DNA from: Bacteroidales bacterium
GTDB lineage: Bacteria > Bacteroidota > Bacteroidia > Bacteroidales > VadinHA17
Assembly: GCA_003141895.1 (NCBI GenBank)
Contig: PLNT01000014.1
Span: 62,001 to 126,000 of the forward strand
DNA: 64,000 bases
Direction of reading: 5' to 3'
Notes under the pieces: model-generated
Seen by the model: the letters and a program-made list of their open reading frames with translations, nothing else
What the model was told of the DNA's origin: nothing
The model's database searches: none
Translations under genes and position numbers: made by a program
In this document: piece after piece, positions 1 through 64,000 of the stretch
How the letters are laid out: the number at the start of each line of letters is the position of its first letter
Numbering within the stretch: position 1 is the stretch's first letter

Positions 1-828
1 CTTGTTCTCGGTTTATCCCAACGTTTGGAAGGTGAAGAAATGTCAATTAAAATTGATGGTTTCAGTGGTGGTGACCGCACAAATCTGAATCTGCCATTAG
101 TCCAGGAACAACTTCTTGATGCTGTTGTTGCTACTGGCAAACCTGTTATTGTTATACTGACAAACGGAGGAGCATTATCTGTAAACACAGCGCAGGAAAA
201 AGCGTCTGCTGTTTTGCTGGCAGGATATGGGGGACAACAAGGTGGGAATGCAGTGGCAGATGTACTCTTTGGAGACTACAATCCTGCCGGCAGGCTTCCT
301 GTAACTTATTATAAATCTGTTGACCAGATCCCGGCATTTGAGAATTATGATATGACTGGTAAAACTTACAGGTTTTTTACAAAGGAGCCATTGTACCCAT
401 TTGGCTATGGCCTTAGTTACACTTCATTTAAGTACAGTAATTTATCAGTTCCGGGGAAAATTATTGCCGGGGAAAAAGTAAACATAAAAGTTACAGTAAC
501 AAATACGGGGAAAGTTTCCGGAGACGAAGTGGTGGAACTTTATCTGACAGAAGAGAAGGCATCAACACCCAGACCTATACGACAACTCGAAGGATTTACG
601 AGGGTTTCTCTTAATGCGGGTGAAAGTAAAGTTGTTGAATTAAAACTTGAACCAAGACAATTCTCGATAATAAATAACAAATCTAAAAGAGTAATCGAGC
701 CAGGGTATTTTACAATCTCGGTTGGTGGCAAACAACCTGGATTCAAACGTTACCTTGATCCTGAGTTCACACAAGTTCTAACAGGGAGGATAAGATTAAC
801 CGGGAAAGAAGTTCCTTTTGCGAACTGA
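1..828 (+). CDS. Glycoside hydrolase family 3 (beta-glucosidase-like), C-terminal part
   Basis: The reading frame is open from base 1, so the gene starts before the window; 275 residues are visible. The first residues (VLGLSQRLEGEEM) and the later 'GGQQGGNAVADVLFGDYNPAGRLPVT' region, seen in pieces, are the family 3 C-terminal alpha/beta domain. Residues about 150-245 form the fibronectin-III-like domain that ends many such enzymes (GDEVVELYLTE, then RQLEGF and NAGESKVVELKL). The family releases terminal beta-linked sugars, commonly glucose or xylose, from oligosaccharides. The nucleophile Asp lies in the N-terminal domain and is outside the window, so substrate and activity cannot be judged. 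It ends 64 bp before a convergent alpha-galactosidase, suggesting a sugar-degrading neighbourhood. Confidence 0.93.
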   Translation, partial: LVLGLSQRLEGEEMSIKIDGFSGGDRTNLNLPLVQEQLLDAVVATGKPVIVILTNGGALSVNTAQEKASAVLLAGYGGQQGGNAVADVLFGDYNPAGRLPVTYYKSVDQIPAFENYDMTGKTYRFFTKEPLYPFGYGLSYTSFKYSNLSVPGKIIAGEKVNIKVTVTNTGKVSGDEVVELYLTEEKASTPRPIRQLEGFTRVSLNAGESKVVELKLEPRQFSIINNKSKRVIEPGYFTISVGGKQPGFKRYLDPEFTQVLTGRIRLTGKEVPFAN

Positions 829-837
829 TTATTTACA

Positions 838-867
838 TGTAGGGAACAGTCGCGACTGTTCCCTACA
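838..867. repeat. Perfect 30-bp palindrome between convergent genes
   Basis: TGTAGGGAACAGTCG at 838-852 is followed directly by its exact reverse complement at 853-867, giving a 15-bp stem with no spacer. It sits between the convergent GH3 and GH27 genes. No T-run follows on either strand, so it is not a classical terminator. The ends TGTAGGG/CCCTACA resemble short palindromic repeats scattered in many environmental bacterial genomes. Confidence 0.85.
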
Positions 868-892
868 TTCCACAGAAACTATTCAATACAAT

Positions 893-2059
893 TCATTTCT
901 TAATAAACCTGTACACTTTTACTGAATGCGGAAGGATATCAACATACATTGATGTTTCTTTCAGATCAAGATCTTTATGGTCCCATAAATCTCTTATCTT
1001 GAAATTTTCAAGTTTAAGCTGTGATCTTTCTGACATTACTTTTGCAAGGAGTGAGAAGTCCACAAGAACTGTCTTCTTCTCATCACTACTGTTAAGCAGG
1101 CATACTGCTTTATCGTTGTTGGCAAGTCTTTTTATCCAGATCTGATAGTTTCCAGCATCCCTCCAGCAAGTGGCTTGTTTTCCCAGAGTATCCTGATCAA
1201 TAGCAATGATTTCCTTATTTGTAAGAATTGTCCTTGTTTCAGGAGACATATTCTGTAAGTCATTCCCGGCAAGAAGAGGAGCAGCAAGCATGCACCATAA
1301 TGAAAAATGGGTTTTATACTCTTCGGTTGTCATACCTCCATTACCTACTTCCAGCATATCAGGATCATTCCAATGGCCCGGGCCTGCGTATTTGGCAAGG
1401 TCCCTTTGCTGTGAGAAAATATTGATCATACTATTCCATGAATCAGAGATATCACCGGTTGTCCTCCATAAATGACCAACAGTTCCTGCCCATTCCCATG
1501 GTTTATTTGAGCCCCATTCGCATATGCTGAATACAATAGGTCTGTGAGCTGCAAAAAGGGCATCGCGCATAGTTGAGTATGAGGATTTTGCCTCCTGTGA
1601 ACCTGTATTGCACCAATCGTATTTAAGATAATCAACTCCCCAGCGCGCATAAGAGCGCGCATCCTGAAACTCATGTCCGCGCCCTGCAGGACGACCTTCG
1701 CAGGTTAGTGTTCCGGCACAGGAATAAATACCAAATTTTAAACCTTTTGAATGAATATAATCGGCCAGAAATTTCATGCCATGTGGGAACCGGTCTTTAT
1801 CAACAACTATTTCGCCGTTCTCGTCTCTTGCTACCTGCCAGCAATCGTCAATTACTACATATTCATACCCGGCATCTTTCATACCATTGCTGCTGATAGC
1901 ATCAGCTACTCCCATGATAAGAGTTTCACTCACATTGCAACCAAATTTGTTCCAGCTGTTCCAGCCCATTGGTGGTGTCCTGGCCAGTTGGTCATATTTT
2001 TGCGCTTGCACTCCTAAGAATAAGAAGGTTATGACGACAATTAAAATAATTTTTTTCAT
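893..2059 (-). CDS. Alpha-galactosidase, glycoside hydrolase family 27
   Basis: Removes terminal alpha-galactose from galactosides. Starting at 2059 the protein has 388 residues and begins with a signal peptide (MKKIILIVVITFLFLGVQAQ), so it is exported. Family motifs in order: PPMGWNSWNKFGCN near 30-42, VVIDDCWQ near 68-75, DYLKYDWCN near 143-151 with the catalytic nucleophile Asp148, and TTGDISDSW with the acid/base Asp near 203. The C-terminal beta domain follows. The frame stays open to 2122, but a consensus promoter at 2110-2140 would start transcription near 2103, inside that extension, and the signal peptide only makes sense from 2059. The gene is divergent from the APC permease. Confidence 0.95.
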   Translation of the reverse strand: MKKIILIVVITFLFLGVQAQKYDQLARTPPMGWNSWNKFGCNVSETLIMGVADAISSNGMKDAGYEYVVIDDCWQVARDENGEIVVDKDRFPHGMKFLADYIHSKGLKFGIYSCAGTLTCEGRPAGRGHEFQDARSYARWGVDYLKYDWCNTGSQEAKSSYSTMRDALFAAHRPIVFSICEWGSNKPWEWAGTVGHLWRTTGDISDSWNSMINIFSQQRDLAKYAGPGHWNDPDMLEVGNGGMTTEEYKTHFSLWCMLAAPLLAGNDLQNMSPETRTILTNKEIIAIDQDTLGKQATCWRDAGNYQIWIKRLANNDKAVCLLNSSDEKKTVLVDFSLLAKVMSERSQLKLENFKIRDLWDHKDLDLKETSMYVDILPHSVKVYRFIKK

Positions 2060-2109
2060 CTGATTAATTTTTAAAACCTGAATAGAGTAAAACCAAAAAT
2101 TAGAAGGAT

Positions 2110-2140
2110 CAAATTTATCCACTTATTCAAGGTTATCAAA
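2110..2140 (-). promoter_or_regulatory. Bacteroidota-type promoter of the alpha-galactosidase gene
   Basis: On the minus strand the sequence reads TTTG (2140-2137), 19 bases, TAAATTTG (2117-2110). This matches the TTTG-N19..21-TAnnTTTG consensus of the Bacteroidota primary sigma factor. Transcription would begin near 2103, leaving a leader of about 45 bases before the start codon at 2059. Confidence 0.7.
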
Positions 2141-2156
2141 ATAAAAGTCGGAGAAG

Positions 2157-2185
2157 TTGTTTTCTCATCCTAATAATTAAATTTG
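2157..2185 (+). promoter_or_regulatory. Likely promoter of the APC permease gene
   Basis: TTG at 2157-2159, 18 bases, then TAAATTTG at 2178-2185, a near-consensus Bacteroidota promoter. The start codon at 2205 would leave a leader of only about a dozen bases, typical of the phylum, where Shine-Dalgarno sites are rare. Confidence 0.5.
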
Positions 2186-2204
2186 TTAATATAAAACTGA
2201 TTTT

Positions 2205-3653
2205 ATGCAGGAAGATAACAATCTGTTACAAAAGCGTGTAAATCTCTTCGATGGCATATCAATAGTTGCCGGGGCAATGATTGGCTCAGGGATCTTCATT
2301 GTGAGTGCCGACATTGCACGGAATGTTGGTTCCCCAGGCTGGTTACTCGTAGTCTGGCTGATTACCGGAATCATTACTCTGATCGGAGCGATCAGCTATG
2401 GCGAACTGGCTTCAATGATGCCTCATGTGGGTGGTCAGTATGTTTATCTGAAAGAAGCCTATCATCCATTAATTGGATTTCTTTTTGGATGGACTACCTT
2501 CCTGGTTATTCAGTGCGGAACAATAGCCGCAGTTGCCGTGGCATTTGCCAAGTTCAGCGGTGTGCTTTTTCCATGGATATCGGAGAAAAATATTCTTTTC
2601 CATCTTGGCCCTCTGCCAATAAAATCTACAATGATAGTGGCAATTGCCATGATCGCCTTTCTAACATGGTTAAATACCAGGGGAATAGTTACAGGCAAAA
2701 CGGTTCAAAATATTTTTACATCAACAAAAGTAATTGCCCTTTTTGGTTTTATTGCAATTGGATTCCTGGCTACTAATAACATAAATTCCCTGGAAATCAA
2801 TAAAGAGATTTTCTGGCATGCCAGCAAGGTTGGTAGTGGAAATCAGACAATACCTCTAGTCGGCTTTGCATTAATTGCGGCAATCGGATCAGCCCTTGTT
2901 GGATCGTTATTTTCGGCAGATGCCTGGTATAATGTGACATACATTTCAGGAGAAGTCATAAATCCCAAAAAGAACGTTCCTTTAAGTCTTTTGTTTGGTA
3001 CTCTGATTGTATCTGTCCTCTACCTTCTTACCAATTATATTTATATTAAAATTCTTCCTTTGCATGGTTCTCCTAATGGTGCTGACGTATTAAGCCGTGG
3101 TATACAATATGCTACTGATGACCGGGTTGCCACATCTGCAATGAGTGTTGTTTTTGGAAATTCCGCAGCAGTAATTATGGCAATTTTTATAATGATAAGC
3201 ACATTTGGCTGCAATAATGGTTTAATAATGGCAGGTCCCCGGGTTTATTATGCAATGGCAAAGGATGGACTTTTTTTCAAAAGAGTCGGAGAGATTAATA
3301 AAAACGGAGTACCAGGTTTTGCGCTTGTCGTCCAGGGAGTATGGGCCATACTTTTATGTCTTTCAGGCACATATGGAAACCTGCTTGATTATGTGATATT
3401 TGCAGTTCTTATATTTTTCACTCTTACAATACTGGCAATCTTTATTTTAAGGGTTAAACGGCCTGATATACCAAGGCCATATAAAGCTTTTGGTTATCCG
3501 GTAATTCCCTCAATCTATATTCTCACAACGGTAACAATTATGGTGATCCTGTTAATCTATAAACCTCATTATACTTTCCCGGGACTTGGAATTGTTATTT
3601 TGGGTATACCTGTTTTCTACCTTTGGAGAAAATATAATAAGCCAGAGGGTTGA
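2205..3653 (+). CDS. APC-superfamily amino acid permease
   Basis: 482 residues with about 12 hydrophobic segments, the normal size for an amino acid/polyamine/organocation transporter. The first membrane helix contains the substrate-binding GAMIGSGIFI motif (about 22-31), and GELASMMPHVGGQYVYLKEA follows helix 2, as in the LAT/glutamate-type branch. A long loop after helix 6 and the RVYYAMAKDGLFF segment near 340 (helix 8 region) are also family traits. It would import or exchange amino acids or amines across the inner membrane; the substrate cannot be read from sequence. It stands alone, divergent from the alpha-galactosidase and 80 bp upstream of the rRNA methyltransferase. Confidence 0.9.
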   Translation: MQEDNNLLQKRVNLFDGISIVAGAMIGSGIFIVSADIARNVGSPGWLLVVWLITGIITLIGAISYGELASMMPHVGGQYVYLKEAYHPLIGFLFGWTTFLVIQCGTIAAVAVAFAKFSGVLFPWISEKNILFHLGPLPIKSTMIVAIAMIAFLTWLNTRGIVTGKTVQNIFTSTKVIALFGFIAIGFLATNNINSLEINKEIFWHASKVGSGNQTIPLVGFALIAAIGSALVGSLFSADAWYNVTYISGEVINPKKNVPLSLLFGTLIVSVLYLLTNYIYIKILPLHGSPNGADVLSRGIQYATDDRVATSAMSVVFGNSAAVIMAIFIMISTFGCNNGLIMAGPRVYYAMAKDGLFFKRVGEINKNGVPGFALVVQGVWAILLCLSGTYGNLLDYVIFAVLIFFTLTILAIFILRVKRPDIPRPYKAFGYPVIPSIYILTTVTIMVILLIYKPHYTFPGLGIVILGIPVFYLWRKYNKPEG

Positions 3654-3670
3654 AGAATAAAATTAGTATT

Positions 3671-3727
3671 AACCGCAAAGTATGCAAAACCCACCTTTGG
3701 TGGGGAAGAACGCGAAGCACTTAAAAG
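3671..3727. repeat. Degenerate AAAG-rich intergenic repeat with a small hairpin
   Basis: The stretch reads ACCGCAAAGTATGCAAAAC, a hairpin CCCACC-TTT-GGTGGG (3690-3704), then GAACGCGAAGCAC. Such imperfect runs of about 10 bases containing GCAAAG or GCGAAG recur just before other genes here (for example ACAGAAGCACAGAGGAACA at 5286-5304). No coding capacity is seen. Confidence 0.5.
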
Positions 3728-3733
3728 GAAAAA

Positions 3734-5116
3734 ATGTTACCTGAAGAATTTGTAAAGAGAATTCATACTCAAAATTATATTGATGCTGAGTCTCTCCTGA
3801 AGGCATTGTCCGAACCATCACCGGTTAGTATCAGGGTAAATCCCGCAAAATGGAAAAAGAAACCAGCAATCTCGGAACATGTGCCATGGTTTGAGAATGG
3901 GTTCTATCTCAGAAACAGACCATCATATACTCTCGATCCACTATTCCATTCAGGATGCTATTATCCGCAGGAAGCTTCCGGAATGTTTCTTGAACAAATG
4001 ATAAAGCAATCATGCGAAACAACAGGAAATTTACGAATACTTGATCTCTGCGCGGCACCTGGTGGGAAGAGCACACTTCTTTCCGAAATTATTGGGCCGG
4101 ACAATTTACTCGTTTCCAATGATGCAATAAGGTCAAGATCGGTCATCCTGGCTGAAACACTTACAAAATGGGGCTCCGGAAATATTCTTGTAACACAGAA
4201 CGATCCGGCGGTTTTTGCGAAGTTATCAGGGTATTTTGATGTTATTTTTGTTGATGCTCCATGCTCAGGAGAAGGAATGTTCAGGAGCGATATTGCTATA
4301 AAGGAATGGTCGGTAGGTAACACTGTCCATTGCGCTGAGCGTCAGAAAAGGATCCTTATGGATATCTGGCCAGCACTCAAAGAAAATGGTTTACTTGTTT
4401 ATAGTACCTGTACATTCAATCCCGGGGAAAATGAAGAAAATATTAAATGGCTCATCGGGAAGAAAGAAGCCAAATGTTTAAGAATTGATACTTCAGCTTT
4501 TGAAGGAATTACTGAAATTGATTTCGAAGGAATTTTTGGTTATGGGTTTTATCCGGGGAAGGTAAATGGTGAGGGATTTTTTATTTCAGCAATAAGGAAA
4601 ACAAGTACCCAGGAGACTCTGAAAATAAAAAGCCAGAGAAGATCTGACCTTCTTTTGGCTCTCAATGATATCACAATTGCAAATAATTGGACAAATTTTT
4701 CAAAGGACCGTCTTTTCAGATGGGGTGATGAAATATTCGCAGTACCGTGCCCAATGGATGAATACCTGTATCTTTATGGGAATTTGAAGATAGTAAAAGC
4801 GGGGACTAAAGTCTTTACCGTTAAAAACAAAAGCTATCTTCCTTCGCATGAATTGGCGCTATCTACAGGATTGAATAAAGATGCATTTCCGATTAAAGAA
4901 TTGGATCTGGCTTCAGCACTTAAGTATATGAAACGAGATACTCTCACAATCAAAGATATAGTAAAAGGCTGGAATATTGTAAAATACAAAGGTGTCAATA
5001 TTGGATTCATAAATAATCTTGGTAACCGAATAAATAATTATTTTCCTGTTGAATGGCGGATAAGAATGGATCTTCCTGAATCAGGGGAAGAGAATATTAT
5101 AGAATGGAAACCTTGA
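3734..5116 (+). CDS. RsmF/RsmB-like rRNA cytosine-C5 methyltransferase (NOL1/NOP2/Sun family)
   Basis: 460 residues. S-adenosylmethionine binding is shown by LDLCAAPGGKSTLL near 105-118. The two cysteines of the m5C mechanism are present in VDAPCSGEGMFR near 172-183 and YSTCTFNPGENEEN near 221-234. The C-terminal third matches the accessory RNA-binding region found in RsmF (YebU), which methylates C1407 of 16S rRNA in E. coli, so an RsmF-type role is more likely than RsmB; the exact target base is inference. N-terminal LPEEFVKRIHTQN is the usual opening. The gene lies alone, downstream of the permease with an 80-bp repeat-bearing gap. Confidence 0.88.
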   Translation: MLPEEFVKRIHTQNYIDAESLLKALSEPSPVSIRVNPAKWKKKPAISEHVPWFENGFYLRNRPSYTLDPLFHSGCYYPQEASGMFLEQMIKQSCETTGNLRILDLCAAPGGKSTLLSEIIGPDNLLVSNDAIRSRSVILAETLTKWGSGNILVTQNDPAVFAKLSGYFDVIFVDAPCSGEGMFRSDIAIKEWSVGNTVHCAERQKRILMDIWPALKENGLLVYSTCTFNPGENEENIKWLIGKKEAKCLRIDTSAFEGITEIDFEGIFGYGFYPGKVNGEGFFISAIRKTSTQETLKIKSQRRSDLLLALNDITIANNWTNFSKDRLFRWGDEIFAVPCPMDEYLYLYGNLKIVKAGTKVFTVKNKSYLPSHELALSTGLNKDAFPIKELDLASALKYMKRDTLTIKDIVKGWNIVKYKGVNIGFINNLGNRINNYFPVEWRIRMDLPESGEENIIEWKP

Positions 5117-5141
5117 AACTGTGAGAGTCTCTTCAAGTTTA

Positions 5142-5236
5142 TTACCCCCTTCCCTCCCGATAGCCATCGGGACTTCCCCCACGGGGGAAGGAGTGAAACA
5201 AACATTTCCCCCTTGGGGGAAAATGAAAGGGGGTAA
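5142..5236. repeat. Cloverleaf-like intergenic element, one outer stem and three hairpins
   Basis: Outer arms TTACCCCCTT (5142-5151) and AAGGGGGTAA (5227-5236) are exact complements. Inside are three hairpins: CCCGAT-agcc-ATCGGG (5156-5171), CTTCCCCC-ac-GGGGGAAG (5173-5190) and TTTCCCCC-tt-GGGGGAAA (5205-5222). It lies between two co-directional genes. The CCCGATAGC core recurs at 6496-6511. Confidence 0.75.
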
Positions 5237-5309
5237 AGAAAAAAGAGAAAAAATTTAATTGTTGCCTAATTTCTGAAATGTTAAACAGAAGCACAGAGGA
5301 ACACAGAGA

Positions 5310-6443
5310 ATGGTGAATACTTCAAGAGAGTTTCAGGTATTTGTCAAACCGGTTGGAGCAAACTGCAACCTTAAATGCAAATATTGTTATTATCTGGAGA
5401 AGAGCAATCTGTATTCTGACAGGAAACCCTTTCTGATGACTGATGATATTCTTGAAAAATACATAATTCAGCATATTGATGCATCAACAGAAGAGACAAT
5501 CCACTTCTCATGGCATGGCGGTGAACCATTGCGTGCCGGGATCGATTTTTATAGAAATGCTTTAAAAATTCAATCAGCTAATAAGCCGGCGGGTAAGACA
5601 ATTCTTAATGGTATCCAGACAAACGGAACGCTCCTCAATCAGGAATGGTGCCGCTTTCTGGCAGATAATGGTTTTGTCGTTGGCGTCAGCCTTGACGGTC
5701 CGGCTGAGATTCACAATAAATATCGTCGCACTAAAAATGATAGGACCACTTGGGAAAATGTTTGTAGGGGAATTCAGCTTTTAAAGGAACATCATCTTAT
5801 TCCGGAGATACTTTGTGTTGTAAATTCAGAAAATGCTAAGCATCCACACTTCATTTATGACTTTTTCAAACAATTAGGTGCTGAATATATTACATTCATT
5901 CCTCTTGTGATTTCTGAAACTACATCTCCTTCAGGAGTAAGTGAATCTTCAGTACCTGCTGAGGAATTCGGGAACTTTCTGGTTGAAATCTTTGATGAAT
6001 GGGTTGAAAATGACATAGGAAATATAAAGATCCAGATTTTTGAGGAAGCAATCCGCTCGGCATTCAAACAGGAACATACTTTATGCATATTCAAAGTAAA
6101 CTGTGGTGCAGTGCCGGTTGTGGAACATAATGGAGATTTTTACAGTTGTGATCATTATGTAAATGATGCCCATCTGCTAGGAAATATAACCGATAATTCG
6201 TTCGCTTTTTATCTTGACAGTAAACGGCAGATAGAATTCGGGATGGCTAAATCACTGACACTTCCAAAATATTGCACAGAATGTGAAGTCAGATCAATGT
6301 GTAACGGAGAATGTCCGAAGAACCGTTTTATTTTTACTATGGATGGAGAGTACGGATTGAACTTTCTCTGTAAGGGATACAAACATTTTTTCAATCACTG
6401 CCGACCATTTGTGGAGGCAGTAACAGAGGCGTGGAGGAGTTAA
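5310..6443 (+). CDS. Anaerobic sulfatase-maturase-type radical SAM/SPASM enzyme
   Basis: 377 residues. The radical SAM cluster motif CNLKCKYC has cysteines at 19, 23 and 26. FSWHGGEPLRAG near 71-82 and VGVSLDGPAEIHNKYR near 125-140 are typical of anSME proteins. A C-terminal SPASM domain supplies auxiliary cluster cysteines (CTECEVRSMCNGECPKNRF near 323-341 and a later CKGYKHFF). Members convert an active-site Cys or Ser of sulfatases to formylglycine without oxygen. No sulfatase gene lies in the window, so its client must be elsewhere, or it may modify another protein. The start at 5310 follows an ACAGAGGAACACAGAG-type repeat remnant, not a Shine-Dalgarno site. Confidence 0.9.
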   Translation: MVNTSREFQVFVKPVGANCNLKCKYCYYLEKSNLYSDRKPFLMTDDILEKYIIQHIDASTEETIHFSWHGGEPLRAGIDFYRNALKIQSANKPAGKTILNGIQTNGTLLNQEWCRFLADNGFVVGVSLDGPAEIHNKYRRTKNDRTTWENVCRGIQLLKEHHLIPEILCVVNSENAKHPHFIYDFFKQLGAEYITFIPLVISETTSPSGVSESSVPAEEFGNFLVEIFDEWVENDIGNIKIQIFEEAIRSAFKQEHTLCIFKVNCGAVPVVEHNGDFYSCDHYVNDAHLLGNITDNSFAFYLDSKRQIEFGMAKSLTLPKYCTECEVRSMCNGECPKNRFIFTMDGEYGLNFLCKGYKHFFNHCRPFVEAVTEAWRS

Positions 6444-6477
6444 AAATCTCCTCCAAAATTGAGCTCCCGAGAGGATG

Positions 6478-6602
6478 ACCCCCTGCCGCTACGCTCCCGA
6501 TAGCTATCGGGATGTCCCCTAGAAGGGGAACTAAAACTGTTTTTTAAAAAAGATCTGCTTGTTTAAAGAAGCAAATAGCCCCCCCTTTGGGGGGTTGGGG
6601 GT
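6478..6602. repeat. Multi-hairpin G/C-run element between convergent genes
   Basis: Outer arms ACCCCC (6478-6483) and GGGGGT (6597-6602) enclose a 16-bp perfect palindrome CCCGATAGCTATCGGG (6496-6511), CCCC-tagaa-GGGG (6515-6527), TGCTT/AAGCA (about 6556-6573) and CCCCCC-ttt-GGGGGG (about 6580-6594). The architecture repeats that of 5142-5236, with a near-identical CCCGATAGC hairpin. It fills the gap between the maturase and the convergent dienelactone hydrolase. Confidence 0.7.
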
Positions 6603-6608
6603 AATAGG

Positions 6609-7463
6609 TTATTTCAGTTTCTCTTTAAAAAACGCTATCGTTCTTGACCAGGCGAGCTTAGCTGCCTTTTCATTATACCGTTCCGGATTGGAATCGTTAT
6701 TGAAAGCATGCTTGGCCCCGTCATAAATAAATATCTGGTATTCTTTTTTGTATTTTTTCAGAGCTTCTTCGAAAGCCGGAATTCCAGGGTTAATAAATGA
6801 ATCGTCACCAGCATAATGAGCCATAATGGGCGCTTTAATCTTTGCAACCTGTTCTTCAGTTGGCTGTTTTCCATAATAGGGAACTGCTGCATCAAGGTCA
6901 GGTGAATTTACCGCTACCTGGTTGGTCATTCCTCCACCCCAGCAAAAACCTGTGCATCCGACTTTCCCTGTAGAAAGTGGATTTGTCTTCAGATATTTCA
7001 CAGCTGCAACAAGGTTTTTAATAGTCTTATCATTATCAAGCTGACCTATCATTTTAACTGCCTTATCCAGATCATTTTCAGGAGTGCCACCAAGTGGAGA
7101 TAGTGCGTCGGGTGCAAGAGAAAGGAAACCCTCTTTAGCCATCCTCCGGGTTACATCCTTTATATGAGGCTGAAGTCCCCGGTTTTCATGAATTATAAGG
7201 ACGGCCGGAAATTTTTTGCCTGTTTTTGGCCAGGCCATAAATGCTTTTATTTCACCGCTTTCCCCAGGATATGTGATTGACTCAGTATTCAGATCCTGGT
7301 CATCCTGTTCTGAGAATAAGGAATTGTTCTTCTCCATACGGGGAATGAGAGCAGCCGCGGCAGCAGTGCCTCCGGCAACTATGGCAAGCTTTCTGACGAA
7401 ATCACGTCGGTTTAGTCGTCCCTGCCTGTAGTCAGCATAAAGAGTAGCGATTTTTTCGTCCAT
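6609..7463 (-). CDS. Dienelactone hydrolase family protein with Tat signal
   Basis: 284 residues from ATG 7463; an upstream TTG gives only two more residues. The N-terminus has a twin-arginine motif, LNRRDFVRKLAIVAGG, followed by an Ala-rich hydrophobic stretch, so the folded protein is probably exported by Tat. The alpha/beta hydrolase triad typical of the family is visible: Cys in GCTGFCWGGG near 172, Asp in YAGDDSF near 220 and His in KHAFNND near 252. IHENRGLQPHIKDVTRRMA near 95-113 is the family oxyanion region. It would hydrolyse a small ester or lactone in the periplasm; the substrate is unknown. It is a stand-alone gene. Confidence 0.88.
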   Translation of the reverse strand: MDEKIATLYADYRQGRLNRRDFVRKLAIVAGGTAAAAALIPRMEKNNSLFSEQDDQDLNTESITYPGESGEIKAFMAWPKTGKKFPAVLIIHENRGLQPHIKDVTRRMAKEGFLSLAPDALSPLGGTPENDLDKAVKMIGQLDNDKTIKNLVAAVKYLKTNPLSTGKVGCTGFCWGGGMTNQVAVNSPDLDAAVPYYGKQPTEEQVAKIKAPIMAHYAGDDSFINPGIPAFEEALKKYKKEYQIFIYDGAKHAFNNDSNPERYNEKAAKLAWSRTIAFFKEKLK

Positions 7464-7550
7464 AATCAACAGTTTTAATTTGTATATGTGAAGGTGTATA
7501 TCTGGGCTGATTTATTTATTTACATTTGTCGATTAGCTTCTCGTTGGGAG

Positions 7551-7562
7551 GTTGCATGCAAC
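7551..7562. repeat. GTTGCATGCAAC palindrome within a degenerate TGTAGGG-type element
   Basis: A 12-bp perfect palindrome is followed by GGCCCTACACA. The right flank ends CCCTACA, like the right end of the 838-867 palindrome, while the left flank (GTTGGGAG) has decayed. It lies in the 180-bp gap between divergent genes. A TACATTTG box at 7521-7528 on the plus strand could be the mobA-like gene's promoter, with a leader of about 110 bases. Confidence 0.45.
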
Positions 7563-7642
7563 GGCCCTACACACAATTTTAAAGCTTATCAAGTTACAAA
7601 TAAAAATTGAAAGTGCGCAATAAGACTATTTGATTTTGACGA

Positions 7643-8278
7643 ATGAATTCATTAAGTGTGAAGGCAAAACCTAGGTTTCATAATATTGCAGGAGTGATAC
7701 TTGCCGGTGGCGTAAGCAAAAGATTCAATGGTATAATAAAAGCAAAAATTACCATTGACGGAAGGACAATAATTTCCAGGATTATTGATGTCATGGATGA
7801 ATTATTTGGTGAGATTACTATTGTTACAAATACACCCGATGAATTCAAAGAATACAGTTACTGCAAAATTATTGGTGACACGTTTCTGAATAAAGGTCCC
7901 CTCGGGGGTATCCATTCTGCAATGATGAAATCTTCTTGTGACGCAATGTTCATTGTTGCAGGAGATATGCCATTGCTTGAAAAAGACATTATTATCAAAC
8001 AGATAGAATATTTCAATGATTGTAATTTCGACGTTGTAATTCCCAGGATAAGCAATTTTACAGAACCACTTCATGGTATTTATAGGAAATCTCTTATGAG
8101 AAGACTTGAAGAGTATATTGAAATTGAAAATGATTATGCAATCAGGGCATTTTTAGAAGAGACAAATGTCAATTATCTGCAGTTTGAAGAATCTGAAAAA
8201 ACCAAAAGAGCCTTCCATAATATTAATTCACCTTCCGACATAGCCATGGTAGAAAGATTGTTGGATTCGACTAAATGA
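7643..8278 (+). CDS. MobA-like nucleotidyltransferase (molybdenum cofactor guanylyltransferase family)
   Basis: 211 residues with a Rossmann-like nucleotidyltransferase fold: ILAGGVSKRFNG near 19-30, KAKITIDGRTIISRII near 33-48, GPLGGIHSAM near 87-96, and the metal-binding AGDMPLL near 109-115. The family transfers GMP to molybdopterin, making the bis-MGD cofactor. The glycine-rich loop reads GGVSKRFNGIIKA, not the commoner GGxSxRMGxxKA, and no other molybdenum cofactor gene is near, so CTP- or other NTP-sugar-like activity cannot be excluded. The 17 residues before IAGVILAGG are longer than usual, and the true start might be internal, but no closer ATG is available. Confidence 0.72.
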   Translation: MNSLSVKAKPRFHNIAGVILAGGVSKRFNGIIKAKITIDGRTIISRIIDVMDELFGEITIVTNTPDEFKEYSYCKIIGDTFLNKGPLGGIHSAMMKSSCDAMFIVAGDMPLLEKDIIIKQIEYFNDCNFDVVIPRISNFTEPLHGIYRKSLMRRLEEYIEIENDYAIRAFLEETNVNYLQFEESEKTKRAFHNINSPSDIAMVERLLDSTK

Positions 8279-8342
8279 ATTTTACAGCCCTGGAATAGCG
8301 AAAACGATTGGCAAAATCCCGGCAAATGCATTTTTTAATTAA

Positions 8343-12256
<3,914 letters not shown>

Positions 12257-12344
12257 AAGAAAAATTTGTACAAATTTACTTTATTCGCAAAGTAAATCAT
12301 ACTATTAATGAGGTTTTCCTGACTTGCTATTTTATTGGTCTCTC

Positions 12345-13013
12345 ATGCAAAAAATAAGATGTGGCCCGGAATTTGATACCTTTGCAAGAAAACTGTTTGT
12401 GAAGATCATCTCTGCAATATTGGTGTTCATTTTTTATGCCGCTCAATCAGCAGGACAGATTGATACCACAAGGCAAAAAAGTGATACTTTGCAGGAGAGG
12501 TCTTTCCTGTTGCAGAAAGTGGATAGAAATGGAGAGACCTTACCCGAGGTTGAAATTAAGGAAGTTACAGTATATGCCCATCCACAATTCCCAAAAAAAA
12601 GTGATTTCAGAAAATACGAAAGGCTGGTTGCAAATCTGAAGAGAGTTTATCCTTATGCGGTAATAGTCAGAAACAGATTAGCCAAAGTGAACAACGATCT
12701 GAAAGACATTAAAACTGAGAAGGAACGTAAAGAGTACATGAGAAAAGAAGAAAAAAATGTTTTCGCCCAGTACGAAGGCGATATGCGCGAGATGACAATC
12801 ACACAGGGTCGTCTTTTAATAAAATTGATTGACAGGGAAACGCAAAATACATCATACATACTTATAAAGGATTATCGTGGAAAGCTTGCAGCTGCCTTCT
12901 GGCAGGGAGTTGCCCGTATTTTCGGAACAAATCTGAAAGAAGAGTACGATCCATTTGGAGATGATGCTCTTATTGAATCAATTATACAGGAGATTGATGC
13001 CGGCAGACTTTAA
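12345..13013 (+). CDS. DUF4294 family protein, exported
   Basis: 222 residues from ATG 12345. The region TLPEVEIKEVTVYAH followed by KYERLVANLKRVYPYA and IKLIDRETQNTSYILIKDYRG is the DUF4294 domain, found in Bacteroidota and of unknown function. A hydrophobic signal, VKIISAILVFIFYAAQSAG, is present. A TACCTTTG promoter box at 12377-12384 lies inside the first codons from 12345; if used, translation would begin at GTG 12399, which places the signal peptide exactly at the N-terminus (204 residues). I think 12399 is at least as likely as 12345. Confidence 0.75.
   Translation: MQKIRCGPEFDTFARKLFVKIISAILVFIFYAAQSAGQIDTTRQKSDTLQERSFLLQKVDRNGETLPEVEIKEVTVYAHPQFPKKSDFRKYERLVANLKRVYPYAVIVRNRLAKVNNDLKDIKTEKERKEYMRKEEKNVFAQYEGDMREMTITQGRLLIKLIDRETQNTSYILIKDYRGKLAAAFWQGVARIFGTNLKEEYDPFGDDALIESIIQEIDAGRL
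12377..12384 (+). promoter_or_regulatory. TACCTTTG -7 box near the DUF4294 start
   Basis: GATACCTTTGCAAG matches the TAnnTTTG consensus and lies 15 bases before an in-frame GTG at 12399. No clear TTTG -33 box is seen. It would produce a very short leader, common in this phylum. Confidence 0.4.
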
Positions 13014-13022
13014 TTCAGCAAT

Positions 13023-13184
13023 ATGAAGCACCTGATTAATAAAGAAACATTTAAAAAACTGAGCGAGGAACATCAGAATACTGAAATACAAAGACTTCAC
13101 ATAAATGAAGTTATCCTTTATGAAAGTATTCTTCGACCGCAGGGTCCGAAGTATACCCCTATTGGAAGATTTAAACTGGAATAA
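13023..13184 (+). CDS. Hypothetical 53-residue protein
   Basis: An ATG lies 9 bp after the DUF4294 stop and opens 53 codons to TAA at 13182-13184. The peptide starts MKHLINKETFKKLSEEHQN, contains EIQRLHINEVILYES and ends RPQGPKYTPIGRFKLE. It is soluble, charged and not low-complexity, and the tight spacing suggests co-transcription with DUF4294. I recognise no family. The rest of the gap to pcm (13185-13286) holds an AT-rich stretch and a TATTTTTG box at 13246-13253 that may be the pcm promoter. Confidence 0.4.
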   Translation: MKHLINKETFKKLSEEHQNTEIQRLHINEVILYESILRPQGPKYTPIGRFKLE

Positions 13185-13286
13185 TGTCTTCAACAGTTCT
13201 CCTGAGATAAGTACTTTCAAAGACGATTACTATCTTCATTTTTTTTATTTTTGTCGGGAATTTACATTTTTGATCCGTAAGAATAA

Positions 13287-13937
13287 ATGACTGATTCATT
13301 TGAAGCTAAAGGGAAAAGGAAAAAACTTGTTGCCGAGCTTCGACAAAAAGGGATAACAGATGAGGAAGTGCTGAGAGCAATTGACACTGTTCCAAGGCAT
13401 CTCTTTATGGATCCTGCATTTCTCAGTCACGCTTATGTTGATAAAGCTTTTCCTATAACTTCCGGCCAGACAATATCACAGCCTTACACAGTGGCTGTAC
13501 AAACATGTCTGTTAAAGGTAAAAAAATGGGATAAGATTCTTGAAGTAGGTACCGGATCGGGTTATCAGACAGCAGTGCTGGCTGAAATGGGAGCCAAAGT
13601 TTATACAATTGAACGTTTCAGGGAACTCTATTTAAAAGCTCAGGGAATTTTAACTTCACTGGGTTATTCTGCAGATTTTTTTTATGGCGACGGATATGAA
13701 GGTAAACCCCAGTATGGACCTTTTGACGGTATACTAATAACGGCTGCAGCTCCTGAGATTCCTGATACCCTCATTTACCAGCTTAAAACAGGAGGACGGC
13801 TTGTTATACCACTGGGAAGTTCGGGTACACAGGTAATGACTGTCATGGAACGTACCGGACCCGAAAGTTTTGAGAGATCGGAACATGGGAACTTTGTATT
13901 TGTGCCAATGTTGAAAGGGACTGTTAACGGGAAATAA
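13287..13937 (+). CDS. pcm: Protein-L-isoaspartate O-methyltransferase
   Basis: 216 residues, normal length. It repairs isoaspartyl residues in aged proteins by methylating them with S-adenosylmethionine. Family motifs: VPRHLFMDP near 32-40, ISQPYTVAVQT near 60-70, the SAM-binding ILEVGTGSGYQTAVLAEMG near 83-101, and GDGYEG near 133-138 with DGILITAAAPEIP near 145-157. The next gene, an MBL-fold hydrolase, starts 6 bp later, so the two are probably one transcript. Confidence 0.93.
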   Translation: MTDSFEAKGKRKKLVAELRQKGITDEEVLRAIDTVPRHLFMDPAFLSHAYVDKAFPITSGQTISQPYTVAVQTCLLKVKKWDKILEVGTGSGYQTAVLAEMGAKVYTIERFRELYLKAQGILTSLGYSADFFYGDGYEGKPQYGPFDGILITAAAPEIPDTLIYQLKTGGRLVIPLGSSGTQVMTVMERTGPESFERSEHGNFVFVPMLKGTVNGK

Positions 13938-13943
13938 TTAAAT

Positions 13944-14579
13944 ATGAAAATTTATAAACTTGTTTTTTCTCCGATTGAGGTAAATACTTATATACTTGCC
14001 GGTACTTCGGGTGATTGTGCAATAATTGATTGCGGGTGCTACGATAAGAAGGAAACGGAAGAATTTGCGCATTTTATTGATGAGAATAACCTGGATCCGG
14101 TTCTGCTTTTAAATACACATTGCCATCTTGATCATGTTTTTGGAAACAGGTTCATATTAGAAAAATATGGTCTCAGGACCTTTTCAAGTGAGCTTGATGA
14201 AGAGAACAGGAAGAATGCAGCCCATCACGCATTGATGTTTGGACTGACAATGGAAAATCCTCCTGAACCCTCCGGATTCATAAAGGACAATCAGATTATT
14301 ACATTCGATGAAACAAAGCTTCGTGCACTTCACGTTCCGGGGCATACTGCCGGTAGTATTGCCTTTTATGACGAAGAAGATGGAATAGTTTTTACCGGTG
14401 ATGCTCTTTTTTCGGGCAGTATTGGCAGGACTGACTTGCCCGGAGGTAATTATGATACTCTTATTGCAAGTATTACGAACAAGCTCTTTGTTTTGCCTCC
14501 GTCAACTACGGTATATCCAGGGCATGGAGAAAGCACGAGTATAGAAAAAGAAATTAGATCAAATCCGTATTTTACATAA
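13944..14579 (+). CDS. Metallo-beta-lactamase-fold hydrolase (glyoxalase II-like)
   Basis: 211 residues. The metal-binding motif HCHLDH is at 59-64; further ligands are in VPGHTAGSIAFY near 131, FTGDALFSGSIGRTD near 152-166 and VYPGHGE near 193-199. This pattern fits the YcbL/glyoxalase II-like thioesterase group, which hydrolyses thioesters such as S-lactoylglutathione or bacillithiol equivalents. Full glyoxalase II has an extra C-terminal helical domain that is absent here, so a different small-molecule substrate is possible. Lies 6 bp after pcm. Confidence 0.85.
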   Translation: MKIYKLVFSPIEVNTYILAGTSGDCAIIDCGCYDKKETEEFAHFIDENNLDPVLLLNTHCHLDHVFGNRFILEKYGLRTFSSELDEENRKNAAHHALMFGLTMENPPEPSGFIKDNQIITFDETKLRALHVPGHTAGSIAFYDEEDGIVFTGDALFSGSIGRTDLPGGNYDTLIASITNKLFVLPPSTTVYPGHGESTSIEKEIRSNPYFT

Positions 14580-14713
14580 TCTGTTCAAGTAAAATGGCTC
14601 TCAGAAAAGTTTACTCTTTCATGAGATAAATCCTGTTAATTTTGTATTCTAATTCTTATAATTATCTTTTTTAGTTTTCAAGTACTTTAGTATCGATTTC
14701 TAAATATTAATTT

Positions 14714-17596
14714 ATGTATTCAGATAAGTTTTTTAACCGACATAATGGGCCACGAGAACATGATTTACCCCAAATGCTTAAAACTATTGGAGTTAGTTCA
14801 CTTGATGAACTGATCGACAAAACAGTTCCAGCGAACATCAGGCTTGAAAAGCCTCTCAGACTTCCGGAAGCAATGAGTGAATATGAATATCTGAACCATA
14901 TTAAGTCTTTAGGACAGAAGAATAAGATGTTCCGTACATTTATCGGCCAGGGTTATTATGGGGTTGCTCCTCTGTCAGTAGTAACCCGCAATGTTCTGGA
15001 GAATCCTGCCTGGTACACTTCTTATACTCCATATCAGGCTGAAATTTCCCAGGGCCGCCTTGAAGCTCTGCTGAATTTTCAGACAATGATCATTGAATTA
15101 ACAGGTATGCAGATTGCCAATGCCTCGTTGCTCGATGAATCAACTGCAGCAGCTGAGGCAATGATCTTGATGTTTAATGCCCGATCAAGAGCTTCAGTAA
15201 AGGCAGGTGCAAATAAATTTTTTGTTGATGACGATATTTTTCCTCAAACACTCGACGTGATTACAACACGGTCAAAACCACTTGGTATTGAACTTGTTAT
15301 CGGTAAATACACAGCAATTAATTTTAATGAATCATTCTTTGGTTCTTTAGTTCAATATCCTTCTTCCTCAGGTCAGGTTTGTAATTACAAGGCATTCACT
15401 GACATGGCTCATGCTTCAGGAATACTTGTCGGAGTCGCTACAGATCTAATGAGTCTTGCACTTCTTACACCCCCCGGGGAATGGGGTGCTGATATTGTGG
15501 TTGGTTCATCCCAGAGATTTGGTCTTCCAATGAGTTTTGGGGGCCCTCATGCCGGATATTTTGCAACAAAAGATGAACTCAAAAGAAACATGCCCGGGAG
15601 AATTATCGGAATATCAATCGATGCCCAGGGAAACAAAGCTCTCAGAATGGCATTGCAGACAAGAGAGCAGCATATAAAACGCGAAAGGGCAACATCAAAT
15701 ATCTGCACAGCTCAGGCGCTTCTTGCTACAATATCGGGCATGTATGCCCAATATCATGGTCCGGAAGGTTTAAAAAATATTGCAAAACATATACACAACT
15801 CGGCTTGCACACTAAATTTTAATCTAAGGGAAGCAGGATTCAGGCAGCTGAATTCAGTATTCTTTGATACTTTGAAAATAATTCCGGGAAATGGTGTCTC
15901 AATTGAAGCCATAAAAAAACTGGCTCTTGAAGCAGAGATGAATTTCTATTATCCTGATGATAATTCGGTGGTCATCAGTACCGATGAGATAACTACCCTG
16001 AAAGAAATAGACACTATTGTAAACATATTTCTGAAAGCAGCCCGTAAGGAAAAGGTTAAAGTAAACTGCTACTGCAATTGTGAAATTCTTGAGGAAAAGT
16101 TTCTGAGGAACTCTGATTTCCTGCAGGGAGGAACATTTAACCGTTATCACAGCGAAACGGAAATGATGCGGTATATCAAAATGCTCGAGAGAAAAGATTT
16201 TTCACTCACACATAGCATGATTTCTCTTGGTTCCTGCACTATGAAACTTAATCCGGCAAGTTCACTTTTTGCATTGAGCTGGCCGGAATTTGGAAATATT
16301 CACCCTTTCGTTCCGAAGGACCAGGCTCTTGGTTATTACCAGATTATGGATGAACTGGGAGAAGCGCTTAAAGAAATAACAGGTTTTACGTCAATCTCTT
16401 TTCAGCCAAATTCAGGAGCTGCAGGTGAGTATGCAGGACTTATGACAATCAGGGAATATCATCTTACCAGGGGTGATGGTAAAAGAAATGTGGTTTTAAT
16501 TCCCTGTTCTGCTCATGGAACAAATCCGGCAAGTGCCGCTATGGCAGGAATGAAGATAATTGTTGTGGACTGTGACGATAAAGGGAACGTACATATCCCT
16601 GATCTGAAAAAGAAGGCTGAAGAAAACAAAGATAACCTTGCCTGTTTTATGATCACTTATCCATCTACGAATGGTGTATTTGAATCAGCGATTATAGAAA
16701 TGTCAGACATCATCCATGCAAATGGAGGGCTTGTATATATGGATGGCGCAAATATGAACGCACAGGTTGGTCTTACAAACCCGGGACATATAGGTGCAGA
16801 TATCTGTCATCTTAATCTTCACAAAACCTTTGCAATACCTCACGGTGGAGGGGGTCCGGGAGCAGGTCCGATTCTTGCTGACGATAAACTGGCTGAATTT
16901 CTTCCTTCCCATCATTTTGTAAAGACCGGAGGCAGTCATGGTACAACAGCCGTTGCCGGCGCACCCTTTGGCAGCGGACATATACTAACTATATCTCATG
17001 CTTATGTAATGATGATGGGATCATTCGGATTAACGCAGGCGACAAAATATGCTATACTCAATGCTAATTATATTGCAGCCTCTTTAAAAGGCTGGTTCAA
17101 AACTTTATATACAGGGACTGAGGGCTTTGTTGCCCATGAAATGATACTCGATTGCAGGAACTTTAAAACAGAATCGGGAATCACAGAGGCTGACATAGCA
17201 AAGAGACTTATGGACTATGGATTTCATGCTCCTACACTCTCTTTTCCTGTTCATGGGACACTCATGGTGGAACCAACTGAATCAGAGTCGCTTCATGAAC
17301 TTGATAAATTTATAAATGCTTTGAAATCAATTTATGCCGAGATAGAAGAAATTAAGAGCGGTAAGGCAGATAAAGAGGACAATGTGCTTCATAATTCACC
17401 TCACTCTGTTAAAGTTGTTACGGCAGATGAATGGAATCATAAATATAATCGTCAGAAAGCTGCTTTTCCATTAAAGTGGGTTGAAGAGAACAAATTCTGG
17501 CCTTCAGTTGGAAGAATTGATGATGGTTATGGTGACAGGAACCTTGTTTGCGTCAGCGATCCTATTGACATTGGCAGGCAAGAAACATATAAATGA
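14714..17596 (+). CDS. gcvP: Glycine dehydrogenase (decarboxylating), P-protein
   Basis: 960 residues, the full-length single-chain (fused P1-P2) form. It decarboxylates glycine with pyridoxal phosphate and passes the aminomethyl group to the lipoyl arm of GcvH. The PLP lysine is K704 in LHKTFAIPHGGGGPG, preceded by GGLVYMDGANMNAQVG. The N-terminal half shows the parallel ESTAAAEAM and SQRFGLPMSFGGPHAGY. FNRYHSETEMMRYIKMLE near 476 marks the domain junction. GcvT and GcvH are not in the window; the L-protein candidate is the Lpd gene at 62613. The 134-bp upstream gap shows no clear promoter box. Confidence 0.97.
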   Translation: MYSDKFFNRHNGPREHDLPQMLKTIGVSSLDELIDKTVPANIRLEKPLRLPEAMSEYEYLNHIKSLGQKNKMFRTFIGQGYYGVAPLSVVTRNVLENPAWYTSYTPYQAEISQGRLEALLNFQTMIIELTGMQIANASLLDESTAAAEAMILMFNARSRASVKAGANKFFVDDDIFPQTLDVITTRSKPLGIELVIGKYTAINFNESFFGSLVQYPSSSGQVCNYKAFTDMAHASGILVGVATDLMSLALLTPPGEWGADIVVGSSQRFGLPMSFGGPHAGYFATKDELKRNMPGRIIGISIDAQGNKALRMALQTREQHIKRERATSNICTAQALLATISGMYAQYHGPEGLKNIAKHIHNSACTLNFNLREAGFRQLNSVFFDTLKIIPGNGVSIEAIKKLALEAEMNFYYPDDNSVVISTDEITTLKEIDTIVNIFLKAARKEKVKVNCYCNCEILEEKFLRNSDFLQGGTFNRYHSETEMMRYIKMLERKDFSLTHSMISLGSCTMKLNPASSLFALSWPEFGNIHPFVPKDQALGYYQIMDELGEALKEITGFTSISFQPNSGAAGEYAGLMTIREYHLTRGDGKRNVVLIPCSAHGTNPASAAMAGMKIIVVDCDDKGNVHIPDLKKKAEENKDNLACFMITYPSTNGVFESAIIEMSDIIHANGGLVYMDGANMNAQVGLTNPGHIGADICHLNLHKTFAIPHGGGGPGAGPILADDKLAEFLPSHHFVKTGGSHGTTAVAGAPFGSGHILTISHAYVMMMGSFGLTQATKYAILNANYIAASLKGWFKTLYTGTEGFVAHEMILDCRNFKTESGITEADIAKRLMDYGFHAPTLSFPVHGTLMVEPTESESLHELDKFINALKSIYAEIEEIKSGKADKEDNVLHNSPHSVKVVTADEWNHKYNRQKAAFPLKWVEENKFWPSVGRIDDGYGDRNLVCVSDPIDIGRQETYK

Positions 17597-17602
17597 TATT
17601 AT

Positions 17603-17689
17603 GCCACCAAGGTGCAAAGGCTCTAAGGTTCACCAGGAAATTGTTGAAAAACCAGTGAATTTGACTTAGCGACTTGGTGTCTTAGTGGC
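17603..17689. repeat. Imperfect long inverted repeat between gcvP and the oxidoreductase gene
   Basis: GCCACCAAGGTGCAAAGG (from 17603) is mirrored by the complement of CTTGGTGTCTTAGTGGC (to 17689): reading the far arm backwards gives GCCACTAAGACACCAAG. The arms are about 25 bases with several mismatches and flank a 35-base centre. The CACNAAGNNNCNAAG pattern is a dispersed type in this genome's intergenic DNA (compare 3671-3727). No protein is encoded. Confidence 0.6.
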
Positions 17690-17700
17690 AAAAATAAATT

Positions 17701-19095
17701 ATGATGAGAAGAATAACCACATTCTTGTTTTCCGTATTAATATTAACTTCATGTGGAACCAATGGCTCTAAACAAGTTACCAAATCAACTATTGCATTGG
17801 AAAAAAACTATTCTGTTAAATTAATAACTGTTGACCCGGGTCACTTTCATGCGGCTCTTGTTCAGAAAATTATGTATGATCAGGTTTCTCCCGACGTTCA
17901 TGTTTATGCACCTGAAGGACCTGATTATCTTCAGCATCTGGAAAGAATCAAATTATATAATAACAGGGCCCAGAATCCTACAGCATGGAACGAGATTGTC
18001 TATACAGGACCCGATTTCTTTGAGAAAATGCTCGCAGATAAAGCAGGCAATGTTGTAGTGTTATCCGGTAATAACAGGAAAAAAGCTGAATACATAACAG
18101 AATCAATTAATGCAGGTTTGAACGTGCTTGCAGATAAGCCGATGATAATAGACCCTGCTGATTTCCCGGTACTTGAGGCCGCATTTAAAACGGCGGAAGA
18201 GAAAGGAGTTCTTCTATATGATATAATGACCGAAAGGTATGAGATAACTACAATTCTTCAGAAGCTTCTTTCGCAAAACGGTGAAATTTTTGGCTCATTG
18301 ACAACAGGCAGTAAACAAGAACCCGCGGTAACCAAAATAAGCGTTCATCATTTTTCAAAGACAGTTTCAGGAAAAGCACTGCAGCGACCTGCCTGGTATT
18401 TTGACGTTCTGCAACAGGGGGAGGGTATTGTTGATGTAACAACTCATCTTGTTGACCTTGTTCAATGGGAGTGTTTCCCTGATCAAATACTGAATCCTTC
18501 GGATATAGAGATGATCAGTGCAAAAAGATGGCCCACTCTTATATCTAGCAAAGAATTTAAACGTGTGACGGGATTAGATGACTATCCTTCATACATGCAA
18601 AATGATATCAAAAACGGGCAACTGAATGTCTTTGCAAATGGGGAACTGGTTTATAAGATCAAAGGTGTTTTTACGAAGGTTTCTGTTGAATGGAAATTTG
18701 AAGCTCCTCCTGGCGGAGGTGATACACATTATTCGGTGATGCACGGTACAAAATGCGATCTTATGATAAGACAGGGCGCATCAGAAAAATTTGTACCGAC
18801 ATTGTATATCGAAAATGTTAAAGGATTAACATTTAGCGATTTTGCTTTAAAATTGCAGAAAGTTGTAAAAGCCTTACCGTTTGATAGCTTGCAGATCAAA
18901 GAAGTAAATAAGAGTTCATTTAAGATCATGATTCCTGACAAATACAGAGTTTCACACGAGGAACACTTTGGCCAGGTTATGGCCCGTTTTCTTCAATATC
19001 TCAGGGAGGGCAAATTACCTGCATGGGAAGTGCCCGGCATTATAACGAAGTACTATACTACAACCAGTGCTCTGAAACTGGCAAGAGGGAAATAA
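17701..19095 (+). CDS. Gfo/Idh/MocA-family oxidoreductase, predicted lipoprotein
   Basis: 464 residues. An N-terminal lipobox (ILTSCGTNGS, Cys about 19) predicts export and lipid anchoring. The Rossmann-like part includes KLITVDPGHFHAALVQK near 40-56, VVLSGNNRKKAEYI near 118-131 and DKPMII near 143-148, where the Lys-Pro is conserved in Gfo/Idh/MocA enzymes. The second half matches the putative oxidoreductase C-terminal domain typical of Bacteroidota (HHFSKTVSGKALQRPAWYFD, VDVTTHLVDLVQWE). Such proteins act on sugars or inositol with NAD(P); an exported form may carry a tightly bound cofactor. Substrate unknown. Confidence 0.8.
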   Translation: MMRRITTFLFSVLILTSCGTNGSKQVTKSTIALEKNYSVKLITVDPGHFHAALVQKIMYDQVSPDVHVYAPEGPDYLQHLERIKLYNNRAQNPTAWNEIVYTGPDFFEKMLADKAGNVVVLSGNNRKKAEYITESINAGLNVLADKPMIIDPADFPVLEAAFKTAEEKGVLLYDIMTERYEITTILQKLLSQNGEIFGSLTTGSKQEPAVTKISVHHFSKTVSGKALQRPAWYFDVLQQGEGIVDVTTHLVDLVQWECFPDQILNPSDIEMISAKRWPTLISSKEFKRVTGLDDYPSYMQNDIKNGQLNVFANGELVYKIKGVFTKVSVEWKFEAPPGGGDTHYSVMHGTKCDLMIRQGASEKFVPTLYIENVKGLTFSDFALKLQKVVKALPFDSLQIKEVNKSSFKIMIPDKYRVSHEEHFGQVMARFLQYLREGKLPAWEVPGIITKYYTTTSALKLARGK

Positions 19096-19111
19096 TTGCG
19101 TAAAGGCGCCG

Positions 19112-20092
19112 TTAAGCCGTTTTCTCAAACATATTTTCTACCGACATAGAATATAATTCTTCAAGTGATATTCCAGCCGCTGCTGCCTGTTTCGGGACAA
19201 TACTCTCTTTAGTCATCCCGGGAACGGTATTGATCTCAATAAAATATGGTTTATCGCCCACAACGATAAAATCAACTCTCACAATTCCTTTACATCCCAG
19301 GACATTATAAATAAACTTACTGATTCTCTGGATTTCTTCTGTTATTAATAATGACATTTCGGCAGGAGTAGTTTCATCAGAATGACCCGGAATATATTTT
19401 GCCTCGTAATCAAAAAATTCATTTTTACTTTTGATCTCAGTGACAGGGAAAACAGTGATTTTGTTTTTAGTTTTCAACACTCCGCAGGCAACTTCTCTTC
19501 CGTTCAAGAAAGCTTCAATAAGCACATCATCACTCTCTTTATAAGCGATATCAATTGCACCGGGCAATTCTTCTTTCCGTTTTACTTTAGTCACACCGAA
19601 GCTCGATCCGCTGTCGTTTGGTTTGACAAAACATGGAAGTCCGGTTTGCTCTAATACATTAACGAGATCCGCATTTTCTCCTTTTCTTATCATAACCGCA
19701 TTGGCCATTGAAATTCCATACTCCTTGAGAAAAAGTTTGCATGCCTGTTTATTGAATGTAAGTGAAGAACAGAAAGCACCGCAACTTGTATAAGGGATAC
19801 CCATCATTTCGAAATATCCCTGGAGCAGCCCATTTTCACCCGGAGTGCCGTGTATAGCAATAAAAACGCCATCGAATTTTATTTTTTTGTCATTATATGT
19901 CAGACTGAAATCGTTCTTATCAATATTATGATACATGCCCTTCTGGTCTTCCCAGTACCAGTTTGTACCGCTGATTATGATAACATAGATCAGATATCGC
20001 GATGATAGAATCTGTCCGACTTCCTGAGCACTTTTTACTGATATTTCGAACTCGGAGGAATTTCCTCCGGCAGCAATTGCAATGGTCTTCAT
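19112..20092 (-). CDS. ddl: D-alanine--D-alanine ligase
   Basis: 326 residues from ATG 20092, which opens MKTIAIAAGGNSSEFEIS, the normal Ddl start; the frame stays open 33 bases further upstream but adds nothing family-like. ATP-grasp features: AIHGTPGENGLLQGYFEMMGIPY near 88-110, PCFVKPNDSGSSFGVTKV near 150-167 and IEINTVPGMTKES near 287-299. It joins two D-alanines for peptidoglycan pentapeptide, and works upstream of the MurF domain encoded at 38984-41446. It is convergent with the oxidoreductase gene. Confidence 0.95.
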   Translation of the reverse strand: MKTIAIAAGGNSSEFEISVKSAQEVGQILSSRYLIYVIIISGTNWYWEDQKGMYHNIDKNDFSLTYNDKKIKFDGVFIAIHGTPGENGLLQGYFEMMGIPYTSCGAFCSSLTFNKQACKLFLKEYGISMANAVMIRKGENADLVNVLEQTGLPCFVKPNDSGSSFGVTKVKRKEELPGAIDIAYKESDDVLIEAFLNGREVACGVLKTKNKITVFPVTEIKSKNEFFDYEAKYIPGHSDETTPAEMSLLITEEIQRISKFIYNVLGCKGIVRVDFIVVGDKPYFIEINTVPGMTKESIVPKQAAAAGISLEELYSMSVENMFEKTA

Positions 20093-20199
20093 GTTTTGAA
20101 ATTTTTTCAAAACAAAAATAAGCATTTTAGCTCCGATTGCCTGAACAAGGTCAGAATATTTGCAAAGGCGGATGGGTGGCAGGGTTAAGAAAAAAATAT

Positions 20200-20207
20200 T
20201 ACCTTTG
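20200..20207 (+). promoter_or_regulatory. TACCTTTG -7 box upstream of lemA
   Basis: ATTACCTTTGATATG is a perfect TAnnTTTG match 27 bases before the lemA start. The -33 region shows no clear TTTG. It probably drives the lemA-TPM-TPM operon. Confidence 0.5.
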
Positions 20208-20233
20208 ATATGAAATTTTAAAAAATAAAAAAA

Positions 20234-20836
20234 ATGAAAAAAGGTTGTCTGATTTCGATCATAGTAGTTGCTTTTCTGGCACTTATTGTATTAGCTGTAG
20301 TTCTCTGGGGTACAAAAGTATACAATGGCATGGTAACGATGCAGGAGTCGGTTACAAGTCAATGGGGTAATGTTGAGACAGCCTATCAGCGCCGTTCCGA
20401 TCTTATACCGAATTTTGTAAATACAGTAAAAGGTGCTGCAAATTTCGAGCAGACTACGCTTACACAGGTTATTGAAGCCAGATCAAAAGCTACTTCGGTA
20501 ACAATTGATCCTACCAAGATGACCGCTGCAAACATGCAGCAATTCCAGCAGGCACAGGGCCAGCTGTCATCTGCACTATCACGTCTTATGGTAGTCGTTG
20601 AACAATATCCACAGCTCAAGGCCACGCAGAATTTCAGGGATCTTCAGGTTGAACTTGAAGGTACTGAGAACCGTATTTCAGTGGAAAGGAAGAAATTCAA
20701 TGATGTTGCGCTTACATATAATACTTACATCAGGAGATTTCCACAGAGTTTTCTCGCCGGGATGTTTTCTTTCCAGTCCAAACCCTATTTTGAGGCTGAA
20801 AAAGGTGCTGAGAAAGCTCCTGAAGTCAAATTTTAA
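20234..20836 (+). CDS. lemA: LemA family protein
   Basis: 200 residues: a single N-terminal membrane segment (LISIIVVAFLALIVLAVVLW, 5-24), then the all-helical LemA domain with NGMVTMQESVTSQWGNVETAYQRR and DLIPNFVNTVKGAANFE near 55-71, then ATQNFRDLQVELEGTENRI near 134-152. The biochemical role of LemA is unclear; it is often encoded with TPM-domain proteins, as here, where two TPM genes follow 18 and 8 bp later. The three genes look like one envelope-related operon. Confidence 0.92.
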   Translation: MKKGCLISIIVVAFLALIVLAVVLWGTKVYNGMVTMQESVTSQWGNVETAYQRRSDLIPNFVNTVKGAANFEQTTLTQVIEARSKATSVTIDPTKMTAANMQQFQQAQGQLSSALSRLMVVVEQYPQLKATQNFRDLQVELEGTENRISVERKKFNDVALTYNTYIRRFPQSFLAGMFSFQSKPYFEAEKGAEKAPEVKF

Positions 20837-20854
20837 AATTAAATCACATATAAA

Positions 20855-21292
20855 ATGAAAGCTTCATCGTTCTTTTCGAAAGAACAACAGGCACAAATTC
20901 TGGCAGCTGTCAAAGAGGCTGAGAAAGAAACATCAGGGGAGATCAGAGTACATGTCGAATCATCCCTGAAGGGTGACGTCCTGGACAGAGCAGCCTGGCT
21001 ATTCAAAAAACTTGGGATGGATAAAACCGCCGCTCGCGATGGTGTTCTATTCTATCTTGCTTTGAGAGACAGAAAATTTGCAATAATCGGAGATGCAGGG
21101 ATCAATTCAAAAGTACAGGCCGGGTTTTGGGATGAGATAAGCGAATTCCTTCGGAAAAATTTCAAAGAAGGCAAATTTACCGAGGGTCTTTCACAAGGAA
21201 TAATTATGGCAGGTGAACAGCTTAAAATGCATTTTCCATACCAGGAAGATGACATAAATGAACTGCCAGACGAAATTTCATTTGATAAATAA
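20855..21292 (+). CDS. TPM-domain protein, cytosolic or membrane-facing, short form
   Basis: 145 residues with no signal peptide. SKEQQAQILAAVKEAEKETS followed by GEIRVHVESSL, then FYLALRDRKFAIIGDAGIN near 63-81 and GLSQGIIMAGEQLKMHFPY near 111-129, match the TPM phosphatase-like fold (TLP18.3/Psb32/MOLO-1). It is the middle gene of the lemA operon. In many Bacteroidota this pair of TPM genes follows lemA. Enzyme activity is not established for the bacterial members. Confidence 0.85.
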   Translation: MKASSFFSKEQQAQILAAVKEAEKETSGEIRVHVESSLKGDVLDRAAWLFKKLGMDKTAARDGVLFYLALRDRKFAIIGDAGINSKVQAGFWDEISEFLRKNFKEGKFTEGLSQGIIMAGEQLKMHFPYQEDDINELPDEISFDK

Positions 21293-21300
21293 AGGGAGTA

Positions 21301-22113
21301 ATGATAATGATAAAAAGAGGTTTGTTTTTAATATCCCTTTCAATTCTCATATGCACAAGCACAATTGAAAGCGTTTTCGCTCAAAAGATCCCTGACCGCC
21401 CTTCTCCTCCAAGATTAGTAAATGATTTTGCAGGGATGCTTAAACCGGAAGAAGTAAATATGTTGGAACAAAAACTAGTTGCTTTCAATGATTCGACTTC
21501 AACCCAGATCGCGATTGTTACGGTTTCTACCCTTGATGGATATGATAAGTCTGATTATGCTCAACAGTTAGGACAAAAATGGGGTGTGGGACAGAAGGGA
21601 CACAATAATGGAATCCTCATTCTGATTAAGCCAAATCAATCTGGTTCAAAAGGAGAAGTCCAGATTGCTACAGGATATGGAGTGGAGGGCCCTATTCCGG
21701 ATCTTACATGCGCAGATATTATCGATCGAGAAATTCTACCGGCGTTCAGAAATGGCGATTATTATGGTGGGTTAAATAAGGCAACTGATGTACTAATGTC
21801 ACTTGCGAGGGGCGAATTTTCTGCGTCTCAATATGGGCATAAGGCAAAGAAGAGTTCAGGGAAAGGTTCCCCTATTGGATTTATTATAATTATTGTGATC
21901 ATCATTGCTGTTATCAGCAGGGGAAGTTCCGGCGGATCGAATAACAAGCATATCAGCACCGGCGGATTGCCATTCTGGATGCTGTTAGGAATGATGAACT
22001 CAGGCAGAGGCTCAAGCGGAAGCTGGGGCGGCTTCTCCGGAGGCGGAGGAGGCGGTTTTGGCGGCTTCGGTGGCGGAAGCTTTGGTGGCGGAGGAGCAGG
22101 TGGAAGCTGGTAA
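21301..22113 (+). CDS. TPM-domain protein (YgcG type) with glycine-rich tail
   Basis: 270 residues. A signal peptide ends near SVFAQK (residue 29). The TPM domain runs about 40-160 (RLVNDFAGMLKPEEV, IAIVTVSTLDGYDKSDYAQQLGQ written in parts, GVEGPIPDLTCADIID). A membrane segment GFIIIIVIIIAVI lies near 195-207. The last 40 residues are glycine- and serine-rich (GGGGGGFGGFGGGSFGGGG), as in YgcG-like proteins, and usually lie outside the membrane. Starts at 21301 or 21307 are equally possible. Third gene of the lemA operon, 8 bp after the first TPM gene. Confidence 0.88.
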   Translation: MIMIKRGLFLISLSILICTSTIESVFAQKIPDRPSPPRLVNDFAGMLKPEEVNMLEQKLVAFNDSTSTQIAIVTVSTLDGYDKSDYAQQLGQKWGVGQKGHNNGILILIKPNQSGSKGEVQIATGYGVEGPIPDLTCADIIDREILPAFRNGDYYGGLNKATDVLMSLARGEFSASQYGHKAKKSSGKGSPIGFIIIIVIIIAVISRGSSGGSNNKHISTGGLPFWMLLGMMNSGRGSSGSWGGFSGGGGGGFGGFGGGSFGGGGAGGSW

Positions 22114-22115
22114 AC

Positions 22116-22169
22116 TAATTCATTCATTTGCCGTCGGTTTAAACCAGTGGCAAATGAATGAATGAATTA
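22116..22169. terminator. Probable bidirectional terminator with a slipped tandem ATTC unit
   Basis: TAATTCATTCATTTGCC (22116-22132) pairs with GGCAAATGAATGAATGAATTA (22149-22169); the right arm carries one extra GAAT unit, so the arms differ by four bases. The loop contains GGTTTAAACC. It lies between the convergent TPM and rluD genes and overlaps the rluD stop codon. A short T-run (ATTTTTC) follows on the plus strand. Confidence 0.55.
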
Positions 22170-23201
22170 TTTTTCAGATTCCCTTCCGGAGATATATTTT
22201 CTCCATTTCTCAATTACCTGTACCATGTCATCTGGCAAATTGGAATCAAAGGAAAGCCTTTTACCTGTTACAGGATGATTAAATGCAAGCGATTTTGCGT
22301 GTAACGCCTGCCGGGGTAGAATTTTGAAACAATTCCTGATAAATTGCTGGTATTTTGTAAAGGTAGTCCCTTTAAGAATCTGATTTCCTCCATATTCCTC
22401 ATCATTGAACAACGGATGTTTAATATGACTGAAATGCACTCTGATCTGATGTGTACGTCCGGTCTCAAGCTTGCATTCTATAAGTGAAATATATCCCAGA
22501 TCTTCAAGGACTTTGTAATGAGTTATTGCTGTTTTTCCTTCAGTTTCATCTTTAAATACCTGCATAACCTTCCTGTCTTTAATGCTCCTGCCTACATTCC
22601 CTGTAATAGTCCCTTCCAGAGTATCGGGAATTCCCCAGATCAGTGCATTATATCTCCTGTCGGTAGTACGGTCATAAAACTGTTTGGATAGTCTGTTAAG
22701 AGCATATTCATTTTTTGCAATAACAAGAATTCCTGATGTGTTTTTATCAAGACGATGGACCAGACCTGGTCTGCTTTCCCCGGAATTAAAAAGAGGAAGA
22801 TCCTTGAAGTGCCACATAAGGGCATTGACAAGAGTTCCGGTATAGTTTCCATAAGCCGGATGTACCACCATTCCTGGTTGTTTGTTTACAACCAGTACGT
22901 CATCATCTTCATAAATAATGTTCAGTGGGATATTTTCAGGAATAAGTTCAATATCACGGGGAGGTGTAGGCAATACAACCTGAACTATATCACCGGGTTT
23001 TATTTTATAATTTGGTTTGACCGCTTTGTTATTTACCAGGATGTTCCCTGCATTGGCGGCATTCTGAATGCGCGTCCTGGAGGCATTTTCAACCCTGTCG
23101 GAGAGAAATTTATCAATCCGCAATATCGATTGTCCGGGATCAGCCGTAAACCTGTAATGTTCAAATAGCTCTTGTTGATCTGCTAATCCTTCGTCTGTCA
23201 T
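22167..23201 (-). CDS. rluD: Pseudouridine synthase, RluD family
   Basis: 344 residues. An S4 RNA-binding domain covers about 24-80 (LRIDKFLSDRVENASRTRIQ). The catalytic domain has VVNKQPGMVVHP near 104-115 and the catalytic Asp152 in GLVHRLDKNTSGILV. LETGRTHQIRVHFSHI near 246-261 and RQALHAKSLAFNHP near 297-310 complete the family set. RluD in E. coli makes pseudouridines 1911, 1915 and 1917 in helix 69 of 23S rRNA; which sites this one modifies is inference. In many Bacteroidota rluD sits next to the PASTA protein and ddl, as approximately here. Confidence 0.93.
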   Translation of the reverse strand: MTDEGLADQQELFEHYRFTADPGQSILRIDKFLSDRVENASRTRIQNAANAGNILVNNKAVKPNYKIKPGDIVQVVLPTPPRDIELIPENIPLNIIYEDDDVLVVNKQPGMVVHPAYGNYTGTLVNALMWHFKDLPLFNSGESRPGLVHRLDKNTSGILVIAKNEYALNRLSKQFYDRTTDRRYNALIWGIPDTLEGTITGNVGRSIKDRKVMQVFKDETEGKTAITHYKVLEDLGYISLIECKLETGRTHQIRVHFSHIKHPLFNDEEYGGNQILKGTTFTKYQQFIRNCFKILPRQALHAKSLAFNHPVTGKRLSFDSNLPDDMVQVIEKWRKYISGRESEK

Positions 23202-23210
23202 TTGTATTCC

Positions 23211-25067
23211 TTACCTTATTTTAATTAGCCTGTTATAACCAACAGGAAGGCCATTTGTACTTATAACCAGAATATACATCCCTTCATGAAGTGAAGAGAT
23301 ATCAACCCTTTCGCTAAAAGGGATGTTAATTAACTGCCGCCCGTTGAGGTCGGAAATTGTAATATATGATGTTCCCAGCAAATTACTGTCACCCTGATCG
23401 ATATTGATAAAATCCATAGCGGGATTGGGCCATATGTACTTTAATTTGGTATTCTTTATATGAGTATCATTTATCGAAGTAATCAAAAGGGGTCCTCCGA
23501 CAACGGGGCGTATCATTATGCTTCCAGGAACCTCCGACTGTCTCCATTCTCCATTCAGCCAGTACAGTTGTTTACCTTCATTTGGAGTATTCACATCATA
23601 ACCAACATTAAGAAACGATTCAGAGCGTTGCCTCCAACCGACATAAAAAGTACCATTTATTAATAAACCCTCGGGAATGGTGTAATTATAAAAACCATTT
23701 ATCATGCTGCCCTGTTCCACTGTAACAGATTCCCTTGTATAAAGAACATTACCCGGAACTCCATTATTATTATCCCAAACCATCAGATCAAAGTCTCTTT
23801 TATTGGCATCAAGATAACTGTCATTGAAACAAATCCGGACGGCTCTTAAAGTATCCGGCATAGATGAAACAAACCTGTATGCAACCATTGCATTTCTCGA
23901 CCCCAGTCCGTTCACACCATACCCCCCTTCAGATGTACCGTCGTCAAATGCAAAATAGTTTTTGAACACCTGATAATAGATCAGTGTATCATTGCCCTTT
24001 GGATCAAAATTATCAGTCTTAAGCGATGCAGTAATCCTGAAAAGTGCAGAATCCTTAAACGTTGTGTTGAAGGTATAGATCAGGTTAGCATTATAATCAA
24101 CGCTGGTTAAAGGACCTATATTTGTAGCTCCAGCCGAAAAAGATGTTGCCTGGGAATTTTTATAAACATCAAATATTTCAAAATTGCGGGTGACATTTCT
24201 TGTTATTGTATCATTATTACGATAATGAACCGGAAATGCAGAAGCCATTTCCTGGAGATACACCTGCCTGAATTGTTTCCAGGGCATAGCTTCATGACTT
24301 TTGAGAAGAGAACGGAGTGGGAGGGTATATGCTACATCAGGGAAAATAGTATCACCTGCATTCCTGTTTTTATTAAGAAGTACATAATCTATATTCCAGA
24401 TATCACAGTTGCCAACCATTGATGGATCGCTAAGATCAGCACTCAGGCTCGCATAGTTTACGAATCTGAATTGAAATCCTTTCTGAAGATAACGGTTATT
24501 ATCAATCCTGATAATAGCCGGTTTAAATCTTTGGTCCAGGCTGCCTTCAGATTTCCAAACGGAATTCCACTTTTGATCTCCGGGAGAATAAAACTGAAGT
24601 GTCAGACTATCGTTCGCTTCAGGCGGATCGGAAAGACCGCCAGCCTGATAGAAAAAACTCAGGAATACGTTGTCTGAAGCATTATAGCTCAGATTAATAG
24701 GCTTTGATGTGAGCTGATCAGCTTTAAATCCTGTTGAATTGGCATCCGCATACATTTTACCTGAATTATCCAGGGCATCGAAAGTTGCAATTCCTTCAGT
24801 TATCTGTTTGTCAGAATAAGTGTTATTTATGAACACAAAGTTATCAATCCACTTTTTACTGTCAGGATATATTGAATGTCCTGAAAAATCATCAAAAAAG
24901 GGAAGTCCAAGTGTATCTGGTACGGTCAGGTCTTTGAATTCATTTAAGGACTTTTTATTATTTATGATAATTGAATTCGACCGGAGCCCGGTGACTATTT
25001 CCTGTGCTGAAGCAGTAATCAGTAATGCATGAATAAGAATTACATATGACAATATTCTTTTTAGCAT
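23211..25067 (-). CDS. Type IX secretion cargo protein with C-terminal sorting domain
   Basis: 618 residues with a signal peptide (MLKRILSYVILIHALLITAS, then AQ). The body is rich in beta structure and aromatic residues, with no recognised catalytic motif: LGLPFFDDFSGHSIYPDSKKW near 52-72 is common in Bacteroidota surface proteins. The last 75 residues form a type A sorting domain: YIWPNPAMDFINI, SDLNGRQL, VDISSLHEGMYILVI, IKIR. Such domains are recognised by the type IX secretion machinery and cleaved at the cell surface. It lies between PASTA and rluD genes with 4- and 9-bp gaps, so it is likely co-transcribed with them. Function unknown. Confidence 0.85.
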   Translation of the reverse strand: MLKRILSYVILIHALLITASAQEIVTGLRSNSIIINNKKSLNEFKDLTVPDTLGLPFFDDFSGHSIYPDSKKWIDNFVFINNTYSDKQITEGIATFDALDNSGKMYADANSTGFKADQLTSKPINLSYNASDNVFLSFFYQAGGLSDPPEANDSLTLQFYSPGDQKWNSVWKSEGSLDQRFKPAIIRIDNNRYLQKGFQFRFVNYASLSADLSDPSMVGNCDIWNIDYVLLNKNRNAGDTIFPDVAYTLPLRSLLKSHEAMPWKQFRQVYLQEMASAFPVHYRNNDTITRNVTRNFEIFDVYKNSQATSFSAGATNIGPLTSVDYNANLIYTFNTTFKDSALFRITASLKTDNFDPKGNDTLIYYQVFKNYFAFDDGTSEGGYGVNGLGSRNAMVAYRFVSSMPDTLRAVRICFNDSYLDANKRDFDLMVWDNNNGVPGNVLYTRESVTVEQGSMINGFYNYTIPEGLLINGTFYVGWRQRSESFLNVGYDVNTPNEGKQLYWLNGEWRQSEVPGSIMIRPVVGGPLLITSINDTHIKNTKLKYIWPNPAMDFINIDQGDSNLLGTSYITISDLNGRQLINIPFSERVDISSLHEGMYILVISTNGLPVGYNRLIKIR

Positions 25068-25071
25068 CGGA

Positions 25072-25923
25072 TTAATTAGACTGGTTGTCTGAAACAGCTG
25101 CAGGCGGGATTGAATCTGCGTTTATAAGGTCAGTTGTCGTATGAAGTTTCGTCGAATCAACTGTAAGCCAGAGATATATTGATGAACCAAGCTTCAGTGA
25201 AGCATCCTCTTTATACTCGGGATTCTGTTTATAAACAAAAGCATTCAATGTATCGGCATTATTGCGTATGGTATTGTCATAAACATAAGTGCCAAGGTTT
25301 AGAGAAGATGCCAGAATCTTATTCTTTGACGGATTAAGTTTCATTCCCTTAAGATCCGGAACGGAAGTACGCTGGTCACTCAAACCTTTTCCCAGTACAA
25401 GATCAACCACTGAACCTTTTTGGATCGAATCACCATCCACTATTTTTCTTCCGTTATACTCCTGATCAATAACCATATCAGTCGAAAGGTCCGGACGATA
25501 TTTTAAAAGGCCTATTTCAAGTCCGGAACTTTCTGCAAGTAAGATGGCCTGCCTTTTTGGAAGATTGATAAGATTTGGCATAGCTACCATTTCAGGATGG
25601 AAAGCATTGATTGTTAATATGATATTTCTCCATTTTTTCACTTTGAATCCGGGTTTGGGATTTTGTTCAGCTATGCAGCCGCGCTGAACTTCTGTTGAAT
25701 AAATTGAATCTATTACCTGATACCGGAGTTTGCTTTTTTTTGCAAGTTTAATGGTCTGATCCATTGTGAGTCCAACAAAATTTGGAACAGGGCGTGCCTG
25801 ACCATGCCGTGTGTATATATTCATCCAGAGCAACAGTATCATTATTGCTCCGAAAGTAATCATGATCGCAAACCCAAGGTTTTTGAAGAATATTCTGCTC
25901 AGGAGAAAGTTTTTTAAACTCAT
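25072..25923 (-). CDS. PASTA-domain membrane protein
   Basis: 283 residues: one N-terminal membrane segment (about 16-36, LGFAIMITFGAIMILLLWM) and three PASTA repeats outside it, opening VPNFVGLTMDQTIKLAKKS near 46, MPNLINLPKRQAILLAESS near 114 and VPDLKGMKLNPSKNKIL near 188. PASTA repeats bind peptidoglycan fragments in penicillin-binding proteins and kinases; here there is no kinase or transpeptidase domain. The role may be cell-wall sensing or scaffolding. The neighbouring rluD and T9SS genes follow within 10 bp, so it is probably the first gene of that operon. Confidence 0.87.
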   Translation of the reverse strand: MSLKNFLLSRIFFKNLGFAIMITFGAIMILLLWMNIYTRHGQARPVPNFVGLTMDQTIKLAKKSKLRYQVIDSIYSTEVQRGCIAEQNPKPGFKVKKWRNIILTINAFHPEMVAMPNLINLPKRQAILLAESSGLEIGLLKYRPDLSTDMVIDQEYNGRKIVDGDSIQKGSVVDLVLGKGLSDQRTSVPDLKGMKLNPSKNKILASSLNLGTYVYDNTIRNNADTLNAFVYKQNPEYKEDASLKLGSSIYLWLTVDSTKLHTTTDLINADSIPPAAVSDNQSN

Positions 25924-25951
25924 ATGATCAGTTTGAACATTAGTAATAACG

Positions 25952-25959
25952 CAAAGGTA
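25952..25959 (-). promoter_or_regulatory. TACCTTTG -7 box upstream of the PASTA gene
   Basis: On the minus strand AGTACCTTTGCG gives a perfect TAnnTTTG 28 bases before the PASTA start. It probably drives PASTA, T9SS cargo and rluD together. No clear -33 element is seen. Confidence 0.45.
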
Positions 25960-26062
25960 CTGATAAAATTATAAGAATTAATGCCGGGAATTCGAGGTTT
26001 TAATAATCAAAGGTTTACACAATGGGCACAACAAACGTGTTTTAAATAGCACTTTGACAGGT

Positions 26063-27175
26063 TTATATCTCGATCTGAGTTAGAGGATTATAAAGTGAAT
26101 CTCTTTCTACGGGAATGAATCCTGCCTGTCGTATTAAAGCACAGATCTCATCAGAGTTCATTGCCGGATTTTCTTTCGATCCCGCCATTGAATAGATTCT
26201 TGTTGTGTCATCAATAGTACCGTCCATATCATCGGTACCGAATGAAAGAGACATCTGAGCCGATTCCTTACCGGTCATAGGCCAATATGCCTTTATATGT
26301 GGAAAATTATCCAGATAAATTCTTGAGACTGCATAATTACGCAAGTCTTCAATTGAATTCACTTCACCAAGATACGACATGCTGTTGTTCGACTTCTTAT
26401 ATTTCAGAGGGATAAAGGCATTAAACCCCCCGGTTTTATCCTGGAGCTGACGAAGTCGTTCCATATGATCGATACGGTGAGAGTAATTTTCAATATGACC
26501 ATATAACATCGTGGCGTTTGAGGGGATTCCCAGTTTGTGTGCTGCTTCATGTATATCAAGCCATAGCTTAGAAGATGATTTCTCGTCACAGATATGCTTT
26601 CTGATATTTTCATCGAATATTTCCGCTCCACCTCCGGGAATTGAATTAAGTCCGTATTCTTTCAACAAAGTCAATCCTTCCTCCAGAGTAAGGCCCGCTC
26701 GCGAAATCATGTAATCGAGTTCAATAGCAGAAAATGCTTTTATATGCAGAGCAGGTCGGTATTCTTTAATTTTTTTTATCAGTGAGCCCCAATAGTGCAG
26801 ATCGTATGACGGATGAACACCACCTACAATATGAACCTCGGTAACAGCTTTATCATCAAATTTTTTTACAATATTGAGCATCTCCTCGTGACTGTATTCC
26901 CAGCTTTCGGGATCACCCTTGGCCTTATGATACGAGCAAAATCTGCAATTATAGATGCATATATTGGTTGGTTCTATGTGGAAATTCCGGTTATAGTAGG
27001 CAAGATTACCATTATGCCTTCTTCTGACAATTCCTGCAAGTAAACCAAGTACAGCCAGATCGGCATTTTTAAATAAAAATAGTCCGTCATCAGGGGTAAT
27101 ACGGATGTTGCCGGCTATCTTCTCAGCTACCAGTCGGAGATCCTTATCGTTTATTTGATTAAGCAGGTCGGGCAT
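26063..27175 (-). CDS. mqnE: Aminofutalosine synthase (menaquinone biosynthesis)
   Basis: 370 residues. Radical SAM cluster CIYNCRFC has cysteines at 73, 77 and 80. EVHIVGGVHPSYDLHYW near 114-130, GLNSIPGGGAEIFDE near 181-195 and LPLKYKK-like FIPLKYKKSNN near 261-271 separate MqnE from MqnC and CofH. It adds a radical to enolpyruvyl-hydroxybenzoate-type chorismate derivative to form aminofutalosine, the first committed steps of the futalosine route to menaquinone. No other mqn gene is in the window. A TACCTTTA box at 27193-27200 on the minus strand may be its promoter. Confidence 0.88.
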   Translation of the reverse strand: MPDLLNQINDKDLRLVAEKIAGNIRITPDDGLFLFKNADLAVLGLLAGIVRRRHNGNLAYYNRNFHIEPTNICIYNCRFCSYHKAKGDPESWEYSHEEMLNIVKKFDDKAVTEVHIVGGVHPSYDLHYWGSLIKKIKEYRPALHIKAFSAIELDYMISRAGLTLEEGLTLLKEYGLNSIPGGGAEIFDENIRKHICDEKSSSKLWLDIHEAAHKLGIPSNATMLYGHIENYSHRIDHMERLRQLQDKTGGFNAFIPLKYKKSNNSMSYLGEVNSIEDLRNYAVSRIYLDNFPHIKAYWPMTGKESAQMSLSFGTDDMDGTIDDTTRIYSMAGSKENPAMNSDEICALIRQAGFIPVERDSLYNPLTQIEI

Positions 27176-27192
27176 ATGATTTTTAAAGTTTG

Positions 27193-27200
27193 TAAAGGTA
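27193..27200 (-). promoter_or_regulatory. TACCTTTA -7 box upstream of mqnE
   Basis: The minus strand reads CTTACCTTTACAAAC, one base off TAnnTTTG, 18 bases before the mqnE start. It is weaker evidence than the perfect boxes elsewhere. Confidence 0.3.
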
Positions 27201-27245
27201 AGAAAAATTTACCCGCTCCCGCTTAGGGTTACAGGGGGCACCAAA

Positions 27246-27275
27246 CAAAAAAGGTGCCCTGTGGAAGACACCTTT
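27246..27275 (-). terminator. Rho-independent terminator of rpmH
   Basis: On the minus strand AAAGGTG, a loop of about 12 bases, CACCTTTTTTG form a stem with a T-run. It lies 22 bases after the rpmH stop. Confidence 0.8.
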
Positions 27276-27297
27276 AAACAAATATTGTAAAGATTTT

Positions 27298-27456
27298 TTA
27301 TCCTTTTAACTTAAGCTCAGGAGAAGCAGATAATTTCTTTCTGCCTTTTGCTCTTCGTGAAGCAAGAACTCTTCTACCGTTAGGAGTTGACATTCTTTCC
27401 CTGAAACCGTGCTTATTCACTCTCTTCCTTCTTGATGGCTGATATGTTCTTTTCAT
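27298..27456 (-). CDS. rpmH: 50S ribosomal protein L34
   Basis: 52 residues, usual size. The sequence [20 protein letters not shown], then [20 protein letters not shown], is the L34 signature; a short tail [11 protein letters not shown] follows, which is longer than in E. coli and usual for Bacteroidota. It is a structural protein of the large subunit. In many bacteria rpmH sits beside rnpA and dnaA; here neither is next to it. It has its own TACATTTG promoter box and a terminator, so it is likely monocistronic. Confidence 0.97.
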
Positions 27457-27497
27457 CTTTCAGTAATATTTATTGGCTAACCTGTGTTTTGAGTCTG

Positions 27498-27505
27498 CAA
27501 ATGTA
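27498..27505 (-). promoter_or_regulatory. TACATTTG -7 box upstream of rpmH
   Basis: The minus strand reads ACTACATTTGCAGAC, a perfect TAnnTTTG match 41 bases before the rpmH start codon. No clear TTTG -33 box at the expected distance. Confidence 0.5.
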
Positions 27506-27554
27506 GTACTTTTTTGAAATATAAAAACCGGGAAGGTGTTTTTTTTAAGAAAAA

Positions 27555-28178
27555 TCAAACAGGCAGATATACAATCACTTTAGTTTCAAAAAATGACTCC
27601 GTAAAAAAATCTTTAATTTGCCATACCCTTGTTTTTCCTTTAAAGGGCAGTAATTCATCACTTAGATCACCACCTTTAAGGTATAATATTCCATTGGTCA
27701 GACTATTTGATCCATTAATACTGATGTTTTTTGAAGTGAGTTTTACAAATTCAGGAAACCCGGTCATTGCTCTGCTCACAACAAAGTGAAATTTACTTTT
27801 TTCTTCCTCAATTCTCTTTCGAACGGCATTCACATTTAACAAGCCAAGCTCATCTGACACTGCCTTAACTACCTTAATCTTCTTTTCGATTGAATCAAGC
27901 AGAGTGAATTCGGAATCGGGGAAAAGAATTGCCAAAGGAATTCCGGGAAATCCGCCTCCGGTTCCGACATCCAGAATACGTGTACCCGGTACAAAGTTGA
28001 TAACTTTTGCAATGGACAAAGAATGCAGAACGTGATGAACAAAGAAATTGTCCATATCCTTACGGGATATTACGTTAATCTTGCTGTTCCAACTGTCGTA
28101 TAATACTTTTAGTATTGACAGTTTGTCTCTCTGAACATCAGATAATAATGGGAAATATCTGAAGATACTTTCTGACAC
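27555..28178 (-). CDS. rsmG: 16S rRNA (guanine-527-N7)-methyltransferase
   Basis: 207 residues. The SAM-binding core ILDVGTGGGFPGIPLAILFP lies near 68-87, and LLDSIEKKIKVV near 93-104 and FHVSRAM-like FHFVVSRAM near 131-139 are RsmG landmarks. It methylates G527 in the 530 loop of 16S rRNA. The GTG start at 28178 overlaps the TAG stop of the sigma factor gene (TAGTG), suggesting translational coupling. It is the last gene of the glycosyltransferase-sigma-rsmG string. Confidence 0.93.
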   Translation of the reverse strand: MSESIFRYFPLLSDVQRDKLSILKVLYDSWNSKINVISRKDMDNFFVHHVLHSLSIAKVINFVPGTRILDVGTGGGFPGIPLAILFPDSEFTLLDSIEKKIKVVKAVSDELGLLNVNAVRKRIEEEKSKFHFVVSRAMTGFPEFVKLTSKNISINGSNSLTNGILYLKGGDLSDELLPFKGKTRVWQIKDFFTESFFETKVIVYLPV

Positions 28179-28774
28179 TACCTGTTACCAGTTTTGATTA
28201 AGATATTATATAGCAAAGTTTTAGCCCTGAAAAGCTGAGCTTTTACTGTTCCGATAGGAAGATTTAATTCACTTGCAATTTCCTCATAAGAATATTCCTT
28301 ATAGTAACGCAATTCTATGAGTGATTTATATCTGGGTTTAAGTTGACTCACAATATCTTTCAGAGCCGCTGTCTTCTGGTGATTTATCAGCGACTCCTCC
28401 GGATCGGGAAGATCAGATTGAATATTTACGGTAACTGTTTCCAGATTATCCTGTAAATGGTCAAAGGGAGTGGGAGAGAGCTGCTTTTTACGGATAAAGT
28501 CTACACAATTATTTGTAGCAATTTTAAATAACCAGGTGCTGAAAGCAAATTTTGGAGTATATGAATCAATGTTCCTGAAGGCTTTTCCAAAGGCCTCAAT
28601 GGTAAGATCTTCAGCGTCGGAGGCGTTATTGACCATTTTCAGAAGCATGTAATAAATTGAATCTCTGTATCGGTTCATCAGGCTGGCAAATGCTTTTTCA
28701 TTTCCTTTCCTTGCTTCATCGACAAGCAATAAATCACCTTTAGCTTTATCAGATAATTCGTGAACTACTTCCAT
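28178..28774 (-). CDS. RNA polymerase sigma factor, ECF type (sigma-70 family)
   Basis: 198 residues. Region 2 runs about 20-90 (NEKAFASLMNRYRDSIYYML, DAEDLTIEAFGKAFRNID, FSTWLFKIATNNCVDFIRKK). Region 4 runs about 135-195 (LKPRYKSLIELRYYKEYSYE, LNLPIGTVKAQLFRAKTLLY). The linker is slightly long. There is no anti-sigma gene beside it, unlike many ECF factors: it lies between a glycosyltransferase (10-base overlap) and rsmG (TAGTG overlap). Its regulon cannot be told from the sequence. Confidence 0.9.
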   Translation of the reverse strand: MEVVHELSDKAKGDLLLVDEARKGNEKAFASLMNRYRDSIYYMLLKMVNNASDAEDLTIEAFGKAFRNIDSYTPKFAFSTWLFKIATNNCVDFIRKKQLSPTPFDHLQDNLETVTVNIQSDLPDPEESLINHQKTAALKDIVSQLKPRYKSLIELRYYKEYSYEEIASELNLPIGTVKAQLFRAKTLLYNILIKTGNR

Positions 28775-29895
28775 CTATTTTTGCCGGATATGATCCTGTT
28801 ATTGCTTAAAAATATAATTCCGTTGATCAGGGGTGAAAAGATATCGAATATTAATAAATAAGCCAATAATCCGGGTTCATTTAATTTTTTGTGAACCAGA
28901 GTAAAAACTATGATCTGGGTTATAAGTCTGATGACAAAGACAGACAGTACCCATTGCCATAAAAAGAGAAAAGACAGCAAAATAATTAATGATGAATAGA
29001 AAAGAACCCTTGTAAATGGTTCGGTTATAAGAAGGAACTTGTCTCTCGGTTTATAAAAAGGTGCTGTTGTTAAATGTCTTTTTTTCTGGGTTATCCATTC
29101 ATTTACCGAGGAGGATGGAACCGATCTTGTATGAGTTTCCTGGCTGAATTCGATGTGAGTGTTTTCTCCGGTTGCGAGTGTATTAACAAGCAGATCATCA
29201 TCTCCCGATACAATATGATTATGTGAACCAAAGCCTTTATTCCTGAAAAAAACCGATCGTCGGTATGACATATTACGTCCGACTCCCATGTATGGCACTC
29301 CGCGGATTGCCATTCCCAGGTACTGCATGGCAATAGTTACGCTGTCATACCGGATATATTTGTTAAGTAAGCCTTTTTCACTTATGTATCCGCCATACCC
29401 CAGGACAAAATCGACTTTTTCCTCAAAATGTGATGTCATTCCCTCGAGCCATTTATTGGATTCGGGGCGGCAATCTGCATCGGTAAAGAGTAATATTTCG
29501 TTTTTTGCCGATTTTATTCCTATAAACTGGGCAAACTTTTTGTTATGTGAAAATTTGGGATCTTTATTAACAGTTGAAATTCTGAGATTCGGATATTTTT
29601 TCAAAAACTTTCCAAGTATTTCATATGAATTATCTTCAGAACAATCATTTACAACTATCACTTCAAAATCCGGATAATCCTGTTCAAGAACTGAAGGTAA
29701 AAAGTTCTTCAGATTTTCAGCTTCATTCCTGGCGCATATAATTACTGATACCGGCTGTTTGCTATTTTTTGTATCATAAGGTTCTTTCAGATAGACAGAT
29801 AGATAGAAGAACAGATAATAGAATAATTGCACAGCAGCGGCTGCTGCAAAAATACAAAACAGGACTAAAAGATAAGTATTATTATAGTCGGTCAT
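28765..29895 (-). CDS. Membrane glycosyltransferase, family 2
   Basis: 376 residues from ATG 29895. A membrane segment (YLLVLFCIFAAAAAVQLFYY) precedes the GT-A domain: VSVIICARNEAENL near 50-63, VIVVNDCSEDNS near 78-89, and the metal-binding FTDADCRP near 133-140. VSGDDDLLVN near 229-238 and the QKKRHLTTA near 271-279 resemble the processive QxxRW-type helix. Two or three membrane helices close the protein. It would build a cell-surface or membrane-linked glycan using a nucleotide sugar. It begins the operon with the ECF sigma factor and rsmG. Confidence 0.85.
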   Translation of the reverse strand: MTDYNNTYLLVLFCIFAAAAAVQLFYYLFFYLSVYLKEPYDTKNSKQPVSVIICARNEAENLKNFLPSVLEQDYPDFEVIVVNDCSEDNSYEILGKFLKKYPNLRISTVNKDPKFSHNKKFAQFIGIKSAKNEILLFTDADCRPESNKWLEGMTSHFEEKVDFVLGYGGYISEKGLLNKYIRYDSVTIAMQYLGMAIRGVPYMGVGRNMSYRRSVFFRNKGFGSHNHIVSGDDDLLVNTLATGENTHIEFSQETHTRSVPSSSVNEWITQKKRHLTTAPFYKPRDKFLLITEPFTRVLFYSSLIILLSFLFLWQWVLSVFVIRLITQIIVFTLVHKKLNEPGLLAYLLIFDIFSPLINGIIFLSNNRIISGKNRWK

Positions 29896-30089
29896 TTGAC
29901 TTTCAAATAAGTCAGCAATATTAGTAAGATTAACGGAAAGGCAAAACATATATTTTAACAATAGTGATGAATTATACTGACCGAACTGATTATTGCAGAT
30001 ACAGGCCTCAAAGTAAGTATAGAATCAGGTCTCAGACTTGTCTCATCTAAAAATCATTCCTTATAATTTTATAAGCCGTACGGAAAAAT

Positions 30090-30097
30090 TACCTTTG
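30090..30097 (+). promoter_or_regulatory. TACCTTTG -7 box upstream of tgt
   Basis: AATTACCTTTGTGC matches TAnnTTTG exactly, 28 bases before the tgt start; TTTT at 30067-30070 is one mismatch from the -33 TTTG at 19-base spacing. The rest of the 229-bp gap (29896-30124) shows no other structure. Confidence 0.5.
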
Positions 30098-30124
30098 TGC
30101 ACGAAAAACGGAGATTGATAGAAT

Positions 30125-31252
30125 ATGTTTGTAATTCAGAACAGGGACAAGGAGTCAAAAGCACGTACAGGCTTTCTGAGAACTCCACATGGGGACATCC
30201 CGACTCCGATCTTCATGCCCGTAGGAACGGGAGGTACTGTTAAAGGGATACTTCAGCGCGACCTTACTGACGATATAAATGCAAAAATTATCCTTGGAAA
30301 TACATACCATCTTTATTTGCGACCAGGTACTGAAATTCTGAAAAAAGCTCAGGGATTGCATAATTTCATGTCGTGGCAGCGTCCAATTCTAACGGATAGC
30401 GGCGGATATCAGGTTTTTTCTTTAACAGGGAACAGGAAACTTACAGAAGAAGGAGCTATCTTTAAATCACATATTGATGGATCAAGACATGTCTTTACTC
30501 CTGAGAACACAATCGACATTCAGCGTGTTATCGGCGCCGATATAATGATGGCTTTTGATGAATGCGCTCCATGGCCTTGTGATTATACATATGTTAAGAA
30601 ATCTGTTGCACTGACACATCGCTGGCTTAACCGTGCCGTTGTAAGATACAGGGAAACAGAGCCTTTGTATGGCAATGAACAACTGCTTTTTCCAATCGTT
30701 CAGGGGGGAACATTTGATGATCTGAGAAAGGAATCGGCTGAAAAAACAGCAATAGCCGGATTGGAAGGAAATGCAATTGGAGGATTATCAGTCGGCGAAC
30801 CAGCTGAGGAGATGTATCGCATCATAGAGATTGTAAATGAGATACTTCCGGAGGATAAGCCGCGTTATCTTATGGGAGTCGGAACTCCGGTAAACCTTCT
30901 TGAAGCAATTGACAGGGGAATTGACATGTTTGATTGTGTTATGCCAACCCGGAACGGAAGAAATGGTATGTTGTTTACCAGCGAAGGCACTCTGAATATG
31001 AGGAACAGAAAATGGATAGATGATTTCAGTCCGATTGATCCCGAAGGTCCGTCTGCCGTCAGTTTAACCTATTCAAAAGCTTATCTCAGACACCTGATAA
31101 TGTCAGGTGAAAACCTCGGAGCCCAGATTGCAAGTATACATAATCTGGCCTTTTATCTTAAATTAATGAAAGAAGCACGCGATAAAATTAATGAAGGAAT
31201 TTTTAAAAAATGGAAAAGCTCAATGATAAAAAAACTTTCAGAGAGGCTTTAA
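30125..31252 (+). CDS. tgt: tRNA-guanine transglycosylase (queuosine pathway), zinc cysteines absent
   Basis: 375 residues. It exchanges guanine 34 of Asp, Asn, His and Tyr tRNAs for preQ1. The catalytic residues are present: Asp in LTDSGGYQVFSLT near 90 and the nucleophile Asp in DMFDCVMPTRNGRNG near 275-289. The zinc site that normally reads CxCxxC followed by a distant His has lost all cysteines: between NMRNRKWIDDFSPIDPEG and YSKAYLRHL the sequence is PSAVSLT, although the IHNLAFY histidine remains. I recall the same change in other Bacteroidota Tgt proteins, so it is probably lineage-wide and not inactivating. The lptG-like gene overlaps its end. Confidence 0.93.
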   Translation: MFVIQNRDKESKARTGFLRTPHGDIPTPIFMPVGTGGTVKGILQRDLTDDINAKIILGNTYHLYLRPGTEILKKAQGLHNFMSWQRPILTDSGGYQVFSLTGNRKLTEEGAIFKSHIDGSRHVFTPENTIDIQRVIGADIMMAFDECAPWPCDYTYVKKSVALTHRWLNRAVVRYRETEPLYGNEQLLFPIVQGGTFDDLRKESAEKTAIAGLEGNAIGGLSVGEPAEEMYRIIEIVNEILPEDKPRYLMGVGTPVNLLEAIDRGIDMFDCVMPTRNGRNGMLFTSEGTLNMRNRKWIDDFSPIDPEGPSAVSLTYSKAYLRHLIMSGENLGAQIASIHNLAFYLKLMKEARDKINEGIFKKWKSSMIKKLSERL

Positions 31253-32349
31253 GATTTCTGAAGTTGAAACTTATTGATGTTTACATTATCAGGAAGTTTC
31301 TTGGTACCTTCTTTTTTTGTATCGTCCTGATACTAACCATTGCCGTTGTTTTCGATTTTGCAGAGAAAATTGATAATTTCATGGAGAAGCAGGCTCCGGT
31401 GAAAGCCATAATCTTTGACTATTACCTGAACTTTATTCCATATTTCGCGATGCTCTTTGCCCCATTGTTTGTGTTTATTGCTGTAATTTTCTTCACTTCT
31501 AAAATGGCAATAAGCACTGAAATAATTGCAATTCTGAACAGCGGTATGAGTTTCAGACGTATGATGTTGCCTTACTTCCTTTCTGCTTTATTCATTGCTT
31601 CATTTACATTTGCCCTGACCAATTTCGTTATCCCCAAATCGAACCGCATCAGGATGGAATTTGAGGATAAGTATTATCATGCATCAACTAAAAGAATAAC
31701 TGTCGAGAATATTCACAGACAGGTATCCAAAAATGTATATGTGTACATGGGGACGTTTAATCCCTTAAGCCAGAGGGGCCAGAACTTTACCATCGAAAAA
31801 TTCAATGATAAAGGTGAACTTGAATCAAAGCTATCGTCGTCTTCTGTGGTTTATGATACTACATTGCATAAATGGAGCGCACTTAATTATTATCTCAGGG
31901 TAACCAACGCGAATGGGGAAATAATAACCAAAGGCAAACAAATTGACACTACTCTTAATGCCATGAGGCCTGAAGATTTTTCAAGGGATCCCAGTTTTGT
32001 AGGAACCATGACATCGCGTGAGCTTGATAATTATATAAAGCTCCTTCGTCTTCAGGGCTCTGACGAACTTAAACTATTCCTCATTGAGAAATACAGAAGG
32101 TTTTCAAACCCGTTCGCCGTGTTTATACTTACGCTTATTGGGGTTACTTTATCATCGAGGAAGATCAGGGGAGGACTTGGTATGAATATAGGAATAGGTC
32201 TCATGCTTAGTTTTTCCTACATCCTGTTTTTGCAGTTTGCATCGCAATTTTCACTAAAAGGCAGCCTCGGTCCAATGCTCGCGATGTGGATCCCAAATAT
32301 TATATATGCAGTAATCGGGATGGTGCTTTATAAATTAGCCCCAAAATAA
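31210..32349 (+). CDS. LptF/LptG-family permease (lipopolysaccharide export)
   Basis: 379 residues with the YjgP/YjgQ layout: three N-terminal membrane helices (GTFFFCIVLILTIAVVF; YFAMLFAPLFVFIAVIFF; SALFIASFTFALTNF), a periplasmic beta domain about 150-290 and three C-terminal helices. It would be the transmembrane part of the Lpt exporter moving lipopolysaccharide from inner to outer membrane. The start at 31210 overlaps tgt by 43 bases. A TTG at 31264 (12 bases after the tgt stop) would give 361 residues beginning LKLIDVYIIRKFLG, nearer to the usual family start, so the true start is uncertain. Co-transcribed with tgt. Confidence 0.88.
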   Translation: MEKLNDKKTFREALRFLKLKLIDVYIIRKFLGTFFFCIVLILTIAVVFDFAEKIDNFMEKQAPVKAIIFDYYLNFIPYFAMLFAPLFVFIAVIFFTSKMAISTEIIAILNSGMSFRRMMLPYFLSALFIASFTFALTNFVIPKSNRIRMEFEDKYYHASTKRITVENIHRQVSKNVYVYMGTFNPLSQRGQNFTIEKFNDKGELESKLSSSSVVYDTTLHKWSALNYYLRVTNANGEIITKGKQIDTTLNAMRPEDFSRDPSFVGTMTSRELDNYIKLLRLQGSDELKLFLIEKYRRFSNPFAVFILTLIGVTLSSRKIRGGLGMNIGIGLMLSFSYILFLQFASQFSLKGSLGPMLAMWIPNIIYAVIGMVLYKLAPK

Positions 32350-32387
32350 AATTGTACCCTTCAAAATAAACCTTAAAAAAAATTCAT

Positions 32388-33932
32388 ATGCCAGTCAATA
32401 AGAAGATACGTGAACTTCAGGAAAAACGTGAAAAAGTCCTGCTTGGAGGAGGCGAACAGGCTATTGAAAAACAGAAAGCCATGGGGAAACGGACTGCCCG
32501 TGAACGAATCATGGCTCTACTTGATGAGAATTCATTCAATGAATATGACCTGTTTGTTGAACACGATGCCCGAGATTTTGACATGGATAAAAAATCACTG
32601 CCAAGCGATGGTGTAATTATAGGTTCCGGTACAATATACGGAGCTCCTGTAGCAATTTTCGCACAGGATTTTACCGTCGCCGGTGGATCGCTGGGTTTAA
32701 TGCACTCGAGAAAGATTACCAAAATAATGGATCACGCACTGAAAATGAGGATGCCTCTTATCGGGATCAACGATTCAGGAGGTGCCAGAATTCAGGAGGG
32801 TGTGAATTCACTGGCAGGATATGGTGAAATATTCTTCCGCAATACGATTTCAAGTGGTGTTATCCCCCAGTTATCGGTTATTCTAGGTCCTTGTGCCGGT
32901 GGTGCTGTGTACTCTCCGGCATTAACTGATTTCGTATTTGTAGTTGACAATATTTCCAAAATGTTCATTACCGGACCCGAAGTGATAAAAACGGTTCTTG
33001 GTGAAGAGATTTCAATGGAAGATCTTGGAGGTGCAAGGGTTCATTGCGAGATAACCGGCAATGCTCATTTCTTTGCATTAAGCGAGGAAGAATGTTTTGA
33101 CCAGATCAAAAAGCTTATAACTTTTATCCCTTGGAATAATGGTCAAAAGGCCCGGATGTTTGAGCCTGCGGAACCAAAACCTGAATATAATATTAACAAG
33201 ATCGTGCCGGAGGATCCAACCCTTCCGTATGATGTCAAAGATGTCATAAGGGCCGTTGTCGACAATTCAGACTTCTTTGAAATAATGCAGCTTTATGCAA
33301 AAAATATTGTGATTGGGTTTGGAAGAATGGGAGGACGTACAACAGGTTTTGTAGCAAATCAGCCACTTGAAATGGCAGGTGTACTGGATGTTGATTCATC
33401 AGACAAAGCAGCAAGATTCATTCGTTATTGCGATGCATTTAATATTCCGATAATTACTCTGGTTGACCTTCCGGGATACCTGCCCGGTGTTGACCAGGAA
33501 CATGCAGGTGTAATAAGACACGGCGCAAAAGTTCTGTATGCTTACAGCGAAGCAACAGTTCCCAAGCTTACAGTAATCCTCAGAAAAGCCTATGGAGGTG
33601 GTTACATTGCGATGAGTTCAAGACATCTGCGCGCTGATTTTGTTTTTGCATGGCCTTCAGCTGAAATTGCCGTTATGGGTCCGGAAGGAGCTGCAAACAT
33701 TATATTCAGAAAGGAGATTATGTCTTCTGATGATCCTGATGGAATGAGGAAACAGAAGGTTGAAGAGTATAAAACCAAATTTGCCAACCCTTATGTTGCT
33801 GCTTCGAGAGGGTATGTCGATGCTGTTATTGAGCCTTCCGAAACGAGGAAATTCCTTATGCATTCTATTGAAGTATCAGAAAATAAAGATGTGTCGATGC
33901 CTCGTAAAAAACACGGACTTCCACCTTTTTAA
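32388..33932 (+). CDS. Acyl-CoA carboxyltransferase subunit (propionyl-CoA carboxylase beta / methylmalonyl-CoA decarboxylase alpha)
   Basis: 514 residues, standard length. N-terminal carboxyltransferase: GKRTARERIMALLDENSF near 31-48, INDSGGARIQEGVNSLAGYG near 126-145 and GPCAGGAVYSPALTDF near 166-181. C-terminal half: DLPGYLPGVDQEHAG near 363-377, GGYIAMSSRHLRADF near 404-418, and PSAEIAVMGPEGAANIIF near 423-440. It transfers carboxyl between biotin and propionyl- or methylmalonyl-CoA. The next gene encodes a small biotin carrier; neither a biotin carboxylase nor a sodium-pump beta subunit is near, so the two activities cannot be separated. Confidence 0.9.
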   Translation: MPVNKKIRELQEKREKVLLGGGEQAIEKQKAMGKRTARERIMALLDENSFNEYDLFVEHDARDFDMDKKSLPSDGVIIGSGTIYGAPVAIFAQDFTVAGGSLGLMHSRKITKIMDHALKMRMPLIGINDSGGARIQEGVNSLAGYGEIFFRNTISSGVIPQLSVILGPCAGGAVYSPALTDFVFVVDNISKMFITGPEVIKTVLGEEISMEDLGGARVHCEITGNAHFFALSEEECFDQIKKLITFIPWNNGQKARMFEPAEPKPEYNINKIVPEDPTLPYDVKDVIRAVVDNSDFFEIMQLYAKNIVIGFGRMGGRTTGFVANQPLEMAGVLDVDSSDKAARFIRYCDAFNIPIITLVDLPGYLPGVDQEHAGVIRHGAKVLYAYSEATVPKLTVILRKAYGGGYIAMSSRHLRADFVFAWPSAEIAVMGPEGAANIIFRKEIMSSDDPDGMRKQKVEEYKTKFANPYVAASRGYVDAVIEPSETRKFLMHSIEVSENKDVSMPRKKHGLPPF

Positions 33933-33962
33933 TTAATTTCCTAAATCTTTAATGTGACAGTC

Positions 33963-34280
33963 ATGAAAGAAAATGATAAGCTGGGATACCTTAATATTGA
34001 TACCAGCCTTTATAAGACCAGGATCAGTGAAAAGTTTCAAAACAGGAAGTCATATAAACCGGCAGACCCCAGGATAATTCTGAGTTTTATTCCAGGGACT
34101 GTTCTCGATATCCTTATTGGAAAAGGGCAAATTGTTAAGAAAGGTGAAATTCTGATGATTCTTGATGCTATGAAGATGCAGAATAAGTTGAAATGCATCA
34201 TGGACGGGAAAGTAAAATCGATAGCTGTAAAAAAGGGAGATAAGGTATCAAAAGGGACTGTGTTGCTGGAACTGGAATAA
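33963..34280 (+). CDS. Biotin carboxyl carrier domain protein
   Basis: 105 residues from ATG 33963; an in-frame GTG at 33954 adds three. The biotinyl motif reads LMILDAMKMQNKL near 63-75, with the biotin-accepting Lys in DAMKM (EAMKM in most homologues). The domain starts at FIPGTVLDILIGKGQIVKKG and closes GDKVSKGTVLLELE. The 40-residue lead region is short and lacks the Pro/Ala-rich linker of many carriers. It starts 30 bp after the carboxyltransferase gene and surely serves it. Confidence 0.9.
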   Translation: MKENDKLGYLNIDTSLYKTRISEKFQNRKSYKPADPRIILSFIPGTVLDILIGKGQIVKKGEILMILDAMKMQNKLKCIMDGKVKSIAVKKGDKVSKGTVLLELE

Positions 34281-34290
34281 CCGCGTTTTA

Positions 34291-34392
34291 CCTCATCCCC
34301 TAACCCCTTCTCCCAAGGGAGAAGGGGAATAGTCAAATCATTATCAATTAGTTAAGTCCATCCCCCTTTGGGGAGGGATTTAGGGAGAGGTT
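34291..34392. repeat. G/C-run hairpin element between convergent genes
   Basis: CCCCTTCTCCC (34304-34314), AA, GGGAGAAGGGG (34317-34327) form an 11-bp hairpin. A second hairpin, TCCCC...GGGGA, lies at 34361-34374. CCTCATCCCCTAA on the left and TTAGGGAGAGG on the right form an imperfect outer pair. It is the same design as 5142-5236 and 6478-6602, in the gap between the biotin carrier and the convergent ispE. Confidence 0.65.
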
Positions 34393-35220
34393 TCATGGAG
34401 AGTCACAATCACCTTCCCAGATTACATATTCCTTTAGTTTAGTTGAAAGACCTGGCTTTTCTGAGAAAATTCCATAAACACTTGATCCGCTACCCGACAT
34501 AAGGCTGAAGAGAGCCCCGGAATTGTATAATTCATCTTTTAGTTCGCCAATTAAAGGATGTTTTTTAAAGGCAAATGCTTCAAAGTCATTTAAAATAAAC
34601 TTTTTCCAGTCGCTTAAAGGAAGCTTGAATAAATCGTGAAGGCTTACTGAAGGTTTTTCCGGCTTACAGTTTCTGTAAGCTTCAGCTGTGTTGATTCCGC
34701 TTCCCGGATCTGCTAAAACAAGATATAGACCGGATAAAGATTTATTTACTGCTGTTAGTATTTCCCCTCTTCCCGAAGCGAATGAAGGAATTCCATCAAC
34801 AAAAAAAGGACAATCACTACCGATCTCCAGGGCAATTGACCTGAGGTCGTTTTTATCAAATTTCAGATCAAAATGTTTGTTGATTGCATTCAAAAGGCAT
34901 GCTGCATCTGATGAACCGCCTCCTAAACCTGCTCCGACAGGGATAGCTTTGTGAAGATGAATTTGCAGAAAAGGAAAGGGCTTCTTTTCACGAAGTCTGA
35001 TTATGCTTTTCATGACCAGATTGTCCACGGGTTTGCTGCCCGGGTCTATTCCCGTCACTTTGAGAATATCTTTATTTGTAAATTGATCTGAAACAACAAA
35101 TTCAAGAGCATCAGATAATCGAATCGGATAGAATATTGTCTCAATATTATGAAAACCATCCTGACGTTTGCCCGTAATCCTTAAACCGATATTTATTTTA
35201 GCTATAGGAAATACTATCAT
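34393..35220 (-). CDS. ispE: 4-diphosphocytidyl-2-C-methyl-D-erythritol kinase
   Basis: 275 residues. GHMP kinase motifs: AKINIGLRITGKRQDGFHNI near 7-26 with the family's N-terminal Lys-Asn, the phosphate loop PVGAGLGGGSSDAACLL near 94-110, and LMSGSGSSVYGIF near 238-250. FFVDGIPSFASGRGE near 142-156 is the substrate-binding part. It phosphorylates the CDP-ME intermediate of the non-mevalonate isoprenoid pathway. It stands alone; no ispF is adjacent. Confidence 0.94.
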   Translation of the reverse strand: MIVFPIAKINIGLRITGKRQDGFHNIETIFYPIRLSDALEFVVSDQFTNKDILKVTGIDPGSKPVDNLVMKSIIRLREKKPFPFLQIHLHKAIPVGAGLGGGSSDAACLLNAINKHFDLKFDKNDLRSIALEIGSDCPFFVDGIPSFASGRGEILTAVNKSLSGLYLVLADPGSGINTAEAYRNCKPEKPSVSLHDLFKLPLSDWKKFILNDFEAFAFKKHPLIGELKDELYNSGALFSLMSGSGSSVYGIFSEKPGLSTKLKEYVIWEGDCDSP

Positions 35221-35360
35221 ATTCCTTTATTTGATGTAAAAATACCATATGGTTTTGAATATTATGCTATTGATTCTTTTTTTAGCTTTTCAACAAGTTT
35301 TTAACATTCCTTGTTTGTAACAAAACTCTGGCCTTTCAATTCTTCAATACTCTTAATTTA

Positions 35361-35368
35361 TACCTTTG
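35361..35368 (+). promoter_or_regulatory. TACCTTTG -7 box upstream of dnaB
   Basis: TTATACCTTTGAAATTG is a perfect TAnnTTTG match, 59 bases before the dnaB start. The 206-bp gap is otherwise AT-rich with no other clear signal. Confidence 0.5.
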
Positions 35369-35426
35369 AAATTGTGGGAAGACACCTTTCCGATCGTTAT
35401 AAATATTTATAATACAGTTAAATAGC

Positions 35427-36947
35427 ATGATGGCAAAACAAAGAAGTAGCCCTAGGCCAGCTGTAACCACACTGCCTGATTTCGGTAAGGTTCCACCCCA
35501 GGCAAATGATATGGAGGAGGCTGTTCTTGGCGCAGTTATGCTGGAAAAAGAAGCCGTAATTACAATACTCGATATTCTAAAACCTGAAAGTTTTTATAAA
35601 GAATCTCATCAGCGGATCTTTAAAGCAATATCAGATCTTTCTTCAAGGGAATTTCCGGTGGATCTGTATACTGTTACTGAGGAGTTGCGGTCACATAATG
35701 AATTGGACAGTGTAGGAGGTCCGGTATATCTGACCCAGCTTACAGCAAAAGTTGTATCTGCTGCAAACGTTGACTATCATGCTAGGATTGTCGCACAAAA
35801 ATATATTCAGCGCGAACTCATAAGAGTTTCAACTGAGATACAGACAAGATCTTTTGATGACACTTATGACGTGACAGAACTTCTTGATTATTCGGAAAAC
35901 GCTCTTTTCCAGATTGCTGAAGGAAACATCAAACGTGAGGTAGCACCAATCAATGTTGTTATAAAAGAGGCGATAAGAGAGATAGAGGAGGCAGGGAAAA
36001 GGGAAGATGCCCTTGTCGGTACCCCTTCGGGATTCACAAAGCTCGACAGGCTCACTTCAGGATGGCAGAAATCTGAACTGATCATAATTGCCGCACGTCC
36101 TTCAATGGGAAAAACTGCATTTGCACTTTCAATGGCAAGAAACATGGCTATCGATCATGGGAAAAATGTGGCCATATTTTCGTGTGAAATGTCTTCAATT
36201 CAGTTGGTTAACAGGTTAATAATAGCTGAAACCGACATTCCGGGTGATAAGATCAAAAACGGACGACTTACAGAAGAAGAATGGAAACAACTTGAAACAA
36301 GGATAAAGAAGCTCGTGCAGGCACCAATATTCATTGATGACACTCCGGCCATTTCTATATTTGAGCTCAGGGCTAAATGTAGAAGATTGATGGCTCAGCA
36401 TAAACTCGACATTGTTATTGTGGATTATCTTCAGCTCATGTCGGGACCGGAAAATGCCGGAAGCCGGGAACAGGAAGTAAGTAATATCTCACGTTCGCTC
36501 AAGAGTATTGCCAAAGAACTGAATGTTCCTATACTTGCCCTCTCCCAGCTTAACCGTTCAGTTGAAATGAGAGGAGGGACCAAGAGGCCGCTTTTATCCG
36601 ACCTTCGTGAATCGGGAGCAATTGAACAGGATGCTGATATGGTCGTATTTATTCACAGGCAGGATAAATTTGGCATTCCAACATTTGAGGATGGTTCCTC
36701 AACTAAGGGCATCGCTGAAATCATCCTGGCGAAAAACAGGAATGGTCCCGTTGATGACGTCAGACTGAGATTTCGTGAAGAGAAGGCTCAATTTGTTGAT
36801 ATTGATGATTTTGATTTGGACGGCTCTGATACGAGTTTATCACAAAGCATCACCCTTGGTTCGAAGATGAATCATGATAACTTCAGGAAGCTTGGAGGCG
36901 GATTTGACAATGAATCAGAAATTCATGATGAACCTCCATTTGCTTAA
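35427..36947 (+). CDS. dnaB: Replicative DNA helicase
   Basis: 506 residues; starts at 35427 or 35430 (MMAK or MAK). The N-terminal domain is VPPQANDMEEAVLGAVMLEK near 20-39. The RecA-like domain has Walker A ARPSMGKTAFALSMA near 222-236, FSCEMSS near 252, Walker B VIVDYLQLMSGP near 331-342, and REQEVSNISRSLKSIAKELN near 351-370, then LSQLNRSVEMR and LRESGAIEQDADMVVFIHR. It unwinds DNA ahead of the fork, loaded at oriC by an initiator elsewhere. No intein is present. Confidence 0.97.
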   Translation: MMAKQRSSPRPAVTTLPDFGKVPPQANDMEEAVLGAVMLEKEAVITILDILKPESFYKESHQRIFKAISDLSSREFPVDLYTVTEELRSHNELDSVGGPVYLTQLTAKVVSAANVDYHARIVAQKYIQRELIRVSTEIQTRSFDDTYDVTELLDYSENALFQIAEGNIKREVAPINVVIKEAIREIEEAGKREDALVGTPSGFTKLDRLTSGWQKSELIIIAARPSMGKTAFALSMARNMAIDHGKNVAIFSCEMSSIQLVNRLIIAETDIPGDKIKNGRLTEEEWKQLETRIKKLVQAPIFIDDTPAISIFELRAKCRRLMAQHKLDIVIVDYLQLMSGPENAGSREQEVSNISRSLKSIAKELNVPILALSQLNRSVEMRGGTKRPLLSDLRESGAIEQDADMVVFIHRQDKFGIPTFEDGSSTKGIAEIILAKNRNGPVDDVRLRFREEKAQFVDIDDFDLDGSDTSLSQSITLGSKMNHDNFRKLGGGFDNESEIHDEPPFA

Positions 36948-36993
36948 ACCATTGAGGTCACGGAGAACATTCAATCTTTTTCGCGACCGTTCA

Positions 36994-37674
36994 CTACGTC
37001 AAATCTTTCTTTCCGCCCACAATAATAACTATCTCTCCTTTTGGTGGTTTATTTGTATAATGCTCTGAAAGGAACGACAAAGTTCCTCTTACATTTTCTT
37101 CGTATATTTTGCTTAATTCTCTTGAAACGCAGGCATTTCGGTCCGGCCCAAAATGCAGGGCCAATTCATCCAGTGTCTTGATCAATCTGTAAGGGGACTC
37201 ATAAAAAACCATTGTCCTTGTTTCCTCAGCTAATGCAGTTATCCTTTTATTTCTGCCTTTTTTAGGCGGAAGAAAACCTTCAAAACAGAACCGATCAGAA
37301 GGCAATCCTGAGTTTACAAGGGCTGGGATAAGCGCAGTCGGACCAGGTAACGTTTCAACCGGGATTTCCCTTTCAAGGCATGTTCTGACAAGTAAAAATC
37401 CGGGATCTGAAATACCGGGAGTACCTGCATCGGACACCAGTGCAATTGTCTGTCCGCTCAGTATCTTTGAGCATATTGATTCGGCACTTTTGTGCTCATT
37501 GAACATATGGTGTGACTGGAGCGGAGTATTAATATTATAGTGGTTTAGTAACTTTTTGGTTTGACGGGTATCTTCGGCAAGGATAAGATCAACCCTACCA
37601 AGAACTTCTAATGCCCTTAAAGTGATATCTTTAAGATTACCAATGGGTGTGGGAACCAGGAAAAGTTTACTCAT
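36994..37674 (-). CDS. rsmI: 16S rRNA (cytidine-1402-2'-O)-methyltransferase
   Basis: 226 residues, tetrapyrrole-methylase fold. LVPTPIGNLKDITLRALEVL near 6-25, LAEDTRQTKKLLNHY near 33-47, IALVSDAGTPGISDPGF near 76-92 and VETLPGPTALIPALVNSGLP near 100-119 are diagnostic. KKGRNKRI near 138 follows. It methylates the ribose of C1402 in the decoding centre. The start overlaps the preceding gene by 8 bases, so it is probably translated with the unknown gene at 37667. Confidence 0.94.
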   Translation of the reverse strand: MSKLFLVPTPIGNLKDITLRALEVLGRVDLILAEDTRQTKKLLNHYNINTPLQSHHMFNEHKSAESICSKILSGQTIALVSDAGTPGISDPGFLLVRTCLEREIPVETLPGPTALIPALVNSGLPSDRFCFEGFLPPKKGRNKRITALAEETRTMVFYESPYRLIKTLDELALHFGPDRNACVSRELSKIYEENVRGTLSFLSEHYTNKPPKGEIVIIVGGKKDLT

Positions 37675-38281
37675 TATCAGGAAGTTTGAGCCTTACAAGA
37701 TCGAGAAGTAGTGTAACAGCCTCGTCTTCAGGTTTCTCACCAGTGTAGCTCATAATTATTGCCATCGCATCCTGCAGATTTTCAGCTTTGTCGAGTCTGG
37801 AAATTGCCTGTGAATAGACATCTTTATTCCCATCAAAAATCTCCCTTATGAAGAGGAACCTGTCGTTGATTCCAATAGCTTCCGACAAACTTGTGACTGG
37901 TTTGCTTTTCAGATGTTTAGAAACATCTTTTTTACTGATTTCCGGATTTTCCTTATAGTGATCGTCGATATGTCCGAATTTGTCGGCAACTATTGAGACT
38001 GAAGGTGGTTTTTTTTCAGATTCTTTTGACTCCGGTTTCTTCTTGGCTGGTATGGCTGAAACAATGGGAGGTTGTTTTTCTGTTATGGATTCCTGTTTAA
38101 CCGACACAAAGTCATTCAGATTTTTAAGGAGCGCAATAACCTCTCCGGCACTTTTGCATTTCGATTTTGCGAGTTCCACTTGAAGGGCGGGTACCCCAGG
38201 GTATTTCTTCAGATCATCAATTATCTCGGAGGCTTCGTTGAGATCTTTTATGATTAAATCGATGGTTGACTTGAAATCCAT
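37667..38281 (-). CDS. Conserved hypothetical protein, coiled N-terminus and conserved C-terminal core
   Basis: 204 residues, no signal peptide. The first 70 residues are mostly helical and charged (DFKSTIDLIIKDLNEASEII; LAKSKCKSAGEVIALLKNLN). A Lys/Pro/Ser/Glu-rich linker covers about 70-110. The C-terminal core has PVTSLSEAIGINDRFLFIRE, IFDGNKDVYSQAISRLDKAE and LDLVRLKLPDNE. I have seen this GINDRFLF-type core in uncharacterised Bacteroidota proteins, but know no function. It overlaps rsmI by 8 bases, giving it a ribosome-related setting, although overlap alone is weak evidence. Confidence 0.75.
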   Translation of the reverse strand: MDFKSTIDLIIKDLNEASEIIDDLKKYPGVPALQVELAKSKCKSAGEVIALLKNLNDFVSVKQESITEKQPPIVSAIPAKKKPESKESEKKPPSVSIVADKFGHIDDHYKENPEISKKDVSKHLKSKPVTSLSEAIGINDRFLFIREIFDGNKDVYSQAISRLDKAENLQDAMAIIMSYTGEKPEDEAVTLLLDLVRLKLPDNE

Positions 38282-38322
38282 ACCTTTTGATGTTAATATA
38301 ACAAAGCATTTTCTTTATTTTG

Positions 38323-38330
38323 CAAAAGTA
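38323..38330 (-). promoter_or_regulatory. TACTTTTG -7 box for the hypothetical-rsmI pair
   Basis: The minus strand reads GTTACTTTTGC, a TAnnTTTG match, 41 bases before the start at 38281. A TTG lies 17 bases further upstream, shorter than the ideal spacing. Confidence 0.4.
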
Positions 38331-38399
38331 ACGATTATTCAGCAAGTCAACGTCGAATAAAACTACAAATTAAGTATTGATATCAGATACTCATTACAG

Positions 38400-38987
38400 A
38401 TGGACTTTCTTGAAAATTCGGTGAGGGTAACGGGGAAAAGAGGATCAATTGAACTAATAACAGGGTCAATGTTCTCTGGCAAGACCGAAGAGCTGATCAG
38501 ACGTTTGCGCAGGGCTCAGTTTGCAGGTCTGAAGGTTGAAATATTTAAACCATCACTGGATAAAAGATATTCCGAGACAAGGGTTGTTTCTCATGACGAC
38601 AAATCAATCATCTCAACTCCTGTTGACAATGCTTCTGCAATCCTGCTATTATCAGGTAATGTAGATGTTATAGGTATAGATGAAGCCCAGTTCTTCGATA
38701 ACTCAATAGTTGAAGTCTGTAATACACTGGCCGATAATGGCATGCGGATTATTGTTGCAGGTCTTGATATGGATTTTATGGGAAAACCTTTCGGCCCTGT
38801 GCCTGCACTTCTTTCTGTGGCAGAATTCGTAACTAAAGTGCATGCCATATGTATGCGATGCGGAAATCTTGCTCAGTATTCATTCAGGAAATCAGAAGAT
38901 GAACAGGTCGTCCTCCTGGGTGAAAAGAATCTTTATGAACCTCTTTGCCGGAATTGTTATAACGCAGCTTTAAAAAAAGAACCTTGA
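38400..38987 (+). CDS. tdk: Thymidine kinase
   Basis: 195 residues, type II enzyme. P-loop [17 protein letters not shown] near 22-38, DEAQFFDN near 96-103 with the catalytic Glu, and four zinc cysteines in CMRCG near 155-159 and CRNC near 186-189. It phosphorylates thymidine for the salvage pathway. The end overlaps the murF-alr start by four bases (TTGA). Confidence 0.95.
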
Positions 38988-41446
38988 AACTTCTTTCTTC
39001 AGATATTGCACGGATTATTAATGGAACATTGTCAGGAAGGCCCGACCTTTCAGTTACAGATATAGTTACAGACACTAGGCAGTTGAGTTTTACTGAAGGT
39101 CTGATGTTCTTTGCCTTGAAAGGAAAGAATCATGACGGACATAGTTTTATTGATAATCTTTACCAGAAAGGTATCAGAACTTTTGTAGTTGAAAAGTTGC
39201 CTGCCCAATCGGGAAATTATGATGGAACGGCCTTCATTGTTACAGACAACACAGTCAAGGCTTTACAATTATTGGCAGCTTTTACTCGGAAGTCTTTTAA
39301 ATCCCCTGTAATTGCAATCACCGGCAGCGCCGGCAAAACTATTGTCAAGGAGTGGCTGGCGGATATTCTTGGTCTGACAACATCAGTAATTAGAAGTCCG
39401 AAAAGCTATAATTCACAAATTGGTGTGCCTCTTTCACTTCTGAAACTGGACGACAAATATAAACTTGGAATATTTGAGGCGGGAATTTCTTTTCCTGGAG
39501 AAATGGAAAAACTGCAGAGAATCATCGACCCGGATATCGGAGTAATTACAAATATTGGCGATGCGCACAATGAAAACTTCCCTGATAAAAAGAGTAAAAC
39601 GGAAGAGAAACTTAAACTTTTTACAAATGCCTCTTTAATAGTATATTGCAGGGACCAGGAACTAATTTACCAGTCAATCATTCATAATGAAATTCTTAAA
39701 GCCAGGAAACTGGTTGACTGGTCGACAGAAAATACAAGTGCAAAAATATTTGTGAAATCAAGCTCTCCGGTAAATGGGCACACGAGAATTCAAATGACCT
39801 ATGAAAGTTTTAAAAACGAATTTGAAATTCCATTTAGTGACAGAGCTTCCGTTGAGAATGCGATTACAGTCGCGTCAGTGTGTCTGGCATTGAAAACTCC
39901 TGTTGAAATTATCTCAAAAGGTCTTCACGGACTAGTTTCTGTGGCAATGAGGATGGAGATGAAGAGTGGCGTTAATAATTGTCAGCTTATTGAGGATTAT
40001 TATAATTCAGATCCGGGTTCTCTTGGTATGGCTCTTGAATATCTCATGTCAACTCATGGGAGGGATACCACACTTATACTCTCGGATTTTGTTCAGAGTG
40101 GCAGAAATGAAATTGAGTTGTATGGTGAAGTAGCAGGCCGGATAAAGAAAACAGGAATAAAAAAGTTTATCGGGATTGGAAATGCGCTTGTCAGGAACAA
40201 GACACTCTTTGGAGAAAATGCTCAATTTTTTAATACCACTGGTGAGTTTGTTAATAGTTACAACACCGCAAATTTCAGAAATGAAATAATACTGATAAAG
40301 GGAGCCAGGATGTATGAGTTCGAAAAGATTGGTACTCTTCTTGAACAGCAGATTCACCAGACTGTACTGGAGGTGAACCTCGATGCCATATCTCACAATC
40401 TGAACGAATTCAGGCGATACCTGAACCCGGGTACCCGTATTATGGCAATGGTCAAGGCATTTGCTTATGGGGCTGGTCCTGCCGAAATATCGGCCCTGCT
40501 TGAGTACCATCGCGTGAATTATCTGGCTGTAGCTTATGCTGATGAAGGAGTGGAGCTGAGAAATTCCGGAGTGACCTTACCGGTTATGGTAATGAATCCT
40601 GATCCCTCTGCATCAGAAATGATGATAAAGTATTCTCTGGAGCCTGAAATATATAGCCTCTCATCACTGGAACAATTTTTAGCTGTTGCTTCACGACACG
40701 GGCTTTTCAATTATCCGGTCCATATAAAAATCGATTCCGGAATGCACAGGTTAGGATTTATGCCTGAGGACATTAATACTTTGACAAAACGAATTAAAAA
40801 TCAGGAGATTATCCGGATTGCTTCTGTGTTTTCACATCTTGCCGCCAGTGAAAATCCTGATCTGGATCATTTTAGCCACCATCAGGTTAAAGTCTTCCTG
40901 CAGGCGGTCAGTATTATACAGGACGCTACAGGTTATTCATTTCTTCGACATATTCTGAATTCTTCGGGGATAGCACGATTTCCTCAATATCAGTTTGAAA
41001 TGGTCCGTCCCGGAATCGGAATTTACGGTGTAGGCCATTTTGAAGGTCTCAATCTCAGGACTGCCGGTCGTTTTAAAACAAGAATTTCCCAGATAAAACG
41101 AATAAAGGCGGGTGAGCCGGTAGGTTACGGATGCGCTGATGTATCTGATGATGAACGAATTATTGCAATATTGTCTGCCGGTTATGCTGACGGGTTGAAC
41201 CGTAAACTGGGAAACAGGAATGGATATCTTTTTGTAAGAGGTTCAAGAGTGCCAATAATAGGGAATGTCTGCATGGACATGTGTATGATTGATATTACGG
41301 GTTTAACTGTTGAAGCCGGAGACGAAGTCGAAATTTTCGGCGAGAAAATTTCAATTGACGAAATTGCTGCACAAAGTCAGACAATCCCGTATGAGATTCT
41401 TACGTCAATTCCCCGAAGGGTGAAAAGAGTCTTTTTCAGGGAATAA
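38984..41446 (+). CDS. Fused MurF ligase and alanine racemase
   Basis: 820 residues with two enzymes. About 1-450 is MurF-like: Mur ligase ATP loop [18 protein letters not shown] near 109-126, [12 protein letters not shown] near 163-174, [16 protein letters not shown] near 337-352 for the C-terminal domain. It adds D-Ala-D-Ala to UDP-MurNAc-tripeptide. About 455-820 is alanine racemase: PLP lysine K491 in [25 protein letters not shown] near 584-596, RPGIGIYG near 676-683 and the catalytic Tyr in [10 protein letters not shown] near 731. This fusion is established in Bacteroidota. The TTG start overlaps the tdk stop. It is convergent with the Crp-like gene, 4 bp apart. Confidence 0.95.
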
Positions 41447-41450
41447 TTTT

Positions 41451-42152
41451 TCAGCCCAGCTCATTTATATGTTCAAGATGGTGGCTCTCAATAATACTGA
41501 TCTTCCTTCCGGCAATTTCTATAATACCTTCAGACGCCAGATTAGAAAGCGTACGAATTGCGTTTGATGTTGTCATGTTAGACAAATGAGCAATATCTTC
41601 TCTTGAAAGTGAAACTTTTATTGTCCGGCCATCTGCTTCATAACCATATGTGTCACGAAGAATCAATAATGATTCTGCAAGACGACCTCTGATGTGTTTT
41701 TGAGTAAGAGAAACTGTCCTGGTATTGGCATATCCTAATTCTTCAATAATTATCTTCATTAGTTTTATTGAGAGATCAGGGTTTTTTTTCAGGATCTTTC
41801 CAAATGAATTTTTATCAAAAATACATATAACAATATCTTCGATTGCAATTGCTGAAAAAGACCATGGATTATCAGAAAATAATGCTTTGTAGCCAATGAA
41901 CCCCTGAGGGCGTACCATCTTGAGTATTTGTGCTCTACCTCCGACTCCTTCTTTAAAAACCTTCACTTTACCTGATGCAATACATATTAAACCTTTTGGT
42001 TTTTCACCTTCTTTAAATAAGTACTGGTTTTTTTTAATAATTGCATATGAATGATGATGGATAAGAGCCTCTTTGTCTTTTTGACTTAATCCTTTGAAAA
42101 TTGAAGAAGATTCTTCGATACATAACTCGATATAGGGATTAAGATATTGCAT
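41451..42152 (-). CDS. Crp/Fnr-family transcription regulator
   Basis: 233 residues. The cyclic-nucleotide-binding-like beta barrel covers about 20-135 (KKNQYLFKEGEKPKGLICIA; GKVKVFKEG). The winged helix-turn-helix runs about 155-220 (LSREDIAHLSNMTTSNAIRT, SNLASEGIIEI). There is no cysteine cluster for an iron-sulfur centre, so it is not an Fnr-type oxygen sensor, and its ligand is unknown. Upstream is a textbook promoter plus an ACATG-N8-CATGT inverted repeat, so self-regulation is possible. Confidence 0.9.
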   Translation of the reverse strand: MQYLNPYIELCIEESSSIFKGLSQKDKEALIHHHSYAIIKKNQYLFKEGEKPKGLICIASGKVKVFKEGVGGRAQILKMVRPQGFIGYKALFSDNPWSFSAIAIEDIVICIFDKNSFGKILKKNPDLSIKLMKIIIEELGYANTRTVSLTQKHIRGRLAESLLILRDTYGYEADGRTIKVSLSREDIAHLSNMTTSNAIRTLSNLASEGIIEIAGRKISIIESHHLEHINELG

Positions 42153-42177
42153 GATTTTAACATGTTTAATAGCATGT

Positions 42178-42210
42178 CAAAGGTAGCAAAAGAAACCAAC
42201 GAAAAACAAA
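42178..42210 (-). promoter_or_regulatory. Consensus promoter of the Crp-like gene
   Basis: The minus strand reads TTTG (42210-42207), 21 bases, TACCTTTG (42185-42178). Both boxes match the Bacteroidota consensus. Transcription should start near 42171. Just after it comes ACATG-CTATTAAA-CATGT (42162-42179), an inverted repeat overlapping the start of the transcript and 10 bases from the start codon. Confidence 0.75.
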
Positions 42211-42283
42211 TTAACAATTTTTAACATATTCAACCACAGGTAGTTGTAAAACTCACATTAACAGTTTTTTGCAAAACAGGTGA

Positions 42284-43933
42284 TTAATATCTGGCTACAA
42301 TGGGCATTCGGCGCCCCGCGCCGAATGCCTTTGAGGAAATTCTAAGGACTGGTGGTGCCTGGTATCTTTTGTATTCATTAAAATTTATCATCCTGATAAC
42401 TTTTAATACAATATCCCTTTCAGCACCATCCTTAATTATACGTTCAGCAGGTTTTTGTAATTCGATATACTGATAAAGGATTGAATCAAGGATTTGGTAA
42501 TCGGGAAGCGAATCGGTATCAAATTGACCAGGCCTGAGTTCAGCGGAAGGTAATTTTCTTATAATGTTCTCAGGAATAATTTCTTTATTTCTGTTAACAT
42601 AACTTGCGAGGCGGTAAACATCAGTTTTATAAACATCGCCGATTACTGAAAGACCGCCTGACATATCACCATACAGAGTGCCATAACCAACCGATGCTTC
42701 ACTTTTATTAGAAGTATTCAATAAAATACAGCCATATTTATTTGAGATAGCCATCAGCAGAACAGCTCTTATCCGTGCCTGTATATTTTCTTCTGTAACA
42801 TCTGTAGTCAAACCATTAAAGGTTGGAGCAAGTACTTCCTCAAATGCTGTAAATGGTTTTTCAATATTAATAATATCAGAGTGTACCCTGAGGGTTTTGG
42901 CGAGCGCTACAGCATCATTTACTGAGTGATCAGAGGAATAACGCGAAGGCATGAGAAGAGCTCGCACATTTTCATTTCCCAGCGCTTCAACTGCAAGGCA
43001 AAGACAAAGTGCAGAATCGATACCACCTGAAAGCCCAATTATGCTCTTTGTTAACCCTGTTTTGATAAAATAGTCGCGTAACCCCAGAACCAGGGCCTTA
43101 TGTATGAGAGCAATTGTGTTAATTGAGTCAGGTATGGCAGCTGGCCCGGATTTCATCTCATCATATGAATATGTCTCAACAGCCTCTTCAAAAAATGGAA
43201 GTTGTCTGAATATTTCTCCTTTATTGTTAACCACTATGGATGCACCGTCAAATATAAGCTCCGTTTGAGCGCCTGTCTGATTAACTGATATTACAGGGAT
43301 TTTGTACTTTAATGCTTTAGAGATAAAAATGTTCTCTTTTGCTTCAATCTTTGAATATGAAAATGGTGAAGCAGCAATATTTATTATGACATCAGGTTTT
43401 TGTTTTGAAAGCTCCTCCATCGGCGAGACTGTGTACAGTCTGGTCTTCTCGAACTCGTTGTCGAAAGGTTGTTCATCCCATAGGTCCTCGCAGATTGTTA
43501 AAGCGATTTTTAAACCTTTAAATTGAAAAACCGAGAATTGTCTTTCAGGCTCAAAATATCTGTATTCATCAAAAATGTCATAAGTTGGGAGCAACGCTTT
43601 ATTTGCGGAAAAAATTACTTTGCCCTCTGATAAAAGGAGTGCTGAATTAAAGAGTTTTTTGCCTTCCTGTTTTTTGTTTAATGTGGGAGATCCTACAATA
43701 GCGGCTATCCCGGTACATTCCCTGGCAATCTCAAGAACTGTCTGGTTGCATTCTTCAATGAAATCAAATCGGTCAAGCAGATCGAGGGGAGGATATCCCG
43801 GAATACAGAGTTCGGAAAACACAATCAGATCTGAACCTTCAGCTTTTGCTTTTCTGATCGCATTGCATATCAGATTCTTATTTCCCGAAAAATTGCCAAT
43901 ATGATAATTCAGTTGAGCAACTGTGAATTTCAT
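42284..43933 (-). CDS. nadE: Glutamine-dependent NAD+ synthetase
   Basis: 549 residues. The N-terminal nitrilase-type glutaminase has the Glu-Lys-Cys triad: Glu in FSELCIPGYPPLD near 41, Lys in NKALLPTYDIFDEY near 111 and Cys in LTICEDLWDE near 148. The synthetase domain begins with the pyrophosphate loop GLSGGIDSALCLCLAVEALG near 296-315, with SNKSEASVGYGTLYGDMSGG near 404-423. It amidates deamido-NAD to NAD using ammonia passed from glutamine. The porT-like gene is 10 bp upstream and may share its transcript. Confidence 0.95.
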   Translation of the reverse strand: MKFTVAQLNYHIGNFSGNKNLICNAIRKAKAEGSDLIVFSELCIPGYPPLDLLDRFDFIEECNQTVLEIARECTGIAAIVGSPTLNKKQEGKKLFNSALLLSEGKVIFSANKALLPTYDIFDEYRYFEPERQFSVFQFKGLKIALTICEDLWDEQPFDNEFEKTRLYTVSPMEELSKQKPDVIINIAASPFSYSKIEAKENIFISKALKYKIPVISVNQTGAQTELIFDGASIVVNNKGEIFRQLPFFEEAVETYSYDEMKSGPAAIPDSINTIALIHKALVLGLRDYFIKTGLTKSIIGLSGGIDSALCLCLAVEALGNENVRALLMPSRYSSDHSVNDAVALAKTLRVHSDIINIEKPFTAFEEVLAPTFNGLTTDVTEENIQARIRAVLLMAISNKYGCILLNTSNKSEASVGYGTLYGDMSGGLSVIGDVYKTDVYRLASYVNRNKEIIPENIIRKLPSAELRPGQFDTDSLPDYQILDSILYQYIELQKPAERIIKDGAERDIVLKVIRMINFNEYKRYQAPPVLRISSKAFGAGRRMPIVARY

Positions 43934-43943
43934 TATTTACTAG

Positions 43944-44675
43944 CTAAAAATTTACTCCAAATCTGAAGCTTACTATTTTTTGTGACACAATATCCTTTGG
44001 CTGTTTACCAGTGTCTTTTGTAATGTCAAGAAAATTATTGTCAAAATCGATGCCAAAAACCAAAGCTGTCGAACCACCCAGAGAGTACTCAAAACCACCT
44101 GTAATATGATATGACAGATTTATTATATTTAACTCATTTACAGCGTTCTCTCCGTAAATGTTAAGCGATGGAATATCAGCCCTTCTGCTGATAGCAATTT
44201 TAGGTACAAACCCCAGATCAGAAAAAAATGTAACATATCCAATCTGGTTAGTCTGAAGCTTCAATCCCAATGGAAAAGCAAGGTATTGTAACTTATAAAT
44301 TACCGGCTTTCCAGGCAGTACCTTCGCGCTTGAATTTGTAAAGATCAATACAGTTGTGTCGCGGCTTACCAGTCTGCCACCAGCATTCATAAGCGAAATA
44401 CCTGTTGAGAAAGAATAATTCCGGGTAAAATAATTGTAAAAATTCACTCCGAAATTAAAGCCTGGACGCGCTCCGTCACTTTTTACCTGGCTTATATCTG
44501 TAGAGAACCAGCTTATCGTAGGATCAGCATGAATCCCAATACTTATTACCTGATGCTGTTGCTGCTGCTGTTGCTGCTGTTGCTGCTGCGCATTTGAAAT
44601 TACCGAAGCTAAAACCATGGTAATTACAAGAGTAACTTTGAGAACTTCCGGATTTGTGTATTTAAAATATCTCAT
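43944..44675 (-). CDS. PorT-like outer-membrane beta-barrel protein with poly-glutamine after the signal peptide
   Basis: 243 residues. A signal peptide ends ...ASVISNA near residue 29. Eleven glutamines and an H-Q follow (about 30-42). The remainder is an eight-strand-like outer-membrane barrel: ARPGFNFGVNFYNYFTRNYS, LKLQTNQIGYVTFFSDLGFV and a terminal SFRFGVNF with aromatic C-terminal residue. The size and layout match PorT/SprT-type barrels needed for type IX secretion, but generic porin-family barrels look alike, so the PorT call is moderate. The neighbouring GldB gene is divergent. Confidence 0.7.
   Translation of the reverse strand: MRYFKYTNPEVLKVTLVITMVLASVISNAQQQQQQQQQQQHQVISIGIHADPTISWFSTDISQVKSDGARPGFNFGVNFYNYFTRNYSFSTGISLMNAGGRLVSRDTTVLIFTNSSAKVLPGKPVIYKLQYLAFPLGLKLQTNQIGYVTFFSDLGFVPKIAISRRADIPSLNIYGENAVNELNIINLSYHITGGFEYSLGGSTALVFGIDFDNNFLDITKDTGKQPKDIVSQKIVSFRFGVNF
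44556..44588. repeat. CAG/CAA trinucleotide tract encoding 11 glutamines
   Basis: On the minus strand it is CAG CAG CAA CAG CAG CAA CAG CAG CAG CAA CAG. Multiples of three will not shift the frame, so length change would only alter the mature N-terminus of the barrel protein. Confidence 0.85.
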
Positions 44676-44834
44676 GAAGCAATAATTTATGAATATTAGC
44701 TAATTCTTTGGGGCGAGGGGAAGCTCCATTTTATATTAAATTTCAATTTATATGTAAAAATAGCAAATAATAAGTGAAGTTGCCTTATAAGATAAAATGT
44801 GCTTATTTTATGATCTCAATAAAAGAGAACAAAA

Positions 44835-45857
44835 ATGAAAATACGATTTATAGCTTTTGCACTTCTACTGTCAGTAAGTGCTGTAATATCTTCATGTAAA
44901 AAGAATCATTATAAGGTAAACACATCTTCAATAGACGTAAATATTAAAATTAAGAGACTGGAACAGGATCTTTTCACATTGAATCCCGACGAAATAATAT
45001 CAAAAGTACCATTCCTTAAAAATAAGTATGACGGTTTCCTTCAATTATTCAGCTATGTTATAAATACCGGAAACATTAATGAAACCTCATTCGGTGATTT
45101 CCTTTTACGGTTTTGTTCCGATAAAAAAAATAATGAAGTCTATTCACTGACAATGAATAAGTATCCCGATGTCAATGCGATTGAATCTGGTCTGAGAGGT
45201 GCTTTCAGACACTATCGCTATTATTTTCCCAATAAGCCGGTTCCGGCTGTATTTACGTGTATCACCGGGTTTAATAATAGTATCATTACGGGGGATTCAT
45301 TACTTGGAATAAGTCTTGATAGGTATCTTGGAGCCGATTGTGAGTATTATCCCCGGCTTAATATTTACAAATATATAGCTGACCGGATGACTTACCAGTA
45401 TATTGTTCCTGATTGTATGTACGGATGGGGAACATCAGAATGGGATTTTTCAACATTGAATTATCCGGCTGATAACCTGCTTGCAGAGATAATTCATGAT
45501 GGCAAACTTAAATACTTTGAAAAATGTATGTTACCTGAAACCTCTGATGAAATTATCTTTGGTTTTACCCCTGATCAGATGAAATTCTGCAGGAATAATG
45601 AAAGTCAGATGTGGCTGTATCTTGTTGAACATAATCTTATTTTCAGCACCGATCAGTTTACTATACGAAAACTTACGGGGGAAGCTCCTTTTACAGGGTA
45701 TTTTACCCGTGAATCCCCAGGGAGAGCGGCTGTCTGGTTGGGATTCAGGATTGTTGAATCATATATGATGAGAAACCCAGGAACGAAAATTGAAGATATG
45801 ATCAAAGATACAAACGTACAGGGGATACTGGAAAAAGCCAGGTACAGTCCCCAATAG
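44835..45857 (+). CDS. gldB: GldB-type gliding motility lipoprotein
   Basis: 340 residues. A lipobox (VISSCKKN, Cys about 21) predicts a lipoprotein. IKRLEQDLFTLNPDEI near 37-52, FRHYRYYFPNKPVPAVFTCI near 124-143 and LDRYLGADCEYYP near 163-175 are GldB traits, and so is the terminal ...RAAVWLGFRIVESYMMRNPG. GldB is required for gliding in Flavobacterium but occurs in non-gliding Bacteroidota too, where its role is unclear. The region may serve type IX secretion, given the PorT-like gene 160 bp upstream. Confidence 0.85.
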   Translation: MKIRFIAFALLLSVSAVISSCKKNHYKVNTSSIDVNIKIKRLEQDLFTLNPDEIISKVPFLKNKYDGFLQLFSYVINTGNINETSFGDFLLRFCSDKKNNEVYSLTMNKYPDVNAIESGLRGAFRHYRYYFPNKPVPAVFTCITGFNNSIITGDSLLGISLDRYLGADCEYYPRLNIYKYIADRMTYQYIVPDCMYGWGTSEWDFSTLNYPADNLLAEIIHDGKLKYFEKCMLPETSDEIIFGFTPDQMKFCRNNESQMWLYLVEHNLIFSTDQFTIRKLTGEAPFTGYFTRESPGRAAVWLGFRIVESYMMRNPGTKIEDMIKDTNVQGILEKARYSPQ

Positions 45858-45861
45858 AAAT

Positions 45862-45890
45862 AAAAAAAAGCATACGCTGGTATGCCCTTT
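45862..45890 (-). terminator. Rho-independent terminator of the ferredoxin gene
   Basis: On the minus strand GGGCATAC, a CAGC loop, GTATGCTTTTTTTT forms a 6-bp stem followed by eight Ts. It lies 20 bases after the ferredoxin stop and may also serve gldB on the plus strand. Confidence 0.75.
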
Positions 45891-45908
45891 TCAAGTTCTT
45901 TGATGGTA

Positions 45909-46076
45909 CTATGCAGGATGAATAGCCTCTACCGGACAAACATCAGCACAAGCACCACAGTCAGTGCAAACATCCGGATCAATTTTATAGATGTCGCCTT
46001 CTGATATTGCTTCAACGGGACATTCATCAATACATGTTCCGCAAGCAGTACAATCATCACTAATTTTGTAAGCCAT
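45909..46076 (-). CDS. 2[4Fe-4S] ferredoxin
   Basis: 55 residues. Two cluster motifs are clear: CTACGTCIDECP near 9-20 and CTDCGACADVCP near 37-48, each a CxxCxxCxxxCP. It carries low-potential electrons in the cytoplasm, suiting radical SAM and other anaerobic enzymes. A TAATTTTG box lies upstream at 46116-46123 and a terminator follows, so it is likely transcribed alone. Confidence 0.96.
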   Translation of the reverse strand: MAYKISDDCTACGTCIDECPVEAISEGDIYKIDPDVCTDCGACADVCPVEAIHPA

Positions 46077-46115
46077 TTCGATTATTTTTTGATTAATTTA
46101 ATTACAATTAATGGT

Positions 46116-46123
46116 CAAAATTA
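46116..46123 (-). promoter_or_regulatory. TAATTTTG -7 box of the ferredoxin gene
   Basis: The minus strand reads GGTAATTTTGACC, a TAnnTTTG match, 39 bases before the ferredoxin start. The remaining gap to 46231 holds a CCCCCTGCCGCTGCGCGGC stretch resembling the start of the 6478-6602 element (CCCCCTGCCGCTACGC). Confidence 0.45.
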
Positions 46124-46231
46124 CCTTAATTTTTTTAATTGAAAAAGAAACATGAAAAATATATGACTGCAAGATTCTATTTTAATCACAAGATCCACCA
46201 AAAGATTACACCCCCTGCCGCTGCGCGGCTG

Positions 46232-47195
46232 TTAAAGCAAAAAATTGTAAATCAGCCAGGAAAGATTTGCTACACCGGTTTCAAGGCCATTCTCGTCTAT
46301 ATCAAAATCGGGTGTATGTAATTTAAGCATTTCCGTGTTCTTTTTTCTTATACCTATTCTGTAGTAAAGAGATGGCGCCATTGCTGCATAGAATGAGAAA
46401 TCATCGGAACTCATACGATTTTCAAATGTTTCAATTTTATCACTACCGAGAAGCTCTTCGCTAAATTTAATTGACCTGGATGTAAGATTGTCATCATTAA
46501 CCAGAACAGGGTAACCTTCGACAATATTTACATCGATCTTAACGCCGAACTCGATAGCGGTTTCTGAAGAAACTGTTCTTACCAAATCCAGACCTTTGCT
46601 TCTCCATTTTTCATCAAATGTTCTGAAAGTACCCGAAATATATACTTTTTCGGGAATAACGTTTGTTGCCCCTTCACCTGATATTCTGCCTATACCAAGA
46701 ACGGTTGGTATCCCGTTCAAAGTCTGCTGTGCCTTCATTCTGTCTTTCAATCTCACTATCAGGTTCGATGCGATATAAATCTGATCGGTAGACAATGCGG
46801 GAAGAGCGGCATGACCTCCTTTACCTTAGCAATTTAGTCGCACCCATTAGCATTGCCATATGAGCATCGTGACCACAAGCATGCATCTTCCCGGGATTGA
46901 GGCTGGAATATTCTGTCTTTTTTCTTTCAGATATTGGTAAAGCAACCATCTCAGCTCTCACGGCAATTACTTTATATCCCTTGGTATTTCCGGTTATTTT
47001 CCCTATTATACCGGTTCCGGCTATCCTGTTTTTATATTCTATATTGTTTTGATCAAGCCATTCACAGAAGTATGCAGATGTTGCGGTTTCTTCATAAGAA
47101 AGCTCAGGATACTTGTGAAAATGCCATCGGAGTTGGATTACCTCTTCTTTCAGATCAGCTGATTTTTCAAGAATCAGTTCTTTAATTCCTGGCAT
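46232..47195 (-). pseudogene. M20 family amidohydrolase, disrupted by internal deletion and frameshift
   Basis: The N-terminal part (47195 to 46821, 124 residues) reads like M20D amidohydrolases: LRWHFHKYPELSYEETATSA, then the metal-binding HACGHDAHMAMLMGATKLL, and stops. A frame change then gives GKGGHAALPALSTDQIYIA and continues to 46232, ending LYYRIGI...NLSWLIYNFLL. Between LL and GKGGHAA about 75-80 residues are missing, including the PAEE catalytic glutamate and the GLHV metal histidine, and the frame shifts. Intact members are about 390 residues. The enzyme would hydrolyse N-acyl amino acids. It cannot be active as read, unless the deletion is an assembly error. Confidence 0.85.
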
Positions 47196-47210
47196 TAGTT
47201 ATTGTAGGTA

Positions 47211-50200
47211 TTAGAAATCGAGACTGAAAGACAAATAGAAAATTCTTGGAAGGACATAATTATTCTCAACGCCCCATGCCCAGTCAGCCCTAATAAAATA
47301 TCCAAGGAGCTGAGCTCTGATACCTGCTCCAAAACCTTCCACGATAGGATCTTTGTTTGAATCGAGCGAAACTGAGACAGGGCCATTGGATAGTTTTTGT
47401 GTATCATATCCGTTGGTACTTCTCCATGGTGATGGTCCTGACCAGGCAGATCCAATATCCCCGAATCCAATAATCTGCAAACTATTGAGGAAATTAGATC
47501 GCAGGGGATGACCTGCAAAATACCTTACAAATGGCCATCTTAATTCACTGTTAATGAGGGCGAAACTGTTCCCGTTTCTAACGTTCTGAGTAAACCCTCT
47601 CATATTTGTTGCCAGGGCCTGAAAACCATAGTTGACATTTGGAGTTACAGGAATCGTATTATCGAACATGGGGTATTTATTAAACAGATATCCCATCCAG
47701 TTATCAACACCACCCAGATAATATAACAATTTTGTAGGTCCGAAAGATGTACTGGCAGCAAACCTGTTTGCCCAGATCAATTCCCTGTGAATCTGCGTGT
47801 ATTTTCTGAAATCAATTCCAAGGACGATCATGTCTGATTTATTTCTATTCAGCTCTTTATAGTATTCACCCCATATCTTGAATCTGGTACCAAAATAGAT
47901 ATTTATTGTTCTCTTCCTGGTATTGTCAAAAATTACCTCCCCTTTGAGACTCGCCCAGTGTTGTGTAATGTTCTGGTAATTGAGCGTTGGCACATCTGTA
48001 GCCAGATATACATGCCGGTCCAGCCTATAAGAAATAGTACCTCTTAGAGCCAGTACCGGTGTTATTGGTTTAGAAAGAGAGAAATAAACATTCTGGGAAT
48101 AAGTTTTAAAAAGAGAAGTATCATTTGAACTAAAATAGACTTGTCTGTGGTATATCAGTTGTTTATCGAAAGTCCCTTTCAAATTCTCGATACTAAGTAA
48201 ATATTCATTGCTATCAAAATTTCCGGCGAATCTGAATCCACCGGTTATCCGGTAATCTTCAAATAAATCCACTGTACCGATCTTAGTCAGAAGGTTTACT
48301 CCAGGGTTAAAGTAGGGTGCTCCTCCACTATATACCTGGTATGAATTATCCAGAAAACTAAAGTCAATCTGAGTAGCTATAAAATTATTGTAAAAAGATG
48401 TCTCATAGATTCTTATAAGCGGAAGATTAACGTGGCCCGTATCAAGGTCAATATTCATGTATTTTTTGCGCCATAGCTGATTGTAATAGTTTTGCTTCTC
48501 TTTCTCAAAAATATAATGATTTATATCGATGGGTTCATTCTTAATATAATACTCATATAAAGGTTTTGTGAGAGTGTCACGGATCTTCCTATCTTCCGCA
48601 ATAAGCCATTGCCTCAATTGTTCTACGCTATCAGCCTTGTGGAAATACAGGTTTTTTTCATTTCTAAGTCTTGTATTTACCAATTCCCCGGGCTGGACGG
48701 GGTTTGGCTGATCAAGCTTACCTTTCCTTAAAACATATTTCCGGTTGGTGAATATTACTTCCCCAAAAGGATCAGTTCCATTATTGACAGAGTGATTAAT
48801 AATATTCCTGTCATAATTCGTAGAGGGCTGTGAATTAATGTAGTATCTGTAATGTGCAATGGTATCGATAAAGTTGATCGAGCTGTCGAATTTTGCAATG
48901 TATCGGTTGAAGATCCCATTCTGATTTCCGATATACTCAAACCGATTTTTTCCAATCTCGGTGGCCTGAAACCTGTCTGCATATTTTCCTTCAGTCAGTC
49001 TGACAAGAAGGTTACCTTTTTGCGCCAGGTCGTAGGTAAAAAGATCGAAATTTTTCGATACTTTTTCAAAAGGACTTGCAGTGTTTGTCAATGTATCAGT
49101 TAGCCTGTTTGATGTAAAAATAATCTTTTCCGGAGAGGCTTTCATGAATGACGGATTTAGATCATCTGCAATATCGTGAGTGATCTGTTCATTAGTTCCG
49201 GAAGCAATAGTGTGAATGTAAATATCTGTGATTCCGTCCTTAACAGCAGAGAAAGCAAGACGCGAACCCTCAGGTGAATAAGAAAAATCCAGTACTTTGT
49301 CAAAATAAAGAAGAATCCTTTTTTCAGTTTTCTTTTCATTTACTCTGTAAAAATACATCTCGAGATCGGACTTTTCATCATTGATAAAAGTCAGGATCTT
49401 ACCTGTTGGGTGCCAGGCTATTACAGGATAGGTATTATCGATAATCTGTTCGAATTTGGGCTCTTTCCTGAAGATAATTTTTCGCTTTCCGGTTGCCTGA
49501 TTATACAGCCAGATACGCTTCTTTCCCCAGTCGTTTGTGACATAAGCAATGTAATCTCCATCCGGACTAACTTTAACTTGCTGGAATATCTGTTCTTTCC
49601 TAGACTTCCTTAAGTTATTGGCATCATCTCCCGGTAGGCTTTTGTCACCTGAGTACTCCTCGGCATAGTAACTTTTCCATTCCTTCAGAAGGTTTTTAAG
49701 TTTTTCGCCAATAACATAATCGAGGCCATCATCAATATTCTTGTAAATTTTTGTAAGGTAAATTATATTGGGAATGAGTGCATCTCCATATTTTTTACCG
49801 ATAAATCTCCAGAACGACACCCCGGCATCTAAAGCGTCATCATATTCAAGATGATTGATGTTTTTATATTTTTTGGCTTTGAAACCATCCTTGACACGGT
49901 TTTCTGTCTCATAATTCCATCCTCCGGCAACATAATGAATAAGACCCTTGATATACCAGTCAGGCATGCTGATAATTGAGGAACTCGATATTCTGTCCTT
50001 GATATCTGCATTATACAACATTTCGTTGATGATGACTTCAGTTATGGAAGCGGCGATTTGTTGCTCATAGCTGACATGATCTCCTTCATAATAAAGCATA
50101 ACTTTATTCTTAATGATCCTGTTGAAACCGCCGGTATTGTAACTGTCTTCGTCGAAGGTGACGAGCCCGATATTGGACTGTTTGTATTCGTTATTTTTGT

Positions 50201-50501
50201 TATAAATAATGAAGATTATTCTTTTTTCAAGCGTATAATCAAAAAAGTCCTCAATTTCAGCAAGTTTCTTAGCGGCGTAGTTAGCTGTGTACTGAGCCAG
50301 ATCTCGGCCATATTCATTGAAATAGCAATCAAAATTGTCAAACCTGTAAAATTGCCAGTAGAAATCATTATACTGAACTCTGTTCTTACCGAATGACATC
50401 TGAAGTCCGTTATAAAACTGACCATTTGCATTTGAATACAAAATGCACGCAGCTATTATGATAATCAGTTTTTTGATATTATTTTTTCCAAAGGTTCTCA
50501 T
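47211..50501 (-). CDS. Large exported protein with TolB-like propeller and BamA-like barrel
   Basis: 1096 residues. Signal peptide: IKKLIIIIAACILYSNANGQ near 8-27. A first domain (about 40-290) resembles a peptidase-MA-like fold (IIFIIYNKNNEYKQSNIGLV; GLIHYVAGG; IIMPN-like runs). Then beta-propeller PD40-type repeats (about 305-560) such as VSPDGDYIAYVTNDWG, YSPEGSRLAFSAVKDG and DLNPSFMKASPEKIIFTSNR. The last 400 residues resemble an outer-membrane barrel (surface-antigen type), ending YFIRADWAWGVENN and FYLSFSLDF with a terminal Phe. I know no assigned function; an outer-membrane assembly or secretion role is inference. Confidence 0.8.
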   Translation of the reverse strand: MRTFGKNNIKKLIIIIAACILYSNANGQFYNGLQMSFGKNRVQYNDFYWQFYRFDNFDCYFNEYGRDLAQYTANYAAKKLAEIEDFFDYTLEKRIIFIIYNKNNEYKQSNIGLVTFDEDSYNTGGFNRIIKNKVMLYYEGDHVSYEQQIAASITEVIINEMLYNADIKDRISSSSIISMPDWYIKGLIHYVAGGWNYETENRVKDGFKAKKYKNINHLEYDDALDAGVSFWRFIGKKYGDALIPNIIYLTKIYKNIDDGLDYVIGEKLKNLLKEWKSYYAEEYSGDKSLPGDDANNLRKSRKEQIFQQVKVSPDGDYIAYVTNDWGKKRIWLYNQATGKRKIIFRKEPKFEQIIDNTYPVIAWHPTGKILTFINDEKSDLEMYFYRVNEKKTEKRILLYFDKVLDFSYSPEGSRLAFSAVKDGITDIYIHTIASGTNEQITHDIADDLNPSFMKASPEKIIFTSNRLTDTLTNTASPFEKVSKNFDLFTYDLAQKGNLLVRLTEGKYADRFQATEIGKNRFEYIGNQNGIFNRYIAKFDSSINFIDTIAHYRYYINSQPSTNYDRNIINHSVNNGTDPFGEVIFTNRKYVLRKGKLDQPNPVQPGELVNTRLRNEKNLYFHKADSVEQLRQWLIAEDRKIRDTLTKPLYEYYIKNEPIDINHYIFEKEKQNYYNQLWRKKYMNIDLDTGHVNLPLIRIYETSFYNNFIATQIDFSFLDNSYQVYSGGAPYFNPGVNLLTKIGTVDLFEDYRITGGFRFAGNFDSNEYLLSIENLKGTFDKQLIYHRQVYFSSNDTSLFKTYSQNVYFSLSKPITPVLALRGTISYRLDRHVYLATDVPTLNYQNITQHWASLKGEVIFDNTRKRTINIYFGTRFKIWGEYYKELNRNKSDMIVLGIDFRKYTQIHRELIWANRFAASTSFGPTKLLYYLGGVDNWMGYLFNKYPMFDNTIPVTPNVNYGFQALATNMRGFTQNVRNGNSFALINSELRWPFVRYFAGHPLRSNFLNSLQIIGFGDIGSAWSGPSPWRSTNGYDTQKLSNGPVSVSLDSNKDPIVEGFGAGIRAQLLGYFIRADWAWGVENNYVLPRIFYLSFSLDF

Positions 50502-50558
50502 AAGGGTTACCGGACCATCGAACAGCCATTTGCTGGTTCAGTCATCCAGTCTAGATAA

Positions 50559-50566
50559 CAAAACTA
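50559..50566 (-). promoter_or_regulatory. TAGTTTTG -7 box upstream of the propeller-barrel gene
   Basis: The minus strand reads ATTAGTTTTGTTATC, a TAnnTTTG match 58 bases before the start at 50501. The 254-bp divergent gap 50502-50755 otherwise holds AT-rich DNA and the DUF1573 promoter. Confidence 0.35.
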
Positions 50567-50696
50567 ATGATAATCTGTTTTAAACTATCTAAAAATCTTA
50601 AACTTTATTATTTTTACAGCAAATTATATGATTTAGTTTCCGGCCTGGTTTTTGTAATGATCCATGCAACCAAACTTCAGGGGAAACGGTCATATG

Positions 50697-50727
50697 TGTG
50701 AATTTAAAATTTCCTGTTGTATATTTG
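50697..50727 (+). promoter_or_regulatory. Promoter of the DUF1573 gene
   Basis: TGTG at 50697-50700, 19 bases, TATATTTG at 50720-50727: a near-consensus -33 with a perfect -7. The start codon at 50756 gives a leader of about 22 bases. Confidence 0.5.
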
Positions 50728-50755
50728 TAAAACTTCTTGTTAAAACTTTATTGAT

Positions 50756-51856
50756 ATGAAACATCTATTCTTTTGCATTTCTCTTTTGATTTTAGGGATT
50801 TCTGCACAATCGCAGGTGGCAACAACAAAAATGCAGTTGTCAGCTACTGAACACGATTTTGGTACTTTCAAAGAAGAAGCAGGCAGACAGACTTTTGATT
50901 TTATTGTTACTAATACAGGTACAGAGCCTCTTGTAATTCAAAATGTAGTAGCATCGTGTGGTTGTACTACACCGGAATGGACAAAGCAGCCAATCCCTGC
51001 AGGAGCAAAAGGCAAAGTCACTGCTATTTATGATCCCAAAGACAGACCTGGTCAGTTTAACAAAACCCTCTCTGTTTATACAAATACAAAACCTGAAGTA
51101 GTTGTTCTCACAATTAAAGGAGAAGTTGTTCCTCATGAAAAAACCATTGAAGAGCTCTTTACATTTGCGGTGGGAGATGTAAGATTTGAAAGCAATCATC
51201 TTGCATTCACAAATGTCAAAAAGACAGAAAAGAAAATGAGGGTCATGCAGGTGATTAACACTTCTGCCAACCCTGTTAAGGTTGAATTTGATGGTGTACC
51301 GGTACATCTTACACTCAAATCTAACCCTGAAACTCTTAAGCCAGGTCAGAAAGGACTCATTGAGGGAACCTATGATGCCACCAAAAATGCAGGATGGGGA
51401 AGTGTAAGCGATATGGTAAAAATAGTACTGAACGGTGTTAAGCAGGAGAATTTGTATTATTATGTATCTGCAAACCTTGTTGAAGATTTCTCTTCTTTAT
51501 CAAAGGAAGAGTTGGAAAATGCTCCGGTATTCAAAGTTGAAGCAACAACAGTTGATCTTGGGAAAATAAAAGGGTCGACGCAAAATGAAGTTGAATTCAA
51601 GTTCAAAAACGAAGGGAAAAGCGACCTTATGATCAGATTCATCAGATCTACCTGCGGTTGCACAGCTGTACAGCAGGGAACACAGGGAGTTGGCATTAAA
51701 CCGGGTGAGTCCAGCACTATCAAGGCAGTATTTAATTCAGGATCCTATAACGGGAAAGTAACAAAGGCAATTTATGTCTACACCAACGATCCGAAAAATT
51801 CTGAATCTGTTTTGATGCTTACTGCAGATGTAGAACAACCGGCTGTTCCTAAATAA
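50756..51856 (+). CDS. DUF1573 protein with two repeats, exported
   Basis: 366 residues. A signal peptide (MKHLFFCISLLILGISAQSQ) is followed by a DUF1573 domain (about 25-130) with HDFGTFKEEAG, VVASCGCTTPEWTKQP and the Ig-like strand pattern, then a middle domain, and a second DUF1573 unit (about 255-345) with FKVEATTVDLGKIKGSTQ and RSTCGCTAVQ. The domain is an Ig-like module related to cell-surface and ciliary ASH-type folds; function in Bacteroidota is untested. Followed by a good terminator, so it is monocistronic. Confidence 0.88.
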   Translation: MKHLFFCISLLILGISAQSQVATTKMQLSATEHDFGTFKEEAGRQTFDFIVTNTGTEPLVIQNVVASCGCTTPEWTKQPIPAGAKGKVTAIYDPKDRPGQFNKTLSVYTNTKPEVVVLTIKGEVVPHEKTIEELFTFAVGDVRFESNHLAFTNVKKTEKKMRVMQVINTSANPVKVEFDGVPVHLTLKSNPETLKPGQKGLIEGTYDATKNAGWGSVSDMVKIVLNGVKQENLYYYVSANLVEDFSSLSKEELENAPVFKVEATTVDLGKIKGSTQNEVEFKFKNEGKSDLMIRFIRSTCGCTAVQQGTQGVGIKPGESSTIKAVFNSGSYNGKVTKAIYVYTNDPKNSESVLMLTADVEQPAVPK

Positions 51857-51885
51857 GAAATTGGACCTATAATATTTGGTCTTAG

Positions 51886-51920
51886 AAAAGGGGTGTCGGT
51901 TACAATCTGACACCCTTTTG
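51886..51920 (+). terminator. Rho-independent terminator of the DUF1573 gene
   Basis: AAAAGGGGTGTC (51886-51897), a loop, GACACCCTTTTG (51909-51920) give an 11-bp stem (including one G-T pair) ending in T-rich sequence. Confidence 0.8.
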
Positions 51921-51921
51921 T

Positions 51922-51929
51922 TATTTTTG
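51922..51929 (+). promoter_or_regulatory. TATTTTTG -7 box upstream of meaB
   Basis: TTATTTTTGC directly follows the terminator stem and is a perfect TAnnTTTG, 18 bases before the meaB start at 51948. The -33 region would fall within the terminator hairpin and lacks TTTG. Confidence 0.35.
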
Positions 51930-51947
51930 CAATAACAATTGATATTC

Positions 51948-53042
51948 ATGAAAAAGAAAGCAGAATATAAAAGCGCTCTCTCAATAAATAAAGGGATAAA
52001 TCAACCTCCAAGCATCAATCCCGATGTTCTGACAAAATCGGTACGGAAAAGGCGTAAAAAATATTCAGCTGATGAATTTGTTGCTGGAATTCTGTCGGGG
52101 AACAGAACTATTTTGAGTCAGGCTATCACAATGGTGGAGAGTTCATTGCCCGCCCATTGTGAAACAGCCCAGTTAATTGTAGAGAAATGTCTTCCATACA
52201 GTGCACAGTCTGTAAGGATTGGGATAACGGGAGTTCCCGGAGCAGGTAAGAGTACATTTATAGAGACATTCGGTTTATACATCACTGGTGAAGGCAGGAA
52301 ACTCGCTGTTCTCACTGTTGATCCGAGCAGTGAGAATACGAAAGGAAGTATACTCGGGGACAAGACGAGAATGGAGTTGCTGAGTATTCACCCCCAGGCC
52401 TTTATCAGACCATCTCCATCAGCTGGTAAGCTTGGTGGTGTAGCCCGAAAAACGCGGGAAACAATTATTTTGTGTGAAGCTGCCGGGTTCGATACAATTC
52501 TTATTGAAACAGTCGGAGTCGGGCAATCGGAAACCTCTGTCCACACGATGGTTGATTTCTTTCTGCTTTTGATGCTTGCCGGTGCAGGAGACGAACTTCA
52601 GGGCATTAAACGCGGAATAATGGAAATGGCGGATCTGATAGCAATCACAAAAGCAGATGGTCTTAATAAGCTGGTTGCAGAAAATGCTAGTATTGCGTAC
52701 CAGAATGCACTGTATCTCTTTCCAAAAAAGTCATCAGGATGGTCACCTCAGGTCCACACATGTTCTGCAATAACAAATACCGGGATAAAGGAGCTTTGGG
52801 GAATAATTATGGAGTACATTGATTTTACTAAAAAATCGGGATATTTCGAAACGTTCAGAAAGGAGCAGTCGATAATCAGAATGCATAATACAATTATCGA
52901 ATATCTTAATAATTCCTTTTATGATAACAGGGATGTGAAATCTATGGTTCCTGATATTGAGAGACAATTGCATGAAGGGTCAATAACTTCTTATAAAGCA
53001 GCCTTCAAGCTTCTGGATAAATATTTCAAGAGGCAACTTTAA
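51948..53042 (+). CDS. meaB: Methylmalonyl-CoA mutase-associated GTPase MeaB (ArgK family)
   Basis: 364 residues from ATG 51948; an in-frame TTG at 51939 adds three. G-domain: Walker A GVPGAGKSTFIETF near 94-107, LTVDPSSENTKGSILGDKTR near 123-142, DTILIETVGVGQSE near 182-195, and ITKADG near 236-241 as the guanine motif. It loads or protects coenzyme B12 in methylmalonyl-CoA mutase. The mutase is not in the window, but a carboxyltransferase of the same pathway lies at 32388-33932. N-terminal 40 residues are Lys-rich and Bacteroidota-like. Confidence 0.93.
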   Translation: MKKKAEYKSALSINKGINQPPSINPDVLTKSVRKRRKKYSADEFVAGILSGNRTILSQAITMVESSLPAHCETAQLIVEKCLPYSAQSVRIGITGVPGAGKSTFIETFGLYITGEGRKLAVLTVDPSSENTKGSILGDKTRMELLSIHPQAFIRPSPSAGKLGGVARKTRETIILCEAAGFDTILIETVGVGQSETSVHTMVDFFLLLMLAGAGDELQGIKRGIMEMADLIAITKADGLNKLVAENASIAYQNALYLFPKKSSGWSPQVHTCSAITNTGIKELWGIIMEYIDFTKKSGYFETFRKEQSIIRMHNTIIEYLNNSFYDNRDVKSMVPDIERQLHEGSITSYKAAFKLLDKYFKRQL

Positions 53043-53051
53043 AAAAAAATC

Positions 53052-53059
53052 TATCTTTG
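53052..53059 (+). promoter_or_regulatory. TATCTTTG -7 box of the thioredoxin-like lipoprotein gene
   Basis: TCTATCTTTGTCAAC matches TAnnTTTG 48 bases before the start at 53107. No good -33 box is seen. Confidence 0.45.
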
Positions 53060-53106
53060 TCAACTCAAATGAAAGTTAATCTGTTAGTCTTCAAAAATTA
53101 TTAAAT

Positions 53107-54213
53107 ATGAAAAAAGTTATTTACCTGTTTTTATTAGCTGTAATATTATCTTCATGTTCATCAAAGCCCCATTATGTTGTTAAAGGGATGATTGATGGAT
53201 CGGATAGCATTACCTTTTATCTTCAGAAGAGAGTAGATGGAAAGAGTGTTTCAATTGATTCTGCTGTTTCAAGAAAAGGTGTATTTACAATGAAAGGCGG
53301 AGCGGTGGAATATCCTCAGATGGTACAGCTTGTTGCGGGAAATACAAGGAAAAGGACATCATTTTATCTTGAAAATTCTGAAATAACGATTAAAGGCAGT
53401 ATTGATTCACTTTTTAAAGCTGTTTTTGATGGCTCAAAAACAGAAAGTCAATACGATAGCCTTCTCAAATCCAATAAAATACTGAGTGATAAGTATGGTA
53501 AGATAGTTAGCCAATATCAGGCGTCAAGACAGTCAGGTGATGTTGCAAAGAAAGCAAATCTTGAGAAACAGCTTGATTCAATTCAGATCGGCATGATCAA
53601 TCTTCAGAAGACCTTTGTTAAAACACATCCCTCGTCATATGTTACTCCTTCAATTCTTGTAAGTCTTAGTTATGAGATGGATGCGGATGAGATAGAGTCG
53701 ATAGTAAACAGACTAGATAAAGCAATTGCTTCATTACCTCCGATCAAAACTCTGAAAGAAAGAGTGAATGTGATGAAAGCGGTCGCTGTTGGACAGAAAG
53801 CTCCTGATTTTACACTTAATGATGTAAATGATAAACCGGTTTCTTTATCATCTAAGATAGGTTCGAAACTTCTGCTTATTGATTTCTGGGCATCGTGGTG
53901 CAACCCATGCCGCCAGGAAAACCCGAACGTGGTGAAAGTATATAATCAGTTTCATAAAAAAGGATTCGACATATTCAGTGTTTCTCTCGATCAGAAAAAG
54001 GATCCCTGGGTAAAAGCAATTGCTGATGACAAACTAACATGGACACATGTATCAGATCTGCAATACTGGAATAGTGCTGCGGCAAAACTTTATGCAGTGA
54101 ACTCAATTCCTGCTAATTTCCTTCTTGATGAAACCGGTAAAATTATTGGAAGGAACCTGAGGGGAGATGATTTGTATAATAAAGTAAATGAGGTTCTTGG
54201 CGATAAAAAATAA
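53107..54213 (+). CDS. TlpA-type thiol-disulfide oxidoreductase lipoprotein with DUF4369 domain
   Basis: 368 residues. Lipobox LSSCSSKPH (Cys17) predicts a lipoprotein. The first 200 residues match DUF4369 (SDSITFYLQKRVDGKSVSID; FTMKGGAVEYPQMVQLV; GSIDSLFKAVFDG), a domain often N-terminal to thioredoxins in Bacteroidota. The thioredoxin domain follows with KAPDFTLNDVNDKPVSLSSK near 235-254 and the CxxC site WASWCNPCRQE (C265, C268). It probably reduces or reshuffles disulfides in the periplasm. Monocistronic by its flanks. Confidence 0.92.
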   Translation: MKKVIYLFLLAVILSSCSSKPHYVVKGMIDGSDSITFYLQKRVDGKSVSIDSAVSRKGVFTMKGGAVEYPQMVQLVAGNTRKRTSFYLENSEITIKGSIDSLFKAVFDGSKTESQYDSLLKSNKILSDKYGKIVSQYQASRQSGDVAKKANLEKQLDSIQIGMINLQKTFVKTHPSSYVTPSILVSLSYEMDADEIESIVNRLDKAIASLPPIKTLKERVNVMKAVAVGQKAPDFTLNDVNDKPVSLSSKIGSKLLLIDFWASWCNPCRQENPNVVKVYNQFHKKGFDIFSVSLDQKKDPWVKAIADDKLTWTHVSDLQYWNSAAAKLYAVNSIPANFLLDETGKIIGRNLRGDDLYNKVNEVLGDKK

Positions 54214-54236
54214 CTCGCCAAAGCTTTAATACAAAT

Positions 54237-54394
54237 ATTGGAGATTCCTCATTTCGCGATGCTCCATTCGGAATGACAAATCAATTAGGTCATAAAAATA
54301 GAGAAGGAGAGGTGATTCGCAGAGCTAATCACCTCTCCTTCTCTATAATCCATTCAAAACCTGTCATTCCGAGCGTCAGCGAGGAATCTCCAAT
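54237..54394. repeat. Nested inverted-repeat element, copy A
   Basis: Outer arms ATTGGAGATTCCTC (54237-54250) and GAGGAATCTCCAAT (54381-54394) match exactly over 14 bp, and CGGAATGACA (54269-54278) pairs with TGTCATTCCG (54362-54371). The inner hairpin is a 20-bp stem (54298-54317 with 54327-54346) whose tip reads GATTc-GC-aga-GC-tAATC. The gap is convergent between the TlpA-like and response-regulator genes. The same architecture occurs at 59360-59506. Confidence 0.85.
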
Positions 54395-54419
54395 GCATCA
54401 GTCCTTAGTTCCTTACACC

Positions 54420-55127
54420 TTACACTTCACTTTTTACACCTGATGCTTCCTCATCCTTCTTTAACTCCTCAAGAATGAATCCTGTGCCTCTTACTGTGCG
54501 TATATCTAAATTTTTATCCTCTGAGACGTACTTTCTTAAACGACTTATAAATACATCCATGCTTCTGCCCAAAAAGTAATCATCCTCACCCCATATTTCT
54601 GTGAGAATATCTTCGCGTGCGAGCACTTTGTTCTTGTTTACAATGAAATACTTTAATAACTGAGCTTCCTTTAGTGTAAGCTTTTCTTTTGTACTTCCAC
54701 ATATCAGTTCCAGTGTATTATATTTTAAAACTGTCTGTGATAATTTATATTCATCATTTGTTGAAGAATAAGCTCTTTTAAGAATATTATTAATACGAAG
54801 GATAAGAACTTCAGGATCAAATGGTTTAGTTATGTAATCATCGGCGCCTATCTTTAACCCTCTTACTATGTCTTCCTTAAGACTTTTAGCGGTAAGAAAT
54901 ATTACCGGAACATCAGGTTGGGCTGTTTTCACTTTCTCGGCCAGTGTGAATCCGTCCATTTCCGGCATCATCACATCAAAAACGCAAATATCAGGTTTGT
55001 CCTGGTTAAATAATTCCCATGCTTCTTTGCCATCGCGGCCAAGTTTTACATCAAACCCGCTAATTGTTATGTATTGAGTTAAGATATTCCCAAAATCCCT
55101 ATCATCTTCTGCAACTAATACTTTCAT
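54420..55127 (-). CDS. OmpR/PhoB-family response regulator
   Basis: 235 residues. Receiver domain with phospho-acceptor Asp51 in ICVFDVMMPEMDGF, acidic pair near EDD 7-9, Lys in FLTAKSLKED near 77-86, and Lys103-like TKPFDPEVLILRI. The winged-helix effector covers about 130-225 (LTLKEAQLLKYFIVNKNKVL; GRSMDVFISRLRKYVSED; VRGTGFILEE). It resembles RprY-type regulators of Bacteroidota. Its likely kinase is the gene at 57012-58403, but a GH43 gene lies between them. GTTAA repeats sit just upstream of its -7 box. Confidence 0.93.
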   Translation of the reverse strand: MKVLVAEDDRDFGNILTQYITISGFDVKLGRDGKEAWELFNQDKPDICVFDVMMPEMDGFTLAEKVKTAQPDVPVIFLTAKSLKEDIVRGLKIGADDYITKPFDPEVLILRINNILKRAYSSTNDEYKLSQTVLKYNTLELICGSTKEKLTLKEAQLLKYFIVNKNKVLAREDILTEIWGEDDYFLGRSMDVFISRLRKYVSEDKNLDIRTVRGTGFILEELKKDEEASGVKSEV

Positions 55128-55162
55128 TTTTCTGGCATTTTAATAATTGTAGCTTATTATTG

Positions 55163-55170
55163 TAAAGATA
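55163..55170 (-). promoter_or_regulatory. TATCTTTA -7 box of the response-regulator gene
   Basis: The minus strand reads TTAGTATCTTTACAAT, one base off TAnnTTTG, 35 bases before the start. Upstream on the minus strand GTTAA, GTTAA and GTTAG lie 7 bases apart (55189 down to 55171). Confidence 0.4.
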
Positions 55171-55232
55171 CTAACTTTTAACGGTTAACTAATTAGCGCT
55201 GTTTCCCTGGATTCAAATCATGAAAAAGGTTG

Positions 55233-56999
55233 CTATTCCGATTTTATTATATCAGATCTTTTGGAAGTACCGTTTTCGCTGATGGCTTCAATACAAAAAT
55301 AGTAAGGAATTACTTTGTCCATAGCTTTAAGCCAGTATTCATTTGCACCATACACCATTATGCAATTATATAATTTATCGGGGGAGGTGCCAATATAGAT
55401 GTTATAAGCGTACGCATTATCAACTTGTGTCCATTTAAGCCAGGCACTGCGCTTATCTTTTACAGTACGGAGAACAATGAAATTTTTCACAGGATCAGGT
55501 TTATTCCCATGTCCTGAGCCGAAAACACGTAACCCGCTTATGGCAAATTTGCCTGTTGGCAGATGGAGATTTTCCATTTTTATGAACCGTGCCTCTACAG
55601 GTTTGGAAAGTTCAATATAGTCGTGTGGCACGTCCGTCAGGTTTTTGCTTTTGTCAACTAAAAGTGTCCATTTTTTACCGTCTTCCGAACTATAAATTTT
55701 GTATTGATGATAGATGTCAGTGTGTTTGCCCATAAGAGCTGCATCCTGATCAGCATAGTTTATCTGTATAGCTCTGACAGTAGATTCCTCTCCCAGATCA
55801 GATGAAATCCATTCACCTGCATCACCCGATTCTGCTGACCAGTAACTTCTAATGCTTTCATCAACTGCATTGTTTGGAGGATATCCTGATAGTGATGAAG
55901 ATACCTGAACAGGTTTATTATAATTAAGCAACATCCAGTCTGTAAATCTGCTTGTGAGGTGATCTTCTTTTCCATCCGGAAGATAATGAGGATAATCGCC
56001 AAATGCAGTGTTACAATACATGATATCATCTTTATCGAAACCTGCAGGCCACATACCTAATCTTCTCTCAAAACTATTTTTTACTGAAATGGATATCGTG
56101 CTGACATGCCAGTAATTGTTCCATTTATCCTGAAAAGTAGCTCCATGCCCGGCGCCTCGTGCAAAGCCTCCTGGTTTATATGATAGCGGCATCGACTGAT
56201 GGACAAAATTACCCAGAGGCTGGTCGGATACTGCAACCCCGTCGGCATATCCGCTTATCTCTGTACCTGGAGCCCCATATTGTAAATAATATTTGCCATT
56301 ATGTTTGGTCATCCATGAGCCTTCAATAAACGGATTCAGGAAAGTATTGTCGGAATACTCCCCAAAGCGCTGCCATCCATATCGTTCATAATTTAAAAGA
56401 AGTAACTCTTTTCTTGTGCCAACAGGGATGAATGTTTTGCGGTTTATTTCGATTCCATAGAGAGGATAAGCATTACTGCTTCCATTGTACATATATAATT
56501 TCCCGTTATCATCAACAAAGAAATCAGGATCCCATCCACCAATAGTAAGAGCACCTATAGCTTCTTTCCAGTCGTTTGTTTTGGGATCAGTGCTCATCCA
56601 GATTGGAAAATTAGTTGAATATGTCGATCCGAAAACCAGTAACGTATCACCTTGTATCCATACTGCAGGGGCGCACAGGTCATCATATACCTTATGATAA
56701 GGTTTCAGAAAGGACCTGAAAATAAAGTTCCAGTGTGTAAGGTCGGTACTCCACCAGTAACCCATCTGATTTGTTGAAAACAGATAATAATCTCCTTTAT
56801 AAAGAACAATAACAGGGTCAGCAGTTGCCCTATGCTTACCTGATTCGGTGAAATTAGGTATGGGACAATATCCGTAATCGAGATTAAGAGGATTGCAGTA
56901 AGTTTTCTGCGCGGAAAGTCTATTCCCCAAAAACAAAATCAGGATTATAAAAATCAGGCAGGTTTTACTAACCCTGTTTAAAAATTTAGTCAGCAACAT
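55233..56999 (-). CDS. Glycoside hydrolase family 43 protein with discoidin and fibronectin-like domains
   Basis: 588 residues, exported: signal peptide TCLIFIILILFLGNRLSAQ near 13-31. GH43 five-bladed propeller: HRATADPVIVLYKGDYYLFS near 55-74 (catalytic base Asp), GGWDPDFFVDDNGKLYMYNG near 153-172, and NPFIEGSWMTKHNGKYYLQY near 223-242 (general acid Glu). A discoidin (F5/8 type C) domain covers about 365-490 (NNAVDESIRSYWSAESGDAG; ISGLRVFG) and an FN3-like domain follows to the end. It likely acts on arabinose- or xylose-containing glycans. It starts 12 bp after the histidine kinase stop and so is probably co-transcribed with it. Confidence 0.88.
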   Translation of the reverse strand: MLLTKFLNRVSKTCLIFIILILFLGNRLSAQKTYCNPLNLDYGYCPIPNFTESGKHRATADPVIVLYKGDYYLFSTNQMGYWWSTDLTHWNFIFRSFLKPYHKVYDDLCAPAVWIQGDTLLVFGSTYSTNFPIWMSTDPKTNDWKEAIGALTIGGWDPDFFVDDNGKLYMYNGSSNAYPLYGIEINRKTFIPVGTRKELLLLNYERYGWQRFGEYSDNTFLNPFIEGSWMTKHNGKYYLQYGAPGTEISGYADGVAVSDQPLGNFVHQSMPLSYKPGGFARGAGHGATFQDKWNNYWHVSTISISVKNSFERRLGMWPAGFDKDDIMYCNTAFGDYPHYLPDGKEDHLTSRFTDWMLLNYNKPVQVSSSLSGYPPNNAVDESIRSYWSAESGDAGEWISSDLGEESTVRAIQINYADQDAALMGKHTDIYHQYKIYSSEDGKKWTLLVDKSKNLTDVPHDYIELSKPVEARFIKMENLHLPTGKFAISGLRVFGSGHGNKPDPVKNFIVLRTVKDKRSAWLKWTQVDNAYAYNIYIGTSPDKLYNCIMVYGANEYWLKAMDKVIPYYFCIEAISENGTSKRSDIIKSE

Positions 57000-57011
57000 T
57001 AATTTTCAGAG

Positions 57012-58403
57012 TTAATTATGAATTGTAGGTAGCATAACTGTGAATGTGCTTCCTTTTCCGGGTTTACTGTTAACCGCAACATCACCGTTGTGAGCTTCGG
57101 CTATTTTTTTTACATAATAGAGTCCAAGACCCAGGCCTTTGAATTTATGTATATTTCCGGTTGAGGCCCTGTAAAACTTATCAAAAACATGTTTCTGATC
57201 AAGCTTGTTAATTCCAATTCCGTTATCGGAAACTTTAATAAATATATTATCGTTATCTGTGAAACCTTCAATTTCTATTACAGGTACCTTATCGGAGTAC
57301 TTAACCGCGTTTGAAAGAAGATTATTGAGAAGCGTTGTAAAATAAACAACATCAAGATCAATTTTTGCCCCTTTGAAGTCATATTTCTGACTAATTGTGG
57401 AGTTATTGCCGCCACCTCCTTTAAAACTATCTACAACATCATTCATTACTTCTTCAATGTCCACCGTTTTTTTATCGAGCTGGAACTGGGTTCTTTCCCA
57501 CATGCTTATCTCAAGGATCATGTTTATTAGTTGATTGAGATGAACGCTTTGCTTTCCAATGAGTTTTGCAGTTTCAAGAATTTTGGAATCATCATTTCTT
57601 ATTTGTGGCATTTCGAGAGTTTTGCCCGCCACAGTTATTGTCGACAAAGGTGTCTTTAGTTCATGAGTCATATTATCTATGAAGTCGGTCTTCAGGTTAG
57701 AGAGTCTTCTTTCTTCCATTAGATTCCTGTAGGTGATCATAAAAATAATGACTACGATAAGGATACTTAATATAGCCATTGCCAGGGAAAGAGAAGTCTC
57801 TTCCCACACCTGCCTGTTTTTATCAGAAAAATCGATAAAATAATCAAAATGAAATCTGTAATTGTTTCCTACAAACCAGGGGGACCGTACCAACACGCTT
57901 GATACCGAGATATCAAATGGTGCTTTCCTATCTGAATTAATATTTGCAATGCCATCTTTTTTGTAGATCACAGTAGTGTCAGTATCTATCAATTCAAGAC
58001 TATTGACTATGATCCTGCACTTAAAGTTCTTATCAAACCCACGACTTTCAAAATAGGAAGAAAGCAATGCAGAAAGATCCTGCTCCTGATTTACAACTTT
58101 GGTAAAATAGTCAAGAATATCTTTTTTAACTGTTACAATCTGGTCGGCATTTTTTGCTGAATGTAGTTCCTCAATGGCTTTTGTTGAGGCATAATGATCC
58201 AGAATCATTCTTACAGTATCAAAACCGTCGGTAGCCGTTCCGCTGGTTATTGCATATACCCCCTCTCTCGAATGAATTGTATAACTGATTGCAAATAATT
58301 GGTCCTTCTGTTGCCATATACCTTTTATTATATAAACCTGGACAGAAATCAGGACCAGTATTGAGGTAATTCCAAAAATAAGAACTGTATTCTTTTTTTT
58401 CAT
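57012..58403 (-). CDS. Sensor histidine kinase, two membrane helices
   Basis: 463 residues. Membrane helices near 8-27 (VLIFGITSILVLISVQVYII) and 205-225 (LAMAILSILIVVIIFMITYR) flank a periplasmic sensor domain of about 175 residues. HisKA has the phospho-acceptor His247 in DNMTHELKTPLSTI. The ATP-binding domain has LLNNLLSNAVKYSD near 357-370, DNGIGINK near 396, GLGLGLYYVKKIAEAH near 424-439 and GKGSTFTVMLP. Layout and size match RprX-type kinases. The partner regulator is presumably at 54420-55127, two genes downstream. TTAAC repeats lie upstream. Confidence 0.93.
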   Translation of the reverse strand: MKKKNTVLIFGITSILVLISVQVYIIKGIWQQKDQLFAISYTIHSREGVYAITSGTATDGFDTVRMILDHYASTKAIEELHSAKNADQIVTVKKDILDYFTKVVNQEQDLSALLSSYFESRGFDKNFKCRIIVNSLELIDTDTTVIYKKDGIANINSDRKAPFDISVSSVLVRSPWFVGNNYRFHFDYFIDFSDKNRQVWEETSLSLAMAILSILIVVIIFMITYRNLMEERRLSNLKTDFIDNMTHELKTPLSTITVAGKTLEMPQIRNDDSKILETAKLIGKQSVHLNQLINMILEISMWERTQFQLDKKTVDIEEVMNDVVDSFKGGGGNNSTISQKYDFKGAKIDLDVVYFTTLLNNLLSNAVKYSDKVPVIEIEGFTDNDNIFIKVSDNGIGINKLDQKHVFDKFYRASTGNIHKFKGLGLGLYYVKKIAEAHNGDVAVNSKPGKGSTFTVMLPTIHN

Positions 58404-58492
58404 TTGCTTTTAATCAGTGGAAATGATTGTATGTTATTTACTTTAACAAAATTATTCAAATTATCGATACCGGGGATTAGTTAGGGAAAACA

Positions 58493-58519
58493 TTAACCCG
58501 ACGTTAACCCGGTGTTAAC
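58493..58519. promoter_or_regulatory. Three TTAAC direct repeats with 11-bp period
   Basis: TTAAC occurs at 58493, 58504 and 58515, each followed by CCG or similar (TTAACCCGac, TTAACCCGgt, TTAACaat). The 11-base spacing is one helical turn, as in OmpR/PhoB-family operators. The repeats lie between the divergent histidine kinase and secreted coiled-coil genes, about 23-50 bases upstream of the latter's -7 box. Confidence 0.6.
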
Positions 58520-58541
58520 AATATACCATTGCTGCAGGCTA

Positions 58542-58549
58542 TATCTTTA
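58542..58549 (+). promoter_or_regulatory. TATCTTTA -7 box of the secreted coiled-coil gene
   Basis: CTATATCTTTACAC is one base off TAnnTTTG and lies 27 bases before the start codon at 58577. With no -33 TTTG and the TTAAC repeats upstream, activation by a bound regulator is plausible. Confidence 0.4.
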
Positions 58550-58576
58550 CACTATAAAACTAAAAACCAGGCAGTC

Positions 58577-59254
58577 ATGAAAAAGTACAGTTTATTTTTA
58601 ATCGTTGTTTTCCTTATTTCTTTTCAACAGTTAAGGGCACAGGATCAGGCCAAGACTGATAAGGACAAGGAAATGCAGCAATCAATTGAACAGCAGAAAA
58701 AAGCAGTTGCTAACCAAAAGAAAGCTAAAGCAGAAGCCGAGCAGAACCTTAAAGACAATCAGATGGGTGAAATTGTGGATGATTCTCTTGAGAACTCCGA
58801 TAAATTAAGAACTAAGATTTATATGAATGTTGACAGAAACAGAAACAGGTCATTCAATTTCGACAACGAACCATTTGTATTTAGCGGACAGGACATGAAT
58901 GGTTGGTTTGACCACTCCATGGGAGATTCTGAAAGATCTACCTGGGATTTTTCCAAGACTGTAAAGGAAAATACATTTTCAAGAGATTATACCTTTGATG
59001 TTGAGAAGACAGCAAAAACAGTCGTTATGTCGGTCATGGGCGATTGTAAATCGGGCGAAATCAGAATAAAAATTATTATGCCTAATGGAAAAAATTATTC
59101 CGATATTTTAATTGATGAATCAGGTAATCTTAACTGGAGAAAATCATTCCCCATATCTGAAACAGAGAATCAGGATAAAGCAGGAGACTGGAAATTTCAG
59201 ATTTCATCAACCAAAGCTACTGGCTTCTTTAAAATATCGCTTCAGACATACTAA
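58577..59254 (+). CDS. Secreted coiled-coil protein of unknown function
   Basis: 225 residues from ATG 58577; the frame is open to 58529 but the promoter box at 58542 lies inside that extension. A signal peptide (MKKYSLFLIVVFLISFQQLR, then AQ) is followed by a charged, Gln/Lys/Ala-rich helix (about 23-60, QQSIEQQKKAVANQKKAKAE). The C-terminal part (about 75-225) is beta-rich, with FVFSGQDMNGWFDHSMGDSE, GDCKSGEIRIKIIMPNGKNY and KAGDWKFQISSTKATGFFKI, which resembles a beta-sandwich. I recognise no family. It is divergent from the histidine kinase and followed by a strong terminator, so it may be a target of the two-component system. Confidence 0.75.
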   Translation: MKKYSLFLIVVFLISFQQLRAQDQAKTDKDKEMQQSIEQQKKAVANQKKAKAEAEQNLKDNQMGEIVDDSLENSDKLRTKIYMNVDRNRNRSFNFDNEPFVFSGQDMNGWFDHSMGDSERSTWDFSKTVKENTFSRDYTFDVEKTAKTVVMSVMGDCKSGEIRIKIIMPNGKNYSDILIDESGNLNWRKSFPISETENQDKAGDWKFQISSTKATGFFKISLQTY

Positions 59255-59290
59255 AATATTCATACGAAGTTTTTCATTCCTTTGTGACGA

Positions 59291-59325
59291 GGGAACCAGA
59301 GAAAGGGCTGGTTCCCTTTTTTTTT
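59291..59325 (+). terminator. Rho-independent terminator of the secreted coiled-coil gene
   Basis: GGGAACCAG (59291-59299), AGAAAGGG loop, CTGGTTCCC (59308-59316), then nine Ts. It ends transcription 37 bases after the stop. Confidence 0.85.
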
Positions 59326-59359
59326 GCTATTAATATAACCAGCTCCGTTTTGGTCCTAA

Positions 59360-59506
59360 GGAGATCCCTCACTTCGTTCGGGATGACATTTGGTTTTGCA
59401 TGGGAGAGAGAATGAGGAAGGGTTGGCGATTTGCTGAGCAAATCGCCAACCCTTCCTATATTATTACCCTCATGAATTGTCATCCCGAACGAAGTGAGGG
59501 ATCTCC
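59360..59506. repeat. Nested inverted-repeat element, copy B
   Basis: The outer arms, 59360-59388 and 59478-59506, are perfect 29-bp complements beginning GGAGATCCCTCACTTCG and ending GGGATGACA. Inside, a perfect 20-bp hairpin (59415-59434 with 59438-59457) has the tip GATTT-GC-tga-GC-AAATC. It lies between the convergent coiled-coil gene and the gene at 59526. Compare 54237-54394, which has the same design and related ends. Confidence 0.9.
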
Positions 59507-59525
59507 ATGGGGCCAGTATGTAAAT

Positions 59526-59996
59526 TCACTTCTTCTGATGATGCCTCACCAGGCTGTTATTAAAGAATGGGTCCCAGTTTCTGTTCTGGTAAAACTCAGA
59601 TGATTTAATATTGAAATATCCAAGAACATGCTTTGGTGACACAGTATAAATTAATTCATCATTATCACCGTAATAAGGCTCTGTAATACTAAGTATTTCC
59701 TCAATACCGACATCTTTCTTGTTAGAAATTCCGGTATATATTTCATAGGTGACTTTTGGAATTGCTAAGATTATTGTATATAAACCATAATCCTTTCTCT
59801 GGAACAGGAAATAAGTGACCTCAACAGGTTCGTTTGGATTAACCCTGTCAGTGGAATGAGGCAACTGACTCTCGAAACTAAACCCCTCATTCATTATTTT
59901 TTCAACAATATCGAACTCCCTGGTATTATGGAGGAAGAAATAGCAGTCTTTGAAGTTTTTTAATATTGATGCAAGTATCTCTCCTTTATTCTTCAT
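59526..59996 (-). CDS. Conserved hypothetical protein
   Basis: 156 residues from ATG 59996, in preference to a TTG at 60011. Soluble and mixed alpha/beta with no signal peptide. Notable stretches are FFLHNTREFDIVEKIMNEGF near 21-40, EPVEVTYFLFQRKDYGLYTI near 56-75, VTYEIYTG near 83 and VSPKHVLGYFNIKSSEFYQN near 118-137. The pattern of a His followed by an E...EGF helix is faintly like ADP-ribosyltransferase-fold proteins, but I would not assign it. It is convergent with the coiled-coil gene across element B and unlinked to its other neighbour. Confidence 0.65.
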   Translation of the reverse strand: MKNKGEILASILKNFKDCYFFLHNTREFDIVEKIMNEGFSFESQLPHSTDRVNPNEPVEVTYFLFQRKDYGLYTIILAIPKVTYEIYTGISNKKDVGIEEILSITEPYYGDNDELIYTVSPKHVLGYFNIKSSEFYQNRNWDPFFNNSLVRHHQKK

Positions 59997-60119
59997 CCTG
60001 CAGGTTATCAATATTCCTTAAATCTTACTCAAAAATAACTTATATTATTTTATTTGCAACACTTAAACCATTTGTTCTGTTATATGTTAAATTTGTGCTA
60101 TTGATCATTTTCCCTTATA

Positions 60120-60992
60120 ATGAGAAGAATATTCTTTTTTCTGTTGACCTTTCTGATGATCTCCTGTGGACGAAATATTGCTAAACCGGATAACAGCATA
60201 ATTACAGTCAGCATTGCCCCTTTTAAGTATTTTATTGAAGAGATTGCCGGGAATGATTTTACAGTAAATATTATGGTCCCTGCGGGAGCTGATCCTCATG
60301 TTTACGAGCCTTTTCCTGAACAAATTAATAAACTCAGGAAATCAGTGGCCTACATAAGTAACGGATATCTTGGATTCGAGATGAACTGGCTTGACCGGTT
60401 CTATGAGGCTAACCCCTCAATGAAAAGGTTGTCATTAGGGGATAGCATCAGGCCGATTGCCCCTGAACATCATCGTATCGGTGATCACATTGAAGGAGCA
60501 GACCCGCATTATTGGGTTTCACCAAAATGTGCTTTGGTAATGGCCGGATCAGTCAGAACATTACTTTGTGAATTGAATCCTTCACAAAAACAGAAGTATG
60601 ATTCGAATTATAATGTTCTTATTTTAAAAATACAGGATATAGATAAAAAAGCCCGGGGGTACTTTTCTGTTACTCAGGCAAGAAGTTTCATGATATATCA
60701 TCCTAATCTTGCTTATCTGGCAAAAGATTACGGACTGGAAGAAATACCAGTTGAATTTGAGGGAAAGGAGCCAACGCCCTCAAGATTGCGTGACCTTATT
60801 GACCATTCAAGGAAAGATCACATAAAAACAATATTTGTACAGAGAGAATATGACACTAAAAATGCTAAAGTGATTGCCGGAGAAATAGGTGCTCAGATTA
60901 CAGTTATAGATCCGTTATCAGAAAACTGGGCAAAATCAGTGGGGGAAATCATCGAAGCGTTGCATAAAAGTTTAATTGATAGTTCAAAATAA
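60120..60992 (+). CDS. Metal-binding lipoprotein of a zinc/manganese ABC importer (ZnuA-like)
   Basis: 290 residues. Lipobox LMISCGRN (Cys about 16). Cluster 9 solute-binding features: VSIAPFKYFIEEIAGNDFTV near 30-49, PAGADPHVYEPFPEQINKLR near 55-74 with the first metal His, HRIGDHIEGADPHYWVSPK near 121-139 with more His residues, and SFMIYHPNLAYLAKDYGLEE near 198-217 with the third. A closing Asp in VIDPLSENW near 263. The His-rich loop is shorter than in many ZnuA proteins; zinc is favoured over manganese but not proven. The ATPase gene starts 7 bp later. Confidence 0.88.
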   Translation: MRRIFFFLLTFLMISCGRNIAKPDNSIITVSIAPFKYFIEEIAGNDFTVNIMVPAGADPHVYEPFPEQINKLRKSVAYISNGYLGFEMNWLDRFYEANPSMKRLSLGDSIRPIAPEHHRIGDHIEGADPHYWVSPKCALVMAGSVRTLLCELNPSQKQKYDSNYNVLILKIQDIDKKARGYFSVTQARSFMIYHPNLAYLAKDYGLEEIPVEFEGKEPTPSRLRDLIDHSRKDHIKTIFVQREYDTKNAKVIAGEIGAQITVIDPLSENWAKSVGEIIEALHKSLIDSSK

Positions 60993-60999
60993 CCAGTTT

Positions 61000-61746
61000 A
61001 TGGCGTATTTGTTCGAAATGCATTCATTGTCAGCTTCATATGGGGCAGATATAGTATTGAAGGATGTTGATTTCAGAGTAAATGAGAATGATTTTATCGG
61101 AGTAATCGGCCCCAATGGCGGCGGCAAAACAACTCTTTTGAAAATTATTCTTGGTTTGCTGAAACCGGTAAAAGGAGATCTGACTTTCAATGACATGCTT
61201 TTAAATGGTAAAAGCATCGGATATTTGCCGCAAATATCGACGGGTGACATTAACTACCCGGTTACGGTAACTGATATTATTCTTTCAGGCCTCATGATCG
61301 GAAAAGGAATAATTTCAAGAATGTCTCCGCCTGACAAGAAAAAAGCTGATATTGTGATCAAGGAGCTCGGTTTGGAAGGAATGTCGAAAGCAACACTGAA
61401 CGAGCTGTCAGGGGGACAAATGCAAAGAGTATTTCTGGGTCGCGCTATTATAGGAAATCCCAGGTTACTTTTACTTGATGAACCCGGAAATTTCGTTGAT
61501 ACGACTTTTGAAAATGATTTCTATGAAAAGCTGAAAGATCTGAATAATCGTATGGCAATATTAATGGTGTCACATGATATCGGAACAATCTCTGCACATA
61601 TTAAATCTTTTGCGTGTGTGAACAGGAATCTTCATTACCATCCTTCACCTGAGATCACAAACGAAGATCTTCTTGCATACGGATGTCCGATTCAGCTTGT
61701 CACTCACGGAAATGTTCCTCATACTGTTCTTAAATACCATAATTAG
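61000..61746 (+). CDS. ABC transporter ATPase of the zinc/manganese importer (ZnuC-like)
   Basis: 248 residues from ATG 61000; upstream in-frame codons overlap the previous gene. Walker A GPNGGGKTTLLKIILGLLKP near 38-57, ABC signature LNELSGGQMQRV near 132-143, Walker B LLLLDEPGNFVD near 157-168, and the switch His in VSHDIG near 190-195. The protein closes with VTHGNVPHTVLKYH, which is His-bearing. It energises the importer with ZnuA- and ZnuB-like neighbours. The permease start overlaps its TAG stop. Confidence 0.9.
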   Translation: MAYLFEMHSLSASYGADIVLKDVDFRVNENDFIGVIGPNGGGKTTLLKIILGLLKPVKGDLTFNDMLLNGKSIGYLPQISTGDINYPVTVTDIILSGLMIGKGIISRMSPPDKKKADIVIKELGLEGMSKATLNELSGGQMQRVFLGRAIIGNPRLLLLDEPGNFVDTTFENDFYEKLKDLNNRMAILMVSHDIGTISAHIKSFACVNRNLHYHPSPEITNEDLLAYGCPIQLVTHGNVPHTVLKYHN

Positions 61747-62582
61747 TGGAGACAAATATATTTCAATACAGTTTTATTATTAAGGGACTTCTTGGTGCTG
61801 TTTTTGCAAGTATAACTGCCGGATTAGCTGGTACATATGTTGTCTCCAAGAGAATGGTTTTCCTGAGCGGAGGTATCACACATGCCTCATTTGGCGGCAT
61901 AGGGATTGGTTATTTTATAGGCATTAACCCGGTGATCGGTGCTGCAGTATTTGGGATACTGTCGGCTCTTGGTGTTGAGTATCTCTCTGTGAGGCAGAAA
62001 ATAAGAGAAGATTCCGCTATTGGAATTTTATGGGCTTTTGGAATGGCAATAGGAATAATTTTTATATATCTGACACCTGGTTATACACCCAACCTGATGA
62101 GTTACCTGTTTGGTAGTATTCTTACTGTTTCCAATGCTGATATAATAGCGCTGGGAACAATGTCAGTTATACTTATTCTTTACTTCGGGATATTCTACAG
62201 GACAATACTTTATATATCTTTCGATGAGGTATTTGCCAGAACTTATTCCTCTTATGTTGATATAATAAAGTATATTACTACTTCGTTGATTGCTCTGACT
62301 ATAGTATTAAATATAAGAATGGCCGGTGTGGTTCTGGTTATATCATTACTGACAATCCCGCCAAACATTGCCATGTTATTCACCAGGGTTTATTTCAGAA
62401 TCGTTTTATGGTCAATTGTCGCAGGATTTATCGGAACAGCTACCGGATATGCTATATCATATTATGCAGGAATACCGGTTGGTGCAACTATAATCTTCAC
62501 TCTGGTAATAATCTGGGTACTTGTAAAAATCACTACTTTGATAATAATGAAATTGTCAAATAAAGAAGCTATTCATCCTTAA
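61746..62582 (+). CDS. ABC transporter permease of the zinc/manganese importer (ZnuB-like)
   Basis: 278 residues with eight or nine membrane helices. SKRMVFLSGGITHASFGGIG near 34-53 is the metal-permease family motif, followed by DSAIGILWAFGMAIGIIFIY near 91-110, ARTYSSYVDIIKYITTSLIA near 166-185 and LVISLLTIPPNIAML near 199-213. GTG start overlaps the ATPase stop as TAGTG, as for rsmG. It forms the channel that moves the metal ion inward. Three genes are one operon. Confidence 0.9.
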   Translation: METNIFQYSFIIKGLLGAVFASITAGLAGTYVVSKRMVFLSGGITHASFGGIGIGYFIGINPVIGAAVFGILSALGVEYLSVRQKIREDSAIGILWAFGMAIGIIFIYLTPGYTPNLMSYLFGSILTVSNADIIALGTMSVILILYFGIFYRTILYISFDEVFARTYSSYVDIIKYITTSLIALTIVLNIRMAGVVLVISLLTIPPNIAMLFTRVYFRIVLWSIVAGFIGTATGYAISYYAGIPVGATIIFTLVIIWVLVKITTLIIMKLSNKEAIHP

Positions 62583-62612
62583 AATGTTTTAGAAATTTTA
62601 AATACAAATACA

Positions 62613-64000
62613 ATGGATTACGATCTTATTATAATTGGCAGCGGACCTGGTGGCTATGTTTCAGCAATCAGGGCATCGCAATTGAAAATGAAAGTGGCAG
62701 TTATTGAGAGGTCCGAGCTCGGCGGAATTTGTCTCAACTGGGGGTGCATACCTACAAAATCACTGCTTAAAAGTGCACAGGTCTATGAATATCTGAACCA
62801 TGCTTCCGATTATGGAATTACAATTTCGGGTGAAATTAAACCCGATTTTCCGGCGATGATTTCAAGGAGCAGAAGTATTGCAGGCGGAATGAGCAAGGGA
62901 GTTCAGTTTCTTTTCAAAAAAAATAATATTGAACACATCAGTGGTTTTGGTCGTCTTGCAGGAAAAAATAGTGTTGAAGTGACAGATGCTGCAGGGGAGA
63001 AGAAAAATTTATCTGCCCGGAACATAATTTTAGCAACAGGGGCAAGGTCGAAAGAGCTTCCTAATCTGAAACAGGATGGTAAGAAGATTATCGGATACAG
63101 AGAAGCCATGTCACTCGACAAACTGCCAGGTTCGATGCTTGTGGTTGGATCAGGTGCAATCGGAAGCGAATTCGCTAACTTTTATCAATCCCTGGGGGCG
63201 AAGGTTACGCTTGTTGAGTTTTTGCCAAGGCTTGTTCCCATTGAAGATGAAGAGGTTTCAAAACAGCTTGAACGATCGTTCAAGAAAATCGGAATGAAAG
63301 TAATGACAAGTTCAACTGTTGAGTCAGTTGCTTTAGTGAAAGATAAATGTAATGTAACGATAACAACTCCAAAAGGACAGGAAGTAGTGGAAGTTGACAT
63401 TGTACTTTCAGCAGTGGGCATTACAACTAATCTAGAAGGTATTGGACTTGAGGAAACAGGGATTAAAACTGAAAAAGGCAAGGTAGTTGTTGATGATTTC
63501 TATCGGACAAATGTACCTGGTATATTTGCTATTGGAGACATCGTTCATGGACCAGCCCTTGCCCATGTAGCATCAGCAGAAGGAATAATCTGTGTCGAAA
63601 AAATATCAGGGTTAGAAGTTGAACCGCTTGATTACAAAAATATTCCGGGATGCACATATACTACTCCCGAAATTGCATCATGTGGCCTTACGGAAGCTGC
63701 AGCAAGGGAAGCCGGTTATGATATCAAGATAGGGAAATTTCCATATACGGCATCGGGTAAAGCGAGTGCAGCAGGGGCAAAAGATGGCTTCGTAAAACTT
63801 ATTTTTGATGCCACCTATGGCGAATTGCTTGGTGCACATATGATTGGAGCAAATGTCACAGAGATGATTGCTGAGATTGTTGTTGCAAGAAAACTTGAAA
63901 CGACAGGCCATGAAATAATAAAATCAGTGCATCCGCATCCAACTATGTCGGAAGCTATTATGGAAGCCGCTGCCGCTGCTTACGGGGAAGTAATACATCT
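62613..64000 (+). CDS. lpdA: Dihydrolipoyl dehydrogenase, 3' end outside the window
   Basis: 462 codons are visible, with no stop before 64000. FAD-binding LIIIGSGPGGYVSAIRAS near 5-22, redox-active disulfide in GGICLNWGCIPTKSLLK near 37-53 (the two Cys are 5 apart), NAD-binding VVGSGAIGSEFANFYQ near 173-188, and the dimer-interface HPHPTMSEAIMEAAAAAYGE near 441-460 with the catalytic His-Glu pair. It reoxidises lipoyl groups and is the L-protein of glycine cleavage and the E3 of 2-oxoacid dehydrogenases. Only a few C-terminal residues are likely missing. The 30-bp gap to the permease gene suggests possible read-through. Confidence 0.95.
   Translation, partial: MDYDLIIIGSGPGGYVSAIRASQLKMKVAVIERSELGGICLNWGCIPTKSLLKSAQVYEYLNHASDYGITISGEIKPDFPAMISRSRSIAGGMSKGVQFLFKKNNIEHISGFGRLAGKNSVEVTDAAGEKKNLSARNIILATGARSKELPNLKQDGKKIIGYREAMSLDKLPGSMLVVGSGAIGSEFANFYQSLGAKVTLVEFLPRLVPIEDEEVSKQLERSFKKIGMKVMTSSTVESVALVKDKCNVTITTPKGQEVVEVDIVLSAVGITTNLEGIGLEETGIKTEKGKVVVDDFYRTNVPGIFAIGDIVHGPALAHVASAEGIICVEKISGLEVEPLDYKNIPGCTYTTPEIASCGLTEAAAREAGYDIKIGKFPYTASGKASAAGAKDGFVKLIFDATYGELLGAHMIGANVTEMIAEIVVARKLETTGHEIIKSVHPHPTMSEAIMEAAAAAYGEVIH

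Follow-up and report, generated by a model that had tools for sequence, protein, structure and literature searches.

Nested REP-like palindromes in a Bacteroidales genome may be mobile repeats, and their matched arm changes need not mean a conserved RNA

Do matched base changes on the two arms of a hairpin mean that the folded structure is conserved? Two elements, A and B, raise this question in a stretch of 64,000 nucleotides (the window), which is part of one contig of a draft Bacteroidales genome (4.01 Mb, 46 contigs). The initial annotation proposed that A and B have a common design, that their inner hairpins differ by four compensatory pairs, that these pairs argue for a conserved fold, and that both elements lie in convergent intergenic gaps. 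We argue that the matched changes are real and that the step from them to a conserved fold is not needed.

A family of nested palindromes

Direct reading of both copies confirms the common outer ends and inner hairpin. The parts are as follows.

54240-54391, copy A, whole (direct sequence reading)
54240..54278, + strand, left outer REP-like half of A, beginning GGAGAT, with a TGTC tag at its inner side, read on the - strand; its letters are GGAGATTCCTC...CGGAATGACA
54298..54320, + strand, left arm of the inner hairpin of A, purine-rich
54321..54323, no strand, inner loop of A, 3 nt in the register of alignment A1 (below)
54324..54346, + strand, right arm of the inner hairpin of A
54362..54391, - strand, right outer REP-like half of A, TGTCATTCC...GAGGAATCTCC
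59289..59325, + strand, terminator-like hairpin with a 9-T tail, adjoining copy B and outside the element
59360-59506, copy B, whole (direct sequence reading)
59360..59388, + strand, left outer REP-like half of B
59415..59434, + strand, left arm of the inner hairpin of B
59435..59437, no strand, inner loop of B, TGA
59438..59457, + strand, right arm of the inner hairpin of B (arms perfect)
59478..59506, - strand, right outer REP-like half of B

The inner arms of A have one C:T mismatch, two pairs below the loop. The four differences between A and B are Watson-Crick pairs altered at matching positions of the two arms (A-T to G-C, G-C to T-A, A-T to T-A and T-A to C-G). Both copies fold well beyond chance, at -74.8 kcal/mol for A and -102.6 kcal/mol for B (z -11.06 and -14.89), and none of 200 shuffles of either was as good. 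ORF positions put A and B themselves each in a convergent gap; B was set as convergent by the ORF list, the gene caller having missed the adjoining 161-aa gene. Hairpins of similar build to the one at 59289..59325 stand at the same place in several relatives (by eye).

A and B are two of at least 41 copies, so the observation is real and larger than first reported. The initial annotation named a lack of further copies as something that would count against it, and further copies exist. The REP end pattern has 30 exact matches in the source genome against 0 for a reversed control pattern. Between facing REP ends 33 stretches were extracted, two without an inner hairpin of this kind and one with a truncated hairpin. 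With a covariance model built on just the inner hairpin, at least 36 distinct places are found, a lower bound because 150 of 1389 first-look candidates were scored. REP sequence stands on both sides of 35 of these 36 (at most 2 mismatches), the exception being C23:340390. Among the fetched stretches 41 inner hairpins have REP sequence alongside, and both outer ends were found for 39 of them (at most 3 mismatches). A copy near C23:231205 is not included in the counts of 36, 41 and 39.

Each element consists of two facing TGTC-tagged REP-like palindromes, with an inner hairpin between them and a spacer on either side of it. The pattern of the outer halves is GGAGATYCYTC ... GGRATGACA, or the reverse complement of this; several subtypes exist, and the two halves within one element often differ in subtype. 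The inner hairpin mostly has 15-27 pairs and a purine-rich left arm. One class of hairpin has a short loop and the tip GGCGATTTGC, the other a loop of about 23-36 nt and the tip GGCGATTC. Seven of the 41 copies (C8:51366, C26:311867, C26:374769, C36:41784, C39:15630, C41:26610 and C46:13742) have NN at the hairpin tip and arms of exactly 22 bp; the NN is probably an assembly artefact at a palindrome. Three copies (C13:179541, C32:66146 and C1:77876) have a common flank, where the unit starts beside a longer REP-like sequence (CATTCGGAATTGTA...), and this suggests insertion into another REP.

The family is found across a genus. With 142 candidates scored per genome, the hairpin model has matches in 15 of 24 relatives from the genus and in 0 of 16 genomes of other families in the order. 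Of 393 genomes from the order, 3 contain the exact tip pattern: the source genome, one congener and one other with a single place. A search of GTDB genomes, in which records near the source genome may be absent, gave 5 stretches with the exact inner core, from unrelated organisms. A DUF4369-thioredoxin protein points to Bacteroidota as the probable host group.

Matched changes in the inner stem

Alignment A1 holds 20 short-loop hairpins over 22 pairs, or 439 cells; from the 33 stretches it omits 3 that are non-standard, 5 with N at the tip and 5 with a longer loop. Paired cells make up 96.6% of the 439. Both sides have changed at 14 of the 22 pairs. Double changes account for 69 cells and one-side changes, all of them G-U, for 5; 15 cells are unpaired. 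The covariation score is 0.449, compared with 0.174 in shuffles and at most 0.169 in slid controls. Of the five covariation measures, four lie above every one of the 500 shuffles. The exception is further pair types, which shows no excess (24 vs 22.9, a value that 157 of the 500 shuffles reach), and this is counted against our preferred reading. The covariation seen between A and B is strong in the larger alignment too and grows with the added copies, and base-pair covariation of the kind sought in structured RNAs is present in the inner hairpin. A search of 5.8 kb against Rfam gave 7 matches at E up to 1, none of them at the gathering score.

Where do the matched changes lie? Within an element the two stem arms have an identity of 0.990, compared with 0.407 between elements (32 elements, those 7 of the 39 that contain N being excluded), a contrast that is partly by construction since the arms were found via complementarity and compared from their outer ends. 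No excess of likeness within elements is found in the REP halves (0.658 within, 0.677 between), the spacers (0.332 and 0.335) or the outer flanks (0.332 and 0.328). The matched arm changes are limited to the inner stem.

Compensatory change is commonly held to go via G-U states. Template switching has been proposed as an alternative, and its footprints are described as multiple compensatory changes and inverted loops (PMC8794818). The rarity of G-U in A1 has been given above, and it is on those counts that the argument rests. In a pool of 78 hairpins taken from the source genome and from relatives, 1536 pairs are Watson-Crick, 3 are G-U and 7 are mismatched; this count is biased because the finder penalises G-U and a few repeats of the same element are included.

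Inverted loops are also found. In the relative G011, units that are otherwise alike have the loop CA or TG (L231 and L232 against L234 and L239). The copy on C37 of the source genome has a 31-nt loop that is inverted relative to L087 and L090, with the outer parts in the same orientation. L225 and L238 are 95% identical over 282 bp; in their 20-bp stem one pair is changed on both arms, and just outside the stem, where one copy has an A-T pair, its partner has G-T. Among 249 comparable pairs the loop is direct in 84, flipped in 82 and ambiguous in 83, which is weak evidence as the loops are mostly 2-4 nt and some elements were entered twice. For loops of at least 20 nt, 16 of 21 comparisons are direct and 5 flipped, and few independent events are involved. 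Both the long-loop ratio and the weakness of the 2-4 nt loops count against template switching. L230 (G011:C11) has, at 1433-2165, three nested elements in a row at a spacing of 344-345 bp, and their loops are ctaa, ctaa and ttag.

The covariation is in the stem only, G-U is rare and the loop is inverted between some related copies; therefore covariation alone is no proof of a selected RNA. The proposal that compensatory pairs reveal a conserved fold survives as far as the covariation goes. The conserved fold is not a required step, since 69 double-change against 5 G-U cells, covariation in the stem only and loop inversions all fit template switching; selection on the fold may still play a part. 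The inner arms probably stay matched since DNA copying corrects one arm from the other, in which case no conserved RNA has to be invoked.

Insertion sites, unit ends and a candidate enzyme

Are the elements mobile? For the site of A, 29 relatives were fetched and 24 judged. All 24 lack the nested pair of REPs and its hairpin; in L166 one half alone has a match. A convergent response-regulator gene is downstream in 14 of the 15 relatives inspected closely. For the site of B the element is in none of the 24 relatives examined (29 fetched), within 700 nt, and L178 has a single half match.

Near-identical copies in G011 (20 regions fetched) mark out a unit. The unit is about 300 bp long with ends that are inverted repeats (CTACCCTTTATACACAT...), and 4 of 5 near-identical copies have a 9-10 bp duplication. 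The terminal inverted repeat (TIR) reads CTACCCTTTATACACA, and its 14-base pattern is present in 26 of 58 genomes of the genus, counting the source genome. A scan of 70 loci, run without a shuffled control, gave 26 TIR-bounded cases, two of which overlap. A duplication of 9-12 bp is present in 15 of the 26 (in 5 with a single mismatch) and absent from the other 11, and REP sequence lies inside 18. When the flanks are joined, 18 of 30 cases have a palindrome of at least 6 pairs within 52 bases, many spanning the junction; this count too was made without a shuffled control. A second type of unit in G011 (L225 and L238) is about 280 bp long, with ends TGAGTATC and the same core.

In the source genome this TIR lies within 400 bp of 5 of the 39 elements, on one side or both. 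The C36 copy has a full left TIR, a partial right TIR and an 11-bp exact duplication, and the C46 copy an 11-bp duplication with one mismatch. Flank inverted repeats score above the best of 12 shuffles for three of the 39, C13_179600, C46 and C36 (the last by one). A joint scan for TIR and duplication in flanks of up to 180 nt picks out C36 and, weakly, C3 of the 39, and none of 39 shuffled controls is among the ten highest scores. A and B have no TIR within 400 bp, and no duplication was seen in the flank scans, so the route by which they entered has to be argued from the shared core. If MITEs are recognised by TIRs, a duplication and no coding sequence, then C36 (its right TIR partial), C46 and the units in relatives qualify; A and B fall short. 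A further copy, L293 (C23:231092-231606), lies outside the 41; it is a TIR-bounded unit of 515 bp with no duplication, 3 mismatches in the right TIR and N at the hairpin tip.

It is worth considering which enzyme could move such units. A Y1 gene lies between two TIRs in four relatives (G006, G008, G042 and G047). The G006 unit (L274, which is also L299) is 927 bp long with a 22-bp TIR and a 9-bp exact duplication, and encodes a Y1_Tnp protein of 150 aa (49 bits, cut-off 23). The G047 unit (L276) is 795 bp long and its Y1_Tnp protein scores 71.1 bits. The duplication is thus exact in G006; it is 9 bp with one mismatch in G042, and G008 and G047 have none. One-sided TIRs are found at the Y1 loci of G017, G044, G015 and G064. 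The Y1 gene was located in 20 of 30 loci, and 7 of these 20 have a TIR on one or both sides. A separate crude search around 20 Y1 loci for TIR plus duplication, centred on the middle of the locus, found nothing. Y1_Tnp has no match in the source genome at E 0.001. Unit L276 and the REP-containing L288 on C46 of the source genome have a common TIR and the same subterminal stem-loop, 69/66 bp from the ends in L276 and 67/69 bp in L288. Because the TIR and the stem-loop spacing match, L288 looks like a derivative in which a REP pair and hairpin have replaced the gene. In G071 the TIR-bounded unit of 784 bp at L258 1501-2284 has an 11-bp exact duplication, no Y1 gene and an ORF of 131 aa, which we take to be DUF559-like. 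Since L258 carries a different ORF, the genes enclosed by TIRs may be passengers.

Members of IS200/IS605 are described as having neither TIRs nor larger duplications (PMC2817692), and the Y1 unit L274 does not fit that description. The located Y1 proteins have the motif Y..NQ..HH or one near it, which resembles subclass 1.2 of PMC6006769. That subclass is reported there to come mostly from Cyanobacteria and Bacteroidetes and, as a rule, to lack the end structures typical of IS200. The Y1/HUH transposase that lies between the same TIRs is a candidate mobiliser of the nested repeats. It is rather doubtful that a small Y1/HUH transposase moves TIR-bounded DNA, makes 9-12 bp duplications at the apex of palindromes and carries the nested REP-hairpins as non-autonomous passengers. 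If it were true, this would be Y1/HUH transposition unlike that of known IS200/IS605, and CGTC-like REPs would gain the transposase they are said to be missing.

Competing readings and known repeats

We lean, by a modest balance of probability, towards A and B being non-autonomous nested fold-back mobile repeats whose stem is kept by template switching. Two facing REP-like palindromes would enclose a long inner hairpin, and this core would ride in a unit with CTACCCTTTATACACA ends that inserts between genes, frequently close to a palindrome's centre, and is then flanked by duplications of 9-12 bp. On DNA in single-stranded form a polymerase could switch template across the hairpin and copy one arm from the other. 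Such copying would give paired Watson-Crick changes and flipped loops, and would hold the stem near-perfect. We infer that A and B moved in the same way although they have no such ends, and that the stem is maintained by template switching and not by selection. Several facts count against this reading: the few TIRs in the source genome and their absence at A and B, the lack of a Y1_Tnp match there, the different ORF in L258, the 11 of 26 TIR-bounded cases and two of the four Y1 units without a duplication, and the published account of IS200/IS605 as lacking TIRs. If the preferred reading is right there is a warning in it, as the copying of DNA can produce covariation in a repeated hairpin that has no function as RNA. 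The reading would also give a testable dispersal route for TGTC/CGTC-like REPs, which have been described as without a transposase. The link would run from the nested REP core to units that leave target duplications and have ends which elsewhere flank a Y1/HUH gene.

No description of the nested design turned up in searches of open-licence papers, and no paper came up there for nested palindromic MITEs in Bacteroidetes or for quasipalindromes with template switching. A REPIN or BIME is a dispersed, non-autonomous doublet of two inverted REPs able to form one large hairpin. The elements here are likewise dispersed, non-autonomous inverted REP pairs, but their halves are often of different subtype and complementarity is kept in the enclosed inner stem. 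The CGTC-tagged REP superfamily (Di Nocera et al. 2013, PMC3733652) is akin too. As described there it has a TGTC variant, is intergenic, commonly forms dimers, and has spacers with stem-loops. The paper also describes REPs inside longer palindromes as well as TIRtrons; CGTC repeats are said to have no association with transposase genes, and the main text has no word beginning with duplicat-. The outer halves here carry the TGTC variant of the tag and then AT stem ends (TGTCAT..CC / GG..ATCTCC). CGTC REPs are given as an 8-9 bp stem, a 4-5 nt loop and a 3-nt tail that is mostly CCA (PMC3733652), whereas the stem here is 5 pairs plus an imperfect part, the loop is longer and the tail is CTCC. 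The tags here face inward (TT type), which that paper reports as rare for CGTC, and within the spacer there is a long hairpin whose sequence varies. Because of the tail, the imperfect stem and the longer loop we file the elements as CGTC-like and not as CGTC members.

TIRtrons and TIRYTs (Di Nocera 2013; subclasses in PMC6006769) also have a Y1/HUH gene between TIRs and repeats that occur gene-free. That arrangement is found here in G006, G008, G042 and G047 and not in the source genome. The motif GGGGWSAS, common to part of the published set of TIRs, is not in the TIR here. The Y1 proteins here differ as well in having the subclass 1.2 motif Y---Q--HH, and 9-12 bp duplications are present. 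The hairpins attributed to template switching by Monttinen and Loytynoja (2022, PMC8794818) are like ours in their multiple compensatory changes and loop inversion; those described there are in RNA genes, whereas ours belong to a dispersed DNA repeat family.

One can imagine that the inner hairpin is a functional RNA (a stabiliser of mRNA 3' ends, a processing site or a small RNA) which is under selection for pairing and sits on a mobile repeat. Covariation and pairing are strong, the predicted folds are very stable and the purine-rich 5' arm recurs in relatives. In addition 33 of 42 copies are in convergent or tandem gaps, and are therefore downstream of a gene. However, a selected RNA does not account well for 5 G-U cells against 69 double changes or for the inverted loops, 9 of the 42 copies are in divergent gaps, and the symmetry of the design gives neither strand preference. 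We consider this reading unlikely. It is still less probable that the palindromes are protein-binding or topological DNA sites with a selected cruciform, as proposed for other REPs. Dyad symmetry and the recurrence of a related tip (GGCGATTTGC here, GGCGATTCGC in G011) are what such sites would lead one to expect, but the positions of A and B, the two that were tested, are not shared with relatives, the stem and tip sequences vary, and we know of no binding partner.

That leaves the elements as bidirectional intrinsic terminators between genes, which we also think very improbable. The stem is long, with a purine-rich left and a pyrimidine-rich right arm on both strands, A and B are both in convergent gaps, and the inner hairpin of B scored as terminator-like on both strands. 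Convergent placement fails as a general rule: the 42 elements are in 12 convergent, 21 tandem and 9 divergent gaps. Other gaps nearby number 16 convergent, 107 tandem and 19 divergent, and those of at least 150 bp number 7, 18 and 15. By these counts convergent gaps are favoured over all gaps and not clearly over long gaps. No run of 4 T is found within 10 nt of 31 of 39 stems on either strand, and the 8 stems with such a run have it on one strand only; an intrinsic terminator has a T-run directly after its stem. A terminator role is thus weak as a general explanation, with 12 of 42 elements convergent and 8 of 39 stems with a short T-run. Copy A is absent from the terminator-like sites found in the region, of which there are 6 against 4.2 (sd 2.2) in shuffles, and a conventional terminator-like hairpin with 9 T already adjoins B. 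Elsewhere in the window a loopless perfect palindrome (837-868, arms of 16 bp) lies in the convergent gap that separates two genes whose ends are at 828 and 893.
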